Source: Planctomycetota bacterium
GTDB lineage: Bacteria > Planctomycetota > Phycisphaerae > UBA1845 > UTPLA1
Assembly (NCBI GenBank): GCA_003576905.1
Contig: QEVG01000009.1
Span: forward strand, 62,001-126,000
Length of the DNA: 64,000 nt
Reading direction: 5' to 3'
Part shown: positions 1 through 64,000 of the stretch, one piece after another
Position numbering within the stretch: position 1 is the first letter of the stretch
How the letters are laid out: every line of letters begins with the position of its first letter
The notes under the pieces: model-generated
What the model saw: the letters and a program-made list of their open reading frames with translations, nothing else
Told to the model about the DNA's origin: nothing
Databases searched by the model: none
Translations under genes and position numbers: made by a program

Positions 1-49
1 ACGGCAAATTTGCCCACCAGATATCCCTATGCCTAGGTTTGCCCATGAT

Positions 50-607
50 CTACTCCCAGTCGGAAAAGTCTTCCGCAGGAAGTGTCTGCGCCGCCAGCTC
101 CTCCCCAGCCGAACCAAGCCTATCGAACTCGTCCCCGTCATCCGCTGCAGAATCGGTATCCGCAATGAGTTCGACAAGATCCTTCTTGCCGTGGCGATTG
201 GGCACTACAATATGGATATGGCATCGTGCGCGGGTCAATGTGGATCGCAATCGCTCCGCAAGGAGACGGGCGCCTACCGGCGCAGAGAATTCGATGTTGC
301 ACGAATCGCTTCCACCTGATACTCGGAACAATTCCCCACGCAAGTAGTCCTGCGCGGCGGCGCGTTCAAACGCAGGAGTACGGTCAAGATCGACGAGGCG
401 GAGCCGTTCCAAGTTGGGCGTGCTTGAAACTAAGTAATACCAATCACGGGTTTCGCTTCCGGCGAGCCTCGTCAGGAGTTCGAGTAGCTTTTTGGCTTCA
501 GTGATCCCAAGTCTGGCGCAAAAGAACGGCTTCGCTGTGGGACCTCTCAGTTCGACCTGTTCGCATGTGACGTAACCGGCTACAGTTGACCGCGTTTTTC
601 GGACCAT
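50..607 (-). CDS. Hypothetical protein, 185 aa
   Basis: I do not recognise the family. The protein starts MVRKTRSTVAGYV, has a mixed alpha/beta-looking middle, and ends in a strongly acidic tail rich in Asp and Glu (about the last 35 residues). No signal peptide, membrane segment or catalytic motif is visible. The open frame extends upstream to 697, but I choose the ATG at 607. A good promoter (-35 at 667-672, -10 at 644-649) lies inside that extension, and a GGGAG sits 9 bases before this ATG. The gene and its upstream region are visibly more A+T-rich than the neighbours, which may mean foreign origin. It is transcribed in the same direction as asnS but separately from it. Confidence 0.6.
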   Translation of the reverse strand: MVRKTRSTVAGYVTCEQVELRGPTAKPFFCARLGITEAKKLLELLTRLAGSETRDWYYLVSSTPNLERLRLVDLDRTPAFERAAAQDYLRGELFRVSGGSDSCNIEFSAPVGARLLAERLRSTLTRARCHIHIVVPNRHGKKDLVELIADTDSAADDGDEFDRLGSAGEELAAQTLPAEDFSDWE

Positions 608-643
608 CGCATTGCTCCCGTTGATCGCCTTCCGGATAAAGAG

Positions 644-672
644 AGCATACCATCGAAGAAGTCGAATGTCAA
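644..672 (-). promoter_or_regulatory. Sigma-70-type promoter of the small gene ending at 50
   Basis: Reading leftward, TTGACA (672-667), a 17-base spacer and TATGCT (649-644) form a near-consensus promoter. Transcription would begin near 637, giving a leader of about 30 bases before the ATG at 607. Confidence 0.6.
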
Positions 673-748
673 ATGAAAATGAACCTATCATTATCATATT
701 GTCAATGAACTAGTTATGATGGTTCAAATTAGTAGTTCATTTTAGTCA

Positions 749-2254
749 TCACGGATAAAATCTCCCCATCATGCGGGGGAAGGGGATGGTTTCGCGGATG
801 TGCTTGAGGCCGCAGAGCCAGGCGAGGGTTCGCTCGACGCCGAGGCCGAAGCCCCCGTGGGGGACGGTGCCGTAGCGGCGGAGGTCGAGGTACCACTCGT
901 AATCGGCGGGGTTCAGGCCTTCTTCGTGGATGCGCTCGAGCAGCACGTCCAGATCATCCTCGCGCTGGGAGCCGCCGATGATCTCCCCGTAGCCGTCCGG
1001 GGCGAGGAGGTCGACGTTGTTGCAGCGGGTCGGGTCCTGCGCGTTTCGCTTCATGTAGAAGGCCTTGCATTCGCGCGGGTAGTGGGTGACAAAGGTCGGT
1101 CGGTCGTGCAGACGGCTGATGATGGTTTCGTCGCTGCCGCCAAGGTCGCCGCCGGGATCGAAGTTCGCGGCGAGCTGCATGTGGTGAGGGATGTTCTGCA
1201 GGTCAACTTCAAGATCGCCCTGTTCCTCGCGCAGCTCGTGAAGCTCGGCGATGAGTTTGTCGCGTTCCCATTGCTTGATGCCCTGGCCCTTCTCCTTCGC
1301 CTCCTTTTCAACGATGCGCTTTTTCACTTCCTCCAGCCGGGCGGTCTTGGTTGACAGGTCTTTCTCAAGCAGTTCCTTCGCCCTCGGCCCGCGGAGGATG
1401 TCCGCGGCATCCTTGTGGGTTATGCGGTAGAAGGGCTTCTGCACCTTTTCGAGAGAAGCGATGTCGCGGCCGAGGAATTCCAGGTCTGCGCGATGGTCGC
1501 GGAGGACGCGCCGGACAATCGAGCAGATGAAGTCCTCGGCGACGTCAATCACGCCGTTGAGATCGGCATAGGCGATCTCGGGTTCGACCATCCAGAACTC
1601 GGTGAGGTGGCGGCGGGTCTTGCTCTTTTCGGCGCGGAAGGTGGGACCGAAGCAATACACCTTGCCGAAGGCCATGCAGGCGGCCTCAACGTAGAGCTGC
1701 CCGGTCTGGGCGAGGTAGACGGGCTCGCCAAAGTAGTCGACGGTGAACAGGGTCTGGGCGCCTTCGCCTGCGGCGGGGGCGAAGATGGGCGTGTCGATCA
1801 GTGTGTAGCCGTTTCGGTTGAAGTAGCCGCGAATCTCGTCGACGAGCGTGGCTCGGACGCGGAGGATGTGCCACTGCCTTCTGCTGCGGAAGTGCAGGTG
1901 GCGGTTCTTCATGAGGAATTCGATGCCGTGGGGCTTTGGCGTGATGGGGTAGTCGACGCTTTCGCCGACGACTTCCAGACCGGTCACGTCGAGCTCGTGC
2001 CCGCCGATCTGCTTTTCGTTCGCCCGGACAACGCCGGTGACGCGGAGGGAGCTTTCCTGGCCAAGGCGGCGGGCCGTCTCGAAGAAGGGCTCAGTCTGCT
2101 CGTTCTTCGCCACGACGCACTGGCAGAGGCCGGTGCCGTCGCGAAGGACGAGAAAGGCGATCTTGCCGCTGTCGCGGCGGTTGTAGAGCCAACCCTGGAG
2201 GGTGACGGTCTTGCCGACGTTGTGATGAAGGTCCTTGATGTGTGAGATGGTCAT
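749..2254 (-). CDS. asnS: Asparagine--tRNA ligase (AsnRS)
   Basis: Cytoplasmic class IIb aminoacyl-tRNA synthetase that charges tRNA-Asn. The N-terminal OB-fold covers about residues 1-100 (GKTVTLQGWLYNRRDSGKIAF). The class II core follows, with motif 2 around FRAEKSKTRRHLTEF (about 207-220), GEIIGGSQRE, and motif 3 near the C-terminus (GFGLGVERTLAWLCG). At 501 aa it is longer than the roughly 466 aa of E. coli AsnRS. The excess is a highly charged, probably helical stretch at about residues 290-352, between the central core strands and the PHHMQLAANFD segment. The catalytic motifs on both sides are intact, so I expect a functional enzyme. The ATG at 2254 gives the normal family N-terminus. 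A TTGACA lies about 45 bases upstream, but no well-spaced -10 goes with it. Confidence 0.97.
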   Translation of the reverse strand: MTISHIKDLHHNVGKTVTLQGWLYNRRDSGKIAFLVLRDGTGLCQCVVAKNEQTEPFFETARRLGQESSLRVTGVVRANEKQIGGHELDVTGLEVVGESVDYPITPKPHGIEFLMKNRHLHFRSRRQWHILRVRATLVDEIRGYFNRNGYTLIDTPIFAPAAGEGAQTLFTVDYFGEPVYLAQTGQLYVEAACMAFGKVYCFGPTFRAEKSKTRRHLTEFWMVEPEIAYADLNGVIDVAEDFICSIVRRVLRDHRADLEFLGRDIASLEKVQKPFYRITHKDAADILRGPRAKELLEKDLSTKTARLEEVKKRIVEKEAKEKGQGIKQWERDKLIAELHELREEQGDLEVDLQNIPHHMQLAANFDPGGDLGGSDETIISRLHDRPTFVTHYPRECKAFYMKRNAQDPTRCNNVDLLAPDGYGEIIGGSQREDDLDVLLERIHEEGLNPADYEWYLDLRRYGTVPHGGFGLGVERTLAWLCGLKHIRETIPFPRMMGRFYP

Positions 2255-2361
2255 TTTGGATTCGTCTTCAATGCGTGATAATTTTTCGGGTGCTTGTCAA
2301 TGTTCGAGCCGCCCACCGTGCGCTTCTGAAGTGATCATATTAGCGATGGCGCGGCCGTGTG

Positions 2362-3738
2362 TCAGCGATGAGCTCCATTGAGGAGGGACATTGCCAGGGC
2401 GGTCATGCACCGGACGCCCGTGCGGATGGTCGGTTCCGGATCGGTCTGAAACATCGGGGAGTGGACGGTTGGAAGTGCCGGTCCGCCGGGCTCGAGCGAA
2501 GCCTTGTATCGGGCTTCATCCACGACTCCAAGAACAAACATGAAGCTCGGCACACCGAGGTGCTTTCCGAAGCGCCCGAAGTCTTCGCCCCCCATGCTCG
2601 GCGGACGCAGAAGCACCTTGTCCTCGCCCAGAATCTCGCTGAAGACCTTCACGCCGTGGGCCGTGAGTTCCGGGTCGTTGAAGCATGCCGGGGTGAATTC
2701 CTTGTCGAGCACGACTACATCCGGATCCTTCGGGCAGCCCATTGCCCGAGCGGTATGGACGGCGATCCGTTTGATTGAGTCCAGAACTTCCTTGCGGACG
2801 TCGTCCGTGAAAGTGCGCACGGTAATCTGGAGCCGGGCGGTGTCGGGGATAATGTTGTGTTTCGTGCCGGCGTGGACGGCCCCGACGGTGACCACGGCCT
2901 CTTGAAGAGGATTGATGCGGCGGCTCACGATGGTCTGGAGCGAAGTGATGATGTGCGCCGCCGTGACGACTGGGTCAATGGAAGCGTGGGGGTAGGCGCC
3001 GTGGCCTCCCTTTCCGTACACAGTGATATCGACGCTATCGACGTTCGCCCAAACGGAGCCGGGTGTGTAGCCGACGGTGCCGGTCATGAGTTCGTGATTA
3101 ACGTGGAGCGCGATGCAGTAGTCCGGCTTCGGAAACTTCTCGAACAATCCATCCTCGATCATCAGGCGCGCGCCTGTTCCAATTTCCTCCGCGGGCTGGG
3201 CGATGAATAGCACAGTGCCCTTCCATTGGTCCTTTAACGCCCCGAGCGTCTGCGCGGTGGCGGCGAGGACGGTCTGGTGCATGTCATGCCCACAGGCGTG
3301 CATGACGCCGACGGTGTGGCCGTCGGGCAGGGTGACTGTCTTCCTGCTGGCATAAGGCAGGCCGGTCTCCTCGACGATCGGCAGCGCGTCCATGTCTCCT
3401 CGGATGAGGACCGTCGGCCCCTGGCCATTCCTGAGGACGCCGACGACGCCGTGGCCGCCAACTTTTTCCGTCACGGTGATGCCGGCATCCCGAAAGATGC
3501 CGGCCAGCCGGGCCGCCGATTCCTTTTCTTGTGACGAGAGTTCGGGATTCTCATGGCACACCTTGTAAAAGGAACGCCATTCGGGTAGCGCGGACTCGAC
3601 GGCGCGGTCGATCATCGCCATGTATCCACCGGTCAGCTTTGCGCCGGGCGTCGTGGTTCCCGCGTCAGCGTGAGCCTTGAGGCTGCCGGCGGTCAGGCAC
3701 AGGGCGAGAGTCATAAGTCTGGCGCGAACAGGACGCAT
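2362..3738 (-). CDS. Exported M20-family amidohydrolase (metallo-aminoacylase/carboxypeptidase type)
   Basis: Zinc- or manganese-dependent hydrolase of the M20D/IAL-ILR1-HipO group, which cleaves N-acyl amino acids or related amides. Visible motifs are the metal-binding GDMDALP, HACGHDMH, the PAEE pair (QPAEEIGTGA), the dimerisation segment HGAYPHASIDP, and the late ligand region GGEDFGRF. The protein begins MRPVRARLMTLALCLTAG followed by AHADA, a typical Sec signal peptide, so it probably acts in the periplasm. I start at the ATG at 3738 because GGAAGGAAG lies just upstream; the open frame continues further but would bury the signal sequence. It is divergent from pdxJ, with about 150 bases between the starts. 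The physiological substrate cannot be read from the sequence. Confidence 0.9.
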   Translation of the reverse strand: MRPVRARLMTLALCLTAGSLKAHADAGTTTPGAKLTGGYMAMIDRAVESALPEWRSFYKVCHENPELSSQEKESAARLAGIFRDAGITVTEKVGGHGVVGVLRNGQGPTVLIRGDMDALPIVEETGLPYASRKTVTLPDGHTVGVMHACGHDMHQTVLAATAQTLGALKDQWKGTVLFIAQPAEEIGTGARLMIEDGLFEKFPKPDYCIALHVNHELMTGTVGYTPGSVWANVDSVDITVYGKGGHGAYPHASIDPVVTAAHIITSLQTIVSRRINPLQEAVVTVGAVHAGTKHNIIPDTARLQITVRTFTDDVRKEVLDSIKRIAVHTARAMGCPKDPDVVVLDKEFTPACFNDPELTAHGVKVFSEILGEDKVLLRPPSMGGEDFGRFGKHLGVPSFMFVLGVVDEARYKASLEPGGPALPTVHSPMFQTDPEPTIRTGVRCMTALAMSLLNGAHR

Positions 3739-3888
3739 GCGATCTTCCTTCCGAATTGAGTATCCCAGCGGCCCGAATGACAACTTCGAATCATAATGGG
3801 CCAGACGGGGGAGAGTGACAAGCCCGGCATCTTCCAGCACCGGGCGCAACCGTTTATAATCTGCCGCCTGACGACGGGAGACCCTTCT

Positions 3889-4626
3889 TTGCCGACCCTG
3901 GGCGTGAATATTGACCATGTGGCGACCGTTCGGCAGGCCCGGCGGACGGACGAGCCCGATCCCGTCTGGGCGGCGGCCGAGGCGCAGCTTGGCGGGGCAT
4001 CATGTATCACATTTCATCTACGCGAAGACCGGCGGCACATTACCGACCGCGATGTTCCGCTTCTTAAGGAGGTCGTCGTCTGCAAGCTGAACATGGAGAT
4101 GGCGATTGCACCAGAGATCGTCGAGATTGCCGTTCGCACGAAGCCGACGCAGTGCTGCCTTGTGCCCGAGAAGCGCGAGGAGGTCACGACCGAGGGCGGG
4201 CTCGATGTGGTTCGCCTCGCCGACCGCGTCAGCGAGGCGGTTCGACGGTTGAAGGACGCCGGGATCGTGGTGAGCGCCTTCATCGAACCGCAGGCCGGCC
4301 ATATTGAAAAGAGTGCCCAACTCGGGTTTGACGTCGTCGAGCTTTGGACCGGCGGGTATGCCCATGCCCGAACGCCGCCGGAACGCGAAAAGGCGCTCAA
4401 GACGCTGCACGAAGGGGTGCGGACGGCGATTCAATGCGGTCTTGAAGTTCACGGCGGGCACGGACTGACCTATCGAAACGTGGCCCCGGTCGCCGCCATG
4501 CCGGGCTTTTCGGAATTCAACATCGGCCATAGCATCATTGCCCGGGCGGTGTTTGTCGGCCTTCGCGCGGCCGTGCGCGAGATGAAGGACTTGCTCGACC
4601 GCCACGGAGCCCCGGCGAGCGCGTGA
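3889..4626 (+). CDS. pdxJ: Pyridoxine 5'-phosphate synthase
   Basis: Condenses 1-deoxy-D-xylulose 5-phosphate with 3-amino-1-hydroxyacetone 1-phosphate to pyridoxine 5'-phosphate, the last step of DXP-dependent vitamin B6 synthesis. Family signatures are LGVNIDHVATVRQAR at the N-terminus, ITFHLREDRRHI, NMEMA, CLVPEKREEVTTEGGLD, SAFIEPQ, and the C-terminal GHGLTYRNV and EFNIGHSIIARAVFVGL. I choose the TTG at 3889: it gives a 245-aa protein of family length starting MPTLGVNIDH, with GGGAG eight bases upstream. An upstream ATG at 3796 would add 31 unrelated residues. pdxJ is 73 bases upstream of dapA on the same strand. Confidence 0.95.
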   Translation: MPTLGVNIDHVATVRQARRTDEPDPVWAAAEAQLGGASCITFHLREDRRHITDRDVPLLKEVVVCKLNMEMAIAPEIVEIAVRTKPTQCCLVPEKREEVTTEGGLDVVRLADRVSEAVRRLKDAGIVVSAFIEPQAGHIEKSAQLGFDVVELWTGGYAHARTPPEREKALKTLHEGVRTAIQCGLEVHGGHGLTYRNVAPVAAMPGFSEFNIGHSIIARAVFVGLRAAVREMKDLLDRHGAPASA

Positions 4627-4699
4627 CCTCAGGAAGCGCACGTGCGGCGGTGAGAGATCAAGCGATTTGTGCGGCCTCGCCGCGAGGCAGGAGTGAAGA

Positions 4700-5605
4700 T
4701 TGGATACCGGGATGTTCAAAGGCTGTTTCGTGGCGAACGTGACGCCGTTTCGCGATGGCGCCGTGGATTTCCCGGCGCTCGATGAACTCGTCGATTACAT
4801 CATCGACGGCGGCGTCGGCGGGATTGTTCCGTGCGGCACGACGGGCGAGTCTCCCGCGCTGACGCAGGACGAGCACAACGCCATTATCGCGGCAGTGGTG
4901 AAGCGAGCGCGGAAGCGGGTTCCGGTCGTGGCCGGCACCGGCACCAACTGCACCGAAAAGACGCTTGAGCTATCGCAGGCGGCCGCCCGGGCGGGCGCTG
5001 ACGGGCTCATGCTCGTCGCGCCGTACTACAACCGCCCGAACCAGCGGGGGCTTTACGAGCATTTCTCGTTTGTTGCCCAGGCCGTACCGCTTCCGATCAT
5101 GCTTTACAACATACCCGGCCGCACGGGCGTCGAGATATCCGTCGAAACGATCGCGCGGCTGCATGCCGATCATCGCAATATCGTCGCGGTGAAGCATGCC
5201 ACGGGTTCGGTGGACGGCGCGTGCGAACTGGCGGCGGCCAGCGACATTACGATCCTCAGCGGCGACGACCCGCTCACCCTTCCGCTCATGAGCGTCGGCG
5301 CGACCGGCGTCGTCAGCGTCGTCGCCAATCTGCTCCCGCGCGAGATGTCCGCATTGACAGGCGCCGCGCTCAAGGGAGACTGGGAATCTGCCCGGGCATG
5401 GCATCGAAAGCTCTACCCCGTTTGCCGGGACCTGTTGAAGCTGGACATTAACCCGATTCCCATCAAGACGGCGCTCGCGCTGCGTGGGATGATCGCGGAG
5501 GAGTTCAGGCTGCCGATGTGCGGCATGGACGCCGCGAAGAAAGACAAGCTTCGTTCGGTGATCAATCCGTTTTCGTCGGCAGCCGCCGCCGGCAGGACCG
5601 CGTGA
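4700..5605 (+). CDS. dapA: 4-hydroxy-tetrahydrodipicolinate synthase
   Basis: Condenses pyruvate with aspartate semialdehyde, the first committed step of lysine and diaminopimelate synthesis. The (beta/alpha)8 aldolase motifs are clear: GGIVPCGTTGES (pyruvate-binding Thr pair, residues 47-48), APYYNRP, the catalytic Tyr136 in LYNIPGRTG, and the Schiff-base Lys165 in VAVKHATG. Length, 301 aa, is normal. The TTG at 4700 is supported by AGGAG six bases upstream; an ATG at 4712 is possible but too far from that site. The stop overlaps the next ATG (TGATG at 5603-5607), which suggests translational coupling to the membrane protein that follows. Confidence 0.96.
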   Translation: MDTGMFKGCFVANVTPFRDGAVDFPALDELVDYIIDGGVGGIVPCGTTGESPALTQDEHNAIIAAVVKRARKRVPVVAGTGTNCTEKTLELSQAAARAGADGLMLVAPYYNRPNQRGLYEHFSFVAQAVPLPIMLYNIPGRTGVEISVETIARLHADHRNIVAVKHATGSVDGACELAAASDITILSGDDPLTLPLMSVGATGVVSVVANLLPREMSALTGAALKGDWESARAWHRKLYPVCRDLLKLDINPIPIKTALALRGMIAEEFRLPMCGMDAAKKDKLRSVINPFSSAAAAGRTA

Positions 5606-6555
5606 TGCAGACCGGCGCTATGACATCCACCGAATACCCCGAAGGAACACACTTGAGCGAGGGACAGGCGCTGGTCCGCCGGCTTCGCTTCCTCTCGGGC
5701 ATGGCGGTCGCGGTAGTTATTTTCTGGTACGTAGGGTTCTGGGCGGCGCGATCCAACGACCCGCTGGCCCCGATTACGCTAGTCAACGTGGACCAGGGCG
5801 TCATCGCCATGGCCGAACTTCTGGGACTTGCCGTCGTGGCGAGCGGGCTTGCGGTCGCGATCTGCGGCCCGAATTCCGTCGAGCGCGGGGCGCTGGCCAT
5901 TGCCATCGGCCTGGCGGCCCTGGGCATGCGCGGTTCGCAGATCGACAAGCTTATTCTCTACCGCCTGGATCTGATTACTCCTTCCGGCCCCGTGGCGGCG
6001 TTTCCGACGGCGGCATTGGTCGCGGAGACGTGGCTATGGCTCGCGCTGATCTCCGTCGGATTCATCGTCGGTCGATGGGTCGACAGCTGGTATGACTCCA
6101 ACGCGGCGCGGGCGGTGCTTCAGCCTGTGGACCGGGCTCCGGACGTCCGGCAGGGACTGGGCGCCGTCGCGGTGGTTTCGCTCGTGGCGTGGATGGTGAT
6201 TTCCTATGCCATCGGCGGAGATGAGACTCCTCTGCTCAAGGGGCAGATTTATTTTGCCATCGCTCTTGGTTTCCTGATCGGGTCCATGGTCGCCAACTGG
6301 CTCTTTCAATTGCATTCGCGGGCCTGGTTGCTGTGCGCCGTGGCGCTGGTGGCGTCGGCGGCATATATCTTCGCCGGTCCGGACTCCGCGACCATCGATG
6401 CAGCGCGCAAGACCGGCTCTTACATCACGTTGCGTCCGGTTGTCCGGGCGCTGCCGATTGAATATGCGGCGATGGGGGCAGTCGGCGCGCTTCTGGAACA
6501 TGATGTAATGGCCTTGTTGCGAGCCCTGCTGGGGCTGCAACCCGCATCGCGTTAA
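5605..6555 (+). CDS. Multi-pass inner-membrane protein of unknown function
   Basis: I do not recognise a named family. The protein (316 aa) has about eight hydrophobic segments, including FLSGMAVAVVIFWYVGFWAA near residue 30, LLGLAVVASGLAVAICG, LALISVGFIVGRWV, AVAVVSLVAWMVISYAIGG and LCAVALVASAAYIFAG. Short polar loops separate them, and one loop carries the acidic cluster WVDSWYDSN. The ATG at 5605 overlaps the dapA stop codon, so I start there. The open frame runs back into dapA, but that extension is out of register with any family-like sequence. Coupling to dapA need not mean a role in lysine synthesis. Topology is inferred by eye only. Confidence 0.75.
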   Translation: MQTGAMTSTEYPEGTHLSEGQALVRRLRFLSGMAVAVVIFWYVGFWAARSNDPLAPITLVNVDQGVIAMAELLGLAVVASGLAVAICGPNSVERGALAIAIGLAALGMRGSQIDKLILYRLDLITPSGPVAAFPTAALVAETWLWLALISVGFIVGRWVDSWYDSNAARAVLQPVDRAPDVRQGLGAVAVVSLVAWMVISYAIGGDETPLLKGQIYFAIALGFLIGSMVANWLFQLHSRAWLLCAVALVASAAYIFAGPDSATIDAARKTGSYITLRPVVRALPIEYAAMGAVGALLEHDVMALLRALLGLQPASR

Positions 6556-6627
6556 GCTGATCAACTGCCGGGCTTTCCGTCCGATATGGTCGGTTGCGCG
6601 GGGTCCCCCTGACGCGTATTCACTGAA

Positions 6628-6657
6628 TTGACCGGAAGCCGTTTCCGATGCTAGACT
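6628..6657 (+). promoter_or_regulatory. Sigma-70-type promoter before the efflux gene set
   Basis: TTGACC at 6628-6633, an 18-base spacer and TAGACT at 6652-6657. It stands 55 bases before the Cys-rich gene at 6712 and is the only good promoter in this 155-base gap. Confidence 0.5.
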
Positions 6658-6711
6658 TAGCAGGAGCCGTTCCGTGCCGGGTATTTCGTTCCTGGTCAAT
6701 GTGAGCACAGG

Positions 6712-7107
6712 ATGACGCGCCATCCGCTATTCCGGATCATGCTCAGTCTTGCCTTCTGCCTGACACTGGCAGGGCCGGACGTGGCCATGCCCTGCTGCGC
6801 CGGCGCGGGTGCTGAATCGGAATCCGCGAGCACGATCGCCTCTGCATGTTGCAATTCATGCGCCGGCGAAGTCGTCGAAGTATCGGGAAGTTTCCCGGCC
6901 GACGATTCCCCGCAGGCTCCCATGCACCCGTCCGATGACTGCAAAGGCTGCTCGGCCGTATGTTGTGCCAAGGTTACGGCAGCGCCCTTGCGGCCCTTGT
7001 CCGGTTTCTGCATGGTCGTCGTCCGGGCGGCCGCGAGTTCGTTTGTGCACATTCCCGACAGCCTTTCGCTTGACAGCCCCTTTCATCCTCCGCGAATTCC
7101 CCGCTGA
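6712..7107 (+). CDS. Small exported cysteine-rich protein, putative metal binder
   Basis: A 131-aa protein with a signal peptide (FRIMLSLAFCLTLAGPDVAM). The mature part is rich in cysteine: MPCCAG, ACCNSCAGE, DDCKGCSAVCCAK and FCMVV give at least ten Cys in paired CC, CxxC and CxxxC spacings. That is the look of a periplasmic metal-binding or metal-sensing polypeptide, like the short Cys-rich proteins often found beside heavy-metal efflux genes. It resembles that style of protein rather than a named family. It is first in line after the promoter at 6628 and precedes the HlyD-ABC set by 129 bases. The role in metal handling is inferred from composition and position. Confidence 0.65.
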   Translation: MTRHPLFRIMLSLAFCLTLAGPDVAMPCCAGAGAESESASTIASACCNSCAGEVVEVSGSFPADDSPQAPMHPSDDCKGCSAVCCAKVTAAPLRPLSGFCMVVVRAAASSFVHIPDSLSLDSPFHPPRIPR

Positions 7108-7236
7108 TCACTCTTAATCGTGTCCGGCTTTTCGCTGACGCGTGAGCTGCGCCGGTTCGGCCGCGCGCGGGTCACGTGGAAACTCCGCAGGCGGCCCGCA
7201 GGGGCACGGATCTGACAAGACACAGAGTAACCAGCC

Positions 7237-8820
7237 ATGGAAAAGACTATCTCGGATCTTTCATTGCTCTCGCGGCGCGGCCCGGGGGGCGCGGACAGGA
7301 AATCAGCGCCCGCGGTCGCGCACGTTCCCGAACCGCGCCGGCGGTGGGTGACGCGCGCGGTCGTTCCATTCGTCATTCTTGCCGCGGCGCTGAGTTTGCT
7401 GGCCGCCGCCGGATGGGATGCCGTAGCGCCGGCACATGAAGTGCGCGTCGTGCCGGTGATGTCAAAGCAGATGTCCGGTGAATCCGCCGCGCCCGTGACG
7501 GTACAGGCCCCGGGCTGGGTGGAGCCGGATCCCTTCGCGATTTCCGTTCCGGCCCTCGCCGATGGCGTTGTGCAGGAGGTTCTCGTGCTCGAGGGCGAGG
7601 CCGTCAGGGCCGGGCAGGTCGTCGCGCGACTCGTGGACGCCGATGCCCGGCTCATGCTGGCGCGAGCCGAGGCGGAACTGGCCCAGCGCGAGGCCGCGGT
7701 GGAAACGGCGCGGGCGATCCTGAACGCGGCGAAGAATACATGGGATCATCCGACGGAGCTGACGCGCGCGCTGGGTACGGCCGAAGCGATGCTTTCCGAG
7801 CGGCGCGCGGATCTGGCCCGCTGGCCGTCCGAACTCGCCGCCGAAGAGGCGACCCTCAAGGAGCTGGAGTCCGAATACGACCGTCTCAAGCGGCTTCACG
7901 AAGAAAACCAGTCCAGCGATATCGAGTTCATTCGGTCGCGACAGGCCTGGGAAAGGCAGAAGTCTGTCGTCGAATCGACCCGGGGCCGGGAGGCGATCCT
8001 CAAAGCACAGGTCGCGGCGATGGAGGCGGAAGTCGCGGCGGCTAGGGAAAACCTTGAGTTGCGCATCGCGGAGCGCCGCGCCCTTGAGGAATCCACAGCG
8101 CGGCTGGCCGAGGCCGAAGCGGCGCGCGATTTGTCCCGCGCGCTTCGCGATGAGGCCCGGCTTCGCCTGGAGCGGATGTGCATTGTCTCTCCGGCCGACG
8201 GCGTCGTGCTCAGAAGATTGGTGTCACCCGGCGCGAAGCTGGTGATGAACACCGACAATCCGGCCTCTGCGGAAGTGATCCGGCTTTACGATCCGTCGAA
8301 GCTTCAGGTCCGGGTGGACATTCCGCTGGCCGACGCGGCGGCGATATCGATCGATCAAATGGCGGAGGTCGCCGTAAACGTCCTTCCCGACAGGCCGTTT
8401 CGCGGACGCGTGACGCGGCTCGTCCACGAGGCGGACATTCAGAAAAACACGATCCAGGTCAAGGTCTCGATCGAGTCGCCCTCGCCCGAGGTGAAACCGG
8501 AGATGCTGGCGAGGGTGAAGTTCATGGGCAGCGCGTCCGAGCGCGGCCCGATAGAACGCGAGCGGGTTTTTGTTCCAGAAGAAATCGTTCGCACGGGCGC
8601 CGGCGGCCGCGCCAAGCTTTTTCTGGTCACCGCCGACGGCCGGACCGTGAGTGAGAGGGAGGTAACGCTCGGCGGCGCGCGAATCGCCGGCTGGGTGGAA
8701 GTGGCGGAGGGCCTCCAGCCCGGCGATCGGATCGTCGCGGGCCAGACCGACAGCCTGAGCGACGGGGCGCGCGTCAAAGTGATCGGCGAAGCGCGGCTCG
8801 CTGCGGATGGAGGAAAGTGA
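7237..8820 (+). CDS. HlyD/MacA-type periplasmic adaptor protein
   Basis: Membrane-fusion subunit linking an inner-membrane transporter to an outer-membrane exit. A membrane anchor lies near residues 45-65 (AVVPFVILAAALSLLAAAGW). The lipoyl half-motif GVVQEVLVLEGEAVRAGQVVARLVD is followed by a long Ala/Glu/Arg-rich coiled coil (about residues 140-300). The second lipoyl half (IVSPADGVVLRRLVSPGAKL) and a beta-barrel with RGRVTRLVHEADIQKNTIQVKV come next. The C-terminal domain reads like MacA or RND adaptors (EREVTLGGARIAGWVEVAEGLQPGDRIV). The stop overlaps the next gene by four bases (GTGA), so adaptor and ATPase are co-translated. At 527 aa it is on the long side, owing to the extended coiled coil. 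Confidence 0.9.
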   Translation: MEKTISDLSLLSRRGPGGADRKSAPAVAHVPEPRRRWVTRAVVPFVILAAALSLLAAAGWDAVAPAHEVRVVPVMSKQMSGESAAPVTVQAPGWVEPDPFAISVPALADGVVQEVLVLEGEAVRAGQVVARLVDADARLMLARAEAELAQREAAVETARAILNAAKNTWDHPTELTRALGTAEAMLSERRADLARWPSELAAEEATLKELESEYDRLKRLHEENQSSDIEFIRSRQAWERQKSVVESTRGREAILKAQVAAMEAEVAAARENLELRIAERRALEESTARLAEAEAARDLSRALRDEARLRLERMCIVSPADGVVLRRLVSPGAKLVMNTDNPASAEVIRLYDPSKLQVRVDIPLADAAAISIDQMAEVAVNVLPDRPFRGRVTRLVHEADIQKNTIQVKVSIESPSPEVKPEMLARVKFMGSASERGPIERERVFVPEEIVRTGAGGRAKLFLVTADGRTVSEREVTLGGARIAGWVEVAEGLQPGDRIVAGQTDSLSDGARVKVIGEARLAADGGK

Positions 8821-9521
8821 ACATGGCCCTGATCGAATGCCGCAACCTGTCAAAGTCCTATTTCAAGGGCGACCTCGAGATCACGCCGCTCGCCGGGCTG
8901 GATCTCGACGTCGAACAGGGCGAGTTTGTCGCGCTGATGGGTCCTTCGGGCAGCGGAAAGTCCACTCTTCTGAATCTTATCGCCGGTATCGACGCGCCGA
9001 CCTCCGGGAGTCTGCGGATTGACGGTCGCGAGCTGACGGGCATGTCACGCGGGCAACTTGCCACCTGGCGCAGCGATTATGTCGGCTACATTTTTCAGCT
9101 TTACAACCTCGTTCCGACGTTGACCGCGTATGAAAACGTCGAGCTGCCGCTGCTACTGCATCCGCTGTCGCGCCGCGAGCGGCACGAAAAGGTCGCGTTC
9201 TCGCTGTCGCTCGTCGGCCTGGCGGACCGGCACGACCACTTTCCGAGGCAACTGTCCGGCGGCCAGGAGCAGCGCGTCGCCATTGCCCGGGCGATCGTTA
9301 CCGATCCCAGGATCATCGTGGCCGACGAGCCGACGGGGGATCTCGATGCGGCTTCCGCGACCGCCATCATGGAACTGCTCGTCGGGCTGAATCGGGACCT
9401 TGGCAAGACGCTGATCCTGGTGACGCACGACCCCCGGACCGCGTCCTTCGCGGGGCGCGTGCTTCATCTGGAAAAAGGGCGGCTTATCGAGTCGGCGAGC
9501 CAGGAGCCGGCGCGGGCCTGA
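8817..9521 (+). CDS. ABC transporter ATP-binding protein, MacB/LolD type
   Basis: Nucleotide-binding subunit of a type VII (MacB/FtsX-like) transporter. Walker A is GPSGSGKST (residues 42-50), the Q-loop is IFQLYNLVP, the ABC signature is [15 protein letters not shown], Walker B is [13 protein letters not shown], and the switch His is in LVTHD. The phrase [18 protein letters not shown] is typical of LolD/MacB ATPases. I use the GTG at 8817, which overlaps the adaptor stop; an ATG two codons later (8823) is equally possible. Two separate permease genes follow, so the MacB polypeptide is split here into one ATPase and two membrane subunits. Confidence 0.94.
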
Positions 9522-9542
9522 TCGACCCGGCAGAGGTGCGGA

Positions 9543-10700
9543 ATGATGTTTCGTTCACGCTTTATCCCCTTTGTCATCCGGCAGGCGACGCGCAGCCGGA
9601 CGCGCAGTGCGCTGACGGCCTCAGGTGTCGCCGCCGCGATGTTCCTGTTCAGCGCAGTGCAGGCGATGCAGGCCGGCGCCGAGCGGGCCACGAAAACCAG
9701 CGCCGGCGACACGAAGCTCGTCGTGTATCGAAAGGACCGATACTGCCCCTTCACGAGCCGAATGCCGCAATCCTACGCGCCGCGGATCGCGGCCATCGAG
9801 GGTGTCGGCAGCGTGGTTCCCGTGCGCATCGCGGTAAGCAACTGCCGAACCAGCCTGGACGTGGTCACGTTTCGCGGCGTGCCGGCGGACGCGTTTGTGC
9901 GCGACATCGCACCGGAGCTCGAGATCACCAGCGGGTCGCTGGAGGAGTGGCAGCGGCGCTCCGATGCGGCGCTCCTTGGGGAGACCCTTGCGCGGCGACG
10001 CGGCCTGTCCGTGGGCGATCGGTTCGATGCCGCCGGGGTGACGGTATATGTCGCGGGGTGTTTTCGATCCAGTGAGCCGCAGCACCAGAGCGTGGGATAC
10101 GTTCATCTTGACTTTCTGCAATACGCCTCCGGAAGTCGCAGCGGCGGATACGTCACGCAGTTCGACGTCCGCGTGGCCGACCCGCAACAGCTGGAGCGCG
10201 TTGCTGAGGCAATCGACGCGGAATTCGCGGCCGATCCGGAACCAACGCACACACGGAGCGAACAGGCATTCGTCGAGCAGGCGGCCGCGGATGTTCTCGA
10301 GATCGTCTCCTTTACCCGATGGCTCGGCTGGGGCTGTCTGCTGGCCGTACTGGCCCTTATCGGAAATGCCATCGTACTGGCTGTACAGGATCGCGTCCGC
10401 CAGAACGCGGTGCTTCAGACGCTTGGTTTTACCGAGCGGCTGGTGGCGCAGCTGATCGTGGCCGAGGGCCTTTTCCTGAGCCTGGTCGGAGGGGCTGTCG
10501 GAACGCTGGCGGCGTGGTCCATCCTGTGGTGGGGCGGGTGGAACCTATCGGTCGAGGGACTCAGCGTGCCGATTCTGACGGACGCGGGCGTTATCGTGCG
10601 CGGTCTGATGATTTCAGCGATTCTCGGGGTCGCGGCGGGGCTGTTTCCTGCCTGGCAGGCCTCGCGCCAATCCATTGTCGCGTGCCTGCGATCCACGTGA
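9543..10700 (+). CDS. FtsX/MacB-type ABC transporter permease (first)
   Basis: A 385-aa permease with the four-helix MacB plan: one N-terminal membrane helix (ALTASGVAAAMFLFSAVQAM), a periplasmic domain of about 220 residues, then three C-terminal helices (LGWGCLLAVLALIGNAIVLAV, AEGLFLSLVGGAVGTLAAWSIL, GLMISAILGVAAGLFPAWQAS). The cytoplasmic RVRQNAVLQTLGFTERLVAQLIVAEG and the terminal PAWQASR motifs are characteristic of the family. The periplasmic part has a few cysteines (DRYCPF, SNCRT, AGCF). It lies 21 bases after the ATPase gene. The substrate is unknown. The neighbouring Cys-rich proteins hint at metals or thiol compounds, which is inference. Confidence 0.88.
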   Translation: MMFRSRFIPFVIRQATRSRTRSALTASGVAAAMFLFSAVQAMQAGAERATKTSAGDTKLVVYRKDRYCPFTSRMPQSYAPRIAAIEGVGSVVPVRIAVSNCRTSLDVVTFRGVPADAFVRDIAPELEITSGSLEEWQRRSDAALLGETLARRRGLSVGDRFDAAGVTVYVAGCFRSSEPQHQSVGYVHLDFLQYASGSRSGGYVTQFDVRVADPQQLERVAEAIDAEFAADPEPTHTRSEQAFVEQAAADVLEIVSFTRWLGWGCLLAVLALIGNAIVLAVQDRVRQNAVLQTLGFTERLVAQLIVAEGLFLSLVGGAVGTLAAWSILWWGGWNLSVEGLSVPILTDAGVIVRGLMISAILGVAAGLFPAWQASRQSIVACLRST

Positions 10701-10773
10701 GCAATGGTGTCCAATTGATGTCGCCGGCCAGGCAGGGCCGACGGGCCGCCGATGGATGAGATTGGGTAATGCG

Positions 10774-11937
10774 ATGCGATTGCTACCTTTCGAATACGCG
10801 GTGAGGAGCCTGGGGCGGTCGCCCGTGCGACTGGCCGCGAGCCTATTGGGCAGCGGACTCGTCGTGCTCATCCTCATTGCGGCCGCGGCGTTCGTGCGCG
10901 GCTTGGAGAAGAGCCTCGCGGTCACGGGCGAGCCGGACAACGTCATTCTCCTGGGAGCGGGCAGCGAGGAGAGCATCGAGCGAAGCCAGATCGACGGGGC
11001 GACAGCTTCTCTCGTCGAAGCGGCAATTCCCGGCATCCGCCGCCGGATGGGCATGGGATACGTCTCTCCAGAGGTTCACATGGCCGTCAGCCTGCGGCTT
11101 CGCTCCGATTCGCCGGAACTGCCTGGCGTCCTGCGGGGAATCACAAACGCGGCGTTCCTCGTGCACCCGGCCGTACGAATCATCGAGGGACGGGCCCCGG
11201 CGCCGGGCGAGGATGAGATGATTGTCGGCTCTCTGGCCCATACGCGACTCGGCGTCTCTTCTTCGAATCTTGCGATCGGCCGGACGCTCTGGTTCGACGG
11301 GAGGCCGTGGGAGATCGTCGGCCGGTTTTCGGCGCCGCGCACGGTGATGGACGCGGAAATCTGGCTGCCGCTCCGGGGCATGCAGATCGCGGCCAAGCGC
11401 GACAGTTTCTCCTGTGTCGTGCTGACGCTCGGCGAGGCGGAGTTCGCGGATGTCGACGCCTTCTGCAAACAGCGGCTTGACCTGGAGCTGGTGGCAATTC
11501 CCGAGACGCACTATTACGCGAGGCTTCTCGATTTCTACCGGCCCGTGCGGGCGATGGTGTGGGTCACGGCCGCGCTGATCGCGATGGCTGGTGTATTTGG
11601 CGGTCTGAACACCATGTACGCGGCGTTTTCGGCCCGCGTGCGCGAACTGGGGACGCTTCAGGCCCTCGGGTTCTCCCGAACGGCGATCGTGATCAGCCTG
11701 GTGCAGGAATCGGTGCTCGTTACGGCGATCGGCGCGCTGGCGGCAGCGGGCCTGGGGCTATTGGTCTTTCAAGGCGCGGCAGTCAAGTTTTCGATGGGCG
11801 CGTTTGGAATGATGGTGGATGCCCCGGTGATGGCATTCGCCTTCGCGGCCGGTTTTTTGCTGGGTGTGATCGGCGCGCTGCCGCCCGCGTGGCGATGTCT
11901 TCGGCTCCCTGTGCCCGTGGCCGTGCGGAGCGAGTAG
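10774..11937 (+). CDS. FtsX/MacB-type ABC transporter permease (second)
   Basis: Second membrane subunit of the same transporter, same fold as the gene before it: an N-terminal helix (LAASLLGSGLVVLILIAAAAFV), a large periplasmic domain, then three helices (AMVWVTAALIAMAGVFGGLNTMYAAF, SLVQESVLVTAIGALAAAGLGLLVF, APVMAFAFAAGFLLGVIGALPPAW). The cytoplasmic signature is RVRELGTLQALGFSRTAIVISL, and it ends with PAWRCLRLPV. The frame is open from 10675. I start at MRLLPFEYAVRSLGRS (10774) because this is the usual permease beginning; the ATG at 10756 is the main alternative, and neither has a convincing ribosome-binding site. Two different permeases imply a heterodimeric membrane part. Confidence 0.87.
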   Translation: MRLLPFEYAVRSLGRSPVRLAASLLGSGLVVLILIAAAAFVRGLEKSLAVTGEPDNVILLGAGSEESIERSQIDGATASLVEAAIPGIRRRMGMGYVSPEVHMAVSLRLRSDSPELPGVLRGITNAAFLVHPAVRIIEGRAPAPGEDEMIVGSLAHTRLGVSSSNLAIGRTLWFDGRPWEIVGRFSAPRTVMDAEIWLPLRGMQIAAKRDSFSCVVLTLGEAEFADVDAFCKQRLDLELVAIPETHYYARLLDFYRPVRAMVWVTAALIAMAGVFGGLNTMYAAFSARVRELGTLQALGFSRTAIVISLVQESVLVTAIGALAAAGLGLLVFQGAAVKFSMGAFGMMVDAPVMAFAFAAGFLLGVIGALPPAWRCLRLPVPVAVRSE

Positions 11938-12004
11938 AGCGTTCGCCCTTGTTTGTCACGGCGGAGCGGAAAAGGAAACGGCGTGCGTGTGAAAGGAGTT
12001 TTCG

Positions 12005-12604
12005 ATGAGATCCGTCAATTGTGATCGGGTGAATCCGCCCGTCGACGGCGGGGCGCGGCGCGCGCCCCGAGGCCTTGTCCTCCTTGCGGTCGCATGTGCC
12101 GGTGTATCGCTTGCCGCCTGCGACCGATCCTCGGCGACAAGCAGCGGCGATGCGACCGCGTCCCAAAACGATGCCGCGGTTCCGGCCGGGCTTTTTGTCG
12201 ATGCCGCTCCAAGCGGGGCGCGTGACGTCATCCCCGCCAAACAGCAGGCCCAGGCGGGAGAGTCGATCGTGGTCCACGGAAGGATTGGAGGAAGCCGGTC
12301 GCCCTTCGTCGAAGGCCGCGCGATCTTCACGCTGGCAGACATGAGCCTGCCACCCTGCAGCGACAACCCCGACGATGCCTGCGCCACGCCCTGGGATTAT
12401 TGCTGCGAACCCGTCGACAAGCTGATGAAGGGCACGATTACGGTGCAGGTCGCCGACGAGGCCGGCGCGCCCCTAAGAGTTACTCTGGAATCGCGGGGCG
12501 GTCTCCGGCCGCTTGCCGAGGTGACGGTGGAAGGCCGAATCGCCCAGAAAACGGGGGATAGCGCCATGGTCCTGAATGCGAGCCGCATATTCGTTGGGAA
12601 ATAG
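12005..12604 (+). CDS. Putative lipoprotein with a beta-rich domain, last gene of the efflux set
   Basis: A 199-aa lipoprotein: positively charged start, hydrophobic LVLLAVACAGVSLAAC with the lipobox LAAC, and a low-complexity linker. The domain from about residue 85 (GESIVVHGRIGGSR and REST-like alternation through LAEVTVEGRI) looks like a small OB-fold or beta-barrel. It carries a Cys cluster, PPCSDNPDDACATPWDYCCEP (about 119-139). AAGGAG stands just before the ATG. It follows the second permease by 67 bases on the same strand, so it may be a cell-envelope partner of the efflux system, perhaps a ligand-binding component. I do not recognise a named family, and both the fold and the link to efflux are inferred. 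Confidence 0.6.
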   Translation: MRSVNCDRVNPPVDGGARRAPRGLVLLAVACAGVSLAACDRSSATSSGDATASQNDAAVPAGLFVDAAPSGARDVIPAKQQAQAGESIVVHGRIGGSRSPFVEGRAIFTLADMSLPPCSDNPDDACATPWDYCCEPVDKLMKGTITVQVADEAGAPLRVTLESRGGLRPLAEVTVEGRIAQKTGDSAMVLNASRIFVGK

Positions 12605-12715
12605 GGCCGGCCCGGGGGCCATTGTGCCCTTCCGCGCGTGCAATGCTGGATGGAGTTCGCGGCCGCGCGTTATACTGCGTTGGTTCGGAGAGAGGCACGA
12701 AAGGCGGAACTAGGG

Positions 12716-13849
12716 ATGGCGACTACCACGGCTCAGCAGAAGGCGTCGGCCCCCGCGCCGGCGGCGGATTTCCTTCCCCTTCAGGGTATCGACCACGTTG
12801 AGTTTTACGTGGGCAATGCCCATCAGGCGGCGCACTACTACCGGCTCATGTTTGGGTTCGACATCGTCGCCTACCGGGGGCTCGAAACCGGCGACCGGCT
12901 GAAGACGAGCTATGTGCTGGAGCAGGGAAAGATACGCTTTGTGCTGAGCACGGCCCTGACGCCCGACCACGAGATCGCTCGGCATTGCCAGCTTCACGGC
13001 GACGGCGTTAAGTCCATCGCGTTCCTGGTCAACGACGTGGACGCGTCGATTGCAGCGGTGAAGCAGCGGGGCGCAACAGTGGTTACCCCTCCGCAGATGT
13101 TGAAAGATGAGCATGGCGAATGGAAATGCGCCTCGATCCGCACGTACGGCGAGACGCTTCACGGTTTCGTCGAGCGGCGGAATTACAAGGGGCCCTTCGC
13201 GCCCGGCTTCGTAAAATTCTCCGCCCCCGCGGCCCGGCCCGTCGGACTCGCGGCCATTGATCACATCGTGGGCAACGTCGAACTCGGCGCGATGAACCAC
13301 TGGGTGAATTTCTACGCGAACGTGCTCGGCTTTTCGCAGCTCGCGCAGTTCACCGACGACGACATCAGCACGGAATACAGTGCCCTCATGAGCAAGGTGA
13401 TGCAGAACGGCACCGGGCGCATCAAGTTCCCCATCAATGAACCCGCCGAAGGGAAGAAAAAGAGCCAGATCGAGGAGTATCTCGACTATTACCAAACCCC
13501 CGGCGTGCAGCACATCGCCATGAACACCGCGGACATCTGCAAGACCGTTCGCGAACTGCGCGACCGCGGCGTTCAGTTTCTGCGCGTGCCGGATACTTAT
13601 TACGAGAGCCTGCCCGGCCGCGTCGGCAAGATCGACTCTGATTACCGCGAGTTGCAGGATCTGGGCATACTTGCCGATCGTGACGACGAGGGCTACCTGC
13701 TCCAGATCTTCACGCGACCGGTGGAAGACCGGCCGACGCTTTTTTACGAAATCATCGAAAGACACGGCTCACGGGGCTTTGGCGTCGGCAACTTCAAAGC
13801 GCTCTTCGTCTCGATCGAAGAAGAGCAGCGGCGGCGCGGCAATCTCTGA
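12716..13849 (+). CDS. hppD: 4-hydroxyphenylpyruvate dioxygenase
   Basis: Non-heme Fe(II) enzyme that converts 4-hydroxyphenylpyruvate to homogentisate in tyrosine and phenylalanine breakdown. Two vicinal-oxygen-chelate halves are visible. The N-terminal one starts GIDHVEFYVGNA. The catalytic C-terminal one holds the iron ligands, a His in AIDHIVGNV, a His in VQHIAMNT, and a Glu in LFYEIIER. The conserved C-terminal GFGVGNFKALFVSIEEEQRRRG closes the active site. Length, 377 aa, fits bacterial and animal enzymes. I start at the ATG at 12716, which has an AAGGCGG/AGGG region upstream; the open frame continues back to 12638 with unrelated residues. Hydroxymandelate synthase is the related alternative, but the tail favours HPPD. 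Confidence 0.95.
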   Translation: MATTTAQQKASAPAPAADFLPLQGIDHVEFYVGNAHQAAHYYRLMFGFDIVAYRGLETGDRLKTSYVLEQGKIRFVLSTALTPDHEIARHCQLHGDGVKSIAFLVNDVDASIAAVKQRGATVVTPPQMLKDEHGEWKCASIRTYGETLHGFVERRNYKGPFAPGFVKFSAPAARPVGLAAIDHIVGNVELGAMNHWVNFYANVLGFSQLAQFTDDDISTEYSALMSKVMQNGTGRIKFPINEPAEGKKKSQIEEYLDYYQTPGVQHIAMNTADICKTVRELRDRGVQFLRVPDTYYESLPGRVGKIDSDYRELQDLGILADRDDEGYLLQIFTRPVEDRPTLFYEIIERHGSRGFGVGNFKALFVSIEEEQRRRGNL

Positions 13850-13897
13850 GGCGGATCCCCGAGATTTGTCAAAACCGGCCCGCCGAGAGAAGCACGC

Positions 13898-15034
13898 GTG
13901 GAACTGTTCGACGTCATCGTGGTCGGTTTGGGCGCCATGGGCAGCGCGGCCTGTTGCGCCCTCGCGCGGCAGGGGCTGGCGACGCTCGGGATCGAACAGT
14001 TCGACATCGGGCACGAGTTCGGCAGCTCACACGGTCACACTCGCGTCATTCGCAAGGCGTACTTCGAGGATCCACGATACGTGCCGATGGCGCGCCAGGC
14101 CTTCACGCTCTGGCGTGCGCTTGAGGCGGCATCGGGCGAAGAGCTCCTTCACGCATCCGGCTGCCTGAACCTCGGCCCGCCGGCGCATCCGTGCGTTCAG
14201 GGCGTACGCACGAGCGCCGAAAAGCACGGGCTCCCATTCGAAATGCTCAGCGCCGCGGAGATTCACGTACGCTGGCCCGCCATGGAGCCGAATCCCGGCG
14301 ACGTCGGTGTTTATGAGGAGGACGCAGGATTTCTGTATCCCGAAAAGTGCATCGCGGCACTGGTCGCCGCCGCACGATCGCAGGGATGCCGTTTCGAGAT
14401 TCGGCGAAAGGTAATGCAATGGCGACCCGATGGCGATTCGGTCGTCGTCGAGACGGACGGCGGGGAGCACCGATGCCGTCATCTTGTCATAACGGCGGGA
14501 CCGTGGTTGCCTCAACTGGCCGCGAACCTGCGGCTTCCGCTGCGCGTGGAGCGCCAGGTACAGACGTGGTTCAATCCCAGGCGGCCCGAGCTCTTTGCCG
14601 TCGGTCATTTCCCGATCTTCATTCATTTCCTGGGCGATCGCTCCTATTACGGTATCCCGGCCGGTGAACGTCCGTGGGTGAAAATCGCCCGGCACCACGG
14701 CGGGTTGTTCACGACCGCGGATACGGTCAATCGGTCGGTGACGCCCGCCGACGAAGCGGACATCCGCTGTTACATCCAGCGGCATCTTCCTTTTGCCGAC
14801 GGCCCGTTGATGGAGGCCAAGGTCTGCCTTTACACGAATACACCGGACGATCATTTCATCATCGATCGTCATCCGGACAGCGCGAATGTGGTGATAGCCG
14901 GCGGGTTCTCCGGGCATGGCTTCAAATTCGCGCCCGTCGTCGGGCAGATGCTCTGCGACATGGTCGTACGGGGTTCCGATCAGCCGCCGATGGACATGTT
15001 CTCGATCGGGCGGTTCCCAAGGGGTCTGCGCTGA
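13898..15034 (+). CDS. Sarcosine-oxidase/N-methyl-amino-acid oxidase-type flavoprotein (MSOX/SolA)
   Basis: FAD-dependent amine oxidase of the monomeric sarcosine oxidase family, which oxidises N-methyl or cyclic amino acids with release of H2O2. The Rossmann motif is GLGAMGSAA (residues 10-18), followed by the family signature SSHGHTRVIRKAYFED. The covalent-FAD cysteine appears as Cys310 in AKVCLYTNTPDDHF, and the C-terminal flavin loop is GFSGHGFKFAPVVGQ. Length, 378 aa, is normal. The start is GTG at 13898. It lies 48 bases after hppD on the same strand, so the two may be co-transcribed. The substrate could be sarcosine, pipecolate or N-methyltryptophan; the sequence does not decide. Confidence 0.92.
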   Translation: MELFDVIVVGLGAMGSAACCALARQGLATLGIEQFDIGHEFGSSHGHTRVIRKAYFEDPRYVPMARQAFTLWRALEAASGEELLHASGCLNLGPPAHPCVQGVRTSAEKHGLPFEMLSAAEIHVRWPAMEPNPGDVGVYEEDAGFLYPEKCIAALVAAARSQGCRFEIRRKVMQWRPDGDSVVVETDGGEHRCRHLVITAGPWLPQLAANLRLPLRVERQVQTWFNPRRPELFAVGHFPIFIHFLGDRSYYGIPAGERPWVKIARHHGGLFTTADTVNRSVTPADEADIRCYIQRHLPFADGPLMEAKVCLYTNTPDDHFIIDRHPDSANVVIAGGFSGHGFKFAPVVGQMLCDMVVRGSDQPPMDMFSIGRFPRGLR

Positions 15035-15194
15035 GGCGTGAACGGGCCTCGGGCTCGTACTCTCGCTATCTCGCACGCGTGAAACTATACTGACGGTTTC
15101 GTTGAAACAGGTGGCATCGCGAGGGTGCGGTGCCGCACGCCTGTTCAGAATTGCGGCCGTCCTGGTTTGCGTGGTCGCCTGCCTTGCGAGTCGT

Positions 15195-16478
15195 ATGCCC
15201 TATTTTTTCGCCGAGGAGGAGTTGCTCGATCGCGATGGGATTGTCGCCGTTCAGCGGCGGAAATTCGCAGCGATGGTGCGCGCGGTTCTGGCCGGAAACG
15301 CATTCTATCGGGGCAAACTCGCCGACGTGCAGTCCTCGCAGACGGACGTCGCCGTAGAATCGTTTCCTTTCACGACGCGCGCGGAATTGCAGCAGGACCA
15401 GATAAGTCACTCGCCTTTTGGCACGAACCTGACGTTTTCCCTCGACCAGTACACACGTCTTCATCAGACTTCAGCAAGCTTCGGCGAGCCGCTGCGCGTT
15501 CTTGATCGCAATGCGGACTGGGAATGGTGGCGGCGATGCTGGGGCATCATCTACCGCGGCGCAGGCGTTGAGCCGGGCGATCGATTCTTTTTTCCGTTCT
15601 CGTTCGGTCCATTCATCGGTTTTTGGGCCGCGTTTGAGAGCGCAGTGGCGATGGGGAACATGTGTCTGCCCGCCGGGGGAATGACCACCAGCGCCCGGCT
15701 CCGATCCATTGTGGATCACAAAGTCACGGTTATCTGTTGCACACCCACCTATGCTCTTCGGATGGCAGAGGCGGCCAGGGAGGAAGGGGTGAATCTCGCG
15801 GGCTCGGCCGTTCGGCTGCTTATTGTCGCAGGCGAACCGGGCGGGAGCATTCCGTCCACGCGCACTGCCATTGAAGCGGCGTTCACCGCGCGCGTCGTCG
15901 ATCACGCCGGGGCCACCGAAGTCGGTCCGCATAGTTTTGAATGCGTCGAGTCGCCGGGCGGCGTCCACTTTATTGAGAGCGAGTTCATCGTCGAGGCGAT
16001 CGACCCCCGCTCGGGGAACACCGTCGGTGAGGGTGAAGAGGGCGAGCTTGTCGTCACAAACTTGGGCCGATGGGGCATGCCGGTGATCCGCTACCGTACA
16101 GGAGACCTCGTGCGCCTGCGACGGGGCCAATGCCGTTGCGGCCGCCACTTTGCGCGAGCGGAGGGCGGGATCCTTGGGCGGATTGACGACATGATTTTCA
16201 TTCGCGGCAACAACGTGTATCCTGCCCAGATTGAAGACATCATGCGCGGAATAGATGGACTTGCGGAGTATCGCATCCATGTGTGCCGGCGGGGCGCGCT
16301 CAATGACCTGGCCCTGGAACTGGAGCCCCTGCCGGGGGTGGACGCCGGCGCCGTCCAGCGGCGAGCGGAAAAGGCGATTCAGGATCGGTTTCACTTCCGG
16401 CCCTCGGTTCGCCTGGCTCCTCCGGGCACCTTGCCGCGATTTGAGATGAAGGCCAGACGAGTTGTACGCGAAGCATAG
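15195..16478 (+). CDS. Phenylacetate-CoA ligase-like AMP-forming enzyme (PaaK/CapK family)
   Basis: Adenylate-forming enzyme that would activate an aryl or acyl carboxylate. The N-terminus (FAEEELLDRDGIVAVQRRKFAAMVRAVLAGNAFYRGKL) matches the PaaK start. Further motifs are HQTSASFGEP (in place of the usual STGTTGxP), DHAGATEVGP (the YGxTE-type motif), GELVVTNLGRWGMPVIRYRTGDL, a Cys pair QCRCGRHF, and the hinge GRIDDMIFIRGNNVYPAQIED. The C-terminal lid is complete. I start at the ATG at 15195, which gives a family-like N-terminus. A TTG at 15102 would add a signal-like hydrophobic stretch that I think is chance. The altered P-loop means substrate and activity are uncertain, so I do not call it paaK. 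Confidence 0.8.
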   Translation: MPYFFAEEELLDRDGIVAVQRRKFAAMVRAVLAGNAFYRGKLADVQSSQTDVAVESFPFTTRAELQQDQISHSPFGTNLTFSLDQYTRLHQTSASFGEPLRVLDRNADWEWWRRCWGIIYRGAGVEPGDRFFFPFSFGPFIGFWAAFESAVAMGNMCLPAGGMTTSARLRSIVDHKVTVICCTPTYALRMAEAAREEGVNLAGSAVRLLIVAGEPGGSIPSTRTAIEAAFTARVVDHAGATEVGPHSFECVESPGGVHFIESEFIVEAIDPRSGNTVGEGEEGELVVTNLGRWGMPVIRYRTGDLVRLRRGQCRCGRHFARAEGGILGRIDDMIFIRGNNVYPAQIEDIMRGIDGLAEYRIHVCRRGALNDLALELEPLPGVDAGAVQRRAEKAIQDRFHFRPSVRLAPPGTLPRFEMKARRVVREA

Positions 16479-16490
16479 GGAAACCAAACG

Positions 16491-18761
16491 ATGACGCGAA
16501 TCACCCGCAGCGAAATGGTTTTTGCCGCCCGGTATCTGTCAATCGGGGCACTGTCGCTGCTCCTTGGAACAACGACGCTTCACGGCGGCGAGTGGGCGAG
16601 CTGGCGCGGGCCGGAGCAGAACGGAAATGTGCGCGAAAAGGCGGTCGTCACGAAATGGTCGCCCGACGGCGAGAATCTTCTCTGGAAGACCCCCGAAGGC
16701 GGACGAACGACACCGCTCGTGATGAATGGCCGCATCTTCTATATCGGCCCGGTGGGGGATGGGGAGTGTCTTCAGGAGCGCGTGATCTGTGTCGAGGCGG
16801 ACACCGGCAAGACGATCTGGGATTACCACTTCAACGTGTTCTTCTCCGAGATTGTTGCGAATCGTGTCGGATGGACGGCGCTCGCCGGTGATTCCGAAAC
16901 CGGGAACGTGTATGCCCACGGCACGGGCGGGGAGTTCATCTGCTTCGACCGCGACGGGAAGATTGTCTGGAGCCATTCCCTGACCGAGGAATACAACCGC
17001 ATCAGCGGATACGGCGGCCGGCTGCATACGCCTGTTGTGGATGAAGAACGGGTTATCGTCAGCTTCCTGAATACCAACTGGGGCAATCAGGCGCGGCCGG
17101 CCCATCGCTATGTCGCCTTCGACAAGCGCACCGGCGATGTCCTCTGGTGGAGCGAGATACCGGGAGTCGCCGTGGATACAACCTATTCCTGCCCGGTCGT
17201 GACAGTGGTAGACGGCCGACGGCAGCTGATCTGCCCGGCGGCGGACGGCGTGGTTTATGGGATGGAGGCGCGTACCGGGCGAATTCTCTGGAGCTTCAAG
17301 CTTACGAAAATGGGCTGCAATTCGTCCCCGGTCGTTGACGGTAAGCTAGTATACGTCTCGCACAGCGAGGAAAACATTGACAACACGATGATGGGGCGGC
17401 TGGTTTGCATCGATGCAAGCAAGTCCGGCGACATCACGAAGACCGGCGAGGTCTGGAGGCTGGACGGTCTTGACGCGGGTTATGCCTCTCCCGCCCTGGC
17501 CAATGGTCGAATCTACCACATCGACAACTCCGCGAATCTCCACTGCATCAATGCGAGGTCCGGTGAGCACATCTGGAAGTTCAAGCTCGGCCGCGTCGGA
17601 AAAGGCTCCGCGGTCGTTACGGCCGACGGCGTCATCTATGCCGGCGAACAAAACGGCGTATTCTGGATCCTTCGCGATGCCGGTGACAAATGCGAGGAGC
17701 TCTGCAAGATCGCTTTCCAGGGTCCCGACCAGACGGTCGACGAACTGTATGGTTCGCCCGCCATCGTCGGCGGCCGGGTCTACTTCATGACGCGGTACGG
17801 GATGTACTGTCTCGGCGCGAAGGGCCAAGTGCCCGAAACCGAGCCGATCCCTCCCATGCCCGCGGAACGCAGCGGCGGGGGCCAGAAGGCCGTCACCGCG
17901 CACATCGTGCCGGGCGACGTCACGCTCGCGCCCGGGGCCACGCTTCAATGCGCGGTGCGGCTCTTCGGAGACAGCGGAGCGCGAATCGACGGTCCCACGC
18001 CCAAGGTGGAGTGGACGCTCTCCGGCGTGAAGGGCGAGATCAACGCGGACGGGGTCTTTACGGCCTCTCCCGATGCCTGGTTCTCGGCCGGCACGATCAG
18101 CGCCAAGGTCGGCGATCTAACGGCCGCCGCAAGAATCCGCGTGAGCCCGGGCCTGCCAATCAAGGAAGACTTCGAGAACATGACCGAGGGCGCCGTTCCT
18201 CCCGGCTGGAGCGGAGTCATGGGCAAGACGAAGATCGTCAGCCGCGACGGCTCGAAGGCGTTCGTCAAGCTGGCGGAGAAGGGTAAGCCGTCACCCGTTT
18301 GGAAGATGCGGGCGTACATGGGCCAGCCTGTTCCGGCGGGCTACACGGTGCAGGCAGACATGCTCGGCACGGTCGCACGCAAGCGCTTCCGGCCCGATAT
18401 GGGAATCATCAACGCGCGGTATGAGCTGGTCGCGCTCGGACAGCAGCGCGAGCTTGAGCTGTCGCGCTGGCGCGATGAACCGGCCCACGCCCTGCGGAAG
18501 CGCGTGCCCTTCGAGTTCAAGCCCGACACTTGGTATCGCGCGAAGCTCGTGGTGGATGTAAACGAAGGAAAGGCGTTGGTCCGCGGCCGAATCTGGCCGC
18601 GCGACGAGAAGGAACCAGAGGGCTGGACGATTGAGTTCGAGGACCCGTGTCCGAACCTCGCGGGCAGCCCGGGGCTCTTTGTGTACTCCAACGGGACCAC
18701 CGACAAGAGTGACGGTCCGGAGGTCTATTTCGATAACCTGATGGTGACGAACAATGAATAA
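16491..18761 (+). CDS. Secreted PQQ-type beta-propeller protein with C-terminal jelly-roll-like domain
   Basis: A large exported protein (756 aa). A signal peptide (YLSIGALSLLLGTTTLHGG) precedes WASWRGPEQNGN, the common opening of planctomycete PQQ-like propellers. Several repeats of the form VVDGRLVYVSHSE and ALDxRTGxxLW follow to about residue 450, for example YHIDNSANLHCINARSGEHIWKF. An Ig-like or linker portion comes next (GDVTLAPGATLQC), and from about residue 560 a concanavalin/LamG-like domain (KEDFENMTEGAVPPGWSGV through VYFDNLMVTNNE). Such proteins are usually structural or sensor scaffolds rather than quinoprotein dehydrogenases; I see no dehydrogenase signature. Its stop lies inside the next gene's start (ATGAATAA), so the two are coupled. 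Confidence 0.85.
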   Translation: MTRITRSEMVFAARYLSIGALSLLLGTTTLHGGEWASWRGPEQNGNVREKAVVTKWSPDGENLLWKTPEGGRTTPLVMNGRIFYIGPVGDGECLQERVICVEADTGKTIWDYHFNVFFSEIVANRVGWTALAGDSETGNVYAHGTGGEFICFDRDGKIVWSHSLTEEYNRISGYGGRLHTPVVDEERVIVSFLNTNWGNQARPAHRYVAFDKRTGDVLWWSEIPGVAVDTTYSCPVVTVVDGRRQLICPAADGVVYGMEARTGRILWSFKLTKMGCNSSPVVDGKLVYVSHSEENIDNTMMGRLVCIDASKSGDITKTGEVWRLDGLDAGYASPALANGRIYHIDNSANLHCINARSGEHIWKFKLGRVGKGSAVVTADGVIYAGEQNGVFWILRDAGDKCEELCKIAFQGPDQTVDELYGSPAIVGGRVYFMTRYGMYCLGAKGQVPETEPIPPMPAERSGGGQKAVTAHIVPGDVTLAPGATLQCAVRLFGDSGARIDGPTPKVEWTLSGVKGEINADGVFTASPDAWFSAGTISAKVGDLTAAARIRVSPGLPIKEDFENMTEGAVPPGWSGVMGKTKIVSRDGSKAFVKLAEKGKPSPVWKMRAYMGQPVPAGYTVQADMLGTVARKRFRPDMGIINARYELVALGQQRELELSRWRDEPAHALRKRVPFEFKPDTWYRAKLVVDVNEGKALVRGRIWPRDEKEPEGWTIEFEDPCPNLAGSPGLFVYSNGTTDKSDGPEVYFDNLMVTNNE

Positions 18762-20370
18762 GATCATGCGACTACCGCGCGGCGGGTCGATTTCCGGGCC
18801 GCCGGCGCGAGATTGTGAGCGACCCATGCTGACGACAGGCAGAATAGGCAGCCGCTTCGGCGGCGATCGGTCCCAGATCCTTTCCATCGTGGCCGGCGCA
18901 TCGCTGGCGATGGTGATCGTGCTTTGCGTACCGACCGCGCGCGCGGAACCGCTCGCAAAGGCCAAGAAGGGCGATTGGCCCATGTGGGGCGGTTCGACCG
19001 ATCGCAACATGGTCTCCGGTGAGACCGGCATTCCCGCGAAATGGGATGCGAAAAAGGGCGAGAACATCAAGTGGATCGCGCCGCTCGGTTCGCAGACGTA
19101 CGGAAACCCGGTCATTTCGCAGGGCAAGATCTACGTCGGCACCAACAACACCGGCGAGTTTCGCCCGAAGATCAAGGGCGACAAGGGCATCATCCTCTGC
19201 TTCGATGAGAAGACGGGCAAGATGCTCTGGCAGGCGACCCATGACAAGCTGCCATCCGGCCGCGTCAATGACTGGCCGGAGCAGGGCATTTGTTCGTCGC
19301 CCGCAGTGGAGGGCGACAGGCTCTATTACGTCAGCAACCGCTGTGAGCTGGTCTGCGCCGACTCCGAGGGCTTCCTCGACGGTGAGAACGACGGCCCGAT
19401 GAAGGACGAGAAGTACAACGAGAAGGAGGACGCCGATTTCGTCTGGATCTACGACATGATCGATGAACTCGGGGTGTTTCCGCACAATCTTGCGACGGCA
19501 TCGCCGGTGATCGGCGGCGACCTCGTCTTTCTGCTGACGTCGAACGGTGTGGACGAGGGGCACCTGAATCTGCCGAGTCCCGACGCTCCGGATTTCATCG
19601 CCGTAAACAAGAAGACCGGCGAGCTTGTGTGGGAGGCCAATCCCTGCGGAAAGCGCACCTTTCACGGGCAGTGGTCAAGCCCCGCTTACGGGATGGTCAA
19701 GGGCAAGCCGCAGGTCATCTTCGGCGGCGGAGACGGCTGGTGTTACGCCTACGAGCCGACGACGGGCGAGCTCATCTGGAAGTTCAACATGAATCCGCCG
19801 GGGGCCAAGTACGTTCTGGGTGGCCGCGGAACGGCCAACGAAGTCATCGCGACGCCGGTCATTTACGACGACAAGGTATTCCTCTGCGTCGGCCAGGACC
19901 CGGAGCACGGCGAAGGCATCGGGCATCTTTACGCAATTGACGCGACCAGGAAGGGGGATATCACCGAAACCGGCGCGATCTGGCACCTCGGCGGCGAGGA
20001 TTTTCACCGCTCGATGTCGACGTGCGCCATCGCGGACGACCTGGTTTATGCCGCCGATCTGAGCGGGTTTCTTTATTGCATCGACATCAAGACCGGCAAG
20101 CCATACTGGGTGCATGACACCTTCGCCGCCATCTGGGGATCGCCCTACGTCGTGGACGGCAAGGTCATGCTCGGCACCGAGGACGGCGAAGTCATCGTCC
20201 TTGAACACGGGAAGTCAAAGAAGCTCATCTCGACGAACAATATGGAAAACTCGGTGTACACGACGCCGGTCGCATCCAACGGCGTCCTCTATGTTACGAA
20301 TCGACGGGCGCTGTTTGCCATTAAGGAAGGAGCGAAGACCGAGCCTGCGCGGGCGGACGCTGCAAAGTAG
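18754..20370 (+). CDS. Secreted PQQ-type beta-propeller protein, coupled to the preceding one
   Basis: A 538-aa exported propeller protein. The long N-terminal region contains a hydrophobic segment ending in PTARAEP, followed by WPMWGGSTDRNMVSGETGIP, a typical opening. About seven blades carry the turn motif LYAIDxxTGxxxW (SGFLYCIDIKTGKPYWV, GWCYAYEPTTGELIWKF). An acidic insertion with DGENDGPMKDEKYNEKED sits near residue 215. The ATG at 18754 overlaps the stop of the preceding propeller by eight bases. Other starts further in (such as the ATG of MLTTGRIGSR at 18826) would give a more usual signal peptide, so the true start is uncertain. The two proteins are probably expressed together and may act on the same envelope structure. 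Confidence 0.85.
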   Translation: MNKIMRLPRGGSISGPPARDCERPMLTTGRIGSRFGGDRSQILSIVAGASLAMVIVLCVPTARAEPLAKAKKGDWPMWGGSTDRNMVSGETGIPAKWDAKKGENIKWIAPLGSQTYGNPVISQGKIYVGTNNTGEFRPKIKGDKGIILCFDEKTGKMLWQATHDKLPSGRVNDWPEQGICSSPAVEGDRLYYVSNRCELVCADSEGFLDGENDGPMKDEKYNEKEDADFVWIYDMIDELGVFPHNLATASPVIGGDLVFLLTSNGVDEGHLNLPSPDAPDFIAVNKKTGELVWEANPCGKRTFHGQWSSPAYGMVKGKPQVIFGGGDGWCYAYEPTTGELIWKFNMNPPGAKYVLGGRGTANEVIATPVIYDDKVFLCVGQDPEHGEGIGHLYAIDATRKGDITETGAIWHLGGEDFHRSMSTCAIADDLVYAADLSGFLYCIDIKTGKPYWVHDTFAAIWGSPYVVDGKVMLGTEDGEVIVLEHGKSKKLISTNNMENSVYTTPVASNGVLYVTNRRALFAIKEGAKTEPARADAAK

Positions 20371-20418
20371 CTTCGTCGCGTCTCTTTGTTCCCGAAGGGT
20401 TGTCATCGCCGAGGGCTG

Positions 20419-21471
20419 TCAGGCCTGTGCGGCGGTCACGTGGGCTTCGGGAACGGGCTTCCGATCGGGAACCCCACGAAGGCGCTTCAGCGTGCGATTC
20501 GCCGCGAGGGCGATCGGGAACACGCCGGGCAGGTAGGGCACATATCGTGCGGCCCATTGCGCGCGACGGGTCAATCCGACGCCTTCGACCTGGGTATCGG
20601 GATAGCCCCAGGCCCGAAGGGCCGGACCCATGTACTGGTTGAGCATTGCGATGTGTTCGGGCGTTTCGTTTCGTCGCCAGGCGGCGACGCGCGCGGGGTC
20701 GGGCTTGTTCCGGGCCTTTCCCTTCCAGCCCAGCTCGTATTCCGGGATGACGTCCGTGCCCGTTCCGTGTTCGAGCTGGGCGGGTTCAAACGTCTCTCCG
20801 ATGAACGCGCAGAGCCTTCGAAGCTCCCGCTCGGGCTCAAGCATCAGGTCCTCGTAGCGCACGATCGTAAAGACATCGGGCGGCAGTCTCCGCTGGACCT
20901 TGAGGGCCTCGTGTGCGTTCCAGTTCCACTGGCGACAAAGCCCGGCCCAGGGAATGTGGCTTCCCCAGGGTACGTTCTTGATCGACCGACAGACGTCGCG
21001 ACCGTCTCGCATGATGCAGATGATCTTTGCGTTCGGGTAATTGCGGAGGATTTCATCAACGTTAAAGAGGTGGTTACAGGATTTTTCCGCGGATCGTGCC
21101 TTGCCATGCCGCAGGGCGTAGGCCTCCATCATTGCGCGGAAAAGGTTCGGGTAAGTCGGCTCAAACCGCCTGAACGCGGTCACAAGTTCATCGAAGCAGA
21201 GGTGGGCCTGGCGAATGAACAGGTCGGCGATCGCCCGCCTGACCATGGCTTCATGGGTCAAGGGGCCGCCGCTGGCGCGATCCTTTTTGATATAGCTCCA
21301 GAAGAACTGCGTTTCCGGCATCATGGCCAGCCGCGAGTGACGGTCCAGCATGACCGCAAGCGCCGTCGTGCCGCTGCGCTGACAGCCGACTACGAAAACA
21401 GGAGCGAACAGGTCGTTTGAACGATTTGTTGTCGGGCCGCCCGGTACAAGAGCAGTTGCTTGCTCGGCCAT
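20419..21471 (-). CDS. PAPS-dependent sulfotransferase family protein
   Basis: Transfers sulfate from PAPS to an unknown acceptor. The 5'-phosphosulfate-binding loop is VVGCQRSGTTALAVMLDRHS (from about residue 27), and the 3'-phosphate-binding region around IICIMRDGRDVCRSIKNVPWG holds the usual Arg and Ser. The second half includes RYEDLMLEPERELRRLCAFIGE, the standard Sulfotransfer_3 phrase. It has 350 aa, with no signal peptide or membrane helix. It is convergent with the propeller gene and divergent from the ligase at 22098, across a 626-base gap with phased repeats. Planctomycetes carry many such genes, mostly uncharacterised. The acceptor could be carbohydrate or lipid. Confidence 0.88.
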   Translation of the reverse strand: MAEQATALVPGGPTTNRSNDLFAPVFVVGCQRSGTTALAVMLDRHSRLAMMPETQFFWSYIKKDRASGGPLTHEAMVRRAIADLFIRQAHLCFDELVTAFRRFEPTYPNLFRAMMEAYALRHGKARSAEKSCNHLFNVDEILRNYPNAKIICIMRDGRDVCRSIKNVPWGSHIPWAGLCRQWNWNAHEALKVQRRLPPDVFTIVRYEDLMLEPERELRRLCAFIGETFEPAQLEHGTGTDVIPEYELGWKGKARNKPDPARVAAWRRNETPEHIAMLNQYMGPALRAWGYPDTQVEGVGLTRRAQWAARYVPYLPGVFPIALAANRTLKRLRGVPDRKPVPEAHVTAAQA

Positions 21472-21599
21472 GTCTGGAGCTCCTGATCAGCAGTTATGCG
21501 GAAATCAAGCTCGCGGGGATACAGCCACGCGAATCGCACGTGGCGGGACAATTCCTCGCACGCCGTCGTAAAAAACTTTAAACAGCGTCGATAAGCGTG

Positions 21600-21630
21600 C
21601 TGTTAAGGCTCTGTTAAGCGAGCGTTAATC
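21600..21630 (+). promoter_or_regulatory. Three 11-bp-phased direct repeats, Pho-box-like operator
   Basis: CTGTTAAG occurs at 21600-21607 and again at 21611-21618, with a third GTTAA at 21624-21628. The GTTAA cores are exactly 11 bases apart (21602, 21613, 21624). An 11-bp period is the spacing used by PhoB/PhoP-type (OmpR-family) regulators that bind direct repeats on one face of the helix. The site is 129 bases upstream of the sulfotransferase start and about 380 bases upstream of the rightward promoter. Confidence 0.5.
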
Positions 21631-21980
21631 TTAGGGACTCAGGCGGCCGGACCCGTGCCGCGAGGCGGTCGGCGCGTCGCGGACCGGTGATTGAGTCGGC
21701 GGGCGAGATGAGAAGTCTGATCCGGCGCCGCGAAGGTTGGGGCACGCGACTCCGAAACCGAGGTGCTAAGGCAATGACACTTTCGATGGGCGACGGGGGG
21801 CAGTCTTGGCCGGTACCACGAAATCAGTCCCGCGATGGTAACTCTCCGGTTCGGTGCGGGAGCAAGCCTGTTCTCGTTCGACCTCCATGGCGAGGTATCG
21901 TCCTGCCGGCGCTGTCGATGGTGGGGGGGCGGACTCAGCGCCGGGGCACGATTGTGGTCGCCGGGCAGCCGAGCGCGGTA

Positions 21981-22009
21981 CTGACGCTGGACCGCTTTTG
22001 CGCTAGAAT
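21981..22009 (+). promoter_or_regulatory. Sigma-70-type promoter for the ligase-ALDH-ADH genes
   Basis: CTGACG at 21981-21986, a 17-base spacer and TAGAAT at 22004-22009. Transcription would start near 22016, about 80 bases before the GTG at 22098. Confidence 0.55.
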
Positions 22010-22097
22010 GACGTGCTTGTGAGATGGCGCGCGGGCGGTCGACCGTTCGCAGACGAATGAGGAGGGGGTACGTCCGCTACCCGGAGGAATCTGATCC

Positions 22098-23174
22098 GTG
22101 TCATTGGAAAAGAAAATCGCCGATGCCCGAGCGAGGCTTGATGCGCATACGCGCGAGATGGTGGCCTGGCATTTTGACCCGAAGACGGGGTGCACGTTCT
22201 GGCTGGAATTCGCCAGCAAGCTGAAGTGGGACCCGCGCAAGGAGATTCAGTCCTATGCGGACCTCGACAAGTTCGGCAACTTCCAGGACGAGTGGCTGCG
22301 CGGCGGCCCGGTCCGGCGTTGGGTGCCGAAGGGCCTGGCCGGCAAGCCGGTGTATGTCTTCGAGACGGGCGGCAGCACCGGCGTTCCCAAGAGCCGAGTC
22401 AACATAGACGATTTCCGAATCGACTACGAGATGTTCAGCGAGACGCTCAGCGACTCGGCGTTTCCAAAAGGGGCCGACTGGCTGATGCTCGGTCCGAGCG
22501 GACCGCGTCGATTGCGCCTCGCCGTGGAACACCTCGCCCAGTTCCGCGGGGGCATCTGCTTCTGCGTGGACATGGACCCACGCTGGGTGATCAAGCTCAT
22601 CAAGAAGGGCCAGATGAACGTCATGGAGGACTACAAGAACCACGTCATCGATCAGGGCCTGACCATCCTCAAGGCCCATGAAAATGTGCAGTGCATGTTT
22701 ACGACGCCTAAGCTGCTGGAAGCCCTGTGTGAGAAGATCTCGCTCGTGGATGTCGGCATCAAGGGCGTATTTTGCGGCGGCACGCAGATGACGCCGCAGT
22801 TCCATAAGTTCGCACGTGAGGAGCTGCTGGAAGGCAAGATCGAATTCGTGCCGACCTACGGCAACACCCTGATGGGCCTCGCCTGCAACAAGCCGTTCGA
22901 CCCCGCCGACGACTACGCGATCATCTATCACCCCCCGGTGCCGCGCGCCATGGTGGAGGTCGTGAGCTTTGACGACGAGAAGACCGTCGTGCCCTACGGC
23001 CAGTGGGGGCGCACGCGCCTGACGACGCTGACGAAGGAGTTCTTCATGCCGCGCTTCCTGGAGCGCGACGAGGCGATGCGCACCCCGCCGTGCGAGAAGT
23101 ACCCGTGGGACGGCACGGCAAACGTGCGGCCGTTTTCGGGCTTCGCAACGACGGTGGTGGAGGGGGTTTACTAA
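22098..23174 (+). CDS. Truncated AMP-forming ligase-like protein (PaaK-like adenylation domain)
   Basis: Likely activates a carboxylic acid as acyl-adenylate. Visible motifs: the phosphate-binding loop as ETGGSTGVPKSR (about residues 94-105), the YGxT-type motif in EFVPTYGNTLMGLA, and late core elements PYGQWGRTRLTTLTKEFFMPRFLERDEA. At 358 aa it is about 80 residues shorter than PaaK and ends where the C-terminal lid domain would begin. It may therefore work without a lid, pass the adenylate to a partner, or use a separate acceptor as LuxE does. The start is GTG at 22098 with GGAGG ten bases before it. Downstream on the same strand lie an aldehyde dehydrogenase and an alcohol dehydrogenase that fit an acid-to-alcohol series. 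Confidence 0.75.
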   Translation: MSLEKKIADARARLDAHTREMVAWHFDPKTGCTFWLEFASKLKWDPRKEIQSYADLDKFGNFQDEWLRGGPVRRWVPKGLAGKPVYVFETGGSTGVPKSRVNIDDFRIDYEMFSETLSDSAFPKGADWLMLGPSGPRRLRLAVEHLAQFRGGICFCVDMDPRWVIKLIKKGQMNVMEDYKNHVIDQGLTILKAHENVQCMFTTPKLLEALCEKISLVDVGIKGVFCGGTQMTPQFHKFAREELLEGKIEFVPTYGNTLMGLACNKPFDPADDYAIIYHPPVPRAMVEVVSFDDEKTVVPYGQWGRTRLTTLTKEFFMPRFLERDEAMRTPPCEKYPWDGTANVRPFSGFATTVVEGVY

Positions 23175-23227
23175 GCCATGTGCATGCACAGTCCGGCGCT
23201 GTCGGGCACAACGCGTGATCGGAAGGA

Positions 23228-24523
23228 ATGGGCCTGAACAATCACGAATTTCAGCATACAGAAGAGACACTCCGTAACGGGCTCAAGTTTTTGTACTTGG
23301 ACAGGCCACAAGCGCATAGCATGGCGCTCATTGGACGTGTACGAGGGGGGCCGGTATGCGAGTCCGCTGATAATCTTGGCGTATCGCACCTTCTTGAGCA
23401 CCTGCACATGTCAGTCTCTAGCCGCCATCCGACGCGGTTAGAAATGCTCCGGGCACTGGATGATCTACCGGGATCCGTCGATGCTGAGACGGATGCGACC
23501 GGGCTCCTCTTTAGCTTTGACGTCGCGCCAGAGTGCACGATTGAAGCGTTAGAGTTATTGGTCGAAATACTTCAGCACCGAACCTTTCCTCGAGAAGTCA
23601 TCGACTCGGAGATGGCCCTCCTCGTTACCGAACTCGAAACGATGGATGGATACAGAAGTGCACCGCTGCAGCGATTGTTCAAAGGCCATCCGTACGGACA
23701 GCCATTCGGTGGAACCGTTAGGACCCTCCGCAACCTGACTGAGGAGCAAATTGAAGCCTTCGATCGCCGCATGTTCCTGCCTTCAGCCACGTCCGTTTGC
23801 GCCGTCGGACCTCTTGGAGATGGCCGTCTGGACAGGCTGCGCGAGCGACTATCGGCGATACCTTCGACTACGTATGAACCTCTTGAGTTTCCCGAGCCAC
23901 CGGAATTCCTGCTTCCGAGATTCGAAACGATTGCACATCGAGGTCGAATGTGCAATTCAACGATAGTTTTTCGCACCTCGGTGTTGGATTCCCCGGAAGC
24001 TTATTCCGCCGTGATGATCGCACGGATGGGATTGACTCGGTTTAGTTCCCCTCTGTATGAGAAACTGCGATATAGTCGGGGCATTGCGTACTTATTTTCG
24101 ACCGAATGGACGGGTTTGCCGGGTGTCAATCTCTTTTGGATTTATGGAACGACATCGGGGCGAAATCGCGACCAGTTCTTCGAAGAGGTATTCAGGGAAC
24201 TCCGGCGGACTATTGAATCACCGTCGCCTCCCGCCTGGTTTGAGCCTGCCCGCCTGGATTACCTTTATGCCATCAGGCGGGCATTAGACTTCCCGGCATC
24301 AATCGCCAATCGACTTGTCCGGGAATCGCATCGGTTTGGGGGCGACATTTCACCCAGCATCCCTGAAGAAATCCAAGTCACTCAGGAGCTGACTTGGCAA
24401 GAGGCTCAAAGGACCTACGCTTCGATCTTTCGCAGGGAGAACCTGTTCGCCTTTGCGCAGGGCATCAATCGGTTCCTCGATGACCGGCGATTCAGGAAGT
24501 TCGTTTCAACCCTCATGCCGTGA
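23228..24523 (+). CDS. M16-family zinc peptidase, single-unit, low-G+C
   Basis: A 431-aa metallopeptidase with the inverted zinc motif H54-L-L-E57-H58 and the third ligand Glu135 in LLVTELETMDG, the expected distance. The C-terminal half has the M16 substrate-binding segment around RFSSPLYEKLRYSRGIAYLFS. No signal peptide is visible, so it is probably cytoplasmic. Single-unit M16 enzymes mature or degrade peptides and occur in some RiPP clusters (PqqF, AlbF type), but no precursor is apparent here. Its base composition is unlike the neighbours: 23281-23340 has 31 G/C of 60, against 46 of 60 at 25741-25800 in the ALDH gene, and TTA and ATA codons are common. This suggests acquisition by transfer. 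Confidence 0.85.
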   Translation: MGLNNHEFQHTEETLRNGLKFLYLDRPQAHSMALIGRVRGGPVCESADNLGVSHLLEHLHMSVSSRHPTRLEMLRALDDLPGSVDAETDATGLLFSFDVAPECTIEALELLVEILQHRTFPREVIDSEMALLVTELETMDGYRSAPLQRLFKGHPYGQPFGGTVRTLRNLTEEQIEAFDRRMFLPSATSVCAVGPLGDGRLDRLRERLSAIPSTTYEPLEFPEPPEFLLPRFETIAHRGRMCNSTIVFRTSVLDSPEAYSAVMIARMGLTRFSSPLYEKLRYSRGIAYLFSTEWTGLPGVNLFWIYGTTSGRNRDQFFEEVFRELRRTIESPSPPAWFEPARLDYLYAIRRALDFPASIANRLVRESHRFGGDISPSIPEEIQVTQELTWQEAQRTYASIFRRENLFAFAQGINRFLDDRRFRKFVSTLMP

Positions 24524-24599
24524 CTCGGCGACTCGACAGGGCATAGCGGACGCCCGAGACGAGACTATAATTCGTCAAATGGCTCCATTTGAGGAAATC

Positions 24600-25196
24600 A
24601 TGCGAGAGGGCGGGGCTGTCGCCATTGAACAGGCTGGGCAGTTTTTCATGCGGTCGGATCCAGTCCATTTGAGTTTGAAGGAGCTAACTCGCCGATTTCA
24701 TGACTTGAATATCGACTACGCCGTAGCGGGCGGCATGGCCCTCGTGGCCCACGGGTATGACCGCACGACGGTCGATGTTGACGTTCTAGTTACACCGAAC
24801 GGGCTTGAAGCGATTCACAAGTCCCTCGACGGCCTGGGCTATGTACATCCATTCGAAGGGAGTAAGAACCTTCGAGATACGGCGACCGGCGTCCGAATAG
24901 AGTTCATTGTTTCAGGTCAGTTTCCGGGCGACGGCAAGCCCAAACCTATTTCCTTTCCAGAACCTGCGAAAGTGGGAATCGAGATTGGTGGCATTGTTTA
25001 TGTCAATCTGCCGACCCTGGTTGAACTCAAACTGGCCTCCGGCATGACCAATCCCGGCCGCCTGCGTGACCTTGCGGATGTTCAGGAGCTCATCCGAGTT
25101 CTCGCATTATCTGAAGATTTCACATCGCAGTTAAACCCCTACGTTCACGAAAAGTACCGTGAACTCTGGACGGCCCTTCAACAGGCCGGTGAATAA
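24600..25196 (+). CDS. Nucleotidyltransferase-fold protein (AbiEii/MNT-like)
   Basis: About 198 aa. The core VAGGMALVAHGYDRTTVDVDVLV matches the nucleotidyltransferase pattern of a Gly-Gly turn followed by two acidic residues (DVD), with a third acidic strand at GVRIEFIVSG. The later VNLPTLVELKLASGMTNPGRLRDLADVQELI is the helical signature of AbiEii/DUF6036-like proteins, often toxin or housekeeping-like NTases. I start at the ATG at 24600, which has GAGGAAA just upstream; an in-frame ATG at 24579 is possible. The composition is low in G+C (26 of 60 at 24661-24720), like the M16 gene before it, so the two probably arrived together. No antitoxin-like partner is seen between it and the ALDH gene 15 bases downstream. 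Confidence 0.7.
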   Translation: MREGGAVAIEQAGQFFMRSDPVHLSLKELTRRFHDLNIDYAVAGGMALVAHGYDRTTVDVDVLVTPNGLEAIHKSLDGLGYVHPFEGSKNLRDTATGVRIEFIVSGQFPGDGKPKPISFPEPAKVGIEIGGIVYVNLPTLVELKLASGMTNPGRLRDLADVQELIRVLALSEDFTSQLNPYVHEKYRELWTALQQAGE

Positions 25197-25211
25197 GACA
25201 AAGGCACAGCC

Positions 25212-26633
25212 ATGCTTCACATCCCCATCCTTCGAAACGGCAAGCCCTACGAGAGCGTCGACAAGGTCGAGATCGTGCATCATGCCACTGGCGAGCCGGT
25301 CGCACTGGTCAGCCAGGCCAACAGCGGCATGGTCACGCGCGACGTCGCCCGGATGAACTTCCACGCACTCGACGGCCTCACGGTTCCGCAGCTCATGAAC
25401 ATCAGCCGGAAGGCGGCCGAGCTGTTCATGACCGCGTCGCTCCCACTCGGCGACACGATGCAGTCCTTCGACGATTACATCCACCAGCTCTCGGCCACGA
25501 CCGGCATGCCGCAGGCCCTCTGCCGAAACAATGCACAGAAGATCCACCGCGTCATGCACGAGATCGAAACGGTCATCTCCGGCCTGACGCGCGGATTCGA
25601 CCTCTCGATCATCGATCAGGGTTTCGGCCTCGACGGCGGCCGCATGCTCTCCTGGTTCCGAAGGGCACGCGTCTTCGGCGCCGTCCTGCCGAGCAATTCC
25701 CCCGGCGTTCATTCGCTGTGGATTCCGGCCATCGTCCTCAAGACCCCCGTCGCCCTCAAGCCGGGCCGGGAGGAGCCCTGGTCGCCCAACCGCGTCCTGC
25801 AGGCCTTCATGGCGGCTGGTGCGCCGGCGGAGGCGTTCGGCTTCTATCCGACCGATCATGCCGGCGCTGCGGCACTCCTTCGCGCAACCGATCGCTCGAT
25901 GCTCTTCGGCGATGCGTCTATCGCCAGGACCTGGCAGGGTGATTCGCGTGTCGAGGTCCACGGGCCGGGTTACAGCAAGGTCATCCTCGGCGAGGACACC
26001 GCCGACCACTGGGAGAAGTATGTCGAAGTGATGGCTTCGTCCATCTTCGCCAATGGCGGGCGCTCCTGCCTCAATGCCTCCGCCATCTGGACGCCTCGCC
26101 ACGGGCGGCAGATCGCCGAGGCTGTCGCCGCGAAGCTGGCGGGCGTGAAGGCGCTGCCCGCCGATCATCCCGACGCGAAGCTGGCCGCCTTCGCCAATCC
26201 GAAGGTTGCCGAGTCGATCTCAGCCACCGTGGACGCCGGCCTCCGCGAGCCGGGGGCGGAAGATGTCACGATGCGCCTGCGCGGCTCGCCGCGCCTGGTG
26301 AAGGAGGGGCGCATCGCCTGGCTGCTGCCGACGATCATCCGCTGTGACAGCCATGAGCACCCGCTGGCCAATCGTGAATTCCTCTTCCCGTTTGCCTCCG
26401 TCGTCGAGTGCCCAGTGAAGGAGATGCCGGAACGGATCGGACCCTCGCTGATCGTCTCGACCATCACCGGCGACAAGCGCTTCATCTCCGCCATGATGGG
26501 CTCGTCGAACGTCGATCGTTTAAACATCGGGCCGATCCCCACCTGGCGGATCAGCTGGGACCAGCCGCACGAAGGCAACCTCTTCGAGCACCTCTACCGC
26601 CAGCGGGCATTCCAGATCGAGTCGGCCGCGTGA
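25212..26633 (+). CDS. Aldehyde dehydrogenase-superfamily protein (possible acyl reductase)
   Basis: A 473-aa NAD(P)-dependent dehydrogenase. The cofactor region is RRARVFGAVLPSNSPGVHSLWIPAIVLKTPVALKPG, and the catalytic Cys is in IFANGGRSCLNASAIW. The C-terminal part (HPLANREFLFPFASVVECP, KRFISAMMGSSNVDRLNIGPIPTWRISW) keeps the ALDH order. The cofactor stretch resembles the LuxC/acyl-CoA reductase branch more than ordinary aldehyde oxidases, so it may reduce an activated acid to an aldehyde. The ATG at 25212 follows the nucleotidyltransferase by 15 bases. The stop overlaps the next gene as GTGA, so aldehyde and alcohol dehydrogenases are coupled. The direction in the cell is inferred from the gene set. 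Confidence 0.85.
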   Translation: MLHIPILRNGKPYESVDKVEIVHHATGEPVALVSQANSGMVTRDVARMNFHALDGLTVPQLMNISRKAAELFMTASLPLGDTMQSFDDYIHQLSATTGMPQALCRNNAQKIHRVMHEIETVISGLTRGFDLSIIDQGFGLDGGRMLSWFRRARVFGAVLPSNSPGVHSLWIPAIVLKTPVALKPGREEPWSPNRVLQAFMAAGAPAEAFGFYPTDHAGAAALLRATDRSMLFGDASIARTWQGDSRVEVHGPGYSKVILGEDTADHWEKYVEVMASSIFANGGRSCLNASAIWTPRHGRQIAEAVAAKLAGVKALPADHPDAKLAAFANPKVAESISATVDAGLREPGAEDVTMRLRGSPRLVKEGRIAWLLPTIIRCDSHEHPLANREFLFPFASVVECPVKEMPERIGPSLIVSTITGDKRFISAMMGSSNVDRLNIGPIPTWRISWDQPHEGNLFEHLYRQRAFQIESAA

Positions 26634-27805
26634 GAAACGTCGAAACGTCGAAATGGCGAAACGTCGAAACGGCGGCCGGCTCGGCCCCCGTCGTGGAATT
26701 GCTTCGTCATTCGCAGGTGCGGGTCGTGTTTGCGGCGGGCAGCGTTTCGAAACTCGGAACCATCGCAGTCGAAGAAGGCGCGACGCGCGTGCTGCTCGTC
26801 ACTGATCCAGGTCTCGTCGCAGCCGGGCATGCCGATCGGGCTGCCGCGTCGCTTCGGGATGCCGGCGTCGAAGTCACCCTCTTCCATGGCATTCGCGAGA
26901 ATCCGACCACCGGGCACGTCACGGCAGGCGTGCAGGTCGCGCAGCAGCTCGGCATCGACTTCATCGTCGGCCTCGGCGGCGGCAGCGCCATGGACTGCGC
27001 CAAGGGGATCAACTTCATCCTCACGAATGGCGGGCGGATGCAGGACTACTGGGGCGTCGGCAAGGCGACGAAGCCCATGCTCCCGCTGATCGCCGTTCCC
27101 ACCACGGCGGGCACCGGCAGCGAGGCGCAGTCCTTCGCCCTCATCACCGACCCGGCAACACACCAGAAGATGGCCTGTGGCGACAAGAAAGCCCTTGCGC
27201 GAGTGGCGATTCTTGATCCTGATTTGATCCGCACCGTGCCGAAGGCCGTCGCCGCCGCCACCGGCATTGATGCCGTTTCGCATGCCGTCGAGACGGCCGG
27301 CACCAACCAGCGGACGGATGTTTCCCGCGCCCTGTCGCGCGAGGCCTGGACTCGACTGGAGCCGGCCTTCGAAGCCTATACTCGCGATCCCGATCAGGCA
27401 GGCCCGCGCGAGGCCATGCTGCTCGGCGCGCACCTCGCCGGTGCCGCCATTGAGGCATCCATGCTCGGCGCGGCCCATGCCTGCGCCAATCCGCTTACGG
27501 CGAAGTTCGGAATTGTTCACGGCATCGCCGTCGGCGCGATGCTTCCCCACGTCGTGCGATTCAACGCCGCCAACGGGCATAATCCCTATGCCGATCTTGA
27601 CCCGGATGCACACCGCCTCGCCGATCGAATCGATCGAATGCTGCAGCTCGCCGGCCTCCCGCGTCGCCTGGCGGGTCTTGGCGTCCAACGCGCCGACTTG
27701 CCGGAACTTTCCGCGATGGCCGCTCGGCAGTGGACGGCGGGCTTCAATCCGCGGCCGGTGGGGGCGGACGACCTTCTTTCGGTGTACCGGTCTGCGCTTG
27801 AATAG
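26630..27805 (+). CDS. Iron-containing (group III) alcohol dehydrogenase
   Basis: NAD(P)-dependent alcohol dehydrogenase of the Fe-ADH family. Motifs: the cofactor loop FIVGLGGGSAMDCAKGINF, PTTAGTGSEAQSFALI, and the metal-binding His/Asp set across IDAVSHAVETAG (an Asp and two His equivalents), LGAAHACANPL and FGIVHGIAVGAML. The domain itself starts at about VELLRHSQVRVVFAAGS. I begin at GTG 26630, which overlaps the ALDH stop. The first 14 codons are made of 8-bp repeats (26634-26673), so the true start may instead be GTG 26693. The pair ALDH + Fe-ADH would interconvert acid derivative, aldehyde and alcohol. Confidence 0.88.
   Translation: MRNVETSKWRNVETAAGSAPVVELLRHSQVRVVFAAGSVSKLGTIAVEEGATRVLLVTDPGLVAAGHADRAAASLRDAGVEVTLFHGIRENPTTGHVTAGVQVAQQLGIDFIVGLGGGSAMDCAKGINFILTNGGRMQDYWGVGKATKPMLPLIAVPTTAGTGSEAQSFALITDPATHQKMACGDKKALARVAILDPDLIRTVPKAVAAATGIDAVSHAVETAGTNQRTDVSRALSREAWTRLEPAFEAYTRDPDQAGPREAMLLGAHLAGAAIEASMLGAAHACANPLTAKFGIVHGIAVGAMLPHVVRFNAANGHNPYADLDPDAHRLADRIDRMLQLAGLPRRLAGLGVQRADLPELSAMAARQWTAGFNPRPVGADDLLSVYRSALE
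26634..26673 (+). repeat. Five tandem 8-bp units at the start of the alcohol dehydrogenase gene
   Basis: The units are GAAACGTC, GAAACGTC, GAAATGGC, GAAACGTC and GAAACGGC, laid end to end. Eight is not a multiple of three, so gain or loss of one unit would shift the frame of anything translated through it. Confidence 0.85.
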
Positions 27806-27900
27806 ACCGGTCGCGAGCCTCGCGTTTTCCCCGCGGGCGATTCCCGCTATCATTTCAGGCTCACCCGGTATGACACTGGAATCATGAATTGAGAGCCCGA

Positions 27901-29244
27901 ATGTCCGAACTGACTCCCCGACAGATCGTCGCCGCGCTGGATAAGTACATCATCGGCCAGGCCGCCGCAAAGCGGGCCATCGCCATTGCCATCCGGAATC
28001 GTTGGCGCAGGCTCCAGCTTCCCGAGGGAATGCGCGAGGAAGTCGGGCCCAAGAACATTCTCATGATCGGTCCGACCGGCGTGGGCAAGACGGAAATCGC
28101 CCGGCGCATGGCGGCCCTGGTGAACGCCCCATTCCTCAAGATCGAGGCGACCAAGTTTACCGAAGTCGGCTATGTCGGCCGCGATGTCGACTCGATGATA
28201 CGCGACCTTGTGGAACTCGCGGTGAACATGGTCGAACAGGAACAGACCGAAGTCGTTCGCGAGAAGGCCGAGCAGCTCGTGGAGGAGCGCCTCCTCGATG
28301 AGTTACTCCCCGACAATACGGAGACGCTGCCCAGTGAATCGGATTCGGAGGCCGAAGCCCGGCGGCAGCGCACGCGCGACAAGCTGCGGGCACAACTGCG
28401 CGAGGGCCAGTTCGAGGAGCGGATGGTTGAGCTGCGCGTCGAACAGAAGATCGCCCCGATGGGCATGTTCGCCACCACGATGGGCCCGGACCAGATGGGA
28501 CCGGAGATCCAGGACCTGATGGATCGGCTGATGCCCAGCCAGCGGAAGGACCGCAAGGTCAGCATCCGCGAGGCGCGGCGCATCATCTTCGAGCAGGAGT
28601 GCGAAAAGCTCATTGACCGCGAAAAAGTTAAGGAGATGGCCGTTCATCGGACCGAAAACAGCGGAATCGTTTTCATCGACGAGATGGACAAGCTCTGCGG
28701 CGGGCGGCAGTCGAGCGGGCCGGATGTAAGCCGACAGGGCGTTCAGCGCGACCTGCTGCCGATCATCGAAGGCAGCACGATCAACACGCGGCACGGCTCG
28801 GTCAAGACCGATCACATCCTTTTCGTTGCGGCCGGCGCATTCCACACGGCCAAGCCGAGCGATCTGATGCCCGAGCTTCAGGGTCGCCTGCCGATCCGCG
28901 TGGAGCTGGAAGACCTGACGCGGGAGGACTTCCGGCGGATTCTCACCGAGCCGGAGAATGCCCTGACCAAACAGCATGTCGCGCTCATGGCGACCGAGGG
29001 TGTGACGATCCGCTTCACCGATGACGCGGTGGACGCAATGGCCACCATCGCAGCGCAGGTCAATCAGAGCACGGAAAACATCGGCGCCCGGCGGCTGCAT
29101 ACGATCATGGAAAAAGTGATGGAGTCCATCTCCTTCGATGCGCCCGAGATGTCCGGCAAGGCCGTCACCATCGACGCGGGCTATGTCCGGGACAAGCTTG
29201 CGGAAATCGTGAAGGACGAGGATCTGAGCAAGTTCATACTTTGA
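27901..29244 (+). CDS. hslU: HslU, ATPase subunit of the HslVU protease
   Basis: AAA+ unfoldase that feeds proteins to the HslV peptidase. The N-terminal TPRQIVAALDKYIIGQ is diagnostic; Walker A is GPTGVGKTE (residues 57-65), followed by EATKFTEVGYVGRDVDSMIRDL, the pore loop containing GYVG. Walker B is GIVFIDEMDKL, with sensor 2 in STENIGARRLHTIMEKV and the C-terminal DLSKFIL that inserts into HslV. The I-domain is present (about residues 110-235). Length is 447 aa. I start at ATG 27901 with GAGAG upstream; a TTG at 27889 would add four residues. No hslV lies next to it, which is unusual for this pair. Confidence 0.95.
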   Translation: MSELTPRQIVAALDKYIIGQAAAKRAIAIAIRNRWRRLQLPEGMREEVGPKNILMIGPTGVGKTEIARRMAALVNAPFLKIEATKFTEVGYVGRDVDSMIRDLVELAVNMVEQEQTEVVREKAEQLVEERLLDELLPDNTETLPSESDSEAEARRQRTRDKLRAQLREGQFEERMVELRVEQKIAPMGMFATTMGPDQMGPEIQDLMDRLMPSQRKDRKVSIREARRIIFEQECEKLIDREKVKEMAVHRTENSGIVFIDEMDKLCGGRQSSGPDVSRQGVQRDLLPIIEGSTINTRHGSVKTDHILFVAAGAFHTAKPSDLMPELQGRLPIRVELEDLTREDFRRILTEPENALTKQHVALMATEGVTIRFTDDAVDAMATIAAQVNQSTENIGARRLHTIMEKVMESISFDAPEMSGKAVTIDAGYVRDKLAEIVKDEDLSKFIL

Positions 29245-29336
29245 CCGAACGCCCAGAACGCCGAGGGCTCGAACTCTGATGGGCTTCGCCGCGCGAAACA
29301 GCTACCGCGTTTCGGTCATTCACTGGAGCTTCCGCC

Positions 29337-30110
29337 ATGTCAACGCTTCAATGCATCATCGCGTTGTGCCTGCTCTTCCCTTTCGGCGCCGATGCGGCGC
29401 CGGCGAAGCAGACCGTCACGTTTGAGACTTCCGACGGCGTGAAGATCGAGGCGGACTACTACCCCCCGATCGTGAAGTCCGGGGCGAAGGCCCCGGTCGC
29501 CATCTGCATTCATATGTACCCGGCCGATCGCAGGAGCTGGGAGCCGCTGGTACCCGGCCTGCGCGAGGGCAGCCCCGGCTTCGCGGTCCTCGCCTACGAC
29601 ATCCGCGGCCACGGCGGCAGCACGGAGCCGAAGGAGAAGAACCTGAAGGCCATGTACGACGGCCGCGATCCCGAGCTCTTCAAAAACGCATGGAAGGATG
29701 TTGAGGCGGCCAGGAAGTGGCTGGAGAAGCAGCCCGGCGTGGACACGAGCCGGATCGCCCTCATCGGCGCGAGCATCGGCTGCAGCATCTCCCTCGACTA
29801 CGGCGGGCGTGACAAGGATGTGAAGGCCATCGTGTGCCTCTCGCCGGGCACGAATTACTTCGAGGTTGACTCGATTTCCCATATCAAGAAGTGCGGTGGT
29901 ATCCCCGTGCTCTTGATTTCGCCCGAAGGGGAATACTCGGCGATCGAAGAACTCATCGCGGCTTCGGGGGGCAAGGCAAAAGGACTGAAGTATCCGGGCG
30001 GCCGAGAGTGGCACGGCACGAAGATGTTCGACGAGAATTACCAGGATCACGAAGTGGTCAGGAAGCGCATCGTATCACACGTGGCTCAGGCCGTGAGCCG
30101 CGAGAAGTAG
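29337..30110 (+). CDS. Exported alpha/beta-hydrolase (dienelactone-hydrolase-like)
   Basis: A 257-aa hydrolase with signal peptide (CIIALCLLFPFGADAA). The fold is shown by the oxyanion region VAICIHMYPADRRSW, by YDIRGHGGSTEP, and by the nucleophile elbow GASIGCSISL with the catalytic Ser. A late Asp/Glu-bearing strand VLLISPEGEYS and the probable catalytic His in REWHGTKMF complete the triad. Substrate unknown; esters or peptides are possible. It is preceded by hslU with about 90 bases between them and followed by a tRNA-modification gene, so its neighbours do not indicate a role. Confidence 0.85.
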   Translation: MSTLQCIIALCLLFPFGADAAPAKQTVTFETSDGVKIEADYYPPIVKSGAKAPVAICIHMYPADRRSWEPLVPGLREGSPGFAVLAYDIRGHGGSTEPKEKNLKAMYDGRDPELFKNAWKDVEAARKWLEKQPGVDTSRIALIGASIGCSISLDYGGRDKDVKAIVCLSPGTNYFEVDSISHIKKCGGIPVLLISPEGEYSAIEELIAASGGKAKGLKYPGGREWHGTKMFDENYQDHEVVRKRIVSHVAQAVSREK

Positions 30111-30191
30111 ACAGGGCCGATCAGGGTCTCCAGGCATCGCCCATCCGCACTGCGCGGCTGGCATTGGACTCATTACTATCATCAGGCTGTC

Positions 30192-31274
30192 ATGCTCCGT
30201 ATCGGCAACATCCAACTCGACGTACCCTTCGTTCAGGCCGCGCTCTCCGGCTACAGCGACGCCGCCATGCGCTTGCTTGCGCGCGAGTATGGGTGCCCGT
30301 ACACGATCAACGAAGTCGTCCTCGATCGCCTCGTCGCCCAGGGCGGCCGAAAGATGTACCGCATGCTGGCGATTCCGCCCGGCGATCACCCCGTCGGCGG
30401 CCAGCTCATGGGCAGCGAGCCGGAGCAGTTCGCCGAGGCGGCCAACCTCCTTGTCGATATCGGCTATGATGTGATCGACATCAACTTCGGCTGCCCGGTG
30501 AAAAAAGTGCTCGGCCGCTGCCGCGGGGGCTTCCTCCTGTCCGTGCCCGACCAGGCCCGTGAGATCATCCGCCGCGTGTACGAGGCGGTCGGCAACCGTG
30601 TGCCGGTCACGCTCAAGATGCGCCGTGGCATGGATGACAGCGCCGAAAGTGAACATAACTTCTTCTCAGTGCTCGATGCCGCATTCGAGACCGGGCTTTC
30701 CGCCGTCACCGTCCACGGCCGCACCGTCAAGCAGCGCTACGTCGGCCCGAGCAACTGGGAGTTTCTCGCCCGAGTGAAGCGGCATGTCGGCGAACGGGTC
30801 ATTCTCGGCAGCGGCGATCTATTCAGTGCGGAGGATTGTGCCCGCATGCTCCGCGAGACAGGCGTGGACGGCTGCTCCATCGCACGGGGGGCGATCGGCA
30901 ACCCGTTCATTTTCCGCGAACTTCGGACCCTCCTCGAATCGCCATCGTGTCCTGCCGATTTGCCGCCGCCCCCGAGCATTAGCGAACAGCGTCGCGCGCT
31001 CGAACGGCACTACGCGCTCATGGCTGATCTGCACGGTGAGTCGTTCGCCGGGCCGCTCCTGCGCAAGTACGGCGTGCGCTACAGCGAGCTTCACCCCTGC
31101 CATGCGGACGTGAAGATGGCCTTTCTCGCCGTGAAGTCGGCGGATGACTGGCAACGCATGCTGGACACATGGTACGGCGATGAATCGCGATATCCGCCCG
31201 TGACGCGCCGCACCCGGCCGGAGGCGCTGATCGCCGCCGGGGCGAGCTGGGACTGCGAATCCGTCGGGGCGTAG
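30192..31274 (+). CDS. tRNA-dihydrouridine synthase
   Basis: FMN- and NADPH-dependent enzyme that reduces uridines in the tRNA D-loop. TIM-barrel motifs: ALSGYSDAAMRLLAREYG, QLMGSEPEQFAEAANLL, the catalytic Cys in DINFGCPVKKVLGRCRGG, PVTLKMRRGMDD, TVHGRTVKQRYVGPSNW, ILGSGDLFSAEDC and SIARGAIGNPFIF. A C-terminal helical RNA-binding domain follows. 360 aa fits DusB-type enzymes, but the exact Dus subfamily cannot be told by eye. The next gene begins four bases after the stop, so the two are likely co-transcribed. Confidence 0.93.
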   Translation: MLRIGNIQLDVPFVQAALSGYSDAAMRLLAREYGCPYTINEVVLDRLVAQGGRKMYRMLAIPPGDHPVGGQLMGSEPEQFAEAANLLVDIGYDVIDINFGCPVKKVLGRCRGGFLLSVPDQAREIIRRVYEAVGNRVPVTLKMRRGMDDSAESEHNFFSVLDAAFETGLSAVTVHGRTVKQRYVGPSNWEFLARVKRHVGERVILGSGDLFSAEDCARMLRETGVDGCSIARGAIGNPFIFRELRTLLESPSCPADLPPPPSISEQRRALERHYALMADLHGESFAGPLLRKYGVRYSELHPCHADVKMAFLAVKSADDWQRMLDTWYGDESRYPPVTRRTRPEALIAAGASWDCESVGA

Positions 31275-31277
31275 CGA

Positions 31278-31862
31278 ATGGATTTTCTATCTACGCTCTT
31301 CTTCGAGAGCCCGATCTACCTGGGGATCTTCTCAATCTTTCTGCTCGGAGCTTCGCTCTACGTTCGCCGTGCTCGGCCCACGACGGTGGGGCGATGGAGC
31401 GTTCCGGCAGCGCTCGGGCTGATCCTGCTGCTCCTTGGCGTGCAACGGATTGTGACCACCGAGCGGGAACGCATTCGTACGGCGACGCAGGAGTTCGTCG
31501 CCGCCGTTGAGCGCAAGGACCTGGGCGCGATCCGCGCGGCCCTCAGTCCTGCATACAGTGCTGACGAAATGAACGCGGATGCGATGACCGAGTACCTTGA
31601 GTCGGTGCTGGCCCGCCTCAGGCTCTATGACTCCAGACTCATGCGCCGCGAAGTTACCGTTCGTGGGCGCGACGCCGATATGCTTCTGACCGCCCGGGCC
31701 ACCGTCAGTGTCGAAGGAGGGATCGGCGATATGCACTGGGGAACCTGGAAGATCGGGTGGACGAAAGAGGGCGAAACCTGGCGAATCACCTCCCTTGTGC
31801 CGGTTGTTATCGACGGCGTTCCGTTCGATTCACTTCGCCAGTTGCGGCCGTACGTCCCGTGA
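31278..31862 (+). CDS. Small membrane-anchored protein with an NTF2/SnoaL-like domain
   Basis: A 194-aa protein. Two N-terminal membrane helices (IYLGIFSIFLLGASLYVRR and PAALGLILLLLGVQRIV) precede a soluble domain of about 125 residues. The domain has an amphipathic start (FVAAVERKDLGAIRAALSP) and a beta-sheet end (WGTWKIGWTKEGETWRITSLVPVVIDGVPF). That order, helix with Val/Ala then curved sheet with W-x-I-T-S-L, is the style of NTF2/SnoaL-like domains, which often bind small ligands. I see no catalytic residues. Convergent with the amidohydrolase gene, and possibly coupled to the Dus gene just upstream. The function is unknown. Confidence 0.65.
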   Translation: MDFLSTLFFESPIYLGIFSIFLLGASLYVRRARPTTVGRWSVPAALGLILLLLGVQRIVTTERERIRTATQEFVAAVERKDLGAIRAALSPAYSADEMNADAMTEYLESVLARLRLYDSRLMRREVTVRGRDADMLLTARATVSVEGGIGDMHWGTWKIGWTKEGETWRITSLVPVVIDGVPFDSLRQLRPYVP

Positions 31863-31886
31863 TGTGTTCCGGTGGCGAGCAACCTA

Positions 31887-32966
31887 TTATCGCTCGACGC
31901 CGAGGAGCGCCGCGGCCTGGGTGAACACACATTCATCAAACCCAAGCGCCCGCTTAAGGCGAATGTCCTGCTCCACCCACGACACGTGCGCCTTGATTGC
32001 GCGGCGCTCCGACCGCGACACTTTTCGCCAGAACGGCCATGTAAGTACGGGGATCGGGTAGTCGCTGCCCCAGACGAGCTTGCGATGCACGCGCCGGTCG
32101 GCGGCGATCCGGGCGAGCCATCCGGTCCTGCCAAAGGCGGCAAGGGCGGAAATGTCCGCGTAGAGCGGGGCCTCGCTGAATTCGCCGAGCATGGTCTCGA
32201 TCAACCGGTGGAAGCCATCCGCGCTTTGCCAGAAAAAAGAAGGCGTGGCGACATGGGCGACGATTGTCGGCGGCATCGCGCCCGCCCGGCGCAAGTGCCG
32301 CAGGACGTCCAGCATCGGACCGGGGTGCTCAAACTCCATGTGCTGCCGCGACAAGGACATTTCGCCGCCGTAGTGAATCAGCATCGGCATTCCGATCTCG
32401 CCCGCCCGGCGCAGAAACGCGATTGTGCGGGGGTCTTCCGCCCGAATATTCTGGTGAATCGGCAGCCACTTGTTCAGCACGGCGCCGGCCGCCCGGACCT
32501 CGCTCAGCATGTCGCACGCGCCGGGCCGATAGGGGTGAATCGAGGCGCCGAAGAGATAACGATCCGGGCGTTCCGCGCACATGAACCGCACAAGGCTGTT
32601 GGATGCGTAAATGTCGCTGCCCCGTTTCTGACCCCGCTTCGCCATGCCGATCACTCGGCCGTCATCGGCGCGATACTCGTCAAATGCGAGCAGGACAAGG
32701 CGATCCACGCTGGGCATGCTGGACCAGTGCTGTTCGTTGACGGCCTCGATCCGGTGGTCGAGCGCATCGCCGCGGTCCAGGCGCGGGTCGATTCCCAGCC
32801 ATCGCTTCACAAAGTACCAGGCGGGACGCGCGAGAAGCCGCGGCGAAAGGAAACTGTCAAAGCCCGGCGTGCCCTCGGCCCCGTCCCGTTCGAAAGAAAA
32901 CCGTGGGATGTCCGATCGAATCCGGCGAGCCGAAAGACCGACATGGCAGTGAACGTCGATGACCAT
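31887..32966 (-). CDS. Metal-dependent amidohydrolase family protein (COG2159-like)
   Basis: TIM-barrel hydrolase or decarboxylase. The metal motif is VIDVHCHVGL (DxHxH) at the N-terminus. A His in MLIHYGGE, a His in TIVAHVAT, and an Asp in WGSDYPIPVLTW give the remaining ligands. About 359 aa from the ATG at 32966; a longer frame to 33014 adds residues unlike the family. There is no clear ribosome-binding site. It is divergent from the GMC oxidoreductase with about 100 bases between starts and may share its regulation. Related enzymes hydrolyse cyclic amides or decarboxylate aromatic acids, but the substrate is unknown. Confidence 0.82.
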   Translation of the reverse strand: MVIDVHCHVGLSARRIRSDIPRFSFERDGAEGTPGFDSFLSPRLLARPAWYFVKRWLGIDPRLDRGDALDHRIEAVNEQHWSSMPSVDRLVLLAFDEYRADDGRVIGMAKRGQKRGSDIYASNSLVRFMCAERPDRYLFGASIHPYRPGACDMLSEVRAAGAVLNKWLPIHQNIRAEDPRTIAFLRRAGEIGMPMLIHYGGEMSLSRQHMEFEHPGPMLDVLRHLRRAGAMPPTIVAHVATPSFFWQSADGFHRLIETMLGEFSEAPLYADISALAAFGRTGWLARIAADRRVHRKLVWGSDYPIPVLTWPFWRKVSRSERRAIKAHVSWVEQDIRLKRALGFDECVFTQAAALLGVER

Positions 32967-33070
32967 GAGCGAGGGTCGCCGTCCCCGGGTTCGGCACCTG
33001 ATTGAAACATCCATGCGACGCGTATCCGGGTTTTCACGCCGCGGGCCGGCGGGAGTATAACAGGCGACCT

Positions 33071-34531
33071 ATGCGTCGTGGTGAGGCCGACATCGTCATC
33101 ATTGGCTCGGGATTCGGCGGAAGCGTCTGTGCCTGTCGGGCGGCGCAGGCCGGCATGAATGTCGTCGTTGTCGAGCGGGGGCGGCTGCTGTCGGACGACG
33201 TGTTTGGCGCAATGTCTGAGGGGCGGCTTCCCCTGATCCACGGCCCTGATCGTGTCGGACTGGTGGATTACCCGCGCATCCGGGGCCTGGCCAGTATCGT
33301 GGGCTGCGGAGTTGGGGGCGGGTCTCAGGTATATACCGCCGTGACGGTTCCGGCCCCGGACGAAATCTTTCAATCCGGTTGGCCGGCGGGCGTCGATGCC
33401 GCACTGCTGCGGCCGTACTTCGACCGTGTCCGCGCCATGATCGCGCCGACTCCCGTTCCCCTCCCCCTGCCTCGCACGGAGGCGCTCGAGGCCGCGGGCC
33501 GACGGCTGGGCGCGAGCGTCACCCGTGTCCCCCAGTCAATGGATTGGCCTCAAGACCCGGAGCGGCTGCGTGCCCCGCCCATCGAGCGTGAACCGAGGTC
33601 GTGGCTGGTCGATTGGCTGCGAGGCGGCCCTGTCGCGCGAAAGAGAACACTTTGCCGGACGTATCTTGCCGGCGCATTGACGGCGGGCGCGCAGATTCGT
33701 CCTCTGCACGAAGCCGTGGGAATCTGGCCGGACCGCCAAGGATACTGGGTCGCCTATCGAAGTCACCAAGAGGGCCGTATGCAGGATGGCCGTGTGTGGG
33801 CTCGGCGCGTGATCCTCTCGGCCGGAACTCTCGCAACGGTTCGACTTCTAATGCAATGCCGAGATACTTGGCGCTGCCTGCCGGCGCTCAGTCCACGCCT
33901 GGGTTCTCGCGTATTTACAAATGGCGACATGGGGGCGCTCCTGATTGGTAACCATCAAACCATGCAGGCCGACAGCGGGCCCCCGGTAACCGCGTGGGTC
34001 GATCATTGGGAACCCGACCGGCTGTACGTGATGGAGCTGGGTCACATTCCGATTCCGCCGATGGTTTCGCGCTTGCTCGCGCCCTATGGCATCCGCGGAC
34101 CATTTCAGGCGCGCGGGTCCGCCAACTGGGCGCTCGGCGTCATGGGCTTCGACGACCGGCCGGGCCGGCTTGTCCATCGGGGCGATGGGGCGTTGGAGTA
34201 TGTTCGCTCGACTCACGCGCCGGACGTTTACGATGGGCGTGTCATGACCCGGCTTTGCGAACTCGCCGGCGCTCTTAGCGCTTCGCTGGTCGTTCCGCCG
34301 GCCGCGGTGATGAGTCGATTCGCTCTGACGGTGCATCCTCTCGGCGGGGCCGGGATGGCGGATACATCGCAGGATGGCGTGACCAGCCGGTATGGCGAGA
34401 TCTTTGGGTATCCGGGGCTGTTTGTCGCCGACGGCAGCCTGCTGCCGACACCGATCGGCCGCGCACCTTCCATGACGATCGCCGCGCTCGCCGAGCGGGT
34501 CGTAGAACGAATCGTCGAGACGGGCCTATGA
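33071..34531 (+). CDS. GMC-family FAD oxidoreductase (cholesterol-oxidase-like)
   Basis: FAD-dependent alcohol dehydrogenase or oxidase. The Rossmann motif IVIIGSGFGGSVCACRAAQAG lies at residues 9-29, followed by the GMC loop GLASIVGCGVGGGSQVYTAVTV (about 76-97) and RVILSAGTLATVRLL. The C-terminal GMC_oxred_C signature holds the active-site His in LTVHPLGGAGM and the family phrase GLFVADGSLLPTPIGRAPSMTIAALAERV. 486 aa from ATG 33071. Its stop overlaps the next start (ATGA), so oxidoreductase and PLP enzyme are made together. A substrate is not evident; sterols, aryl alcohols and sugars are all possible for the family. Confidence 0.88.
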   Translation: MRRGEADIVIIGSGFGGSVCACRAAQAGMNVVVVERGRLLSDDVFGAMSEGRLPLIHGPDRVGLVDYPRIRGLASIVGCGVGGGSQVYTAVTVPAPDEIFQSGWPAGVDAALLRPYFDRVRAMIAPTPVPLPLPRTEALEAAGRRLGASVTRVPQSMDWPQDPERLRAPPIEREPRSWLVDWLRGGPVARKRTLCRTYLAGALTAGAQIRPLHEAVGIWPDRQGYWVAYRSHQEGRMQDGRVWARRVILSAGTLATVRLLMQCRDTWRCLPALSPRLGSRVFTNGDMGALLIGNHQTMQADSGPPVTAWVDHWEPDRLYVMELGHIPIPPMVSRLLAPYGIRGPFQARGSANWALGVMGFDDRPGRLVHRGDGALEYVRSTHAPDVYDGRVMTRLCELAGALSASLVVPPAAVMSRFALTVHPLGGAGMADTSQDGVTSRYGEIFGYPGLFVADGSLLPTPIGRAPSMTIAALAERVVERIVETGL

Positions 34532-35661
34532 GCCGGATCTCAATGGCTGACCGACCGCTTCCGCCCCTCTTCGAGGCCTACCCGCGACTGGCCATGACGA
34601 TCTCGTGGATGTCCATCGGCGACTGGCCGACCCCGGTGATGCACGCAAAATCGTTCAGCGCGGATGTCGGTGTGCCGAATTTTTACGTCAAGCGGGAAGA
34701 CCTGTCGCATGCAATTTGCGGCGGTAACAAGCCGCGGGGCCTGGAGTTCCTTCTCGCCGACGCCCGGGCAAAGGACCGCGCGTCGATACTCACATTCAGC
34801 TCCGTGGGGAGTCATCACATCTGCCGGACGGCGTGGCATGCCCGGCGCATTGGCATGGACACGACGGCCGTCGTCGTCGATCAGGCGATGGCGCGATACG
34901 TCCGAGCAAACCTTCTATTTGGATTACAGGCCGGGGCGCGATACGTTCATGCGAATTACTTCACCATCGTGCCAAGGTCTGTCCATGAGCTGCTTTCGCA
35001 TCGGAACTGGCGGCATGGTCATCCGCCGTATTTCATTCCCCCCGGCGGTACGTCTCCCCGAGCGTGTCTCGGACATGTAAGCGCCGCACTCGAATTGAAA
35101 CGGCAAGTCGATGCCGGCGCGCTTCCTGAACCCGATTGCATTTATGTTCCCATGGGAAGCATGGGCACGGCTGCCGGGCTGCTCCTCGGCGTGCGCCTCG
35201 CTGGGCTGAAGTGCCGCGTCGTCGGAGTGGCGGTCTCCTATCGGTGGTACTGCACGCCGGGCAGGGCGGCGCGCCTCGCCCGCGCCACGCTGGCGCTCAT
35301 GCGGAGGCACGACCCGTCCGTGCCCCCGGTCCGAATTTCGGCTTCGGACATCGACGTGGTCCCGACGGCCCTTGGAGAAGGATACGCCCGGTTCACCGAG
35401 TCGAGCATTGAATGGGCCGAGCGTATGCGTAAGGGCGAGGGGCTCGACATGGACGGCACGTACGGCGCAAAGACGCTTGACGGCGCAATGCAGTACATCT
35501 CAAACCGCCACTTGCGCGGCATGACGCACCTTTTCTGGCATACGTTTCATGCTCTGTCCCCGCCCGAACCGGACGAATCGCTCGTCTCTCGAATCCCGGC
35601 CCGGTTTCGCCGCTACCTGCACGATGCGCCGCAGCCGCTGGATGCTCGCCTGATCCAATAA
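34528..35661 (+). CDS. PLP-dependent ACC-deaminase/D-cysteine-desulfhydrase-like enzyme
   Basis: Fold-type II PLP enzyme of 377 aa. The family opening FYVKREDLSHAICGGNKPRGLEFLL contains the probable Schiff-base Lys68. The following SSVGSHHICRTAWHARRIGM corresponds to the SNH or SNQ substrate loop of D-cysteine desulfhydrase and ACC deaminase, but the Asn is His here (S95-H96-H97). The phosphate-binding loop is MGSMGTAAGLLLG, and the C-terminal Tyr/Gly segment YGAKTLDGAMQYI is conserved. The altered loop suggests a substrate other than D-cysteine or ACC. It is translationally coupled to the GMC oxidoreductase. Whether the two enzymes act on one molecule is inference. Confidence 0.82.
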   Translation: MSRISMADRPLPPLFEAYPRLAMTISWMSIGDWPTPVMHAKSFSADVGVPNFYVKREDLSHAICGGNKPRGLEFLLADARAKDRASILTFSSVGSHHICRTAWHARRIGMDTTAVVVDQAMARYVRANLLFGLQAGARYVHANYFTIVPRSVHELLSHRNWRHGHPPYFIPPGGTSPRACLGHVSAALELKRQVDAGALPEPDCIYVPMGSMGTAAGLLLGVRLAGLKCRVVGVAVSYRWYCTPGRAARLARATLALMRRHDPSVPPVRISASDIDVVPTALGEGYARFTESSIEWAERMRKGEGLDMDGTYGAKTLDGAMQYISNRHLRGMTHLFWHTFHALSPPEPDESLVSRIPARFRRYLHDAPQPLDARLIQ

Positions 35662-35857
35662 TCCACTCGGCCGAGAACATGGCGCCGGATGACTGCGGGT
35701 CGCGTCGTCATGCCGCCGCACGATCGACTGAGTCGCTCACGCGCTGCGTATGCAGGCCGGATTCTTCAGTCCCCGCCCGCCCCGGCCGACACTATCCAGG
35801 ATATCTCGCGGCCGGCTCCCACCCCTGGCGCCTCCTGCGAATTATCGGGCAGGGGAT

Positions 35858-36853
35858 ATGAGCACGAAGTTTCGAGAATTGATCGACATTCCTGCCGTGC
35901 CCGAGGGCATTCCGGGCGCGCCCTTCGTGGCAGATTTACCGAAGGGCGAAGGATCCGATACGTCCGCGCGCGCCGACCTGGTGATCCGGGGTGATACCGC
36001 GATCGGCGTTGAGTTATCGAGTCCGCTCAGCGTGCTCATCGACGGAAATCTCTTGCCGGGCAGCGTACATGCGGGAACAGATGTGCATGCGCACGGCGGC
36101 ATCTTGGGCCTGGGCCGGGCAGAAGTCGTCGCCGGGCGCGATGTTTCGGCCTTATCGGCCAAAAATGCTGTAATTCGAGCCGGCCGGGATGTAAACATTG
36201 CGTCGCGCATCGAGGGGTGCGAAGTCCTCGCGGGATTCGCCCTCGACGCCTGTTCCGCGGAGGTCGTGGGATGCCGCGTCCGGTCGGCGTTCTTCGTCAG
36301 TGCGTGTTCGCTTGGCGACGACCGCGGCACGCCGACCTGGATCGCCATCGGAACACCGGAATTGAACCGCTGCGCGTTGGAGCCGCTCGATGAGGAACTC
36401 CGAAACGTGCGCAGAGATGCCGCGCTGTTGGCGCGGGCGGTCGAATCGCTCGCGGCCGGGGCGAAATATCTGAACGCAAATCAAATGCGCAAGGCGCGAT
36501 CCCTTGAAGAAAGTCTGCGTCGGTTGCGCGGCCAATCTGTCACACTTCAGCGCCGGCGCGTGATGCTCGCGAATGACCACGAATCGTGCGTCTGCCTTCG
36601 AGTCACCCGGAAAATTCACTCCGGCGTAACCGTGACGGTGTTCGGGCGGACGCACCACTTTTCGAATGCCGTCTTCGGCCCCGGCTGGATTGGACTTCGG
36701 CGGGTTACCGGTTCGGTCGAACTGGTGTACCTGGACGAGAATACGGGTCGGGAGATCACGCTGGAGGCGGTTGCCGCGACGGCGGATATGTCCTTTCTGT
36801 CGGAAGCGCCGGGCAAAGGGCCACCCGGCGGCCGGCGGACCTGCGGTCATTGA
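35858..36853 (+). CDS. FapA-like (DUF342) beta-helix protein
   Basis: A 331-aa protein with the FapA/DUF342 plan. A short N-terminal region leads to a beta-helix built of polar, Gly/Val-rich turns (about residues 30-150: SPLSVLIDGNLLPGSVHAGTD, VVAGRDVSALSAKNAVIRAGRDVNIASRIEGC). A basic, Leu-rich coiled-coil stretch follows (about 190-240: RNVRRDAALLARAVESLAAG through RLRGQSVTLQRRR), and a beta-sandwich-like end. FapA-type proteins are cytoplasmic scaffolds in polymer assembly or localisation. The ATG at 35858 follows AGGGGA. The next gene, a PilZ-receiver protein, starts 39 bases after the stop, which points to joint expression. Confidence 0.75.
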   Translation: MSTKFRELIDIPAVPEGIPGAPFVADLPKGEGSDTSARADLVIRGDTAIGVELSSPLSVLIDGNLLPGSVHAGTDVHAHGGILGLGRAEVVAGRDVSALSAKNAVIRAGRDVNIASRIEGCEVLAGFALDACSAEVVGCRVRSAFFVSACSLGDDRGTPTWIAIGTPELNRCALEPLDEELRNVRRDAALLARAVESLAAGAKYLNANQMRKARSLEESLRRLRGQSVTLQRRRVMLANDHESCVCLRVTRKIHSGVTVTVFGRTHHFSNAVFGPGWIGLRRVTGSVELVYLDENTGREITLEAVAATADMSFLSEAPGKGPPGGRRTCGH

Positions 36854-36891
36854 AACGGGTTAACAAGGGCCTTGGAAACGAGGGTCGTCCA

Positions 36892-37971
36892 TTGCAGCCG
36901 AATCGTGGGCCGAAATTCGAAGCACTGAACGTCCGCATCAACGGCGCGGCAGCCAAGCTCCTCCTGGACAAATTCGATCAGACGCCGGGCGATGATTCCG
37001 CTGTGCAGAAGCGCGTTGAGGAGCGGTACCGGTTTCGCCGACCCTGCCTCGTGAAGTTTGTTCAGCCCGGCGGCACGACCGTTACGCTCAAGGCGCCGAC
37101 GCGCGACCTGTCGCGCGGGGGGCTTGCGTTTCTGCATCACAGCTTCGTGCATGCTGGCACGGTTTGTCAGATCCTGCTCGCGTCCTCCGATAAGAAGGTA
37201 ATTACTACCGAGGGAGTCGTGGTGCGGTGTGAGTATCTCGAGGCGGGCATTCACTCGGTGAGCGTCAGGTTCACATGCCCAATCGATGTCTCATCCATAT
37301 GCGACAGCGCGCGGACGCACCGCGTCCTGCTGGTCGATGACGATCCGCAGATGCGTACCCTGGTTCGCTTTCTTACCCGCGATCAGAGTATTGAGTTGGT
37401 CGAAGCTTCTGACGGCCAGTCCGCCCTCGACGCGGCCGCCTCGCGTCTGTTCGATATCATCCTCATGGATGTGGAAATGCCCGTGCTCAATGGCCTGGAC
37501 GCGGTAAAGAAACTTCGAGAATCGGGTTACACGGGCTGTATCGTCGCGCTGACGTCGATGAATGCCGAAGGTGATCGGGAGAGGCTCCTCGCCCAGGGAT
37601 TCGACCAATACCTCGCCAAGCCCATTGACAAGGACGCGCTGCGAAAAGTCTTTGCTGAGTTGCAGGCCGAGCCGGAGCTGTCGTCTCTTGCCGAAATGGA
37701 CGGCATGCAAAGTCTCATTTCGCAATTTGTCGACGAATTGGCCGCCATCAGCCGGGAGATTCAGAAGGCCCTTGCCGGCGGCGACATTCCGGGATTGGGC
37801 CGACTGAGCCGCACACTGAAGGGCAAGGCGGGGAGCTTCGGCTTCGCGCGAATCTCCGAGGCGGCGATGGCGGTTGAGACGAAGACCTCAGCCGAAGCAG
37901 ATGCCCAGGATCTGGGTAAGAGCGTTCACGAATTGCTGCGGCTGTGCCGCAGAGCGCGCAAGCCGTCATAG
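36892..37971 (+). CDS. PilZ-receiver-Hpt protein with Arg in place of the Hpt histidine
   Basis: A 359-aa signalling protein. A PilZ domain, the c-di-GMP sensor, covers about residues 40-130: RYRFRR (RxxxR) and DLSRGG (DxSxxG) are both intact. A CheY-type receiver follows (about 143-260): acidic pair D150-D151, phosphoacceptor D193 in LMDVEMPVLNGLDAV, and K243 in YLAKPID. A C-terminal Hpt-like helical domain begins near residue 270. The phosphotransfer site HxLKG reads R307-T-L-K-G, codon CGC, so histidine is replaced by arginine and the Hpt part cannot pass phosphate in the usual way. I start at TTG 36892, seven bases after AGGG; a TTG at 36850 overlaps the previous stop. Confidence 0.8.
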   Translation: MQPNRGPKFEALNVRINGAAAKLLLDKFDQTPGDDSAVQKRVEERYRFRRPCLVKFVQPGGTTVTLKAPTRDLSRGGLAFLHHSFVHAGTVCQILLASSDKKVITTEGVVVRCEYLEAGIHSVSVRFTCPIDVSSICDSARTHRVLLVDDDPQMRTLVRFLTRDQSIELVEASDGQSALDAAASRLFDIILMDVEMPVLNGLDAVKKLRESGYTGCIVALTSMNAEGDRERLLAQGFDQYLAKPIDKDALRKVFAELQAEPELSSLAEMDGMQSLISQFVDELAAISREIQKALAGGDIPGLGRLSRTLKGKAGSFGFARISEAAMAVETKTSAEADAQDLGKSVHELLRLCRRARKPS

Positions 37972-37985
37972 GCAAACGATCGGGT

Positions 37986-38016
37986 AAAAAAAGAACCGTG
38001 GCATGCGTGCCACGGT
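37986..38016 (-). terminator. Rho-independent terminator of the selenoprotein-candidate gene
   Basis: Reading leftward: a perfect 9-bp stem (ACCGTGGCA and TGCCACGGT, plus-strand 37995-38003 and 38008-38016) with a 4-base loop, then a T-rich run (37992-37986 with TTC before it). On the plus strand the same hairpin is not followed by T residues, so it serves the leftward gene ending at 38077. Confidence 0.8.
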
Positions 38017-38076
38017 CCATGTTCGTTCCTGCGCGGCGGGGTTGAACGATCCCGCGCGGCTTCGCCGTTGGCAGAC

Positions 38077-38955
38077 TCAGGAACCCGAACCTCCTTCGAG
38101 CCTTGCCAGCTCTTTTCGGGCCGTCGCCGCATGCTCGGATTCCGGGTACTTCTCCGTGACCTTTCGCAGGTACCGGATCGCGTCCTTTTCGGCGCCATTG
38201 TCCGCAAGGGTTCGCGCCATATCCAGCCACCGCCGGGCGTTCCGGTTCGCCTCTTCCGTGCGGATGGCGGTCATGATCTCCGGATCGGCCTTCATCTTTT
38301 TGATCTGGGCCTTGGCCGTCTTGGCACTCCTGGTGCCGGCGAACTCCTTGGCGACCTTCTCATAGCCCTGCATCGCGCGGGCGTATCGCTTCCGTTTCAG
38401 GTGGTTGTCGGCCTTCTTCAGCGCCGCCTTGGCCGCCTCGTCGCCCAGGACGCCTTTTCCCTTGGGAGGGCTCTTCTTCAACAGCTCATCGATCGCTTCT
38501 TCGGCTGCCCCAGGGTGTCCGATCCATGCGATTTTCCCGGCGGGATCAACCAGAAACGCGGTCGGGAACCCGTTCACGCCGTAGGCGTCGCGGGCACTCG
38601 TGGCGTCGCTGCCGACGATATAGGACATCTTGTTCTTGGTGACATAGGGGCCGACCTTCCCGGCCGGCTCATAGGAAAGAGCAACGAGAATGACACCCTT
38701 GTCCTGATACTTCTTTTGCATCTGAACCAGATGCGGAATGCCTGCGCGGCACGGCCCTCACCATGTCGCCCAGAATTCCACCATGACGATCTGACCCTTC
38801 AGATGCGCCGGGGTCAGACTCTTGATGCCCTTCGGGAGGTTGTACCAAGAGCCCGCGCTTACTGAGGGGGCCTTGTCGCCCACGCGCACACCGGCCAGTC
38901 CGGGCGCAGCGAGCGCAAGGACAAGGGCGGATGCGATTATTCCGCTTCGAGTCAT
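38077..38955 (-). CDS. Candidate selenoprotein: exported TlpA-like thioredoxin with a UxxC motif
   Basis: A 292-residue exported redox protein if TGA at 38760-38758 is read as selenocysteine (residue 66). A signal peptide (MTRSGIIASALVLALAAPGLAG) precedes the TlpA/AhpC-like domain: VGDKAPSVSAGSWYNL, VMVEFWATW-U66-G-P-C69-RAGIPHL, then VALSYEPAG and the cis-Pro region NGFPTAFLVDPAG. A TPR-like Lys/Ala-rich tail covers about residues 160-290. The frame continues for 226 codons after the TGA, and the TGA replaces precisely the first Cys of WCGPC. A perfect hairpin at 38718-38734 fits a SECIS. The ATG at 38955 has AGGAG upstream. A nonsense mutation of TGC is the alternative; selenocysteine genes are not in this window. 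Confidence 0.8.
38718..38734 (-). promoter_or_regulatory. SECIS-like hairpin 23 bases after the in-frame TGA
   Basis: GCATCTG-GTT-CAGATGC in mRNA sense: a perfect 7-bp stem whose apex reads GGTTC if the closing G-C opens. Bacterial SECIS elements lie inside the coding sequence just downstream of the UGA and carry GU in the apical loop. Here the GG of the apex follows the TGA by 29 bases. The hairpin encodes part of P-H-L-V-Q-M-Q. Confidence 0.65.
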
Positions 38956-39039
38956 ACGGCGTAGTCTCCTGTTCCGTGTTCGTTCCTGCGAAGGGGGCGA
39001 TAGGAGCACGGCCCGGCGCCCCTCCGACTCTCCACAGTA

Positions 39040-39068
39040 ATAAAACACATTGACCCGCTGATTGTCAC
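39040..39068 (-). promoter_or_regulatory. Sigma-70-type promoter of the selenoprotein candidate
   Basis: Reading leftward: GTGACA (39068-39063), a 17-base spacer and TTTTAT (39045-39040). Transcription would start near 39033, about 80 bases before the ATG at 38955. Confidence 0.45.
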
Positions 39069-39157
39069 GCGTTATTTCGACCCGCGAGGACAGCGGCGCT
39101 GGTCCGCAACATTGTGCCGGCGGGCTATTCGAATCTAACTGACTTATCGATAATGAG

Positions 39158-39757
39158 TTATGAAAGGCTCGGCCCCGTGCTTGCGGCTTCGTGAGCGGAG
39201 AACGAATGGCGATCCGACCGGGCTCTCGGTTCGATTCGAGACGCAGCCGGGCCGGTCGAAAGGGTCGCTGGACGACCGCGGGAGGGAACAGACACCCCGT
39301 GGGGATTTTCGATTTTCAGTTGCTCGCGGAGCGCTTCGGCATTGTTGTAAAGCGTGACGAGCTTTCGCCGCTGCGCCCGCGTATAGATCGCCAGCACTCG
39401 GGCGAACCGCGCCGGATCGTCTGCGGACATTCGCGAAGACACTGCTGCCGGGACTTCCATCTGAAGCGCCGACATGAGTTGCTGACAAAACGTGTTTATC
39501 GAAGCGTTTTCTGTCGCCGACCCTCTCCTTGAAGAGGGGCTTTCCAGCTTCTTTAGATGGTTCTCGAGAAGCTTCACGCGGCGGACGAGCAGGAGCACGA
39601 CGATAAGACCCGACACCGCGGCCAACAGCGTCAGCTGTACGGCCCATCCGCCGCCAGTCACGGACGTTTCGAGGGATTCCACCAGCGCGGTCCAATCTGT
39701 CTCGCGGGTCTTCACCCCCGCTCTATCGGCTGGAAGGGACCGATCCTCGAAAAACAT
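39158..39757 (-). CDS. Single-pass membrane protein of unknown function
   Basis: About 199 aa from the ATG at 39757. One transmembrane segment (AVQLTLLAAVSGLIVVLLLV, near residue 50) is followed by a basic RRVKLLENHLKKLE amphipathic region. A soluble part comes next (FCQQLMSALQMEVPAAVSSRMSADDPARFARVLAIYTRAQRRKLVTLYNNAEALREQL). The tail is disordered, rich in Ser, Arg and Pro. No ribosome-binding site stands out and the frame is open further upstream, so the start is uncertain. I do not recognise the family. It lies downstream of a RidA gene on the same strand. Real gene status rests mainly on the membrane helix and amphipathic pattern. Confidence 0.5.
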   Translation of the reverse strand: MFFEDRSLPADRAGVKTRETDWTALVESLETSVTGGGWAVQLTLLAAVSGLIVVLLLVRRVKLLENHLKKLESPSSRRGSATENASINTFCQQLMSALQMEVPAAVSSRMSADDPARFARVLAIYTRAQRRKLVTLYNNAEALREQLKIENPHGVSVPSRGRPATLSTGPAASRIEPRARSDRHSFSAHEAASTGPSLS

Positions 39758-39924
39758 TTGCGACGCAATCTGTCCGGGAAACCAGCCTTTCGTCGCACAC
39801 GCCGCAGATCCGCGCGACCCGAATATCGGGCCAAGGGTAGACCCTGTTCGCCTCGGCCCCCGTCCCGCCGCGCGACGATAGCGCGCATCCGGGCGGTAGT
39901 CGCACCGAGGAGTCTCCCGAGGCG

Positions 39925-40326
39925 TCAATCGGCGCAGACGGCGTCCACCTCGATCTCGATCAGCATCGCCGGGTCGATGAGTTGTTTGACCTCGACCATC
40001 GTGGTGGCGGGCGGGTTTCGTCCGCAGTATTCGCGGTGCGCCCGTGCGAACTCCTCCCATCGGGAGATGTCCGTAACGAACATGCGCGTGCGGACGATGT
40101 GCTCCGGGCCCGCGGACAGGTCCTTCAGCGCGCGGTCGATGATCTCGAAGCATCGCCGCGCCTGGGCATAGGCGTCGCCGGGCGCATGTACGCCGCCGCC
40201 TTCGGCTACGGGCGCTGTACCCGTGACGAAGATGTGGTTACCGGCGCGGACGGCGCGGCAGTAGCCTACCTTTTCCTCCCACACGGCGCCGGAGAACGTT
40301 TTCTGAAACATGTGTGCAGTTCCCAT
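39925..40326 (-). CDS. RidA family protein (reactive intermediate/imine deaminase)
   Basis: Small trimeric deaminase that hydrolyses reactive enamine or imine intermediates from PLP enzymes. The fold is clear: TFSGAVWEEKVGYCRAVRAGNHIFVTGTAP, then YAQARRCFEIIDRALKDL, IVRTRMFVTDISRWEEFARAHREYCG, and the end MVEVKQLIDPAMLIEIEVDAV. The conserved Arg near IVRTRMFVTD corresponds to the substrate-carboxylate arginine. About 133 aa from the ATG at 40326; an ATG at 40311 is as likely, and the frame runs back to 40365. It is divergent from the DinB gene. A nearby PLP enzyme (34528) is a possible source of its substrates, which is inference. Confidence 0.9.
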   Translation of the reverse strand: MGTAHMFQKTFSGAVWEEKVGYCRAVRAGNHIFVTGTAPVAEGGGVHAPGDAYAQARRCFEIIDRALKDLSAGPEHIVRTRMFVTDISRWEEFARAHREYCGRNPPATTMVEVKQLIDPAMLIEIEVDAVCAD

Positions 40327-40441
40327 GAAGATTGCGGTAACCGAGCCGACTATACTTTCATCCAAGTGACAGGGGATGCCGCGCCGTCAATAGGGCGGCA
40401 GCCCAAGGCATCACAACCCTCGATTTGGAAGGAGCACGACC

Positions 40442-40939
40442 GTGGCAAGTTCTCTCCTCGCAACCGGTTTGGCTGCCCTGGAATTCTCTCGCAAAGTGAC
40501 CCTCGGACTGGCTGAGGATATCCCCGACGGGAAATTCCTGCATCAGCCGTTTCCCGGGGCCAACCACGCCCTGTGGGTGCTCGGGCATCTTGCCTGCACC
40601 GACGAGTTTTTCCTGAACAAGGTGGGCGGCAAGCCCGCGCGGCGATTCGACAAATGGTCGGGCATATTCTTCATGGGCTCGAAGCCGACACCGAACGCGG
40701 TGGATTATCCGCCGATCAGCGAAGTTCGTCTTGCGCTCGACGAAGGGCGCGGCAGGCTGGTCGAGTGGTTCAAGTCGCTGGGCGACTCTGAACTCATGAT
40801 GCCGCTGCCGGATGATCTCAAGAATTTCGCTCCGTCCCGCGCGGCCCTTATGTCGACGATCGCCTGGCACGAAGGCCTTCATGCCGGCCAGTTGTCCGTT
40901 TGCCGCAAGAGCCTCGGACTCCAGCCCAAGTTCGGTTAA
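40442..40939 (+). CDS. DinB-family metalloprotein
   Basis: A 165-aa four-helix-bundle protein of the DinB/YfiT superfamily. Likely metal ligands are the His in NHALWVLGHLACTDEFF (His-Asp region) and the two His in IAWHEGLHAGQLSVCRKSLGL. These proteins are thiol transferases or unknown metalloproteins; here the first helix pattern and the HxxxHxxQ end match the general family. The start is GTG at 40442, seven bases after AAGGAG. The stop is convergent with, and overlaps by four bases, the stop of the SGNH hydrolase gene. The function is unresolved. Confidence 0.85.
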   Translation: MASSLLATGLAALEFSRKVTLGLAEDIPDGKFLHQPFPGANHALWVLGHLACTDEFFLNKVGGKPARRFDKWSGIFFMGSKPTPNAVDYPPISEVRLALDEGRGRLVEWFKSLGDSELMMPLPDDLKNFAPSRAALMSTIAWHEGLHAGQLSVCRKSLGLQPKFG

Positions 40940-42168
40940 TTCGATTCGGCTCGGGAAGCGGGCTGGGTCGCCGCGGCCGCGCGGGTGATCCCCTCCGCGC
41001 TCAGGATTCTGACGATTCCCTCGGCGGCGACGCGGCACCCCGCGGCGTTCCAGTGCGGGTCGTCCTCGAAGCAGGTCGGGAAGACCGACGTTTTCTCAAA
41101 ATCCTCCAGTAGGGAATAGCACGGATAATCCACGCGCGCACGCAGCGCGGCCAGCCATTTGAACGGCTCCTTCACGTAGGGCCCCATCACCGTGTACGAC
41201 GCCTTCTCCCAGCTCTTCGGCGCTTCGCGATAGCTGTACTGAAAATGCCGGGGCAACATGACGAGAATGAACTTCGCGCCCAGTGTATCGCGGCTGAAAT
41301 CGACGATCCTCTGGAGGTTGCGCTCGGTTTCCTGCATGTCGAGTATGGACTCCTCCAGCGGCTGATTGGTCACAAAGAACCGCATCACCGGCAGCGGGCG
41401 CGTCAGCCCGCGCTTCGCGCGCCAGAGAATGTTCAGCCACGTCGATTCGTGCAGTTCCTGTAGTGCCCCGCGCAGACCGAACTGCATCAACAGATACGCT
41501 GTGGGCGACTTTTCCCAGTATCCGACGTTTGACAGCGACCGGACGTCGTCGCCGAAGTCCGTCATGTCCAGGCACATGATCACCAGTTTCGGCTTGTATT
41601 TTTCTCCGATGTCCTTGAGCAGCCGGAGCGAGGGGCCCGGCGACGAGGAAATCCATCCGAAGTTGATGCACCGCGCGTCCAGGGCCGGGTCCCGGTCGCG
41701 CAGGATTGCCTCGACCTGCGCCGGGAAGCTTTCTTCGTAAGGGAGTTTCGCGCCATAAGTGAAGGAATCGCCCAGGAACACGATGTTGTAGGTCCTGTCG
41801 GTGTAGTGGTCGGCCTCGTATGGACAGCGGATTCCGTCCGAGTTGATTCCCCGGCTCTTATCCGGTTTGAGCCGATGGTCGGCGCCTTCATCAAAGACCC
41901 GCGCAAACTGTGCCTTGAGGATGATCTTTCCAAAGTGCTCAAACGCGACGAAGCATGCCACGGAGCTTACGACCAGCACAATCACGCGCGGGTTTCGCCG
42001 AAAGACGATCTCGTACAATACATAGGCGAGAAGGCCGACCACCAGCGTCGTGATGACTTTGTCAAATAGCAGGGCCGCGGCGACAAAACAGAGGGCCAGG
42101 TACGACAACCGATGAGGCTTTCGCATGGCGCGATCGGCGCCGGGCGGTGCGATGCGAGGCTGGTTCAT
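40936..42168 (-). CDS. Membrane-anchored SGNH/GDSL-like hydrolase
   Basis: A 410-aa protein. Two N-terminal membrane helices (LALCFVAAALLFDKVITTLVVGLLAYVLYEIVF and VIVLVVSSVACFVAF) are followed by an SGNH domain. The GDSFTYG motif holds the nucleophile Ser135, INFGWISSSPG follows, and the Asp/His pair is in CFEDDPHWNAAG. The same architecture is seen in envelope acyl- or glycan-deacetylases of planctomycetes. The ATG at 42168 overlaps the fpg stop (ATGA). The coupling to a DNA-repair gene probably has no functional meaning. The substrate is unknown, perhaps an acetylated envelope polysaccharide. Confidence 0.82.
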   Translation of the reverse strand: MNQPRIAPPGADRAMRKPHRLSYLALCFVAAALLFDKVITTLVVGLLAYVLYEIVFRRNPRVIVLVVSSVACFVAFEHFGKIILKAQFARVFDEGADHRLKPDKSRGINSDGIRCPYEADHYTDRTYNIVFLGDSFTYGAKLPYEESFPAQVEAILRDRDPALDARCINFGWISSSPGPSLRLLKDIGEKYKPKLVIMCLDMTDFGDDVRSLSNVGYWEKSPTAYLLMQFGLRGALQELHESTWLNILWRAKRGLTRPLPVMRFFVTNQPLEESILDMQETERNLQRIVDFSRDTLGAKFILVMLPRHFQYSYREAPKSWEKASYTVMGPYVKEPFKWLAALRARVDYPCYSLLEDFEKTSVFPTCFEDDPHWNAAGCRVAAEGIVRILSAEGITRAAAATQPASRAESN

Positions 42169-43019
42169 CGCCGCACCCTTCGCTTCTGACAGCCCGGACA
42201 GGTATGCGTCGATCGGCCCGCAACAATGGAGCGGGCGATTGTGCGTCCGCACCTGCCGCACCGCTCGCCCTCTCTCCCATAGACGCGGTGAAGTTTCTGA
42301 AACGTGCCGGCCTGCCCGTCGGCGTTTCGATATTCGCGCAGCGTGGACCCGCCAAACGCGATCGCCGATTTAAGCGTGGATCGGATCGCAGCCGCCAGCT
42401 TGCGCACCTGCGCGTCGGACAGCCGGCAGGCCGGCGTGCCGGGATGAATCCCGGCACGATAAAGCGCCTCGTCGCAGTAGATGTTTCCAAGCCCGCTGAT
42501 GGCGTGCTGGTCGAGGAGGAGCGCCTTTACCTGCCTTCGCCGGCGCAGGATCTCGCGGAACCGAGGGAGGCCGATGTCCAGTGCATCCGGGCCCAGCGGC
42601 GCGAGGTCGCGCTCGCCGTCACCTTCGGCACACGAAAACGGATCCGTCTCGGGATCTTCGTAATACCAGATGCCGCCGAATCTCCGGGGATCGCGAAATC
42701 TCAATTCATCTTCGCGCCCTTCACACCGGATGCACACGTGCGTATGTGAAAGAAGAGGGGCGTCCCACGGATCGAGAGTCAGTCGCCCGCTCATGCCAAG
42801 GTGAATGACGACGACGCCATGCGGCGAAAGCCGGATCGCCAGACGCTTGCCGCGCCGATCGATCGAGGCAATCGTCCGGCCCACCGCGCACGCGGCCAGT
42901 TCGCGCCCGCCATGATGAATCACGTCGTCGCGGAGGACGCGCAGCGATGATACGCGGGCATCTCTCAGCTCGGTTTGAAGCCGCGTGGCAATGGTGTGAA
43001 CTTCCGGCAGCTCAGGCAT
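42165..43019 (-). CDS. mutM: Formamidopyrimidine-DNA glycosylase (MutM)
   Basis: Removes 8-oxoguanine and formamidopyrimidines from DNA and cuts the abasic site. The N-terminus MPELPEVHTI has the catalytic Pro2 and Glu3. Further marks are IHLGMSGRL, DPRRFG, the helix-two-turn-helix around GLGNIYCDEALYRAGIHP, and the zinc finger at the end: CGRCGRTI, then CPGCQKRRVR. Length, 284 aa, is normal. It is divergent from the mannose-6-phosphate isomerase gene and upstream of the SGNH hydrolase, with which it overlaps by four bases. I see nothing unusual in it. Confidence 0.95.
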   Translation of the reverse strand: MPELPEVHTIATRLQTELRDARVSSLRVLRDDVIHHGGRELAACAVGRTIASIDRRGKRLAIRLSPHGVVVIHLGMSGRLTLDPWDAPLLSHTHVCIRCEGREDELRFRDPRRFGGIWYYEDPETDPFSCAEGDGERDLAPLGPDALDIGLPRFREILRRRRQVKALLLDQHAISGLGNIYCDEALYRAGIHPGTPACRLSDAQVRKLAAAIRSTLKSAIAFGGSTLREYRNADGQAGTFQKLHRVYGREGERCGRCGRTIARSIVAGRSTHTCPGCQKRRVRR

Positions 43020-43147
43020 GCCTCCATGCTAAATTCGCCCCCGACAAAGGAAAAGCGTCTCGCCGTTTCGCTCGAACAAGGGCGGTACCCGCCCGTGAGC
43101 AATGCCCGCGATTCAAGTGCGGTCGCCAAACAGCTACAATCCGTCCG

Positions 43148-44251
43148 ATGTACGTTTGTCCGCTTGTCTTTGAGCCCATTCTTCGCCCCAAGGTCTGGGG
43201 TGGCCGCAGGCTCGCGCAGATTTTCGGCAAGCCGCTGCCCCCCGACGAGCCCATCGGCGAGTCGTGGGAGTGTTCCGACCTGCCTTCCGGCCAGTCCATC
43301 GTGGCAAGAGGCCCCCAGAAGGGTCGTACGTTGCACGAACTGCTGAAACTTTGGGGCAGCGCCCTCACCGGCCGCGCCCGACTTGTCGACGGGCGATTCC
43401 CCCTCCTGATCAAGTTCCTGGACGCGGTTGAAAACCTGAGCATTCAGGTTCACCCCGACCGCGTCGCCATGAATAGCCTTGGCCTGAGCCATGGCCTGAA
43501 GGACGAAGCCTGGCATATTCTCGATGCGGCGCCCGGCGCCGTCATTTTTCGCGGATTGCAGGAGGGGGTGTCGTCCGCGGACTTCTCCGCCGCTCTTGCG
43601 GCGTCGCCGCGTGAATCCGTCGGGCTGCTGAAAAGGACGCCGGTCAAGCCGGGCGATTCGTTTTACATTCCCGGCGGGACGGTGCATGCCCTGGGAGCAG
43701 GGGTCGTGGCGGCTGAGATTCAGACTCCGTCGGATGTCACGTTCCGGCTGTACGACTGGGATCGCAGCCGGCCGTCCGGCGATGCGGGTCTGCACGTGCA
43801 ACAGGGGCTGGCGTGCCTGGGCCGCGCTCCCGATCCTGCCAGATTCGAGCGCCGCTCTCATGTCACGAGCATCTTTACGACGGTGACGCGGCTGGTCGAT
43901 TGCAGGGGTTTTCGGCTCGAGCGTGTTCGATTCCTGGGCGAAATCGAGCAGCCGATTCCCTATGCCGAACTCGTTGTGTGGATCGTCCTGGAAGGCCGCG
44001 GAGAGATTCGATACGGCGCCGGCGGCGTCGAAACATTTCAGCGAGGAGAGGTCGTGGTATTGCCCGCCGCGCTTGCTGAGCCGCGCCTGCGAACGCAATC
44101 CGACTGTGTGTGGCTCGAGGTGACGATCCCAGTTGAATCGGACCTGGCGGACTACGATCGACCGAGTGCCGCCGCGCTCCAGGCGCCGGAGGGCACGGCC
44201 GCCAGCCCGATTTCGCTGCGGATCTCTGCACGGCCAAAACCGGAACCGTGA
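43148..44251 (+). CDS. manA: Class I mannose-6-phosphate isomerase (short form)
   Basis: Zinc enzyme that interconverts mannose 6-phosphate and fructose 6-phosphate. Starting at ATG 43148 the N-terminus LVFEPILRPKVWGGRRL is the family opening, with GESWECSDLPSG next. The metal site is in LSIQVHPD (Gln, His) and at GTVHALGAGVVAAEIQTPSDVTFRLYDWDR (His, Glu). A cupin-like C-terminal half follows. 367 aa fits the Bacillus-type short enzyme. The frame is open to 42947, but that part is unlike the family. It is divergent from mutM by about 130 bases. Confidence 0.92.
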   Translation: MYVCPLVFEPILRPKVWGGRRLAQIFGKPLPPDEPIGESWECSDLPSGQSIVARGPQKGRTLHELLKLWGSALTGRARLVDGRFPLLIKFLDAVENLSIQVHPDRVAMNSLGLSHGLKDEAWHILDAAPGAVIFRGLQEGVSSADFSAALAASPRESVGLLKRTPVKPGDSFYIPGGTVHALGAGVVAAEIQTPSDVTFRLYDWDRSRPSGDAGLHVQQGLACLGRAPDPARFERRSHVTSIFTTVTRLVDCRGFRLERVRFLGEIEQPIPYAELVVWIVLEGRGEIRYGAGGVETFQRGEVVVLPAALAEPRLRTQSDCVWLEVTIPVESDLADYDRPSAAALQAPEGTAASPISLRISARPKPEP

Positions 44252-44285
44252 ATCCGTCAGTCAATGGGAATCCCGCCTCCCGGTA

Positions 44286-44921
44286 TCAATTCGGCGGGGC
44301 GTACTTCTTCGGGTTGTCCTGCCGGGCCTGCCGCGCGAGATGTTCCGCGTCGTCCTCCTTCATCCAAACGATCCGATACCCCTCGGTCGTGTTCATCAGG
44401 ACATGTCGTCCGATGGAGAAGCTCGTCAGGTGCCGGTCTCGGCAAACGGCTAGGGGTATGGACTCGCCGGCCTTGGGAATCTGCGTCCAGTTGCGAACGA
44501 TGAGATCGTAGTGGAGCGCGGAGGTGCCTCCCCCTGGCGTTTCAAACTGGTCCCACTGCTGTTCGAGCAGTTCGGGGTGTTGCTCGGAGAGTTTGTATTT
44601 CTCCGCCAGTTCCATGTAGTGCTGGAGCGACTCCCGGCACTCACGCCGGCGCGTCTCGCCGCGGCTGTAGAGCACCGCCCCAAACACCACGACGCCGCCG
44701 ATCAGGAGCCACGCCATCCGCCGCCAGAACGTGACCTTCTTGTTCAACGCCCGCGTCTGCGCGACGAGGTCCATCGAATCGTTGTGGGACGGGAGCTTGT
44801 CGAGCGGCGCGTTGGGGCTCATGAGGGGGTCCGATCCCGGCGATTCGAGTCGGCTGACGGGCACACCGCGCCCGGCCTCGGCTTGGTTCAGAGAGTGTAT
44901 CGGCTTGTCGGGGCGGCTCAA
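44286..44921 (-). CDS. Single-pass membrane protein of unknown function
   Basis: A 211-aa protein. A basic N-terminal region with KKVTFWRRMAWLLIGGVVVFGAVLYSRGE holds one transmembrane helix near residues 67-85. A soluble domain of about 120 residues follows (LQHYMELAEKYKLSEQHPELLEQQWDQF and SFSIGRHVLMNTTEGYRIVWMKEDDAEHLA). I do not recognise the family, and no catalytic motif is visible. The start may be the ATG at 44921 or internal ones at residues 34 or 50. It is divergent from the radical SAM gene and convergent with manA, so it is probably its own transcription unit. Confidence 0.65.
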   Translation of the reverse strand: MSRPDKPIHSLNQAEAGRGVPVSRLESPGSDPLMSPNAPLDKLPSHNDSMDLVAQTRALNKKVTFWRRMAWLLIGGVVVFGAVLYSRGETRRRECRESLQHYMELAEKYKLSEQHPELLEQQWDQFETPGGGTSALHYDLIVRNWTQIPKAGESIPLAVCRDRHLTSFSIGRHVLMNTTEGYRIVWMKEDDAEHLARQARQDNPKKYAPPN

Positions 44922-45053
44922 CAGGCCTTTCGCTCGGGGTGCTTTGCATCAGCCCGGCAGACGCTTTTCCCCGGTCGTGTTCCGCCTGCATCTTCTGATT
45001 CGGCTACGATTTAGGTTGCAGCCGGGGCCGATCGCGGCTATCTTCCCCGAACT

Positions 45054-46940
45054 ATGGAACTACCCAAAAGACCCTTGGGAGATGAGTACGTCCGCCCCGG
45101 TGGCTTCCGGGAGATCTGCCAGCGTCTCGCCGCCGATCCCAGAATGGGGGAGCTGACCGCGCAGGTCATGTACGCCTTTGACCGCCGGACCCGGCTGCTC
45201 CCGTTCCTTTTTGCGGATTGGCGGATCATTCCCGCCGGCGTCCGCGCCATTACCGACAGCCTCCATGCCGCCGGGCTGAAGGACTCGCGCATCGTCTTTC
45301 AGCTTTGGTCCCCGAATGTGAAGCCTTCGCGCTCGCTGATTAACGGGAAAACTCCGGATATCCTCCTGATCAGCAGCATGCAGATTCATGCGCTCGAAGC
45401 GTACAAGCTCATTGCCGACGCCTGCACGATTCCCGAGGATCGCCGCCCGTTGATTCTTTGCGGCGGCCCCAAGTCCATCTACGAGCCCTGGGATAATTTC
45501 GCCCTTGGCGACCGCGGCGAGATTAACGCCGATTGTGCCATAACAGGTGAGTCCTATGTCCTGTTGGACATGCTCGAACGCGTCCTCGCGTTCAAGGGGC
45601 CCGGCGAGTCCCTTCGCCGCGCGTTCCTCCGGGCACGCGACAGCCGGGCACTTGAGGATGTCCCGGGGCTTGTGTATCGGGTCGACCCGCCGGGCGGCCG
45701 CGAGGCGCATCTGGTGGACACCGGCATTCAGCGGCTTGTTCAGTACCTCGACGAGCTGCCGATACCCCTTGCGGCGTTTTCCCGCGTCGAGCCTCCCCAC
45801 AAGCGCGAGACGCTCTCTCCGCGCCCTGTGCCGAAGGAGGAGATTTACAAGCGCTCGCGCATTACCTCGCTGATCATGACGCAGGGCTGCAAATTCCGGT
45901 GCAGCTACTGCCCGATTCCGGCTTACAACCAGAACTCGTTCCGCTTTAAGAGTCCTGAACGCCTGGCGGATGAAATGACCATCCTCAACCAGGAACTCGG
46001 CCTGCGCAACTTCTTTGGGACGGACGACAACTTCCTCAATCGGCGCGACACCGTGGAGGAAATCGTTGAGTACATGTCCAAGCGGCGCATCGACGGGCAC
46101 CGCATTCACAAAAAGGTCCGCTGGGCGACCGAGGCCACGATTCATGATGCTTACAAGTGCATCGACCTGATGCCGAGAATGCGTCAGTCCGGCATGCGCG
46201 CCTTGTGGTTCGGAGTTGAAGACCTCACCGGCACGATGGTCAAGAAGGGTCAGGCCGGCAGCAAGACCGCCGAGGTCTTCGCCGAGATGAACAACAACGG
46301 CCTCTGCCCGATGCCGATGATGATGCATCACGACGGCCAGCCCCTTTACACGCCTGGCAGCCTCTACGGCCTGGTGAATCAGGTGCGGTACCTGCGCAAG
46401 CACGGGGCCATCAGCGTGCAGATCACGGTCCTGACACCCGCCGTCGGCACCAATTTCTTTGACAAGCCATACACCGACGGCATGGTCTTCAAGAATGTCG
46501 CCGGCCGCCGCGTTGATGAGGCCCGTTTCGACGGCAATCACGTGGTCGCCACCAATGAAGCCCGGCCCTGGCTCAAGCAGTGGAACCTTATTCTGGGCTA
46601 TGGCGCTTTCTATAACCCCCTGAGCCTGCTCGGGGCCATGCTCATGCCCAAGCGCCGCCTTTCCGGCGCCGATATTGGCATGCAGTTCATCGGAATGGCC
46701 GCCCTTGCCAAGACGACGCTGGATTCCCTGGTCTGGTCCTGGCGCCTCTGGTGGGGGCCCATCGAGCGCTGCACCGTCGTGCCGGGCTCCAAGCTCCCGA
46801 TCGTCAAGGCCCGTCCCAACGAGATCGAGACCAAGCGTCCGACGGCGATTCCGCCTGATTCGCTCGAAGTCTGGCAGAGCCGCATGAAGACGCCCAAGCC
46901 CCAGGACGGAATTCCGCTGCCGATTCTTGCCGCCGGTTGA
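45054..46940 (+). CDS. B12-binding-type radical SAM protein of unknown substrate
   Basis: A 628-aa enzyme. The N-terminal part (residues 1-240) has the order of a B12-binding fold (TPDILLISSMQIHALEAYKLIADAC, LILCGGPKSIYEP) but lacks the usual DxHxxG sequence, so cobalamin binding is uncertain. The radical SAM cluster motif is Cys279-x3-Cys283-x2-Cys286 (TQGCKFRCSYCPIP), followed by KSPERLADEMTILNQELGLRNFFGTDDNFLNRRDT and a TIM-barrel pattern. A C-terminal region of about 120 residues with hydrophobic LLGAMLMPKRRLSG is extra. Relatives act on lipids or secondary metabolites. The neighbours do not identify a pathway. Confidence 0.85.
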   Translation: MELPKRPLGDEYVRPGGFREICQRLAADPRMGELTAQVMYAFDRRTRLLPFLFADWRIIPAGVRAITDSLHAAGLKDSRIVFQLWSPNVKPSRSLINGKTPDILLISSMQIHALEAYKLIADACTIPEDRRPLILCGGPKSIYEPWDNFALGDRGEINADCAITGESYVLLDMLERVLAFKGPGESLRRAFLRARDSRALEDVPGLVYRVDPPGGREAHLVDTGIQRLVQYLDELPIPLAAFSRVEPPHKRETLSPRPVPKEEIYKRSRITSLIMTQGCKFRCSYCPIPAYNQNSFRFKSPERLADEMTILNQELGLRNFFGTDDNFLNRRDTVEEIVEYMSKRRIDGHRIHKKVRWATEATIHDAYKCIDLMPRMRQSGMRALWFGVEDLTGTMVKKGQAGSKTAEVFAEMNNNGLCPMPMMMHHDGQPLYTPGSLYGLVNQVRYLRKHGAISVQITVLTPAVGTNFFDKPYTDGMVFKNVAGRRVDEARFDGNHVVATNEARPWLKQWNLILGYGAFYNPLSLLGAMLMPKRRLSGADIGMQFIGMAALAKTTLDSLVWSWRLWWGPIERCTVVPGSKLPIVKARPNEIETKRPTAIPPDSLEVWQSRMKTPKPQDGIPLPILAAG

Positions 46941-47037
46941 ACGAATCCACCCGATCCGGGCACTTGAGAATACCGTCGCCTTCCGCGTGCGCCGCTTCCT
47001 CCTACGGATTTCCGGCTCGATCGGTTAAGCTGCGGAA

Positions 47038-47367
47038 ATGCCCACCGATAAAGGCGTCGTCGTTTCGTTTCGCGTGGATCGCCATCTTGCCCGGGTCCTC
47101 CGCAAGGTCCCCGACAAGTCCTCCTTCATTCGTGATGTCATTCTCCGCAGCTTCTATGAGACCTGTCCGGTCTGTCGCGGCCGTGGCATCCTGCCCGCCG
47201 AGTTGTCGCGCTGGGCGACGCGTCAACTCAGGGCCTCGCGCGCCGATCAATGTGTTTGCTGCCTCTACGGGTATCCGGCTTCCACGCAGCGCCGCCGTAA
47301 GCGGCCTGAAAAGCGGCCGCGCGCGTTCGTGTGTTCGCACTGCCGCCAACACGAGCACGCCCATTGA
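47038..47367 (+). CDS. Small ribbon-helix-helix protein with zinc-ribbon Cys pairs
   Basis: A 109-aa protein. The N-terminal VVVSFRVDRHLARVLRKVPDKSSFIRDVILRSF (residues 7-39) has the beta-strand, helix, helix pattern of a ribbon-helix-helix DNA-binding domain. It continues with Cys pairs: ETCPVCRGRG, QCVCCLYG and VCSHCRQHEHAH, enough for one or two zinc sites. The middle and end are basic. It is probably a small metal-stabilised regulator; RHH proteins bind DNA as dimers. The next gene begins about 130 bases after its stop. I cannot name a family, and the reading depends on pattern only. Confidence 0.65.
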   Translation: MPTDKGVVVSFRVDRHLARVLRKVPDKSSFIRDVILRSFYETCPVCRGRGILPAELSRWATRQLRASRADQCVCCLYGYPASTQRRRKRPEKRPRAFVCSHCRQHEHAH

Positions 47368-47501
47368 CGGTCGTCATTTTTTTTGAGCATGAATTGCGCG
47401 CCGAGACTCCCTCCGACCGGCGCCGATTGCGATCCGGCACGGCGAGTCTCATACCTATCCGGCTTTTCAGCCATTCGACCTTGACGCTATGCTACTTCGC
47501 C

Positions 47502-49487
47502 ATGTCCATGGATGGTGAAGCCAAAGCCCGCCAGGTACGTGCCCCGGTCGACGGCGCCGGGGCCTCCCTGCTGACCAATCGCAATTTCATTCTGCTTCTT
47601 GTTGCCTATGGAGTGTCGGCCTTCGGCGATCACCTCTCCGAAATGGCCCTGCTGAAGATGCAGAACGCCCTCGATCCCGGCGTGACCGACGTCACCCGGC
47701 GACAGGCGATCATGCTCTTCGTCTTCATGTTCCCCTTCTTCGTCTTCGGTCCGGCTTTCGGGACGCTCGCGGATCGGCTGCCGCGCAAGTGGATCATGGT
47801 CGCCGCGGATGCCATCCGCGCGGTCATCATCTTTGAAATGGTATTCATCCTGACGCGGATTCACCGCTGGCTCGAGCCGGGCCTTCCGGACGACGCGCCA
47901 CTTTCCATGGCCGTCGCAATGCTTCCGCTGGCACTGCTCGGCATTTTCGCCGCCATGTTCTCGCCTGCCCGGCTCGCCCTGCTCCCGACGCTCATTCGCC
48001 AGGATCAGATTGTCCGGGCGAATGCCTCCACGGCCGGGCTCGGCATGATTGCCAGCATCGCCTCGGCCGTCGTCGGCGGCCTGCTGGTTCAGCACTTTTC
48101 GGTTACGGCCAATTTCCGGCTCGACGCGTTGACCTTCGTTATCAGCGGCATGTGCATACTTCTCATCCGCCCGCCCGCGATCGCCCACGGTCGCGCGGGG
48201 AGTGGCCACGGTCTATCCGCCGTGATGGACGGCTTCCGGTACGTCCGGCGACATCGCCGCGTCGCGGAGATCATTCTCATCTCGGCGATACTCTGGGCCG
48301 GAGCGTCGATCATGCGCAGCGTGATTCCCGCTCTGGTAAAGGACGTCTTCGGAGGCAGTTACGCCGACATCGGCATCTACCAGGGGCTTCTCGGCGGTGG
48401 CATCCTGCTCGGATCGATCATCCTCACCCTCCTCGGCTCATCCCTTCGCAGCGAGCTGGCTATCTCCTGGTCGCTGAAGCTCGCCGGCGTCAGCGGCCTG
48501 CTGGTCGCCGCCGCGGTGCAGTTCCGCTGGCATCAGGCCGTCGCGGGGACGGGCCTCCTGCTGATCGGGGTCTTCGGCGCCGGAATCCAGGTCAGTGTCA
48601 ACGCGCTCTTGCAGCGCATCACGCCCGACTACATTCGCGGCCGCATCTTCGGTGTTCACGACCTGTGCACCATGAGCGGACTTCTCCTTGCCACCGGTCT
48701 CCTGGGCATTCCCAATTGGCCGAGCATCGACCGGCACATCGCCTGGATTGCCGGCCTCACGTCGCTCGCCTTGTTTCTGGCGGGCCTCTGGACGACCCTG
48801 CTTCGGTTGCGCCGCGGCCGGTTCGGCCGCGCGATTACGTTCGTACGAAACGTCAACGAGTTTTACTGCCGCCTCTGGCCGCGCGTTCGGCGCGAGGGCA
48901 TCTGCACGATTCCGGCCGAGGGGCCCGTCATCGTCGCTGCGAACCACGTCAGCACGCTTGACCCGTTTCTGCTCTCGGCGACGTCTCCCAACCGCTACGT
49001 CAGCTTCATGATCGCCCGTGAGTTCGCGGAGATTCCCCTCTTCCGCCGACTTGTCGAACTCGTCGAGTGTGTGCCGGTCAACCGGACAGGCATCGATGTG
49101 GCTTCGATGAAGGCCGCACTGCGCCATCTCGAACGGGGGCGCTGCCTGGGGATTTTCCCGCAGGGTCGAATCCAGTTCCCCGGCGAAGAAGTCGAGATTC
49201 GCGAGGGCGTCGCGCTCATGGCGCTGCGCTCCGGCGCTCTCGTTGTGCCCGCCTATATTCACGGCGTGACGCAGCGGGCTTTCGGTGATTCAAAATATGG
49301 CGATTTCTTCAGCCTCGTCGCGCCGTTTCTCCGGCGGCACCACGCGCGCGTGCGATTCGGCGCGCCGGTTGACCTGTCCCCGTGGAAGGGTCGTGAAAGG
49401 GACAAGGAGGCCTATCGCGAAGCGGCCGAGTTGATCATGACGCGCATCCTCGCCCTGGCGGACGGAGGAAGCCGGTCGCACAAATGA
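47502..49487 (+). CDS. MFS transporter fused to a PlsC-type acyltransferase (LplT-Aas-like)
   Basis: A 661-aa membrane protein. The first 440 residues form an MFS transporter with about 12 helices (LTNRNFILLLVAYGVSAFGDHLSEMAL; FGTLADRLPRKWIMVAADAIRA; QVSVNALLQRITPDYIRGRIFG). The last 220 residues form a 1-acyl-glycerophosphate acyltransferase domain with the HxxxxD motif in VAANHVSTLDPF and the acceptor motif in LGIFPQGRIQFPG. The pairing matches lysophospholipid import and re-acylation (LplT and Aas), here in one polypeptide without the Aas ligase part. I start at ATG 47502, since the open frame runs back into unrelated residues. Confidence 0.88.
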   Translation: MSMDGEAKARQVRAPVDGAGASLLTNRNFILLLVAYGVSAFGDHLSEMALLKMQNALDPGVTDVTRRQAIMLFVFMFPFFVFGPAFGTLADRLPRKWIMVAADAIRAVIIFEMVFILTRIHRWLEPGLPDDAPLSMAVAMLPLALLGIFAAMFSPARLALLPTLIRQDQIVRANASTAGLGMIASIASAVVGGLLVQHFSVTANFRLDALTFVISGMCILLIRPPAIAHGRAGSGHGLSAVMDGFRYVRRHRRVAEIILISAILWAGASIMRSVIPALVKDVFGGSYADIGIYQGLLGGGILLGSIILTLLGSSLRSELAISWSLKLAGVSGLLVAAAVQFRWHQAVAGTGLLLIGVFGAGIQVSVNALLQRITPDYIRGRIFGVHDLCTMSGLLLATGLLGIPNWPSIDRHIAWIAGLTSLALFLAGLWTTLLRLRRGRFGRAITFVRNVNEFYCRLWPRVRREGICTIPAEGPVIVAANHVSTLDPFLLSATSPNRYVSFMIAREFAEIPLFRRLVELVECVPVNRTGIDVASMKAALRHLERGRCLGIFPQGRIQFPGEEVEIREGVALMALRSGALVVPAYIHGVTQRAFGDSKYGDFFSLVAPFLRRHHARVRFGAPVDLSPWKGRERDKEAYREAAELIMTRILALADGGSRSHK

Positions 49488-49572
49488 TGCGATGCGCGGA
49501 GTTCTTTCGCCCTTTCGCCGTCAAGAGATGCCAGACACAGGCCGTCGCGGGCAACTGGACGAAGTACCCTTG

Positions 49573-52344
49573 CTACGGCGCCCCGTCCAGGCTGGGAGAT
49601 CGGGGACTTTCGCCCTGCACAGTCAGTTCCTCCGGCGGCGGCAGCTCGAGTCCTTTCAGTTGTTCTTCGATGAGCTTCTTGTTGCCGATCAGAACGATCA
49701 ATCCGCTTTCGAATTGAATCGCCTTTGAAGTCAGCGCGTTGAGTTCGCCTTCCGTGATCTTCGGGATGGCCGACAGGTCGTCGGAAATCGTCGAGAAGGG
49801 CAGTCCGTTCTGCTCCAGGAGCCGCGCGGTCCCCACCAGGCCCTCCAGCCCTTCGAAGCCTTGGACCAATTCCATCCGGTTCGTCTCGCGGGCCTTTGAC
49901 GCCTCCTCGGGCGTAATGTCGCCGCCGCGAATCTTCTTGAACTCCGCCAGGAACTCCCGCAGCGCCGCGCCCGTGTGCTTGGCCTGGACGTCCGCGCCGG
50001 CGGATAGATAGCCGACGCTCGGACCCATCGTGAAGCCCGATCGCGCCCCGTAGGTGTACCCCTTGTCCTCGCGCAGGTTCTGGTTCAGCCGGCTCGTGAA
50101 ACTGCCTCCGAGAATGGTGCTGATCGCTTCGTAGCGCAACCGCTCGGGCGATCCGTAAGTGATGCCCGGCATGTAAAAGCGAATCACGGTCTGCACGGCG
50201 TCGGGCTTGTCGACCACGACGACGCGAAGCGCCTTGTTGGCGGGAGGCGGCATGGTAAGCGTAGGAGCGGCTTTCATGGAGGTTTCAATCTTGGCATCGG
50301 GGAAGAAGTCATTCTCGCCCGTCGCGTTCCATTCTGAGAACGTCGCGTCCAGCGACTTCAAGACATCCGTCTCCGCGACATCCCCCGCGACGAAAAACAT
50401 CGCGGCGGCGGGCAGAATCGTCCGTGCATAACAACGGCGGACATCGTCCAGCGTCAGCTTCTCGACTGTCTCAATGGTGCCCTCAACGGGCCGGCCATAA
50501 GGATGGGCATCGCCGAAGAAGGCCCGCAGGCCGACTCGGGTGGCCACCGAGGAGGCCCGATCTTCGGCCTGCCGCAGGGAGTCCAGGTGCAGTCGCTTGA
50601 CGCGTTCCCATTCCTTTTCGTCAAAGGCGGGGTGGAGGATGGTTTCACCGACGAGGTCCATCGCCTTTTGAAAATTGCGCTTCAGCACGGTGAGGTCGAT
50701 ATGGATAAACTCCTGTCCAGGCGAGATGGTCAGGTCCGCGCCCAGCTCCTCGAGCGCCTCGGCGAATTCCACCGCGCTGAGCGATCCCGTCCCCTCGTCA
50801 AGCATGTTGGCCATCAGGTATGTCAACCCCGCCTTCGCCGGGTCATCCCGCGTCGCGCCGCCGCGAATCATCAGCGATACATGCACGAGCGGCAGTTGCG
50901 TGCGCGGCCAGAACTGCACCCCCAGGCGCTTCCCGATCAGCAATCGCTGCGGAGGCTGCGCCGAAAAGCCACGGTCCGCGGCCGGCGCGGGGCGGTTGTC
51001 GCGGGCCGCGATCAGGTCGACGGCCTGCTTCTCGGGCAGGACCCACATCACAAGCCTTCCGTTCGGAGCGATGATGCGCGACGCCCAGTCGCGGACCGTC
51101 GCAACGGTGGCATTGCGATACCGGCCCAAGTCGCGCTCAAAACCGTTCGGATCGCCCAAATGGAACTGGTACTCATTGAGCTTGTCTGCCCGGTTCATCA
51201 AAGACTCCATTTCCGTCACTTTTTCATACTCAATCGCGGTCTGCTGTCGCTGAAGCTCCGCCGGAGTGGGGCCATGCAGCACGAAGTCTGCCAGGACTTC
51301 CTCGGTGACCTGCTCGACGCGCTCCCGCGGGGCGGCCGGCAAGGCCGTGATCTGGACTAGGAAGAGCGAGCCGAGGTATGCGGATAGCTGGGAGGCCGAT
51401 ACGTCCGTCGCAAGTTTCTCCTCGATGACCAGACGCCGGTAAAGCCGGCTGCTCTTGCCTGCGCCGAGGATGGCGGCGGCAAGGTCCATCTCTGCGTCGC
51501 CGGGCTTGAATTGAGCCGGACTGTGGTAAACGAGCGACAGTCGGGGGTACTGCACCCGGTCGGTGTAGGTGACCCTTCGGACTTCATCAAGCGTGACCGG
51601 CCCGGCGGTCTTGTGAAGCGGAGCCGCCCCGCGCGGCAGTGTTCCGAAGAGCTTGTCGATAAGCGGCTTGATCTCTTTCGGGTCAAAATTTCCGGCTACC
51701 ACGAGGCACGCGTTGTTGGGAACGTAATACCGCGCGAAGAAATCCTTGACGTCCTGAAGCGTGGCCGCCTCAAGGTCCTCGTGCGAGCCGATCACGGTGT
51801 GGTGATAGGGATGATCCGGCGGATACATCAACTCGCCGATTTTCAAGTCGGTCTTGCCATAGGGCTGCATCTCACTGGTCTGGCGGCGCTCATTGCGAAC
51901 CACTTCCCGCTGTTTGTCGAGTTTCTCCTGGGTCATCTCCTTGCCCAGGTCCTCCAGCCGATCGGCATCGAGCCAGAGCAGCGTCGGAAGCAGGCTGGAT
52001 GGGCCGAACGAATAGTAGTTCGTGCGGTCCTCCGAGGTGCTGGCATTGTTCCAGCCGCCCCCTCGTTCCATCAGCACGTCGAAGTCGTTCCCCGGCACGC
52101 GCCGCGTACCCATGAACATCAGGTGTTCAAAGAGGTGCGCAAAGCCGCTGCGGCCGGGCTGCTCGTCCTTCGAGCCGACATAAAACCACGTATTGATCGT
52201 GGCCACCGGCAGGCTGTGGTCCTCGTGGAGGATCACCATCATGCCGTTGGGCAATTCGTACCTCTCAAACGATACCTGCTGCGCGGACGCTCCGGTCGCG
52301 GCCGCAAGCAGGAATGCGATAGCGGAAACCCACGATTTTTTCAT
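49573..52344 (-). CDS. Exported two-unit M16 zinc peptidase
   Basis: A 923-aa insulinase-like peptidase. A signal peptide (VSAIAFLLAAATGASAQQ) precedes the first M16 unit, with the zinc motif H70-L-F-E73-H74 and a Glu further on; this is the active half. The second unit starts near residue 480 (LPLVHVSLMIRGGATRDDPAKAGLTYLMANMLDEG) and has no HxxEH, as is usual for the closed-clamshell partner. The end holds the M16 substrate strand DKGYTYGARSGFTMGPSVGYLSAGADV. It is probably periplasmic and degrades peptides. It is divergent from the glycosyltransferase gene with about 210 bases between the starts. Confidence 0.92.
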   Translation of the reverse strand: MKKSWVSAIAFLLAAATGASAQQVSFERYELPNGMMVILHEDHSLPVATINTWFYVGSKDEQPGRSGFAHLFEHLMFMGTRRVPGNDFDVLMERGGGWNNASTSEDRTNYYSFGPSSLLPTLLWLDADRLEDLGKEMTQEKLDKQREVVRNERRQTSEMQPYGKTDLKIGELMYPPDHPYHHTVIGSHEDLEAATLQDVKDFFARYYVPNNACLVVAGNFDPKEIKPLIDKLFGTLPRGAAPLHKTAGPVTLDEVRRVTYTDRVQYPRLSLVYHSPAQFKPGDAEMDLAAAILGAGKSSRLYRRLVIEEKLATDVSASQLSAYLGSLFLVQITALPAAPRERVEQVTEEVLADFVLHGPTPAELQRQQTAIEYEKVTEMESLMNRADKLNEYQFHLGDPNGFERDLGRYRNATVATVRDWASRIIAPNGRLVMWVLPEKQAVDLIAARDNRPAPAADRGFSAQPPQRLLIGKRLGVQFWPRTQLPLVHVSLMIRGGATRDDPAKAGLTYLMANMLDEGTGSLSAVEFAEALEELGADLTISPGQEFIHIDLTVLKRNFQKAMDLVGETILHPAFDEKEWERVKRLHLDSLRQAEDRASSVATRVGLRAFFGDAHPYGRPVEGTIETVEKLTLDDVRRCYARTILPAAAMFFVAGDVAETDVLKSLDATFSEWNATGENDFFPDAKIETSMKAAPTLTMPPPANKALRVVVVDKPDAVQTVIRFYMPGITYGSPERLRYEAISTILGGSFTSRLNQNLREDKGYTYGARSGFTMGPSVGYLSAGADVQAKHTGAALREFLAEFKKIRGGDITPEEASKARETNRMELVQGFEGLEGLVGTARLLEQNGLPFSTISDDLSAIPKITEGELNALTSKAIQFESGLIVLIGNKKLIEEQLKGLELPPPEELTVQGESPRSPSLDGAP

Positions 52345-52554
52345 GATCTCCCCGATTGCTTGCCATCATTGCGATTGTGCGATACTGCGCCAGGATAGCA
52401 TACCTTTTGCGGTGTACCGGGTCTAACGCGAGGCCCGGAGCCATCGGCAGGGTCTGATGATCGACATGCGACGCGACACCGGGCGGCTGGACATCCACCG
52501 ACCAAGCCCTTATAGCTTGTGGCCAAAAGCAAGGCCGTGCCCGAGTGGAGTTGT

Positions 52555-53514
52555 ATGAAGCTGATTGTTCAGATTCCCTGCCTCAACGAAGAAGCCACCC
52601 TCCCGGCCACCCTGCGCGATATTCCACGTCAGATTCCCGGCATCGATAAGGTCGAAATCCTCATCATTGACGACGGCTGCACCGACCGGACCGTCGAGGT
52701 CGCCCGCGAGATGGGCGTCGAGCATGTCCTCAAGTTCCCCGGCAACCGCGGCCTGGGCTACGCCTTCGCCGGCGGGATGGACTATTGCCTGCGGCATGGG
52801 GCGGACATCATCGTCAACACCGATGGAGACAATCAGTACTTCGGCGGCGACATCCCGCGGCTCGTCCAGCCGATCATCGAGGGTCGCGCGCACCTGGTCA
52901 TCGGCGACCGAGAGCCGGAAAAGGTCGCGCACTTCTCTTTCATCAAGAAGAAAATGCAGACGCTGGGAAGCAGGGTCGTGAGTTTCCTGGCGGGCATTCC
53001 CGTTCCCGACGTGGCCAGCGGGTTTCGGGCCTACAGCCGCGAGGCGGCGATGCGGCTCGTGTGTTCTACGGACTTCGATCACACGGTCGACCACGCGATC
53101 CAGGCGGGGCGAAAGAGGCTGATTACCGTCAGCCTTCCCATCCGGACCAATGAAAAACTGCGCGAGAGCCGGCTGTTCTCGAACATCGGCGTCTTCATCA
53201 CCCGGTCCGTCGGCATCATGGTGCGCGTCTATTCGTCGTATCAGGCCATGAAGATCTTCACGGCCGCCGGCCTGGCGACATTCGGGCTGGGCTTCGTGAT
53301 CGGCCTGCGCTTTCTCTGGATCTTCTTCTTCGAGCAAGCCTCGCGCGATCAGCACGTGCAATCACTGATCCTCGCCGCGATCCTCATGCTCGCGGGCTTT
53401 CAGATGATCCTGACGGGCATCGTGGCCGACCTCATCAACTCCACGCGCGGCGTGGTGGAGGATGTCTCCTACCGGCTCCGACGAATGGAAGACGCCGACG
53501 GCCGAAATGAGTGA
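52555..53514 (+). CDS. Family 2 glycosyltransferase with C-terminal membrane helices
   Basis: A 319-aa membrane-associated glycosyltransferase of the dolichol-phosphate-mannose-synthase-like group. The GT-A fold starts MKLIVQIPCLNEEATLPATL, with ILIIDDGCTDRTVEVA, the nucleotide-sugar motif VNTDGDNQYFGGDIPRL (DxD), and GFRAYSREAAM. Two membrane helices close the protein (FGLGFVIGLRFLWIFFF and LILAAILMLAGFQMILTGIV). The ATG at 52555 follows GGAG closely; a frame open to 52519 adds residues unlike the family. It probably attaches a sugar to a polyprenyl carrier or lipid. Confidence 0.9.
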   Translation: MKLIVQIPCLNEEATLPATLRDIPRQIPGIDKVEILIIDDGCTDRTVEVAREMGVEHVLKFPGNRGLGYAFAGGMDYCLRHGADIIVNTDGDNQYFGGDIPRLVQPIIEGRAHLVIGDREPEKVAHFSFIKKKMQTLGSRVVSFLAGIPVPDVASGFRAYSREAAMRLVCSTDFDHTVDHAIQAGRKRLITVSLPIRTNEKLRESRLFSNIGVFITRSVGIMVRVYSSYQAMKIFTAAGLATFGLGFVIGLRFLWIFFFEQASRDQHVQSLILAAILMLAGFQMILTGIVADLINSTRGVVEDVSYRLRRMEDADGRNE

Positions 53515-53526
53515 CCCGGTCGGGAG

Positions 53527-54177
53527 CTATTGCCGCCGCTCGATCCTGCCTGCGCCGGTCACCGACTTCTCGACGGCGGGTTCACCCATGTACGTAACGC
53601 GGCCGACGCCGCTGATTCCCGCCTTAAGCGATCTGGCCGCGTTGATCTCCGCGGCCCCCGCGCCGCCCAGGCTGACTTCGGCCTGTTCGCACTTCAGGTC
53701 AAACGCCTTCACGTCGCCCGCACCGCTGATTGAGACGGACAATGACTTTACCGCACCGGCAGCTTCCACCGTGCCCGCGCCGCTGACAGAGGCCTCAAAT
53801 GAATCGCCGAAAAGGTCCTTGACGATGCAATGCGCCGCGCCGCTTACCTCGACGCCGCTGAGCTTCGGCGTTGCAACGGAGATTACCAAGGGCGTCTGCG
53901 GGTTGATGCGCTCGCTCTCCCGGATGACCAGTCGGTTTTCGCGGACTTCCGTTATGACCAGAGGCAGCAGGTTGTCGTCCGTGGTGAGCGTCAATGGACC
54001 CGCCTTTCCAACCGCAACCTCCAACCGTCCGACGCCCGAAAGGTCGATTGCCTCAAAGGCGGACAACTCGCGCGTCTCCATCTTCGCGACGCCGCTGCCT
54101 CGCACGCCGGTCATGCCCTTGCACCCGCCCAGCACCAGCAGGAAAACCGCCGCCAGATCTGCCCATCTACGAGTCAT
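53527..54177 (-). CDS. GIN-domain (DUF2807) lipoprotein
   Basis: A 216-aa envelope lipoprotein. The signal sequence ADLAAVFLLVLGGC has the lipobox LGGC. The mature part is a right-handed beta-helix: repeats such as LKAGISGVGRVTY, FEASVSGAGTVEAAGAV and LSVSISGAGDVKAFDLK carry the SGAG or SGVG turns typical of the DUF2807/GIN (head GIN) domain. Such proteins are thought to be adhesin-like or structural. It is convergent with the glycosyltransferase and about 100 bases downstream of serA. The function is unknown. Confidence 0.88.
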   Translation of the reverse strand: MTRRWADLAAVFLLVLGGCKGMTGVRGSGVAKMETRELSAFEAIDLSGVGRLEVAVGKAGPLTLTTDDNLLPLVITEVRENRLVIRESERINPQTPLVISVATPKLSGVEVSGAAHCIVKDLFGDSFEASVSGAGTVEAAGAVKSLSVSISGAGDVKAFDLKCEQAEVSLGGAGAAEINAARSLKAGISGVGRVTYMGEPAVEKSVTGAGRIERRQ

Positions 54178-54272
54178 CGTGATTCCTTCAAACAGGATTG
54201 CGAGCCGACCCGAACCCGGCCTGCCGACATGATGGGGCCCGGCGGAGGCGCACGCAAGCGCGCGCAGTGCGA

Positions 54273-55880
54273 CTACGTGCGGCCGACGGTCGGGGGCAGC
54301 GTCACGGCACGGACCGAGAGAATGGGCGGCGACTTGCCTCGGAGTTCGTCCATCACCGCCTCGGGTACGCCGCCGTCAATCTTGAGAAGCATCAGGGCTG
54401 TTCGGGCCCGCCGCGAAAGCGTCATGTCGGCGATGTTGATGCGGTGCGTCCCCATGAGAGTGCCTACGAGGCCGATCACGCCGGGTTGATCGTCGTTGAA
54501 GATGAGCAGCAGCAGGCCCTCCGGCACCATTTCCATCCGGTAGCCGTCGATTCCCAGGATGCGCGGCAGTCCGTCCTGAAAGACGGCCCCTTCGACGCTG
54601 TGCCTCTCGCCGCGCCGCTCGATCGTGACCGATACGACTTCGTAGTAATCCCGCCGGGCGGAATGACCGGCGTGCTGGAGTACTATTCCGCGATCCTTGG
54701 CAAAATCGCCCGCATTGACGAGGTTCAGCCGCCCCTCGATGTGCGGGCTCATCATCTCAACCATGGCGGATAGCGCCAGCGTCGGGCAGAGCCGGGTCAG
54801 GTCTTCGCCGCCCTGCGTCGTTACTTCGACACGTTCGACGCCGCCCGCGCACAGCGGAGATAGAAGCATGCCCAGCCGCGCCGTCAGGTCGAGGTAAGCT
54901 CGATCGCGATCGGAGAAATGCGCGGGCAGACCGGCCACATTGACCGCGCCGCGAATGACGCCCTCCAGCAGATACCCAAGAAGCGAATCGACCGCGTCGG
55001 TGGATACGGCCGTCTGGGCCTCCTCTGTGCTGGCGCCCAGGTGCGGCGTCAGAACGATATTCGTGGCCGATAGAAGCGGGCTGCCCACGGGAGGCTCGGC
55101 GGCGAATACATCTATCGCCGCTCCGGCAAGTCGGCCGGCATTGAGCGCATCCGCCAGCGCCGTTTCATCCACAAGCGCCCCGCGCGCACAGTTGATCAGC
55201 ATCGCCGTCGGCTTCATCAATCGAAGCTGCGCTTCGCCGATCATGTTCTTGCTGTCGGGCGTCATCGACGCATGAAGCGTCAGGAAGTCGACCTGCGGAA
55301 GGAGGGTCGCGACATCCGGCACAAGGCGCACGCGCCCTTCAAGGGCCGTGTCTCCGGAAAGCAGGGGATCAAACGCGATGACGTCCATTTTCAGCCCGAG
55401 CGCCCGCTCGGCGACGGCCCGCCCCACCCGGCCGAGTCCGATGATCCCCAGCGTCTTGCCGGCGATTTGGCGCCCCGTGAATTGCTTGCGCTCCCATTTG
55501 CCGTCGCGCGTGTGGGCGTGCGCGACTGGGATTCTCCGAGACAATGAGAGCATCAGCGCAATGGCATGCTCGGCCGTGCTGATGGTGTTCGCGTCCGGCG
55601 TGTTGATGACCAGCACGCCCGCCGCCGTCGCCGCGGGCACATCGACGTTATCGACCCCGACGCCCGCCCGGGCGATAACGCGGAGCTTGCCCGGATTCGC
55701 AAGGGCCGCGCGCGTGATTTTCACGCCCGACCGAATGATCATCGCGTCGTAGCCCCCGACGATCTCGCCGATCTCTTCGGGCGTCAGGCCGGTGCGAACA
55801 TCGACGGCAAGATCCTTCCGGCCGCGAAGCCTTGCGAGTCCCTCTTCCGCGATCTGATCGGCAACGAGTATTTTGAGCAT
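54273..55880 (-). CDS. serA: D-3-phosphoglycerate dehydrogenase
   Basis: First step of phosphorylated serine synthesis: 3-phosphoglycerate to 3-phosphohydroxypyruvate with NAD. A 535-aa long-type enzyme. The substrate domain is KILVADQIAEEGLARL, and the NAD loop is LGIIGLGRVGRAVAERALG. The catalytic set comprises an Arg in LINCARGALVDETAL, an acidic residue in AIDVFAAEPP and a His in TPHLGASTEEAQ. An allosteric substrate-binding (ASB) domain and a C-terminal ACT domain (LLIFNDDQPGVIGLVGTLMGTHRINIADMTLSR) complete it. Length and domain order are standard. It is followed upstream by a second gene of the same superfamily. Confidence 0.95.
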   Translation of the reverse strand: MLKILVADQIAEEGLARLRGRKDLAVDVRTGLTPEEIGEIVGGYDAMIIRSGVKITRAALANPGKLRVIARAGVGVDNVDVPAATAAGVLVINTPDANTISTAEHAIALMLSLSRRIPVAHAHTRDGKWERKQFTGRQIAGKTLGIIGLGRVGRAVAERALGLKMDVIAFDPLLSGDTALEGRVRLVPDVATLLPQVDFLTLHASMTPDSKNMIGEAQLRLMKPTAMLINCARGALVDETALADALNAGRLAGAAIDVFAAEPPVGSPLLSATNIVLTPHLGASTEEAQTAVSTDAVDSLLGYLLEGVIRGAVNVAGLPAHFSDRDRAYLDLTARLGMLLSPLCAGGVERVEVTTQGGEDLTRLCPTLALSAMVEMMSPHIEGRLNLVNAGDFAKDRGIVLQHAGHSARRDYYEVVSVTIERRGERHSVEGAVFQDGLPRILGIDGYRMEMVPEGLLLLIFNDDQPGVIGLVGTLMGTHRINIADMTLSRRARTALMLLKIDGGVPEAVMDELRGKSPPILSVRAVTLPPTVGRT

Positions 55881-55996
55881 GATGGATGCACTTGCGTTCG
55901 GCTGCCGGAGTTCTTGGGCGATGGTGCGCGTGTACCGCTCGAAACGTCGCGCCTCATCGCGCTCTGCCGGGCGCCGCGGCTTGGAACGATTGAATC

Positions 55997-57205
55997 CTAC
56001 AACGGCTTCAACTCCACGCTGATTATCATGTCCTTCATATCGGCGATGGACTTGAGTAACTCCGGCTGCGGCCGCTGGTGCAGTCTGATAACCGCCACCG
56101 CCGCCTTTGCGCCCTGGAATATTGTATTGCTCATCTCCTCGACGTTGATCTCCGCCCGGCGGAGCATGTCCAGTACCGCGGCCAGCACACCCACCCGGTC
56201 GAAATGACGCACGACGAGCTGGCAGCAGGCGGGGGACTTTGTCTCAATGTTCACGCAATTCGGGACCTGGCCGGTCTCCTTGAAGGCCGCGCAGATTCGC
56301 ACCGTTTCCGCCGCGATGGCCTCCTGTGCCTGGTCGGTCGAGGCCCCGATGTGGTGCGTTCCGTAGATTACGCCCCCGGCTTTCAGTATCTCCGCCTGAT
56401 ACTCGGCCGTTGCCGTCTCCGGCTCGCCGGGAAAGACGTCCAGCCCGACGCGGATCCCCTTTTCTCGAACCACTTTCGCCAGCGCGGCATAGTCCATGAC
56501 GTCCGCCCGCGCCGTATTTATGAAATAGCTGCCGGGCCTGAGCCGCTCCAGGACATCGGCATTGATAAAACCCTTCGTCTCCGGCGCGGCCGCCACGTGC
56601 ACGGTGCAGATATCGCACGAGGCGGCGACTTCGGCGGGGCTGCCAAGCCGCGTGATTTCCAGTGCTTCCGCGGCCTCATCTGTGAATGATCGACTCCACG
56701 CAACGACCTTCATCTCAAAGGCCTTCGCCCGCTCGGCGACGGCCTGGCCGATCTGGCCCATGCCGATGATGCCCAGCGTGCGATCCTTGAGCCCGCGGGC
56801 CACGGCGTAGTCCTTCTTATTCCACCTGCCGGCGCGAAGATCGACGACGTTTTCCACGATGCGCCGATCGAGGGCGAGGATCAGCCCGAAGGTGAGTTCG
56901 GCCACGGCGACGGCGTTCTTGCCCGGACAGTTCGAAACGAATATTCCCTTGCGCGAAGCCGCGGCGACGTCAATCGTGTTGTAACCCGCGCCGGCGCGGA
57001 CAATGAGCCCGAGCTGCGTGGATGCGTCGATCATGTCGGCGGTCACCTTCGTACCGCGAACGACGAGAATCTGGCATTCACTGTGAACGATGGCATGGCG
57101 AAGCTCGTCGCCCTTGATGCCGGGTTGACTCGTCACGTCCAACCCGGCGGCGCGAAGGCCGTCGATTCCCGATGCCTCAAACTTGTCCGCGATCAACACT
57201 CTCAT
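55997..57205 (-). CDS. Phosphoglycerate-dehydrogenase-like 2-hydroxyacid dehydrogenase with ACT domain
   Basis: A 402-aa paralogue of serA: VLIADKFEASGIDGLRAAGLDV, LIVRAGAGYNTIDVAAA, NAD loop LGIIGMGQIGQAVAERAKAF, INTARADVMDYAAL, LDVFPGEP and GTHHIGASTDQAQEA. The last is the catalytic His region, reading THH where TPH is common. A C-terminal ACT domain (VGVLAAVLDMLRRAEINVEEMSNTIF) is present, but no ASB domain, so it is about 130 residues shorter than the neighbouring SerA. Many bacteria with two such genes use one as the biosynthetic enzyme and the other on a different 2-hydroxyacid. Which is which here is not decided by sequence alone. Confidence 0.88.
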   Translation of the reverse strand: MRVLIADKFEASGIDGLRAAGLDVTSQPGIKGDELRHAIVHSECQILVVRGTKVTADMIDASTQLGLIVRAGAGYNTIDVAAASRKGIFVSNCPGKNAVAVAELTFGLILALDRRIVENVVDLRAGRWNKKDYAVARGLKDRTLGIIGMGQIGQAVAERAKAFEMKVVAWSRSFTDEAAEALEITRLGSPAEVAASCDICTVHVAAAPETKGFINADVLERLRPGSYFINTARADVMDYAALAKVVREKGIRVGLDVFPGEPETATAEYQAEILKAGGVIYGTHHIGASTDQAQEAIAAETVRICAAFKETGQVPNCVNIETKSPACCQLVVRHFDRVGVLAAVLDMLRRAEINVEEMSNTIFQGAKAAVAVIRLHQRPQPELLKSIADMKDMIISVELKPL

Positions 57206-57298
57206 GCCTGAAACCTCGCTGGCACGCGTCTTTCATTTCGGGTGAAGCCTCCGAATCGTAACGTCCTGGGAGACGTTCGCACAGGCCCGGCGGCCGCA

Positions 57299-57790
57299 TC
57301 AAATGCCGGAGCCATCGGCGACAATCGAAGCAGCCGATGTGACAAGCGATTTTCTGAAGTGCACGAGCCGCTCAACTTCGGCATAGCCGCATGCCTTGTG
57401 GGCGGCGATGCTTTCGCCGTTCTCGGGAAGCGCGTCGGACGCCATCTCGCGGCAGCCGCGCTCAACGGCCCACTCCTCGGCCCTGGCCATCAGCGCGCGC
57501 CCGATGTCGCTCCGTCGCGTGTCCGGGTCGACATACCATCCCTCGACATAGCCCACGGGCGAGGTCTCGCAGCCGGCCGCCGTTGCATGGATGCTCGCCT
57601 CGATGAACCCGGCCAGCCGGCCGTCGGCCCGTTCCACGACGAAAACGACCTGATCGGCAAGCCGCGTCATGATGTTGGCCATCTCGCAGACGTGTTCCTC
57701 GGCGGGGCAGTCGGGCCAGAGGGCACAGCGCAGACGCAGCCATTCCGCATGATCCGCCGGTGCCGCCTTTCGAATCGCATGGGCCATCAA
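57299..57790 (-). CDS. GNAT acetyltransferase of the aminoglycoside 6'-N-acetyltransferase type
   Basis: A 163-aa acetyltransferase. The whole sequence follows the AAC(6')-I pattern: IRKAAPADHAEWLRLRCALWPD, EEHVCEM, VVERADGRLAGFIEASI, SPVGYVEGWYVDPDTRR, the acetyl-CoA motif DIGRALMARAEEWAVERGC, and the family end EMASDALPENGESIAAHKACGYAEVERLVHFRKSL. I place it in that family with good confidence, although environmental members may have other amine substrates. Start at the ATG at 57790 or the next codon. It is 14 bases downstream of the RlmN-type gene, in the same direction. Confidence 0.85.
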   Translation of the reverse strand: MMAHAIRKAAPADHAEWLRLRCALWPDCPAEEHVCEMANIMTRLADQVVFVVERADGRLAGFIEASIHATAAGCETSPVGYVEGWYVDPDTRRSDIGRALMARAEEWAVERGCREMASDALPENGESIAAHKACGYAEVERLVHFRKSLVTSAASIVADGSGI

Positions 57791-57804
57791 TCAACCCTCC
57801 GCGC

Positions 57805-58848
57805 TTACGCCCCCAGCTGCACGACAGCCGATTCGATCGGCGATTGGCGCGCGGCCTTCAATGTCCGGTTGCCAAGCTGCCCGCAGGCGGCCATGAAGTC
57901 GCGGCCCTTGGTCAGGCGCCGCTTGACGAACTGCCCAGCGCACTCCACCCGCTCAATGAATCGGACCACGTCGTCCTCGCGCGGAGCGGGCCACGGCGAC
58001 TCCCGCCGCGGATTGTAGGGGATCACGTTGAGGCAGCACTTGACCGGCCGCAGGTACTCGACCAGCTCATCCGCGTGTTCGGGCGCGTCATTCACGCCGG
58101 GAATCAGCACGTATTCAACCATGAAGAACTGGCACCTGCGCAGCGGATAGGCAAGCAGTGCCTCGCGCAGCAGTGCCATCGGCTCGACGCGGTTGATCGG
58201 CATGATCCGCGAGCGGATGTCATCGTTCGGGGCGTTCAGCGAGACCGCCAGGTTGATCCGCCGCCAGCCCAGCGCCGCAAGCCGGCGGATGCCCTCGGTC
58301 CGGCCGACCGTCGAAATCGTCACGTGCGCCTTCCCGAGCGACAGCCCCATCGGATCGGTGAGTACGCGCACCGCCTGAATCACGTGGTCAAAGTTGTCAA
58401 ACGGCTCCCCCATGCCCATGAACACGACGTTGCGGATATCCGCGCCGAAGACCCGCCGCGCCGCGACAACCTGTCCGACAATCTCCTCCGACGAGAGGTT
58501 GGCCAGCCGCCCCAGCTGCGCCGTTTCGCAGAACGTGCACCCCATGGCGCAGCCCACCTGCGACGAAACGCAAAGCGTCCGCCAAGAGCGCTGCCGGCCC
58601 TGCATGGGTATGATGACACTCTCCGTCTCAAGCCCGCCGGGAAGTCGCTGGATGAACTTGACGAGGTCGCCGTCCTGCTGATTGCGTACAACGGGTGCAA
58701 TCTCCGCGCAAAGCCCTTCTTCCGAATCGACCTCACCGCGGCAAAGCCGGGCATACCCGCGGCGCAGGCCCTTTCGGTCGCCCGTTCCGGCGCCGTATCG
58801 CGCGAGCAACTCGTCAAATGTCAGTCCCAGGACATTCACCCGATTCAC
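57805..58848 (-). CDS. rlmN: RlmN/Cfr-family 23S rRNA (adenine-2503) methyltransferase
   Basis: Radical SAM enzyme that methylates A2503 of 23S rRNA (and A37 of some tRNAs for RlmN). The cluster motif is Cys100-x3-Cys104-x2-Cys107 (SSQVGCAMGCTFCETA), followed by FMGMGEPFDN, STVGRTEGIRRLAALG, NLAVSLNAPNDDIRSRIMPINR, and VLIPGVNDAPEHADELV. The methyl-carrying Cys near the end is Cys322 in RDFMAACGQLGN. 347 aa, with an N-terminal region that is short and unlike the standard RlmN opening. RlmN is the more likely of the two activities, but A2503 C8 methylation (Cfr) cannot be excluded by eye. The adjacent gene encodes an AAC(6')-like acetyltransferase. Confidence 0.88.
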   Translation of the reverse strand: MNRVNVLGLTFDELLARYGAGTGDRKGLRRGYARLCRGEVDSEEGLCAEIAPVVRNQQDGDLVKFIQRLPGGLETESVIIPMQGRQRSWRTLCVSSQVGCAMGCTFCETAQLGRLANLSSEEIVGQVVAARRVFGADIRNVVFMGMGEPFDNFDHVIQAVRVLTDPMGLSLGKAHVTISTVGRTEGIRRLAALGWRRINLAVSLNAPNDDIRSRIMPINRVEPMALLREALLAYPLRRCQFFMVEYVLIPGVNDAPEHADELVEYLRPVKCCLNVIPYNPRRESPWPAPREDDVVRFIERVECAGQFVKRRLTKGRDFMAACGQLGNRTLKAARQSPIESAVVQLGA

Positions 58849-58988
58849 CGGGTGCGCATGATATCAGATTCGTCGTCACGCGGCCCCAGACCCGCCCCCG
58901 GCTCCATGCCACCGCGGCAGCAGACGCAACGCTCGCCCGCCGTGTCCGGGTGCGGTGCCCGCCCGGCGGACGGCCCCGCACACCGTGG

Positions 58989-59711
58989 CTAATTCGAGGC
59001 ATGCATGGATGATCGACACAGCGCAGCCTCGTCCGGGTGCCGACCAAGCCATCTCACCTTAGCCGTGGATATGTCGTAGACCGCCCCAATCACCTCGAGC
59101 GTGCCGGCGGTGATTCGCCCACGGACCCCGTCGCTGTGGGCGATGAGGTCCTCGATGCTGTGCCAGACGTTCTGCTCTACGGCAAAGGGAACCAGGGCCT
59201 CGTTGCTCAGCCCGGGGTGCTCCCGGCGGACCTTTTCGACTGCCGGCTGTATGTGACCGACAAGCTCAGAAATACTTCCATGTTCGTGGCTGCCTTCCAA
59301 GACGGCGGTCACTGCGCCGCAGTGAACATGGCCCATGACCACGACAAGCGGAATGCCCAGGTGCTCGACCACGTACTCGATCGAGCCCGTCTCGTCGGTC
59401 GCGATGACATTCCCCGCGACTCGGATCACGAAGAGATCGCCCAGTCCCTGGTCGAGCACGATCTCCACCGGAACTCGTGAATCTGAGCAGCCGACGACGG
59501 CCGCAAACGGATGTTGGCCGTGCTCGGCGGTGTCGATGCGCCGCGCCCGGTCGCTGTGAGGATGGCGGGCGCGGCCGGCGGCGAATCGCTCGTTTCCTGT
59601 CTTCAGCTCCTCGATGGCATCTCGTGCGGTTGCGATCGGTCGTTCCGGCGCTGCACACCCAATCAGGATCAATAGCGCAAGAATGGAAGTCAAAAGTCGC
59701 GGCGCAATCAT
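58989..59711 (-). CDS. Exported lipoprotein beta-carbonic anhydrase
   Basis: Zinc enzyme interconverting CO2 and bicarbonate. The signal sequence ends LLILIGC19, a lipobox, so the protein is attached to the envelope. Beta-class motifs: Cys75-S-Asp77-S-Arg79 in VVGCSDSRVP, then His128 and Cys131 in MGHVHCGAV, the zinc ligands and the Asp-Arg dyad. NVIATDETGSIEYVVEHLG is a family phrase. 240 aa from the ATG at 59711, which has GGAG eight bases before it (the upstream ATG at 59726 does not). The gene is downstream of paaD, with about 160 bases between, and may be a separate unit. Confidence 0.9.
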   Translation of the reverse strand: MIAPRLLTSILALLILIGCAAPERPIATARDAIEELKTGNERFAAGRARHPHSDRARRIDTAEHGQHPFAAVVGCSDSRVPVEIVLDQGLGDLFVIRVAGNVIATDETGSIEYVVEHLGIPLVVVMGHVHCGAVTAVLEGSHEHGSISELVGHIQPAVEKVRREHPGLSNEALVPFAVEQNVWHSIEDLIAHSDGVRGRITAGTLEVIGAVYDISTAKVRWLGRHPDEAALCRSSMHASN

Positions 59712-59869
59712 GTGAAAAGTCTCCATACCGTGTCGGACCGGGCGGGCTGCCAGGACCGGCCTTTCCCATGGGCGGGCAATTCGCGTACCGCGGCGCGACC
59801 ACCCGTGATCATTCGCCAGATTTACGTGTGATAAAGTGGAGCCCGACGGTGCATCGCAGGCCTGTCCCA

Positions 59870-60379
59870 TTAAACCGGCTTGAATTGCTCAAAGGATTGC
59901 CGGCAGGCGTTGCAGTAGTGAATTGCCCGGCAGAGTGTCGGGCCGAAGATCGACTCCAGGGTCGTATCTGCTGATTCGCAGTAGGGGCAACTGACCCCGG
60001 CCAGCGCGGATTCGGTGACCCTCCCGCCGCCGCAGTTTTGGGCGGGCGGAGCAAGGCCGTAGTCCTTGAGCTTCTGCCGGCCGACAGCGCTGATGCGGTC
60101 GCTCGTCCAGGGGGGGTCAAACACGACGTCGACCGCCACGTCTTCATATCCTGCCGCACGCACCGCGTGGCCGATACTCTCGCGCATCACATCCAGCGCC
60201 GGGCATCCGGCAAACGTCGGTGTCATGCGGACCCGGACTTGCCCGTCGCGCACCGCCACGTCTGCGATGATTCCCATTTCCACTACGGAAAGGACGGGAA
60301 TCTCCGGATCGGTGACGCCCTCCAGCGCCTTCCAGACGCGGTCGACTTCAGTTGCAGGCGGGCGGGACGATGCAGCCAT
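59870..60379 (-). CDS. paaD: Phenylacetyl-CoA epoxidase subunit PaaD
   Basis: Iron-sulfur-assembly-like component of the phenylacetyl-CoA epoxidase (1,2-epoxidase) complex. The 169-aa protein has the MIP18/DUF59 part (DRVWKALEGVTDPEIPVLSVVEMGIIADV and VRVRMTPTFAGCPALDVMRESI, with the conserved Cys59). It ends in a zinc-ribbon-like tail: SCPYCESADTTL and LCRAIHYCNACRQSFEQFKP (CPYC and CNAC). This tail is typical of PaaD. The ATG at 60379 lies four bases after the paaC stop, so the two are coupled. paaE, the reductase usually next, is not found after it. Confidence 0.93.
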   Translation of the reverse strand: MAASSRPPATEVDRVWKALEGVTDPEIPVLSVVEMGIIADVAVRDGQVRVRMTPTFAGCPALDVMRESIGHAVRAAGYEDVAVDVVFDPPWTSDRISAVGRQKLKDYGLAPPAQNCGGGRVTESALAGVSCPYCESADTTLESIFGPTLCRAIHYCNACRQSFEQFKPV

Positions 60380-60383
60380 GTTT

Positions 60384-61247
60384 CTACCAGATTGCCGTCG
60401 GATCGAGGCGGTAAACCTTCTGCAGGGCGTCGAGGACTTCCGTGAGTTCGGGTAGATGCTTGCCTGTGCGGCCACCATAGACGGGCGAACTTCGTGGGGG
60501 GAACACGAGTCCCGACCCGTCCATAATCGGTGCGATCTCGCGTTGCCACCGATCGCAGAGTTCAGGCTCGGCGGGGGCGATTCCCGCGTCGGCCAGCGTC
60601 GCGTCGTGCGGTGTCGGCTCAAACATGCCCAACGCATGGGGGTACAGCGCGGCCGCGGCCGATTGCAGCCTGTCGCGGCTCTCCGCCGTGGCCCGGCCCA
60701 GCCGGGGCAGAAGCGTCCGTGCATGAAGCGTGTGGTACTTGATCTCGCCGCGGAGCTTTCGGGCAAGATGCGCCAAGGGCTCGTAAGCGCTTTGCTCAAG
60801 GGCCGCCATGCGGACGGCATCCGCCTCGGAGAAGAAAAACTGCCGCACGAGGCTGATCGCCCAGTCTCCCTGGGCGACGACACGGTCGCGCACGGGGTTG
60901 TTGGAAAGGGCGGCCGGGGGGGCGGACTTTCCATCGCCGAATATGTCCAGCGTGACAAGGCTGCAACACCGGAACCGCTCCGGCCCGCGGCCGTAGGCGA
61001 TGGTGTCCGGATCAGGCTCACCCAACTCGTGCAGCAGTGTGTAAAAAGCGAGCGCATGACCGATCTTGTCCTGCGCCATGGAGGAGAAGGCGATGTCCTC
61101 TTCGAGAATCGGGCCGATGCCGGTCCATTCAGAGTTGCGATGGCCGATGATCAGGCTGTCATCGCCGAGGCGATAAAGCAGGTCAATCAGCGCGGTCTTT
61201 GTGGACGCATTATGTGCAAGCGCTGCTGTCGTCATAGCGGGCAACAT
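60384..61247 (-). CDS. paaC: Phenylacetyl-CoA epoxidase subunit PaaC
   Basis: Structural subunit that forms the epoxidase core with PaaA. A 287-aa ferritin-like helical protein. Typical phrases are LIDLLYRLGDDSLIIGHRNSEWTGIGPILEEDIAFSSMAQDKIGHALAFYTLL, DWAISLVRQFFFSEADAVRM, and KYHTLHARTLLPRLGRATAESRDRL. This subunit resembles PaaA but is thought not to hold the active diiron centre. The start could be the ATG at 61247 or 61235; no clear ribosome-binding site helps. It is 39 bases downstream of paaB and coupled to paaD. Confidence 0.95.
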   Translation of the reverse strand: MLPAMTTAALAHNASTKTALIDLLYRLGDDSLIIGHRNSEWTGIGPILEEDIAFSSMAQDKIGHALAFYTLLHELGEPDPDTIAYGRGPERFRCCSLVTLDIFGDGKSAPPAALSNNPVRDRVVAQGDWAISLVRQFFFSEADAVRMAALEQSAYEPLAHLARKLRGEIKYHTLHARTLLPRLGRATAESRDRLQSAAAALYPHALGMFEPTPHDATLADAGIAPAEPELCDRWQREIAPIMDGSGLVFPPRSSPVYGGRTGKHLPELTEVLDALQKVYRLDPTAIW

Positions 61248-61286
61248 CCATTGGCGGGAGCGGTTCGTTTGTTCCGTCCCCCTTCG

Positions 61287-61589
61287 TCAGATTTCCTCGC
61301 GGTCGCCGACCGCCTTCGCACGCTTGGTCGTTTCGTAGCCGAATGCCTCGCGGTAGCTCTTGTCCGTCCCGTGCTCGAAGAGATCGGCATCCTCATACTC
61401 TGTCGCAATGATCGCCTCGGCGGGCACGACCCACATATTCACGCAGGCCTGCCGGCGGCCGAACTGCTCCTTCGCGAGCAACAGCGCGGTATCGCCGTCC
61501 GGCGCGTGAATCGACCCGACGTGCACGTGCGGTTCGCCGCGCGACGCCTGGTGAAAAACCTCATAAACCGGCCATTGCGTATCCGACAT
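61287..61589 (-). CDS. paaB: Phenylacetyl-CoA epoxidase subunit PaaB
   Basis: Small (100 aa) linking subunit of the epoxidase complex. The opening QWPVYEVFHQASRGEPHVHVGSIHAPDGDTALLLAKEQFGRRQACVNMWVVPAEAI is diagnostic of PaaB. The ATG at 61589 is preceded by GGAGG ten bases away; the frame is open to 61754 but the extra part overlaps the VOC gene and is unrelated. In other bacteria paaB follows paaA directly. Here a VOC-domain gene lies between them. Confidence 0.95.
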   Translation of the reverse strand: MSDTQWPVYEVFHQASRGEPHVHVGSIHAPDGDTALLLAKEQFGRRQACVNMWVVPAEAIIATEYEDADLFEHGTDKSYREAFGYETTKRAKAVGDREEI

Positions 61590-61611
61590 CGGCGGCGTTC
61601 CTCCAAACGTA

Positions 61612-61983
61612 CTAGGCCCCCGCGCCTTGCTCCCAAAGACCACAGATGTTCCCTTCGGGGTCAATGATGGCCGCGTACGCCCCGACGCTTGGCACCGGGG
61701 TTCGCGGCAGGGCCACCTTGGCTCCGAGTCGGGTTGCCTTCTCGATCGCGGCATCGATGGCGGGCACGCAGACGTAGTTCATCCAGGGGTGTTGAGGATG
61801 CTGCCGCTGCATGATGGCCCCGTTGATGCCGGGGCCTTCCGATCCGGTATCGCAAAGCCAGTACTCCGGACCAGGAAAAGGCGCCTTGCTGAACTTCCAG
61901 TCGAACATCTCGGCGTAGAACTTCGTCAGCGCCGCCGGCTGGTTTGCAGGGATTTCGAAATGTACGACGCGACAGCCTGCCAT
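61612..61983 (-). CDS. VOC-superfamily (glyoxalase-like) protein inside the paa operon
   Basis: A 123-aa protein with the vicinal-oxygen-chelate fold: VVHFEIPANQPAALTKFYAEMFDWKFSKAP, GPEYWLCDTGSEGPGINGAIM, and WMNYVCVPAIDAAIEKATRLGAKVALPRTPVPSVGAYAAIIDPEGNICGLWE. The ending DPEGNxxGLW is the usual VOC strand. Possible metal ligands are the first His and the late Glu. The ATG at 61983 follows GGAG seven bases away. It lies between paaA (66 bases upstream) and paaB (22 bases downstream), so it is very likely co-transcribed. Perhaps it removes a reactive by-product of the epoxide pathway; that is inference. Confidence 0.88.
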   Translation of the reverse strand: MAGCRVVHFEIPANQPAALTKFYAEMFDWKFSKAPFPGPEYWLCDTGSEGPGINGAIMQRQHPQHPWMNYVCVPAIDAAIEKATRLGAKVALPRTPVPSVGAYAAIIDPEGNICGLWEQGAGA

Positions 61984-62049
61984 GATCGACTCCATCAAAT
62001 AGGGGTTTGTTTGTCTAGAACTCCGCTCGGGTACAGGAACGCGCCACCT

Positions 62050-63054
62050 TCAGTTTGTTGCGTAGGCCGTTGGAGGCAGCGGGATCTTTCGACCCTCGGC
62101 GGCGGCCGCCAGCGCCTCGCGGACCCAGCGCCCGTGCTCGTGCGAGAGGCGCCGCGTTTCGAGCCGCTTGGCACTCACCGGACCGTTGCCTCGGACAACC
62201 GTCTTGAATTCTTCCCAGTCCGGCTCGTTGTAGAGCCATGCGCGGTTCTTTTCGTCGTAGCGCATCTCCCATTCGGCGGGGATCCGGATGCCGAGGTTGA
62301 TCATCTTGGGCACGTACTTGCGCAGGAACTCTTGGCGCTGCTCGTCGTTGGTCTTGAGCTTGATCCGCCAGCGCATCAGCAGCGTCGTATGCGTGCTTTC
62401 CTTGTCCGACGGGCCGTGAAACATCATGATCGGCTTCCACCAGCGGTTCACCGCGTCCTGGAGCATGTCGCGCTGAAGCTTGCTGCCCGTCGCCATTGAA
62501 ATGCACATGTCGTAGCCGTGCGTCAGGTGAAACGCCTCTTCGTAGCAGACGCGCTTCAGCGCCCGCGAATAGGGCCCGTACGACCCCTCCGCCATCATCG
62601 CCTGATTGACGATCGCCGCGGCGTCAATCAGCCAGGCGATCACGCAGACGTCCGCCCATGTCTCCGCCGGATAATGAAACACGTTCGAGTACTTGGCCTT
62701 CCCGCTGATGAGCTCCTCGATCATCTCCTCGCGCGGCTTGCCGAGCGTCTCGGCGGCGCGGTAGAGGAGCTGGCCATGGCCGACCTCGTCCTGCACCTTG
62801 GCGCAGAGGGCGAGTTTTCGCTTAAGGCTGGGGGCGTGCGGAATCCACGTTCCTTCCGGCAGGGCGCCGCAAATTTCGCTGTTCGCATGGACATGGATCA
62901 GGCGAATGAGCTGGTCCCGGTAGTCCCGCGGCATCCAGTCGCCCGGCTCCACCTTGTCGCCGCGCCCGACGCGCGCTTCAAACGCCGCCAGGCGCTCCTC
63001 GTATCCAGCGTCCCCCGGCCGGTCATTCGTCCACTTTTCGGTGATCTGCACCAT
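62050..63054 (-). CDS. paaA: Phenylacetyl-CoA epoxidase catalytic subunit PaaA
   Basis: Diiron monooxygenase subunit that converts phenylacetyl-CoA to its 1,2-epoxide with O2. The 334-aa ferritin-like protein has [27 protein letters not shown] (a Glu ligand), [22 protein letters not shown] (the ExxH-type motif), [17 protein letters not shown] and [18 protein letters not shown] (the second ExxH). These give the four carboxylate and two His ligands expected. GAGGAG and AGGGAG lie directly before the ATG at 63054. It starts 16 bases after the tetR stop, so regulator and enzyme share one transcript. Confidence 0.97.
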
Positions 63055-63070
63055 CTCCCTCTCCTCATGC

Positions 63071-63658
63071 TCAGGCCGTTCGGCGCTTGAGTCCGTCGAG
63101 AATGTAATCCGACATGACCCGTCCCACGTCCTCGGCGGTCAACGGGCCGTCCGTCTTGAACCAGGTAAACATGTGATTCAGGGTGGAAAAGATGAAGAGC
63201 GTCGCCGTTGTCTCGTCCTGGACGCTGAGCAGGCGATCGTGAATCGCGGCGCGCACCAGCCGCCGGAACATCTGCTCGTAATCGTTTCTCCGTCTGGTAA
63301 ACGCCGCCCGGCGCTCGGGCGAAAGGTGACGCCACTCCACGGTGAATACCGCCGCCGCGTCGAGGTCCTCGGCGATAACGCCGACGTGGGCGATCATCGC
63401 GGACCGCAGCTTCTGTAAGGTGCCCAAGTCTGAATCCACGATCGGCCGCAGCGCCGAGAAAAACCGTTCCGCGGCCGCGTCCACGATTTCCGAGAGCAAG
63501 TCGTCTTTGCTGGTGATGTGGTTGTAGAGGCTGCCCCCAAGAAGGCCAACCTCCTCCGCAATATCGCGGATGGAGCTTCCATGGAAACCCTTGTCGCGAA
63601 ACAGCTTACATGCGACACGGTGGATCTGGTTCCGGCGATCGGTCACTGCATCAGGCAC
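63071..63658 (-). CDS. TetR-family regulator of the paa operon (PaaR-like)
   Basis: Transcriptional repressor that would respond to an aryl- or acyl-CoA. A 195-aa protein. The N-terminal helix-turn-helix reads [48 protein letters not shown]. The C-terminal ligand domain (about residues 70-195) has the length of the AcrR/PaaR group. The start is GTG at 63658, six bases after GGGAG. It is the first gene of the paa transcript, and a palindrome (63670-63684) between its promoter and start codon can serve as its own operator. The effector is inferred from the operon, not seen. Confidence 0.9.
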
Positions 63659-63669
63659 GTCAGGCTCCC

Positions 63670-63684
63670 AAACAAGCGTTTGTT
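63670..63684. promoter_or_regulatory. Palindromic operator at the paa-tetR promoter
   Basis: AAACAA-GCG-TTTGTT, a perfect 6-3-6 inverted repeat, placed just downstream of the predicted transcription start and 12 bases before the GTG of tetR. The position fits autoregulation by the TetR-type protein. Confidence 0.6.
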
Positions 63685-63693
63685 CGGTACAGA

Positions 63694-63722
63694 AGCCTAG
63701 TGAATCTGACCGGAACGGTCAA
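63694..63722 (-). promoter_or_regulatory. Sigma-70-type promoter of the tetR-paa operon
   Basis: Reading leftward: TTGACC (63722-63717), a 17-base spacer and TAGGCT (63699-63694). Transcription would start near 63687, at the edge of the operator palindrome. Confidence 0.7.
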
Positions 63723-63723
63723 C

Positions 63724-63756
63724 AAAAAAGGCCCACGGCGTTTCCGCACATGGGCC
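63724..63756 (-). terminator. Rho-independent terminator between the CBM48 gene and the paa operon
   Basis: Reading leftward: GGCCCA, an inner GCG-GAAA-CGC stem-loop, TGGGCC, then six T residues (63729-63724). It ends the transcript of the gene cut by the right edge, just before the tetR promoter. Confidence 0.8.
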
Positions 63757-63810
63757 TACGGCGAGTCTGTATTGTCGGCCACGCGGCCGAGCCCCAAGCC
63801 GCGGCTGGAC

Positions 63811-64000
63811 CTACGTCGCGACTTCAATCACGCTGTTCATCTCCCCGTAAGGGTTCTGTTCCATGTACGGGTTCGCCGGGTCGCGGAGCCACTGCCCATC
63901 GATGACATAACGATAGCGATAGCGGCCGGGCCCAAGAGGCAGCCGGGCGAAGAACGCCCCGTCGCGGAGCGGCTGCATCGGCGTGCGATCGGGATTCCAT
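63811..64000 (-). CDS. CBM48/AMPK-glycogen-binding-domain protein, partial (cut by right edge)
   Basis: The last 63 codons of a leftward gene; the stop is the TAG at 63813-63811 and the start is beyond the window. The readable part shows WNPDRTPMQPLRDGAFFARL, then GPGRYRYRYVIDGQWLRDPANP and YGEMNSVIEVAT. That is the beta-sandwich of the CBM48/isoamylase N-terminal (AMPK beta) domain, which binds glycogen or starch-like glucans; the GxYRYRYVIDGxW strand is characteristic. It may be a small stand-alone domain protein or the end of a larger one. The hairpin and T run after it are a normal terminator. Confidence 0.8.
   Translation of the reverse strand, partial: WNPDRTPMQPLRDGAFFARLPLGPGRYRYRYVIDGQWLRDPANPYMEQNPYGEMNSVIEVAT

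Follow-up and report, generated by a model that had tools for sequence, protein, structure and literature searches.

UxxC selenoproteins of the TlpA/redoxin type have already been catalogued in reviews (PMC13188914, PMC9312934), and Table 1 of PMC13188914 lists both a thiol-disulfide isomerase-like selenoprotein (cd02966, UxxC) and a Redoxin family selenoprotein (PF08534, UxxC). The predicted protein considered here, which is encoded within a 64,000-nucleotide stretch of planctomycete DNA (hereafter, the window), thus belongs to a known kind of selenoprotein. Compared by description, it has the same TlpA/redoxin thioredoxin fold as these entries, with selenocysteine (Sec) as the first residue of UxxC, but it adds a C-terminal helical TPR-like fusion, and its genes come from one bacterial family. 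The NCBI family NF041054 (WAxxUGC_long) is likewise ResA-like, with Sec following a WAxx motif and with extra C-terminal sequence; however, its motif is UGC whereas that of the window protein is UGPC (UxxC), and the match of the window protein to this model (7.4e-11, residues 48-272) reaches 41.9 bits, well short of its curated cut-off (300). Similarly, the window protein resembles ResA, TlpA and DsbE (CcmG) in fold, in the position of the WCxPC site and in the cis-Pro region, but differs from them in having a predicted Sec where they have the first Cys, a TPR-like C-terminus, and a gene without adjacent cytochrome-maturation genes; its score against the ResA equivalog NF002854 is 77.4 bits, with a curated cut-off of 170. 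In the open-access literature on selenoproteins in Planctomycetota or Phycisphaerae we found no description of the family of the window protein. Judged by the sequences compared, the features that are its own are the TPR-like fusion, the occurrence of the full-length TGA form within one family as searched, and the predicted exchange of Sec and Cys among its relatives.

The sequence-only reading of this DNA had described a leftward frame that starts at ATG 38955, meets its sole internal TGA at 38760-38758 and then runs on through 226 open codons. This layout was confirmed, except that the final stop, which had been called TAG-type, reads TGA. The context of the internal TGA, FWATW-TGA-GPC-RAGIPHL, also proved to be as described: the TGA takes precisely the place of the first Cys in a FWATW-C-GPC site of the TlpA/ResA type. 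The features of the gene are as follows:

38077..38955, minus strand: coding sequence read through the TGA, 292 residues with Sec at 66 and a TGA stop at 38079-38077 (full-length homologue alignment)
38758..38760, minus strand: TGA codon 66, the putative selenocysteine codon, aligned with TGA in seven other homologous genes and with TGC or TGT in four
38749..38760, minus strand: UGPC active-site motif, residues 66-69 (sequence reading and alignment)
38966..38970, minus strand: Shine-Dalgarno-like AGGAG, 10 bases before the ATG (direct reading)
37993..38018, minus strand: intrinsic-terminator-like hairpin followed by a T-run, downstream of the gene

Similar Shine-Dalgarno-like motifs lie upstream of the homologues as well. 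An open frame of this kind would be seen under any code that gives TGA a residue, and two explanations that dispense with selenium, general readthrough and a genome-wide reassignment of TGA as Trp, Cys or Gly, would account for it too. However, the gene's own stop codon is TGA, with a terminator-like hairpin after it, many of its homologues likewise end in TGA, the Trp beside the internal TGA is coded TGG, and the internal TGA sits precisely at the redox-active Cys column, in a genome that has a complete Sec trait. We regard the probability of such readthrough or reassignment as practically negligible.

Selenocysteine machinery was looked for in the window's own genome, a 97% complete assembly of 4.71 Mb in 65 contigs. 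This check had been proposed with the original reading, and SelA, SelB, tRNA-Sec and SelD were all found to be present. SelA was matched at 4.9e-136, and the C-terminal wing domain of SelB (1.8e-16) lies within an open frame of 666 codons that immediately precedes selA. The tRNA-Sec scores 66 bits against a gathering score of 47 and was confirmed by ARAGORN, with the anticodon TCA. SelD (1.6e-107; locus L011, G000:C48:154742-155659) has an in-frame TGA of its own at CAG-U-AGK, the usual Sec site, which agrees with the UxxK motif given for selenophosphate synthetase (PMC13188914), so that the genome has at least one further predicted selenoprotein. Although SelD belongs to an unrelated protein family, it is like the window gene in having an in-frame TGA followed, at a similar distance, by a hairpin with the loop sequence GGUU at its apex. 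Furthermore, SelA is found in 16 of the 17 genomes of the GTDB family, the exception (G005) being a 75% complete assembly.

Sixty relatives were searched for homologues, and full-length ones were found in the same GTDB family. Column 66 is TGA in eight genes (the window gene, L022, L023, L051, L028, L029, L030 and L031), which come from seven genomes of several genera, in separate assemblies, G008 having two of them. Three homologues (L024, L025 and L026) have TGC there; of two tandem copies in G012 (L052), the first has TGT. The G012 homologue had first been flagged as a TGA form, but its active site is actually TGT.

The existence of Cys homologues, and the fact that a single base change gives TGC, are what one would see if the TGA stood for an original TGC, through nonsense mutation or sequencing error, and the gene were a pseudogene. 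Close relatives with a Cys codon, combined with further disabling changes in the window copy, had been named as grounds for abandoning the Sec reading; in the homologue alignment, the closest relative (65% identical) has TGA, not Cys, and the window copy has no other disabling change. The same TGA recurs in the eight genes and seven separate assemblies listed above, and the frames beyond it are open in every TGA homologue. Compared with the 65% identical homologue, dN/dS (Nei-Gojobori with Jukes-Cantor correction) is 0.11 for the part before the TGA and 0.21 for the part after it, ratios that are rough because dS is high. Purifying selection acts on both parts, and its presence in the second speaks against a pseudogene. 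Orthology is supported by common neighbours. Among the genes that flank the window copy, a RidA-like and a DinB-like frame, named from sequence reading, are examples of those that the homologues in G001 and G008 have next to them too; G010 shares the DinB-like one.

All four genomes with a Cys form keep SelA; the Cys forms are therefore not a reflection of loss of the Sec trait, and Sec is not essential to the protein. In the second tandem copy of G012 (L052:2838-3788, G012:C380), which lies beside the Cys (TGT) copy, the motif has become FWGTSSRASVR while the remainder is conserved, and this copy is probably a redox-inactive paralogue. Long acidic C-terminal tails are seen in L024, L025, L026, the second copy of L052 and L023; the window protein has no such tail.

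A candidate SECIS hairpin lies shortly after the TGA:

38718..38734, minus strand: SECIS hairpin GCAUCUG-GUU-CAGAUGC, +27 to +43 counted from the T of the TGA

Across the eight TGA genes, 53 of the 56 pairs possible at this fixed position are formed, compared with 41.5 +/- 2.7 in synonymous recodings, none of 5000 of which scored as high; the recodings also indicate that the peptide alone favours some pairing here. In the alignment, 94.6% of the cells over the hairpin are paired. Two pairs are changed on both sides, +30/+40 from U-A to C-G or A-U and +33/+37 from G-C to C-G, and the covariation score of 0.270 was equalled in none of 500 shuffles (0.098 +/- 0.043) and was lost when the partner was slid by one to three columns. 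Since the TGA genes are related, these two double-changed pairs amount to few independent events.

The bSECIS model of PMC13188914 requires a loop of 3-9 nt with G in its first two positions, a stem of 4-16 bp, a spacing of 16-37 nt and an energy of at most -7.5 kcal/mol. In a re-implementation of this model with perfect stems, the window hairpin was accepted (loop GUU, 7 pairs, spacing 30 nt), its energy of -7.8 kcal/mol being near the limit of -7.5. All eight TGA genes fit the model, with energies from -7.8 to -9.8 kcal/mol, although in L029 the fitting hairpin is displaced a little. SelD fits too, and so do the seven further TlpA-like genes with a TGA that are described below. Conversely, none of the four Cys genes fits, nor does the presumed inactive paralogue or the terminal TGA of the window gene. 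As 9.7% of the 1817 TGAs on both strands of the window also pass, the model by itself is weak evidence for a single gene. The folding energy of the 48-nt region, relative to synonymous sequences, is weakly significant gene by gene, which is why the case made here relies on the fixed hairpin and on its comparison with the Cys genes. The first Cys copy of G012 keeps six of the seven pairs at the fixed hairpin position, possibly a remnant of a former SECIS.

Among the homologues, then, a hairpin of the SECIS model is confined to TGA genes. Together with the conserved TGA, selection downstream of it and the complete Sec machinery of the genome, this makes a nonsense mutation or sequencing error very unlikely. 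The same four lines of evidence support the proposal that the TGA is read as selenocysteine 66. We are highly confident of the reading as a whole, as drawn from sequence: UGA 66 would be decoded as Sec by way of SelB and the hairpin, in what is probably an exported oxidoreductase of the TlpA/ResA type with a TPR-like C-terminus. SelB, carrying Sec-tRNA-Sec, would bind the hairpin just downstream of codon 66, and selenocysteine would be inserted there instead of a stop, as machinery, hairpin and conservation suggest.

The predicted protein divides into three parts:

38893..38955, minus strand: probable signal peptide, residues 1 to about 21 (sequence pattern), MTRSGIIASALVLALAAPGLAG
38461..38883, minus strand: TlpA/ResA-like thioredoxin domain, about residues 25-165 (Pfam, alignment, Foldseek)
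38089..38454, minus strand: C-terminal all-helical TPR-like region, about residues 168-289 (Pfam TPR_6/TPR_14, model helices)

Pfam models run across the TGA in the read-through protein (AhpC-TSA, PF00578, 2.3e-16, residues 25-144; Redoxin, 6.5e-15; Thioredoxin_8, 1.1e-9), the site is of the WCxPC type, and the cis-Pro candidate P131 is invariant in the homologue alignment, in line with the thioredoxin signatures that had been noted on both sides of the TGA. The C-terminal region has NCBIfam matches of the YbgF/BamD type that are under cut-off. AlphaFold2, run on the alignment, gave a mean pLDDT of 88.5, with a thioredoxin fold, a helical C-terminus and a disordered N-terminus; the low confidence over residues 1-20 is what a signal peptide would give. 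The best solved structures found by Foldseek are DsbE-like proteins and ResA, the majority of the top matches having a TM-score by target length of 0.73-0.84. In NCBIfam, ResA gives the best match (1.2e-21). The label TlpA-like is thus borne out by Pfam, NCBIfam and fold comparison, and the label exported agrees with an N-terminus that looks like a signal peptide; the protein is probably exported and extracytoplasmic.

From the fold, the family matches and the N-terminus, the protein is most likely a thiol-disulfide oxidoreductase that works outside the cytoplasm, where it would probably reduce disulfides or oxidised thiols. Sec66 would be the attacking nucleophile and Cys69 the resolving residue paired with it, while the TPR-like region may bind partners. 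Among the adjacent genes, no partner in cytochrome maturation or disulfide exchange was found. The best Pfam matches, AhpC-TSA and Redoxin, could also point to a selenoprotein that works as a peroxidase or donates electrons specifically, and not as a general thiol-disulfide oxidoreductase; the frequent use of Sec in the reduction of peroxides would favour such a role. However, the UGPC spacing is that of the TlpA/ResA thioredoxin motif and not of a peroxiredoxin active site, and the nearest solved structures and the best NCBIfam match are, as above, of the DsbE/ResA type; we therefore consider a peroxidase or specific donor unlikely, and retain a general thiol-disulfide oxidoreductase as the preferred function.

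A DNA pattern for FWAxxU(G/A)PC gave 14 matches in 12 of the 397 genomes of the class, compared with one match for a reversed control pattern. Together with the eight homologous TGA genes, this excess over the control shows that the placement of the TGA is no accident. Outside the group of the window gene, the matches are L054 and L055 (the same loci as L149 and L150), L142, L143, L144, L145 and L154; these seven are TlpA-like frames that continue past a TGA at the first active-site Cys. Their motifs are FWAVKUGPC, FWAVFUAPC, FWAYGUGPC, FWASWUAPC and FWAVGUGPC, a SECIS-like hairpin accompanies each, and several of them have a lipoprotein-like N-terminus. On a tree of 73 thioredoxin domains, a switch between TGA and Cys is required seven times, and at least four of these switches fall on well-supported branches, which indicates that Sec and Cys have repeatedly replaced each other.

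It is a tentative proposal, for which we would claim slightly less than an even chance, that the window protein represents an undescribed family of selenoproteins, TlpA-like with UGPC and a TPR-like region and found in one bacterial family. Several related thioredoxins of the class would likewise be exported and use Sec, so that the extracytoplasmic thiol chemistry of these bacteria would run partly on selenium, with repeated exchange of Sec and Cys between near relatives. Automatic annotation cuts such genes at the TGA, so that the active site is lost and the redox repertoire of these bacteria is undercounted. Furthermore, the occurrence of TGA, TGC and TGT at one column, in relatives nearly all of which have SelA, constitutes a natural experiment on when Sec outvalues Cys, and the same homologue set offers another on the rate at which a SECIS hairpin decays after Sec has been given up.

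A single-protein scan of a collection of genome contigs found no relative. An alignment scan that used Cys codons only, and could therefore return only Cys forms and say nothing on the frequency of TGA forms, gave many matches in Planctomycetota, the best named one being a Planctomycetota MAG (L062, 53% over residues 25-165). Two paralogues in the genome of the window itself, L016 and L017, were rejected as selenoprotein candidates; their active sites are TGC, and the TGAs that had been flagged are terminal stops. The same genome has two further loci, L060 (G000:C30) and L061 (G000:C35), with paired nearby TlpA-like genes of the Cys type.

Follow-up and report, generated by a model that had tools for sequence, protein, structure and literature searches.

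Bacterial SECIS (bSECIS) elements, as known from E. coli fdhF and the bSECISearch model, lie inside the coding sequence right after the UGA and form a short stem with a small loop in which G is followed by U (PMC13188914). According to the same source, the loop has 3–9 nt and the stem 4–16 bp, a G stands in the first two loop positions and is usually followed by G or U, the distance from the UGA to the apical loop is 16–37 nt, and the energy is at most −7.5 kcal/mol. UxxC thioredoxin-like selenoproteins have been found in marine metagenomes (Trx-like 1, COG0526; Prx-like 1, PF00578; PMC2398784), a cd02966 UxxC protein is listed in a 2026 inventory (PMC13188914), and selenoproteins of Planctomycetes have already been reported (PMC4807772).

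We analysed a 64,000-nt stretch of planctomycete DNA (the window) and found on its minus strand a gene with an in-frame TGA that is followed by a hairpin (Table 1). Judged by comparative sequence evidence, this hairpin is very probably (roughly 95%) a bona fide bacterial SECIS element serving an exported TlpA/ResA-like oxidoreductase. It shares with the bSECIS consensus its place in the coding sequence, the short stem and the small loop with G then U; it differs from the E. coli element in its GUU triloop closed by a G-C pair. To our knowledge, it has no sequence similarity to the fdhF element beyond the GGU in the apex. A gene that looks broken is thereby predicted to encode a full selenoprotein, and the lineage, on which the literature searched holds little selenoprotein work, gains a clear and independently supported bSECIS.

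Table 1. Features of the predicted selenoprotein locus in the window
Feature	Position	Strand	Remark
Coding sequence, 292 aa, TlpA/ResA-like thioredoxin-fold oxidoreductase, read through an in-frame TGA	38077..38955	−	
In-frame TGA, predicted selenocysteine codon	38758..38760	−	residue 66; N-terminal Cys of WATWCGPC replaced, giving WATWUGPC
Spacer between Sec codon and SECIS stem	38735..38757	−	23 nt; possible 4-bp hairpin TGCC/GGCA
Bacterial SECIS element (very probable)	38718..38734	−	7-bp stem GCATCTG/CAGATGC, triloop GTT (apex GGTTC)
Intrinsic-terminator-like hairpin and T-run, downstream of the selenoprotein gene	37986..38018	−	stem 38018–37993, 11 bp, tail TTTTTTT

The reading frame runs from an ATG at 38955 to a TGA at 38077 and contains one in-frame TGA (38760–38758). 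Its product has an N-terminus that resembles a signal peptide (judged by eye), an AhpC-TSA/Redoxin-class thioredoxin domain (PF00578, 60 bits; PF08534, 56 bits) with the WxxxWCxxC site of TlpA/ResA-like proteins, and a C-terminal part of TPR-like helices. Top structural and sequence matches were ResA and DsbE-like proteins, which have the fold and the position of the active site in common with it; they carry CxxC, whereas the first of these cysteines is a predicted selenocysteine here. In the AlphaFold2 model (mean pLDDT 88.6), residue 66 immediately precedes the first long helix (67–86), a position which we take to be that of the attacking cysteine of TlpA/ResA proteins. The UGA aligned with the catalytic cysteine codon of homologues, and coding conservation extended to both sides of it. 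A terminator-like hairpin (38018–37986, minus strand, 11 bp, seven T) was also observed between this gene and a convergent response-regulator-like ORF (36586–37971, plus strand).

The thioredoxin fold, the UxxC site and the many Cys homologues are features shared with the Trx-like, Prx-like and thiol-disulfide isomerase-like UxxC selenoproteins of the metagenomes. Unlike those, the window protein is predicted to be exported and has a C-terminal TPR-like helical domain, and its TGA orthologues have been confirmed in a single family of genomes only. Neither the window protein nor three other members reached the cut-off of any NCBIfam model. The ResA/TlpA-like selenoprotein model NF041054 (ResA-like WAxxUGC) gave a weak match of 41.9 bits against a cut-off of 300, and the window protein, with UGPC (a UxxC motif) in place of UGC, falls outside that model. 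Because UxxC selenoproteins have been published and no NCBIfam model reaches its cut-off here, the kind of protein is known, with an ordinary mechanism, and the subgroup is one that lacks a name in NCBIfam.

Reading from the TGA on the minus strand, we found the 23-nt spacer GGGCCGTGCCGCGCAGGCATTCC, GCATCTG (38734–38728), GTT (38727–38725) and CAGATGC (38724–38718). The triloop begins 30 nt after the TGA; the same hairpin may also be described as a 6-bp stem with apex GGTTC, the first G of which lies at 29 nt. An earlier note on this DNA had described a perfect 7-bp stem 23 nt past the TGA with the GG of the apex at 29, without naming the strand, and this geometry proved exact. The codons for H-L-V-Q-M, over which the note had placed the hairpin, are indeed covered, together with the third base of the Pro codon and the first base of the Gln codon.

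The hairpin lies within each of the bSECIS limits. Its loop of 3 nt and stem of 7 bp are of permitted size, the loop is GUU (apex GGUUC; GUU or GUC in orthologues), the spacing is 30 nt, and the energy of the perfect hairpin alone, −7.8 kcal/mol, narrowly passes the limit of −7.5. The local 43-nt RNA was more stable than dinucleotide shuffles (z −2.5; 3 of 200). When folded in context, the hairpin won with 48 and 90 nt after the UGA and lost to a longer-range fold with 66 nt. That longer-range fold, seen in a 68-nt segment of the window, did not appear at 66 nt in the six other family orthologues and was set aside. Nor do we assign a function to the spacer hairpin TGCC/GGCA of the consensus fold: the Cys codon dictates most of it, and Cys forms could largely fold it too. 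An Rfam search at a loose threshold returned chance matches only.

Seven TGA orthologues carried the hairpin in register: the window gene, L010, L011, L016, L018, L019 and L040. The six others were 36–65% identical to the window protein and had the stem at the identical 23-nt spacing. A single base separates TGA from the Cys codons TGC and TGT, and homologues with Cys abound, so that the TGA might be a sequencing or assembly error, or the stop of a pseudogene, in an ordinary Cys thioredoxin gene. However, independent genomes of this family have the TGA at the identical codon, the frames before and after it are intact, conservation downstream of it was strong, and a control pattern had no matches in the genomes listed. 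The orthologous sequences refute an error or pseudogene, to which we assign a negligible probability.

The stem changed in a coordinated manner among these orthologues. In L011 and L019 a U-A pair was replaced by C-G (CAT...ATG to CAC...GTG); in L016 the closing pair was C-G instead of G-C. The sole unpaired cell was the closing pair of L011, which shortened the stem to 6 bp and gave the loop GGUCG. In L149, a TGA homologue that belongs to a different family within the order, PHLVQMQ is replaced by PRLVQAY, yet ACGCCTG-GTT-CAGGCGT stands at the identical spacing. Both-sided changes affected two pairs within the orthologues and four of the seven pairs once the distant L149 was added; in this combined set 98.2% of cells were paired, against 14–43% in slid controls. 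The covariation that the earlier note had predicted for Sec forms was thus found in the orthologues and L149. The hairpin also persisted in the other TGA-containing orthologues, the exception in sequence being L017, with the different hairpin UUGGUGC-AGUU-GCACCAG and a loop 4 nt further on.

A stem in a coding region may also be a by-product of the codons for a conserved peptide, here PHLVQMQ; other signals would then direct the decoding of the TGA as Sec, or it would not be decoded. Keeping the amino acids fixed, we drew synonymous codons according to codon usage in the family (2000 joint draws). For the window sequence alone, 9% of draws gave an equal hairpin energy and 8.4% a perfect stem. 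The statement in the earlier note that codon needs could hardly explain the hairpin was therefore weak for the single sequence, but it held for the orthologue set. The seven orthologues had 48 of 49 Watson-Crick pairs (draws: mean 34.8, sd 2.6, maximum 42, n = 2000) and a summed hairpin energy of −58.0 (draws: mean −18.0, sd 7.0, minimum −43.8); the observed joint pairing was reached in 0 of 2000 draws, a joint probability that overstates independence because these seven in-register orthologues of the sampled family share ancestry. Synonymous sites were far diverged, and codon identity at shared residues was 72% in the hairpin codons versus 55% elsewhere. When the window gene was compared with its nearest orthologue, the longest stretch of identity, 34 nt, lay over the hairpin; the next longest was 17.

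Cys homologues provided a further comparison. A contig scan with the family alignment, whose peptide pattern ended in TWC, returned Cys forms only, and these were used as controls. Across 120 Cys homologues there were on average 3.23 pairs at the hairpin site versus a codon expectation of 3.25, and in the four Cys orthologues from the family of the window gene (L012, L014, L052 and L055) 71% of cells were paired, with breaks at differing places. A permitted hairpin of −7.5 or lower was found behind 32 of 47 Sec sites across the phylum and behind 2 of 120 Cys sites; the 15 Sec sites short of −7.5 come from a scan of perfect stems, in which bulged stems were left out. CTGGTTCAG occurred behind seven of the 47 Sec sites and none of the 120 Cys sites. 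The hairpin is retained where the Sec codon is present, whereas Cys forms have lost it, in line with the decay that the earlier note had predicted. Some Cys homologues with HLTEMQ-type peptides do reach six of seven pairs, which would suit a codon by-product; against it stand the matched choice of the His codon (CAC pairs with GTG, CAT with ATG), the seven pairs that L149 retains despite its different peptide, the joint draws and the Cys homologues at codon expectation. These results have already largely refuted a codon by-product, which we regard as very improbable.

The orthologue set comprised eight Sec forms, four Cys forms and one form with neither residue. The tree of these 13 family members, in which most inner branches are poorly supported, needed at least three Sec/Cys changes and, within that branch support, ruled out the proposition that Sec is monophyletic. 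The set amounts to a natural experiment: where the UGA is gone, the RNA stem is no longer maintained. In one genome (G012), two tandem paralogues of the window gene were observed: L055 is a Cys form (WTTWCGPC), and L015 carries neither residue (WGTSSRAS). No SelD match above the cut-off was found in this genome, which is 87% complete.

The genome of the window encodes the machinery for Sec decoding. We identified a tRNA-Sec with anticodon TCA, a selB with two winged-helix domains (Pfam), selA directly after it, and selD, so that tRNA-Sec, SelA, SelB and SelD are all present. The selD gene likewise contains a UGA that is read through (SCAGUAGK) and is followed by UCUCGCAG-GUU-CUGCGGGA with the loop at 33 nt. 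Its GUU triloop is closed by G-C, as in the window hairpin. A matching apex at a nearly equal distance in this unrelated gene is what recognition through one SelB predicts. A UGA-containing SelD was observed in 10 of the 11 family genomes searched (SCAGUAGK in the loci read; L193–L199, L190 and L191).

A ribosome may be slowed wherever a stem follows closely on a codon. The hairpin might accordingly slow or regulate translation, by pausing or partial termination, without recruiting SelB, an idea that draws on this general knowledge and not on a result of our analysis. Its conservation, however, tracked the UGA and was lacking in Cys forms, and the GUU triloop was common to the window gene and the unrelated selD; a purely regulatory stem is accordingly most improbable. 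Covariation in Sec forms, decay in Cys forms, the full Sec machinery and the GUU triloop of selD all support the selenocysteine insertion signal that the earlier note had proposed. For such a SECIS element, SelB with GTP and Sec-tRNA-Sec would bind the GUU apex at the moment when the A site of the ribosome is occupied by the UGA. The UGA would be read as selenocysteine with no termination, giving the WATWUGPC active site. The benefit, outside the cytoplasm, may be thiol-disulfide exchange that is faster or resists oxidation better.

The signature FWxxWUxPC, read with TGA, was found in 16 of 114 genomes from the order; in a sample of 392 genomes from across the phylum, 100 contained it. The reversed pattern, used as a control, had no matches among the genomes listed. 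Genomes often held several copies, up to five (L143–L189), which belonged to several TlpA/ResA-like subgroups with subgroup-specific SECIS hairpins. The window gene could conceivably be part of a large, unnamed radiation of exported UxxC TlpA/ResA-like selenoproteins, with subgroup SECIS types and repeated Sec/Cys exchange, and the phylum would then have an undescribed extracytoplasmic selenium redox system; we hold this view only tentatively. Given how widely the signature is spread, many such genes may be truncated at the UGA by automatic annotation.

At some Sec sites (L145, L147, L148, L163, L169, L171, L175 and L185), no strong hairpin with a perfect stem lay within the allowed range. The peptide PHEREMV or PHEKEMV recurs in several of these, and their SECIS may be bulged or of a different type. 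A second Sec subgroup, TlpA-like with PHERSLV, carried the recurrent SECIS CACGAGC-GGUC-GCUCGUG (L160, L164, L166–L168, L172, L181, L186 and L187).
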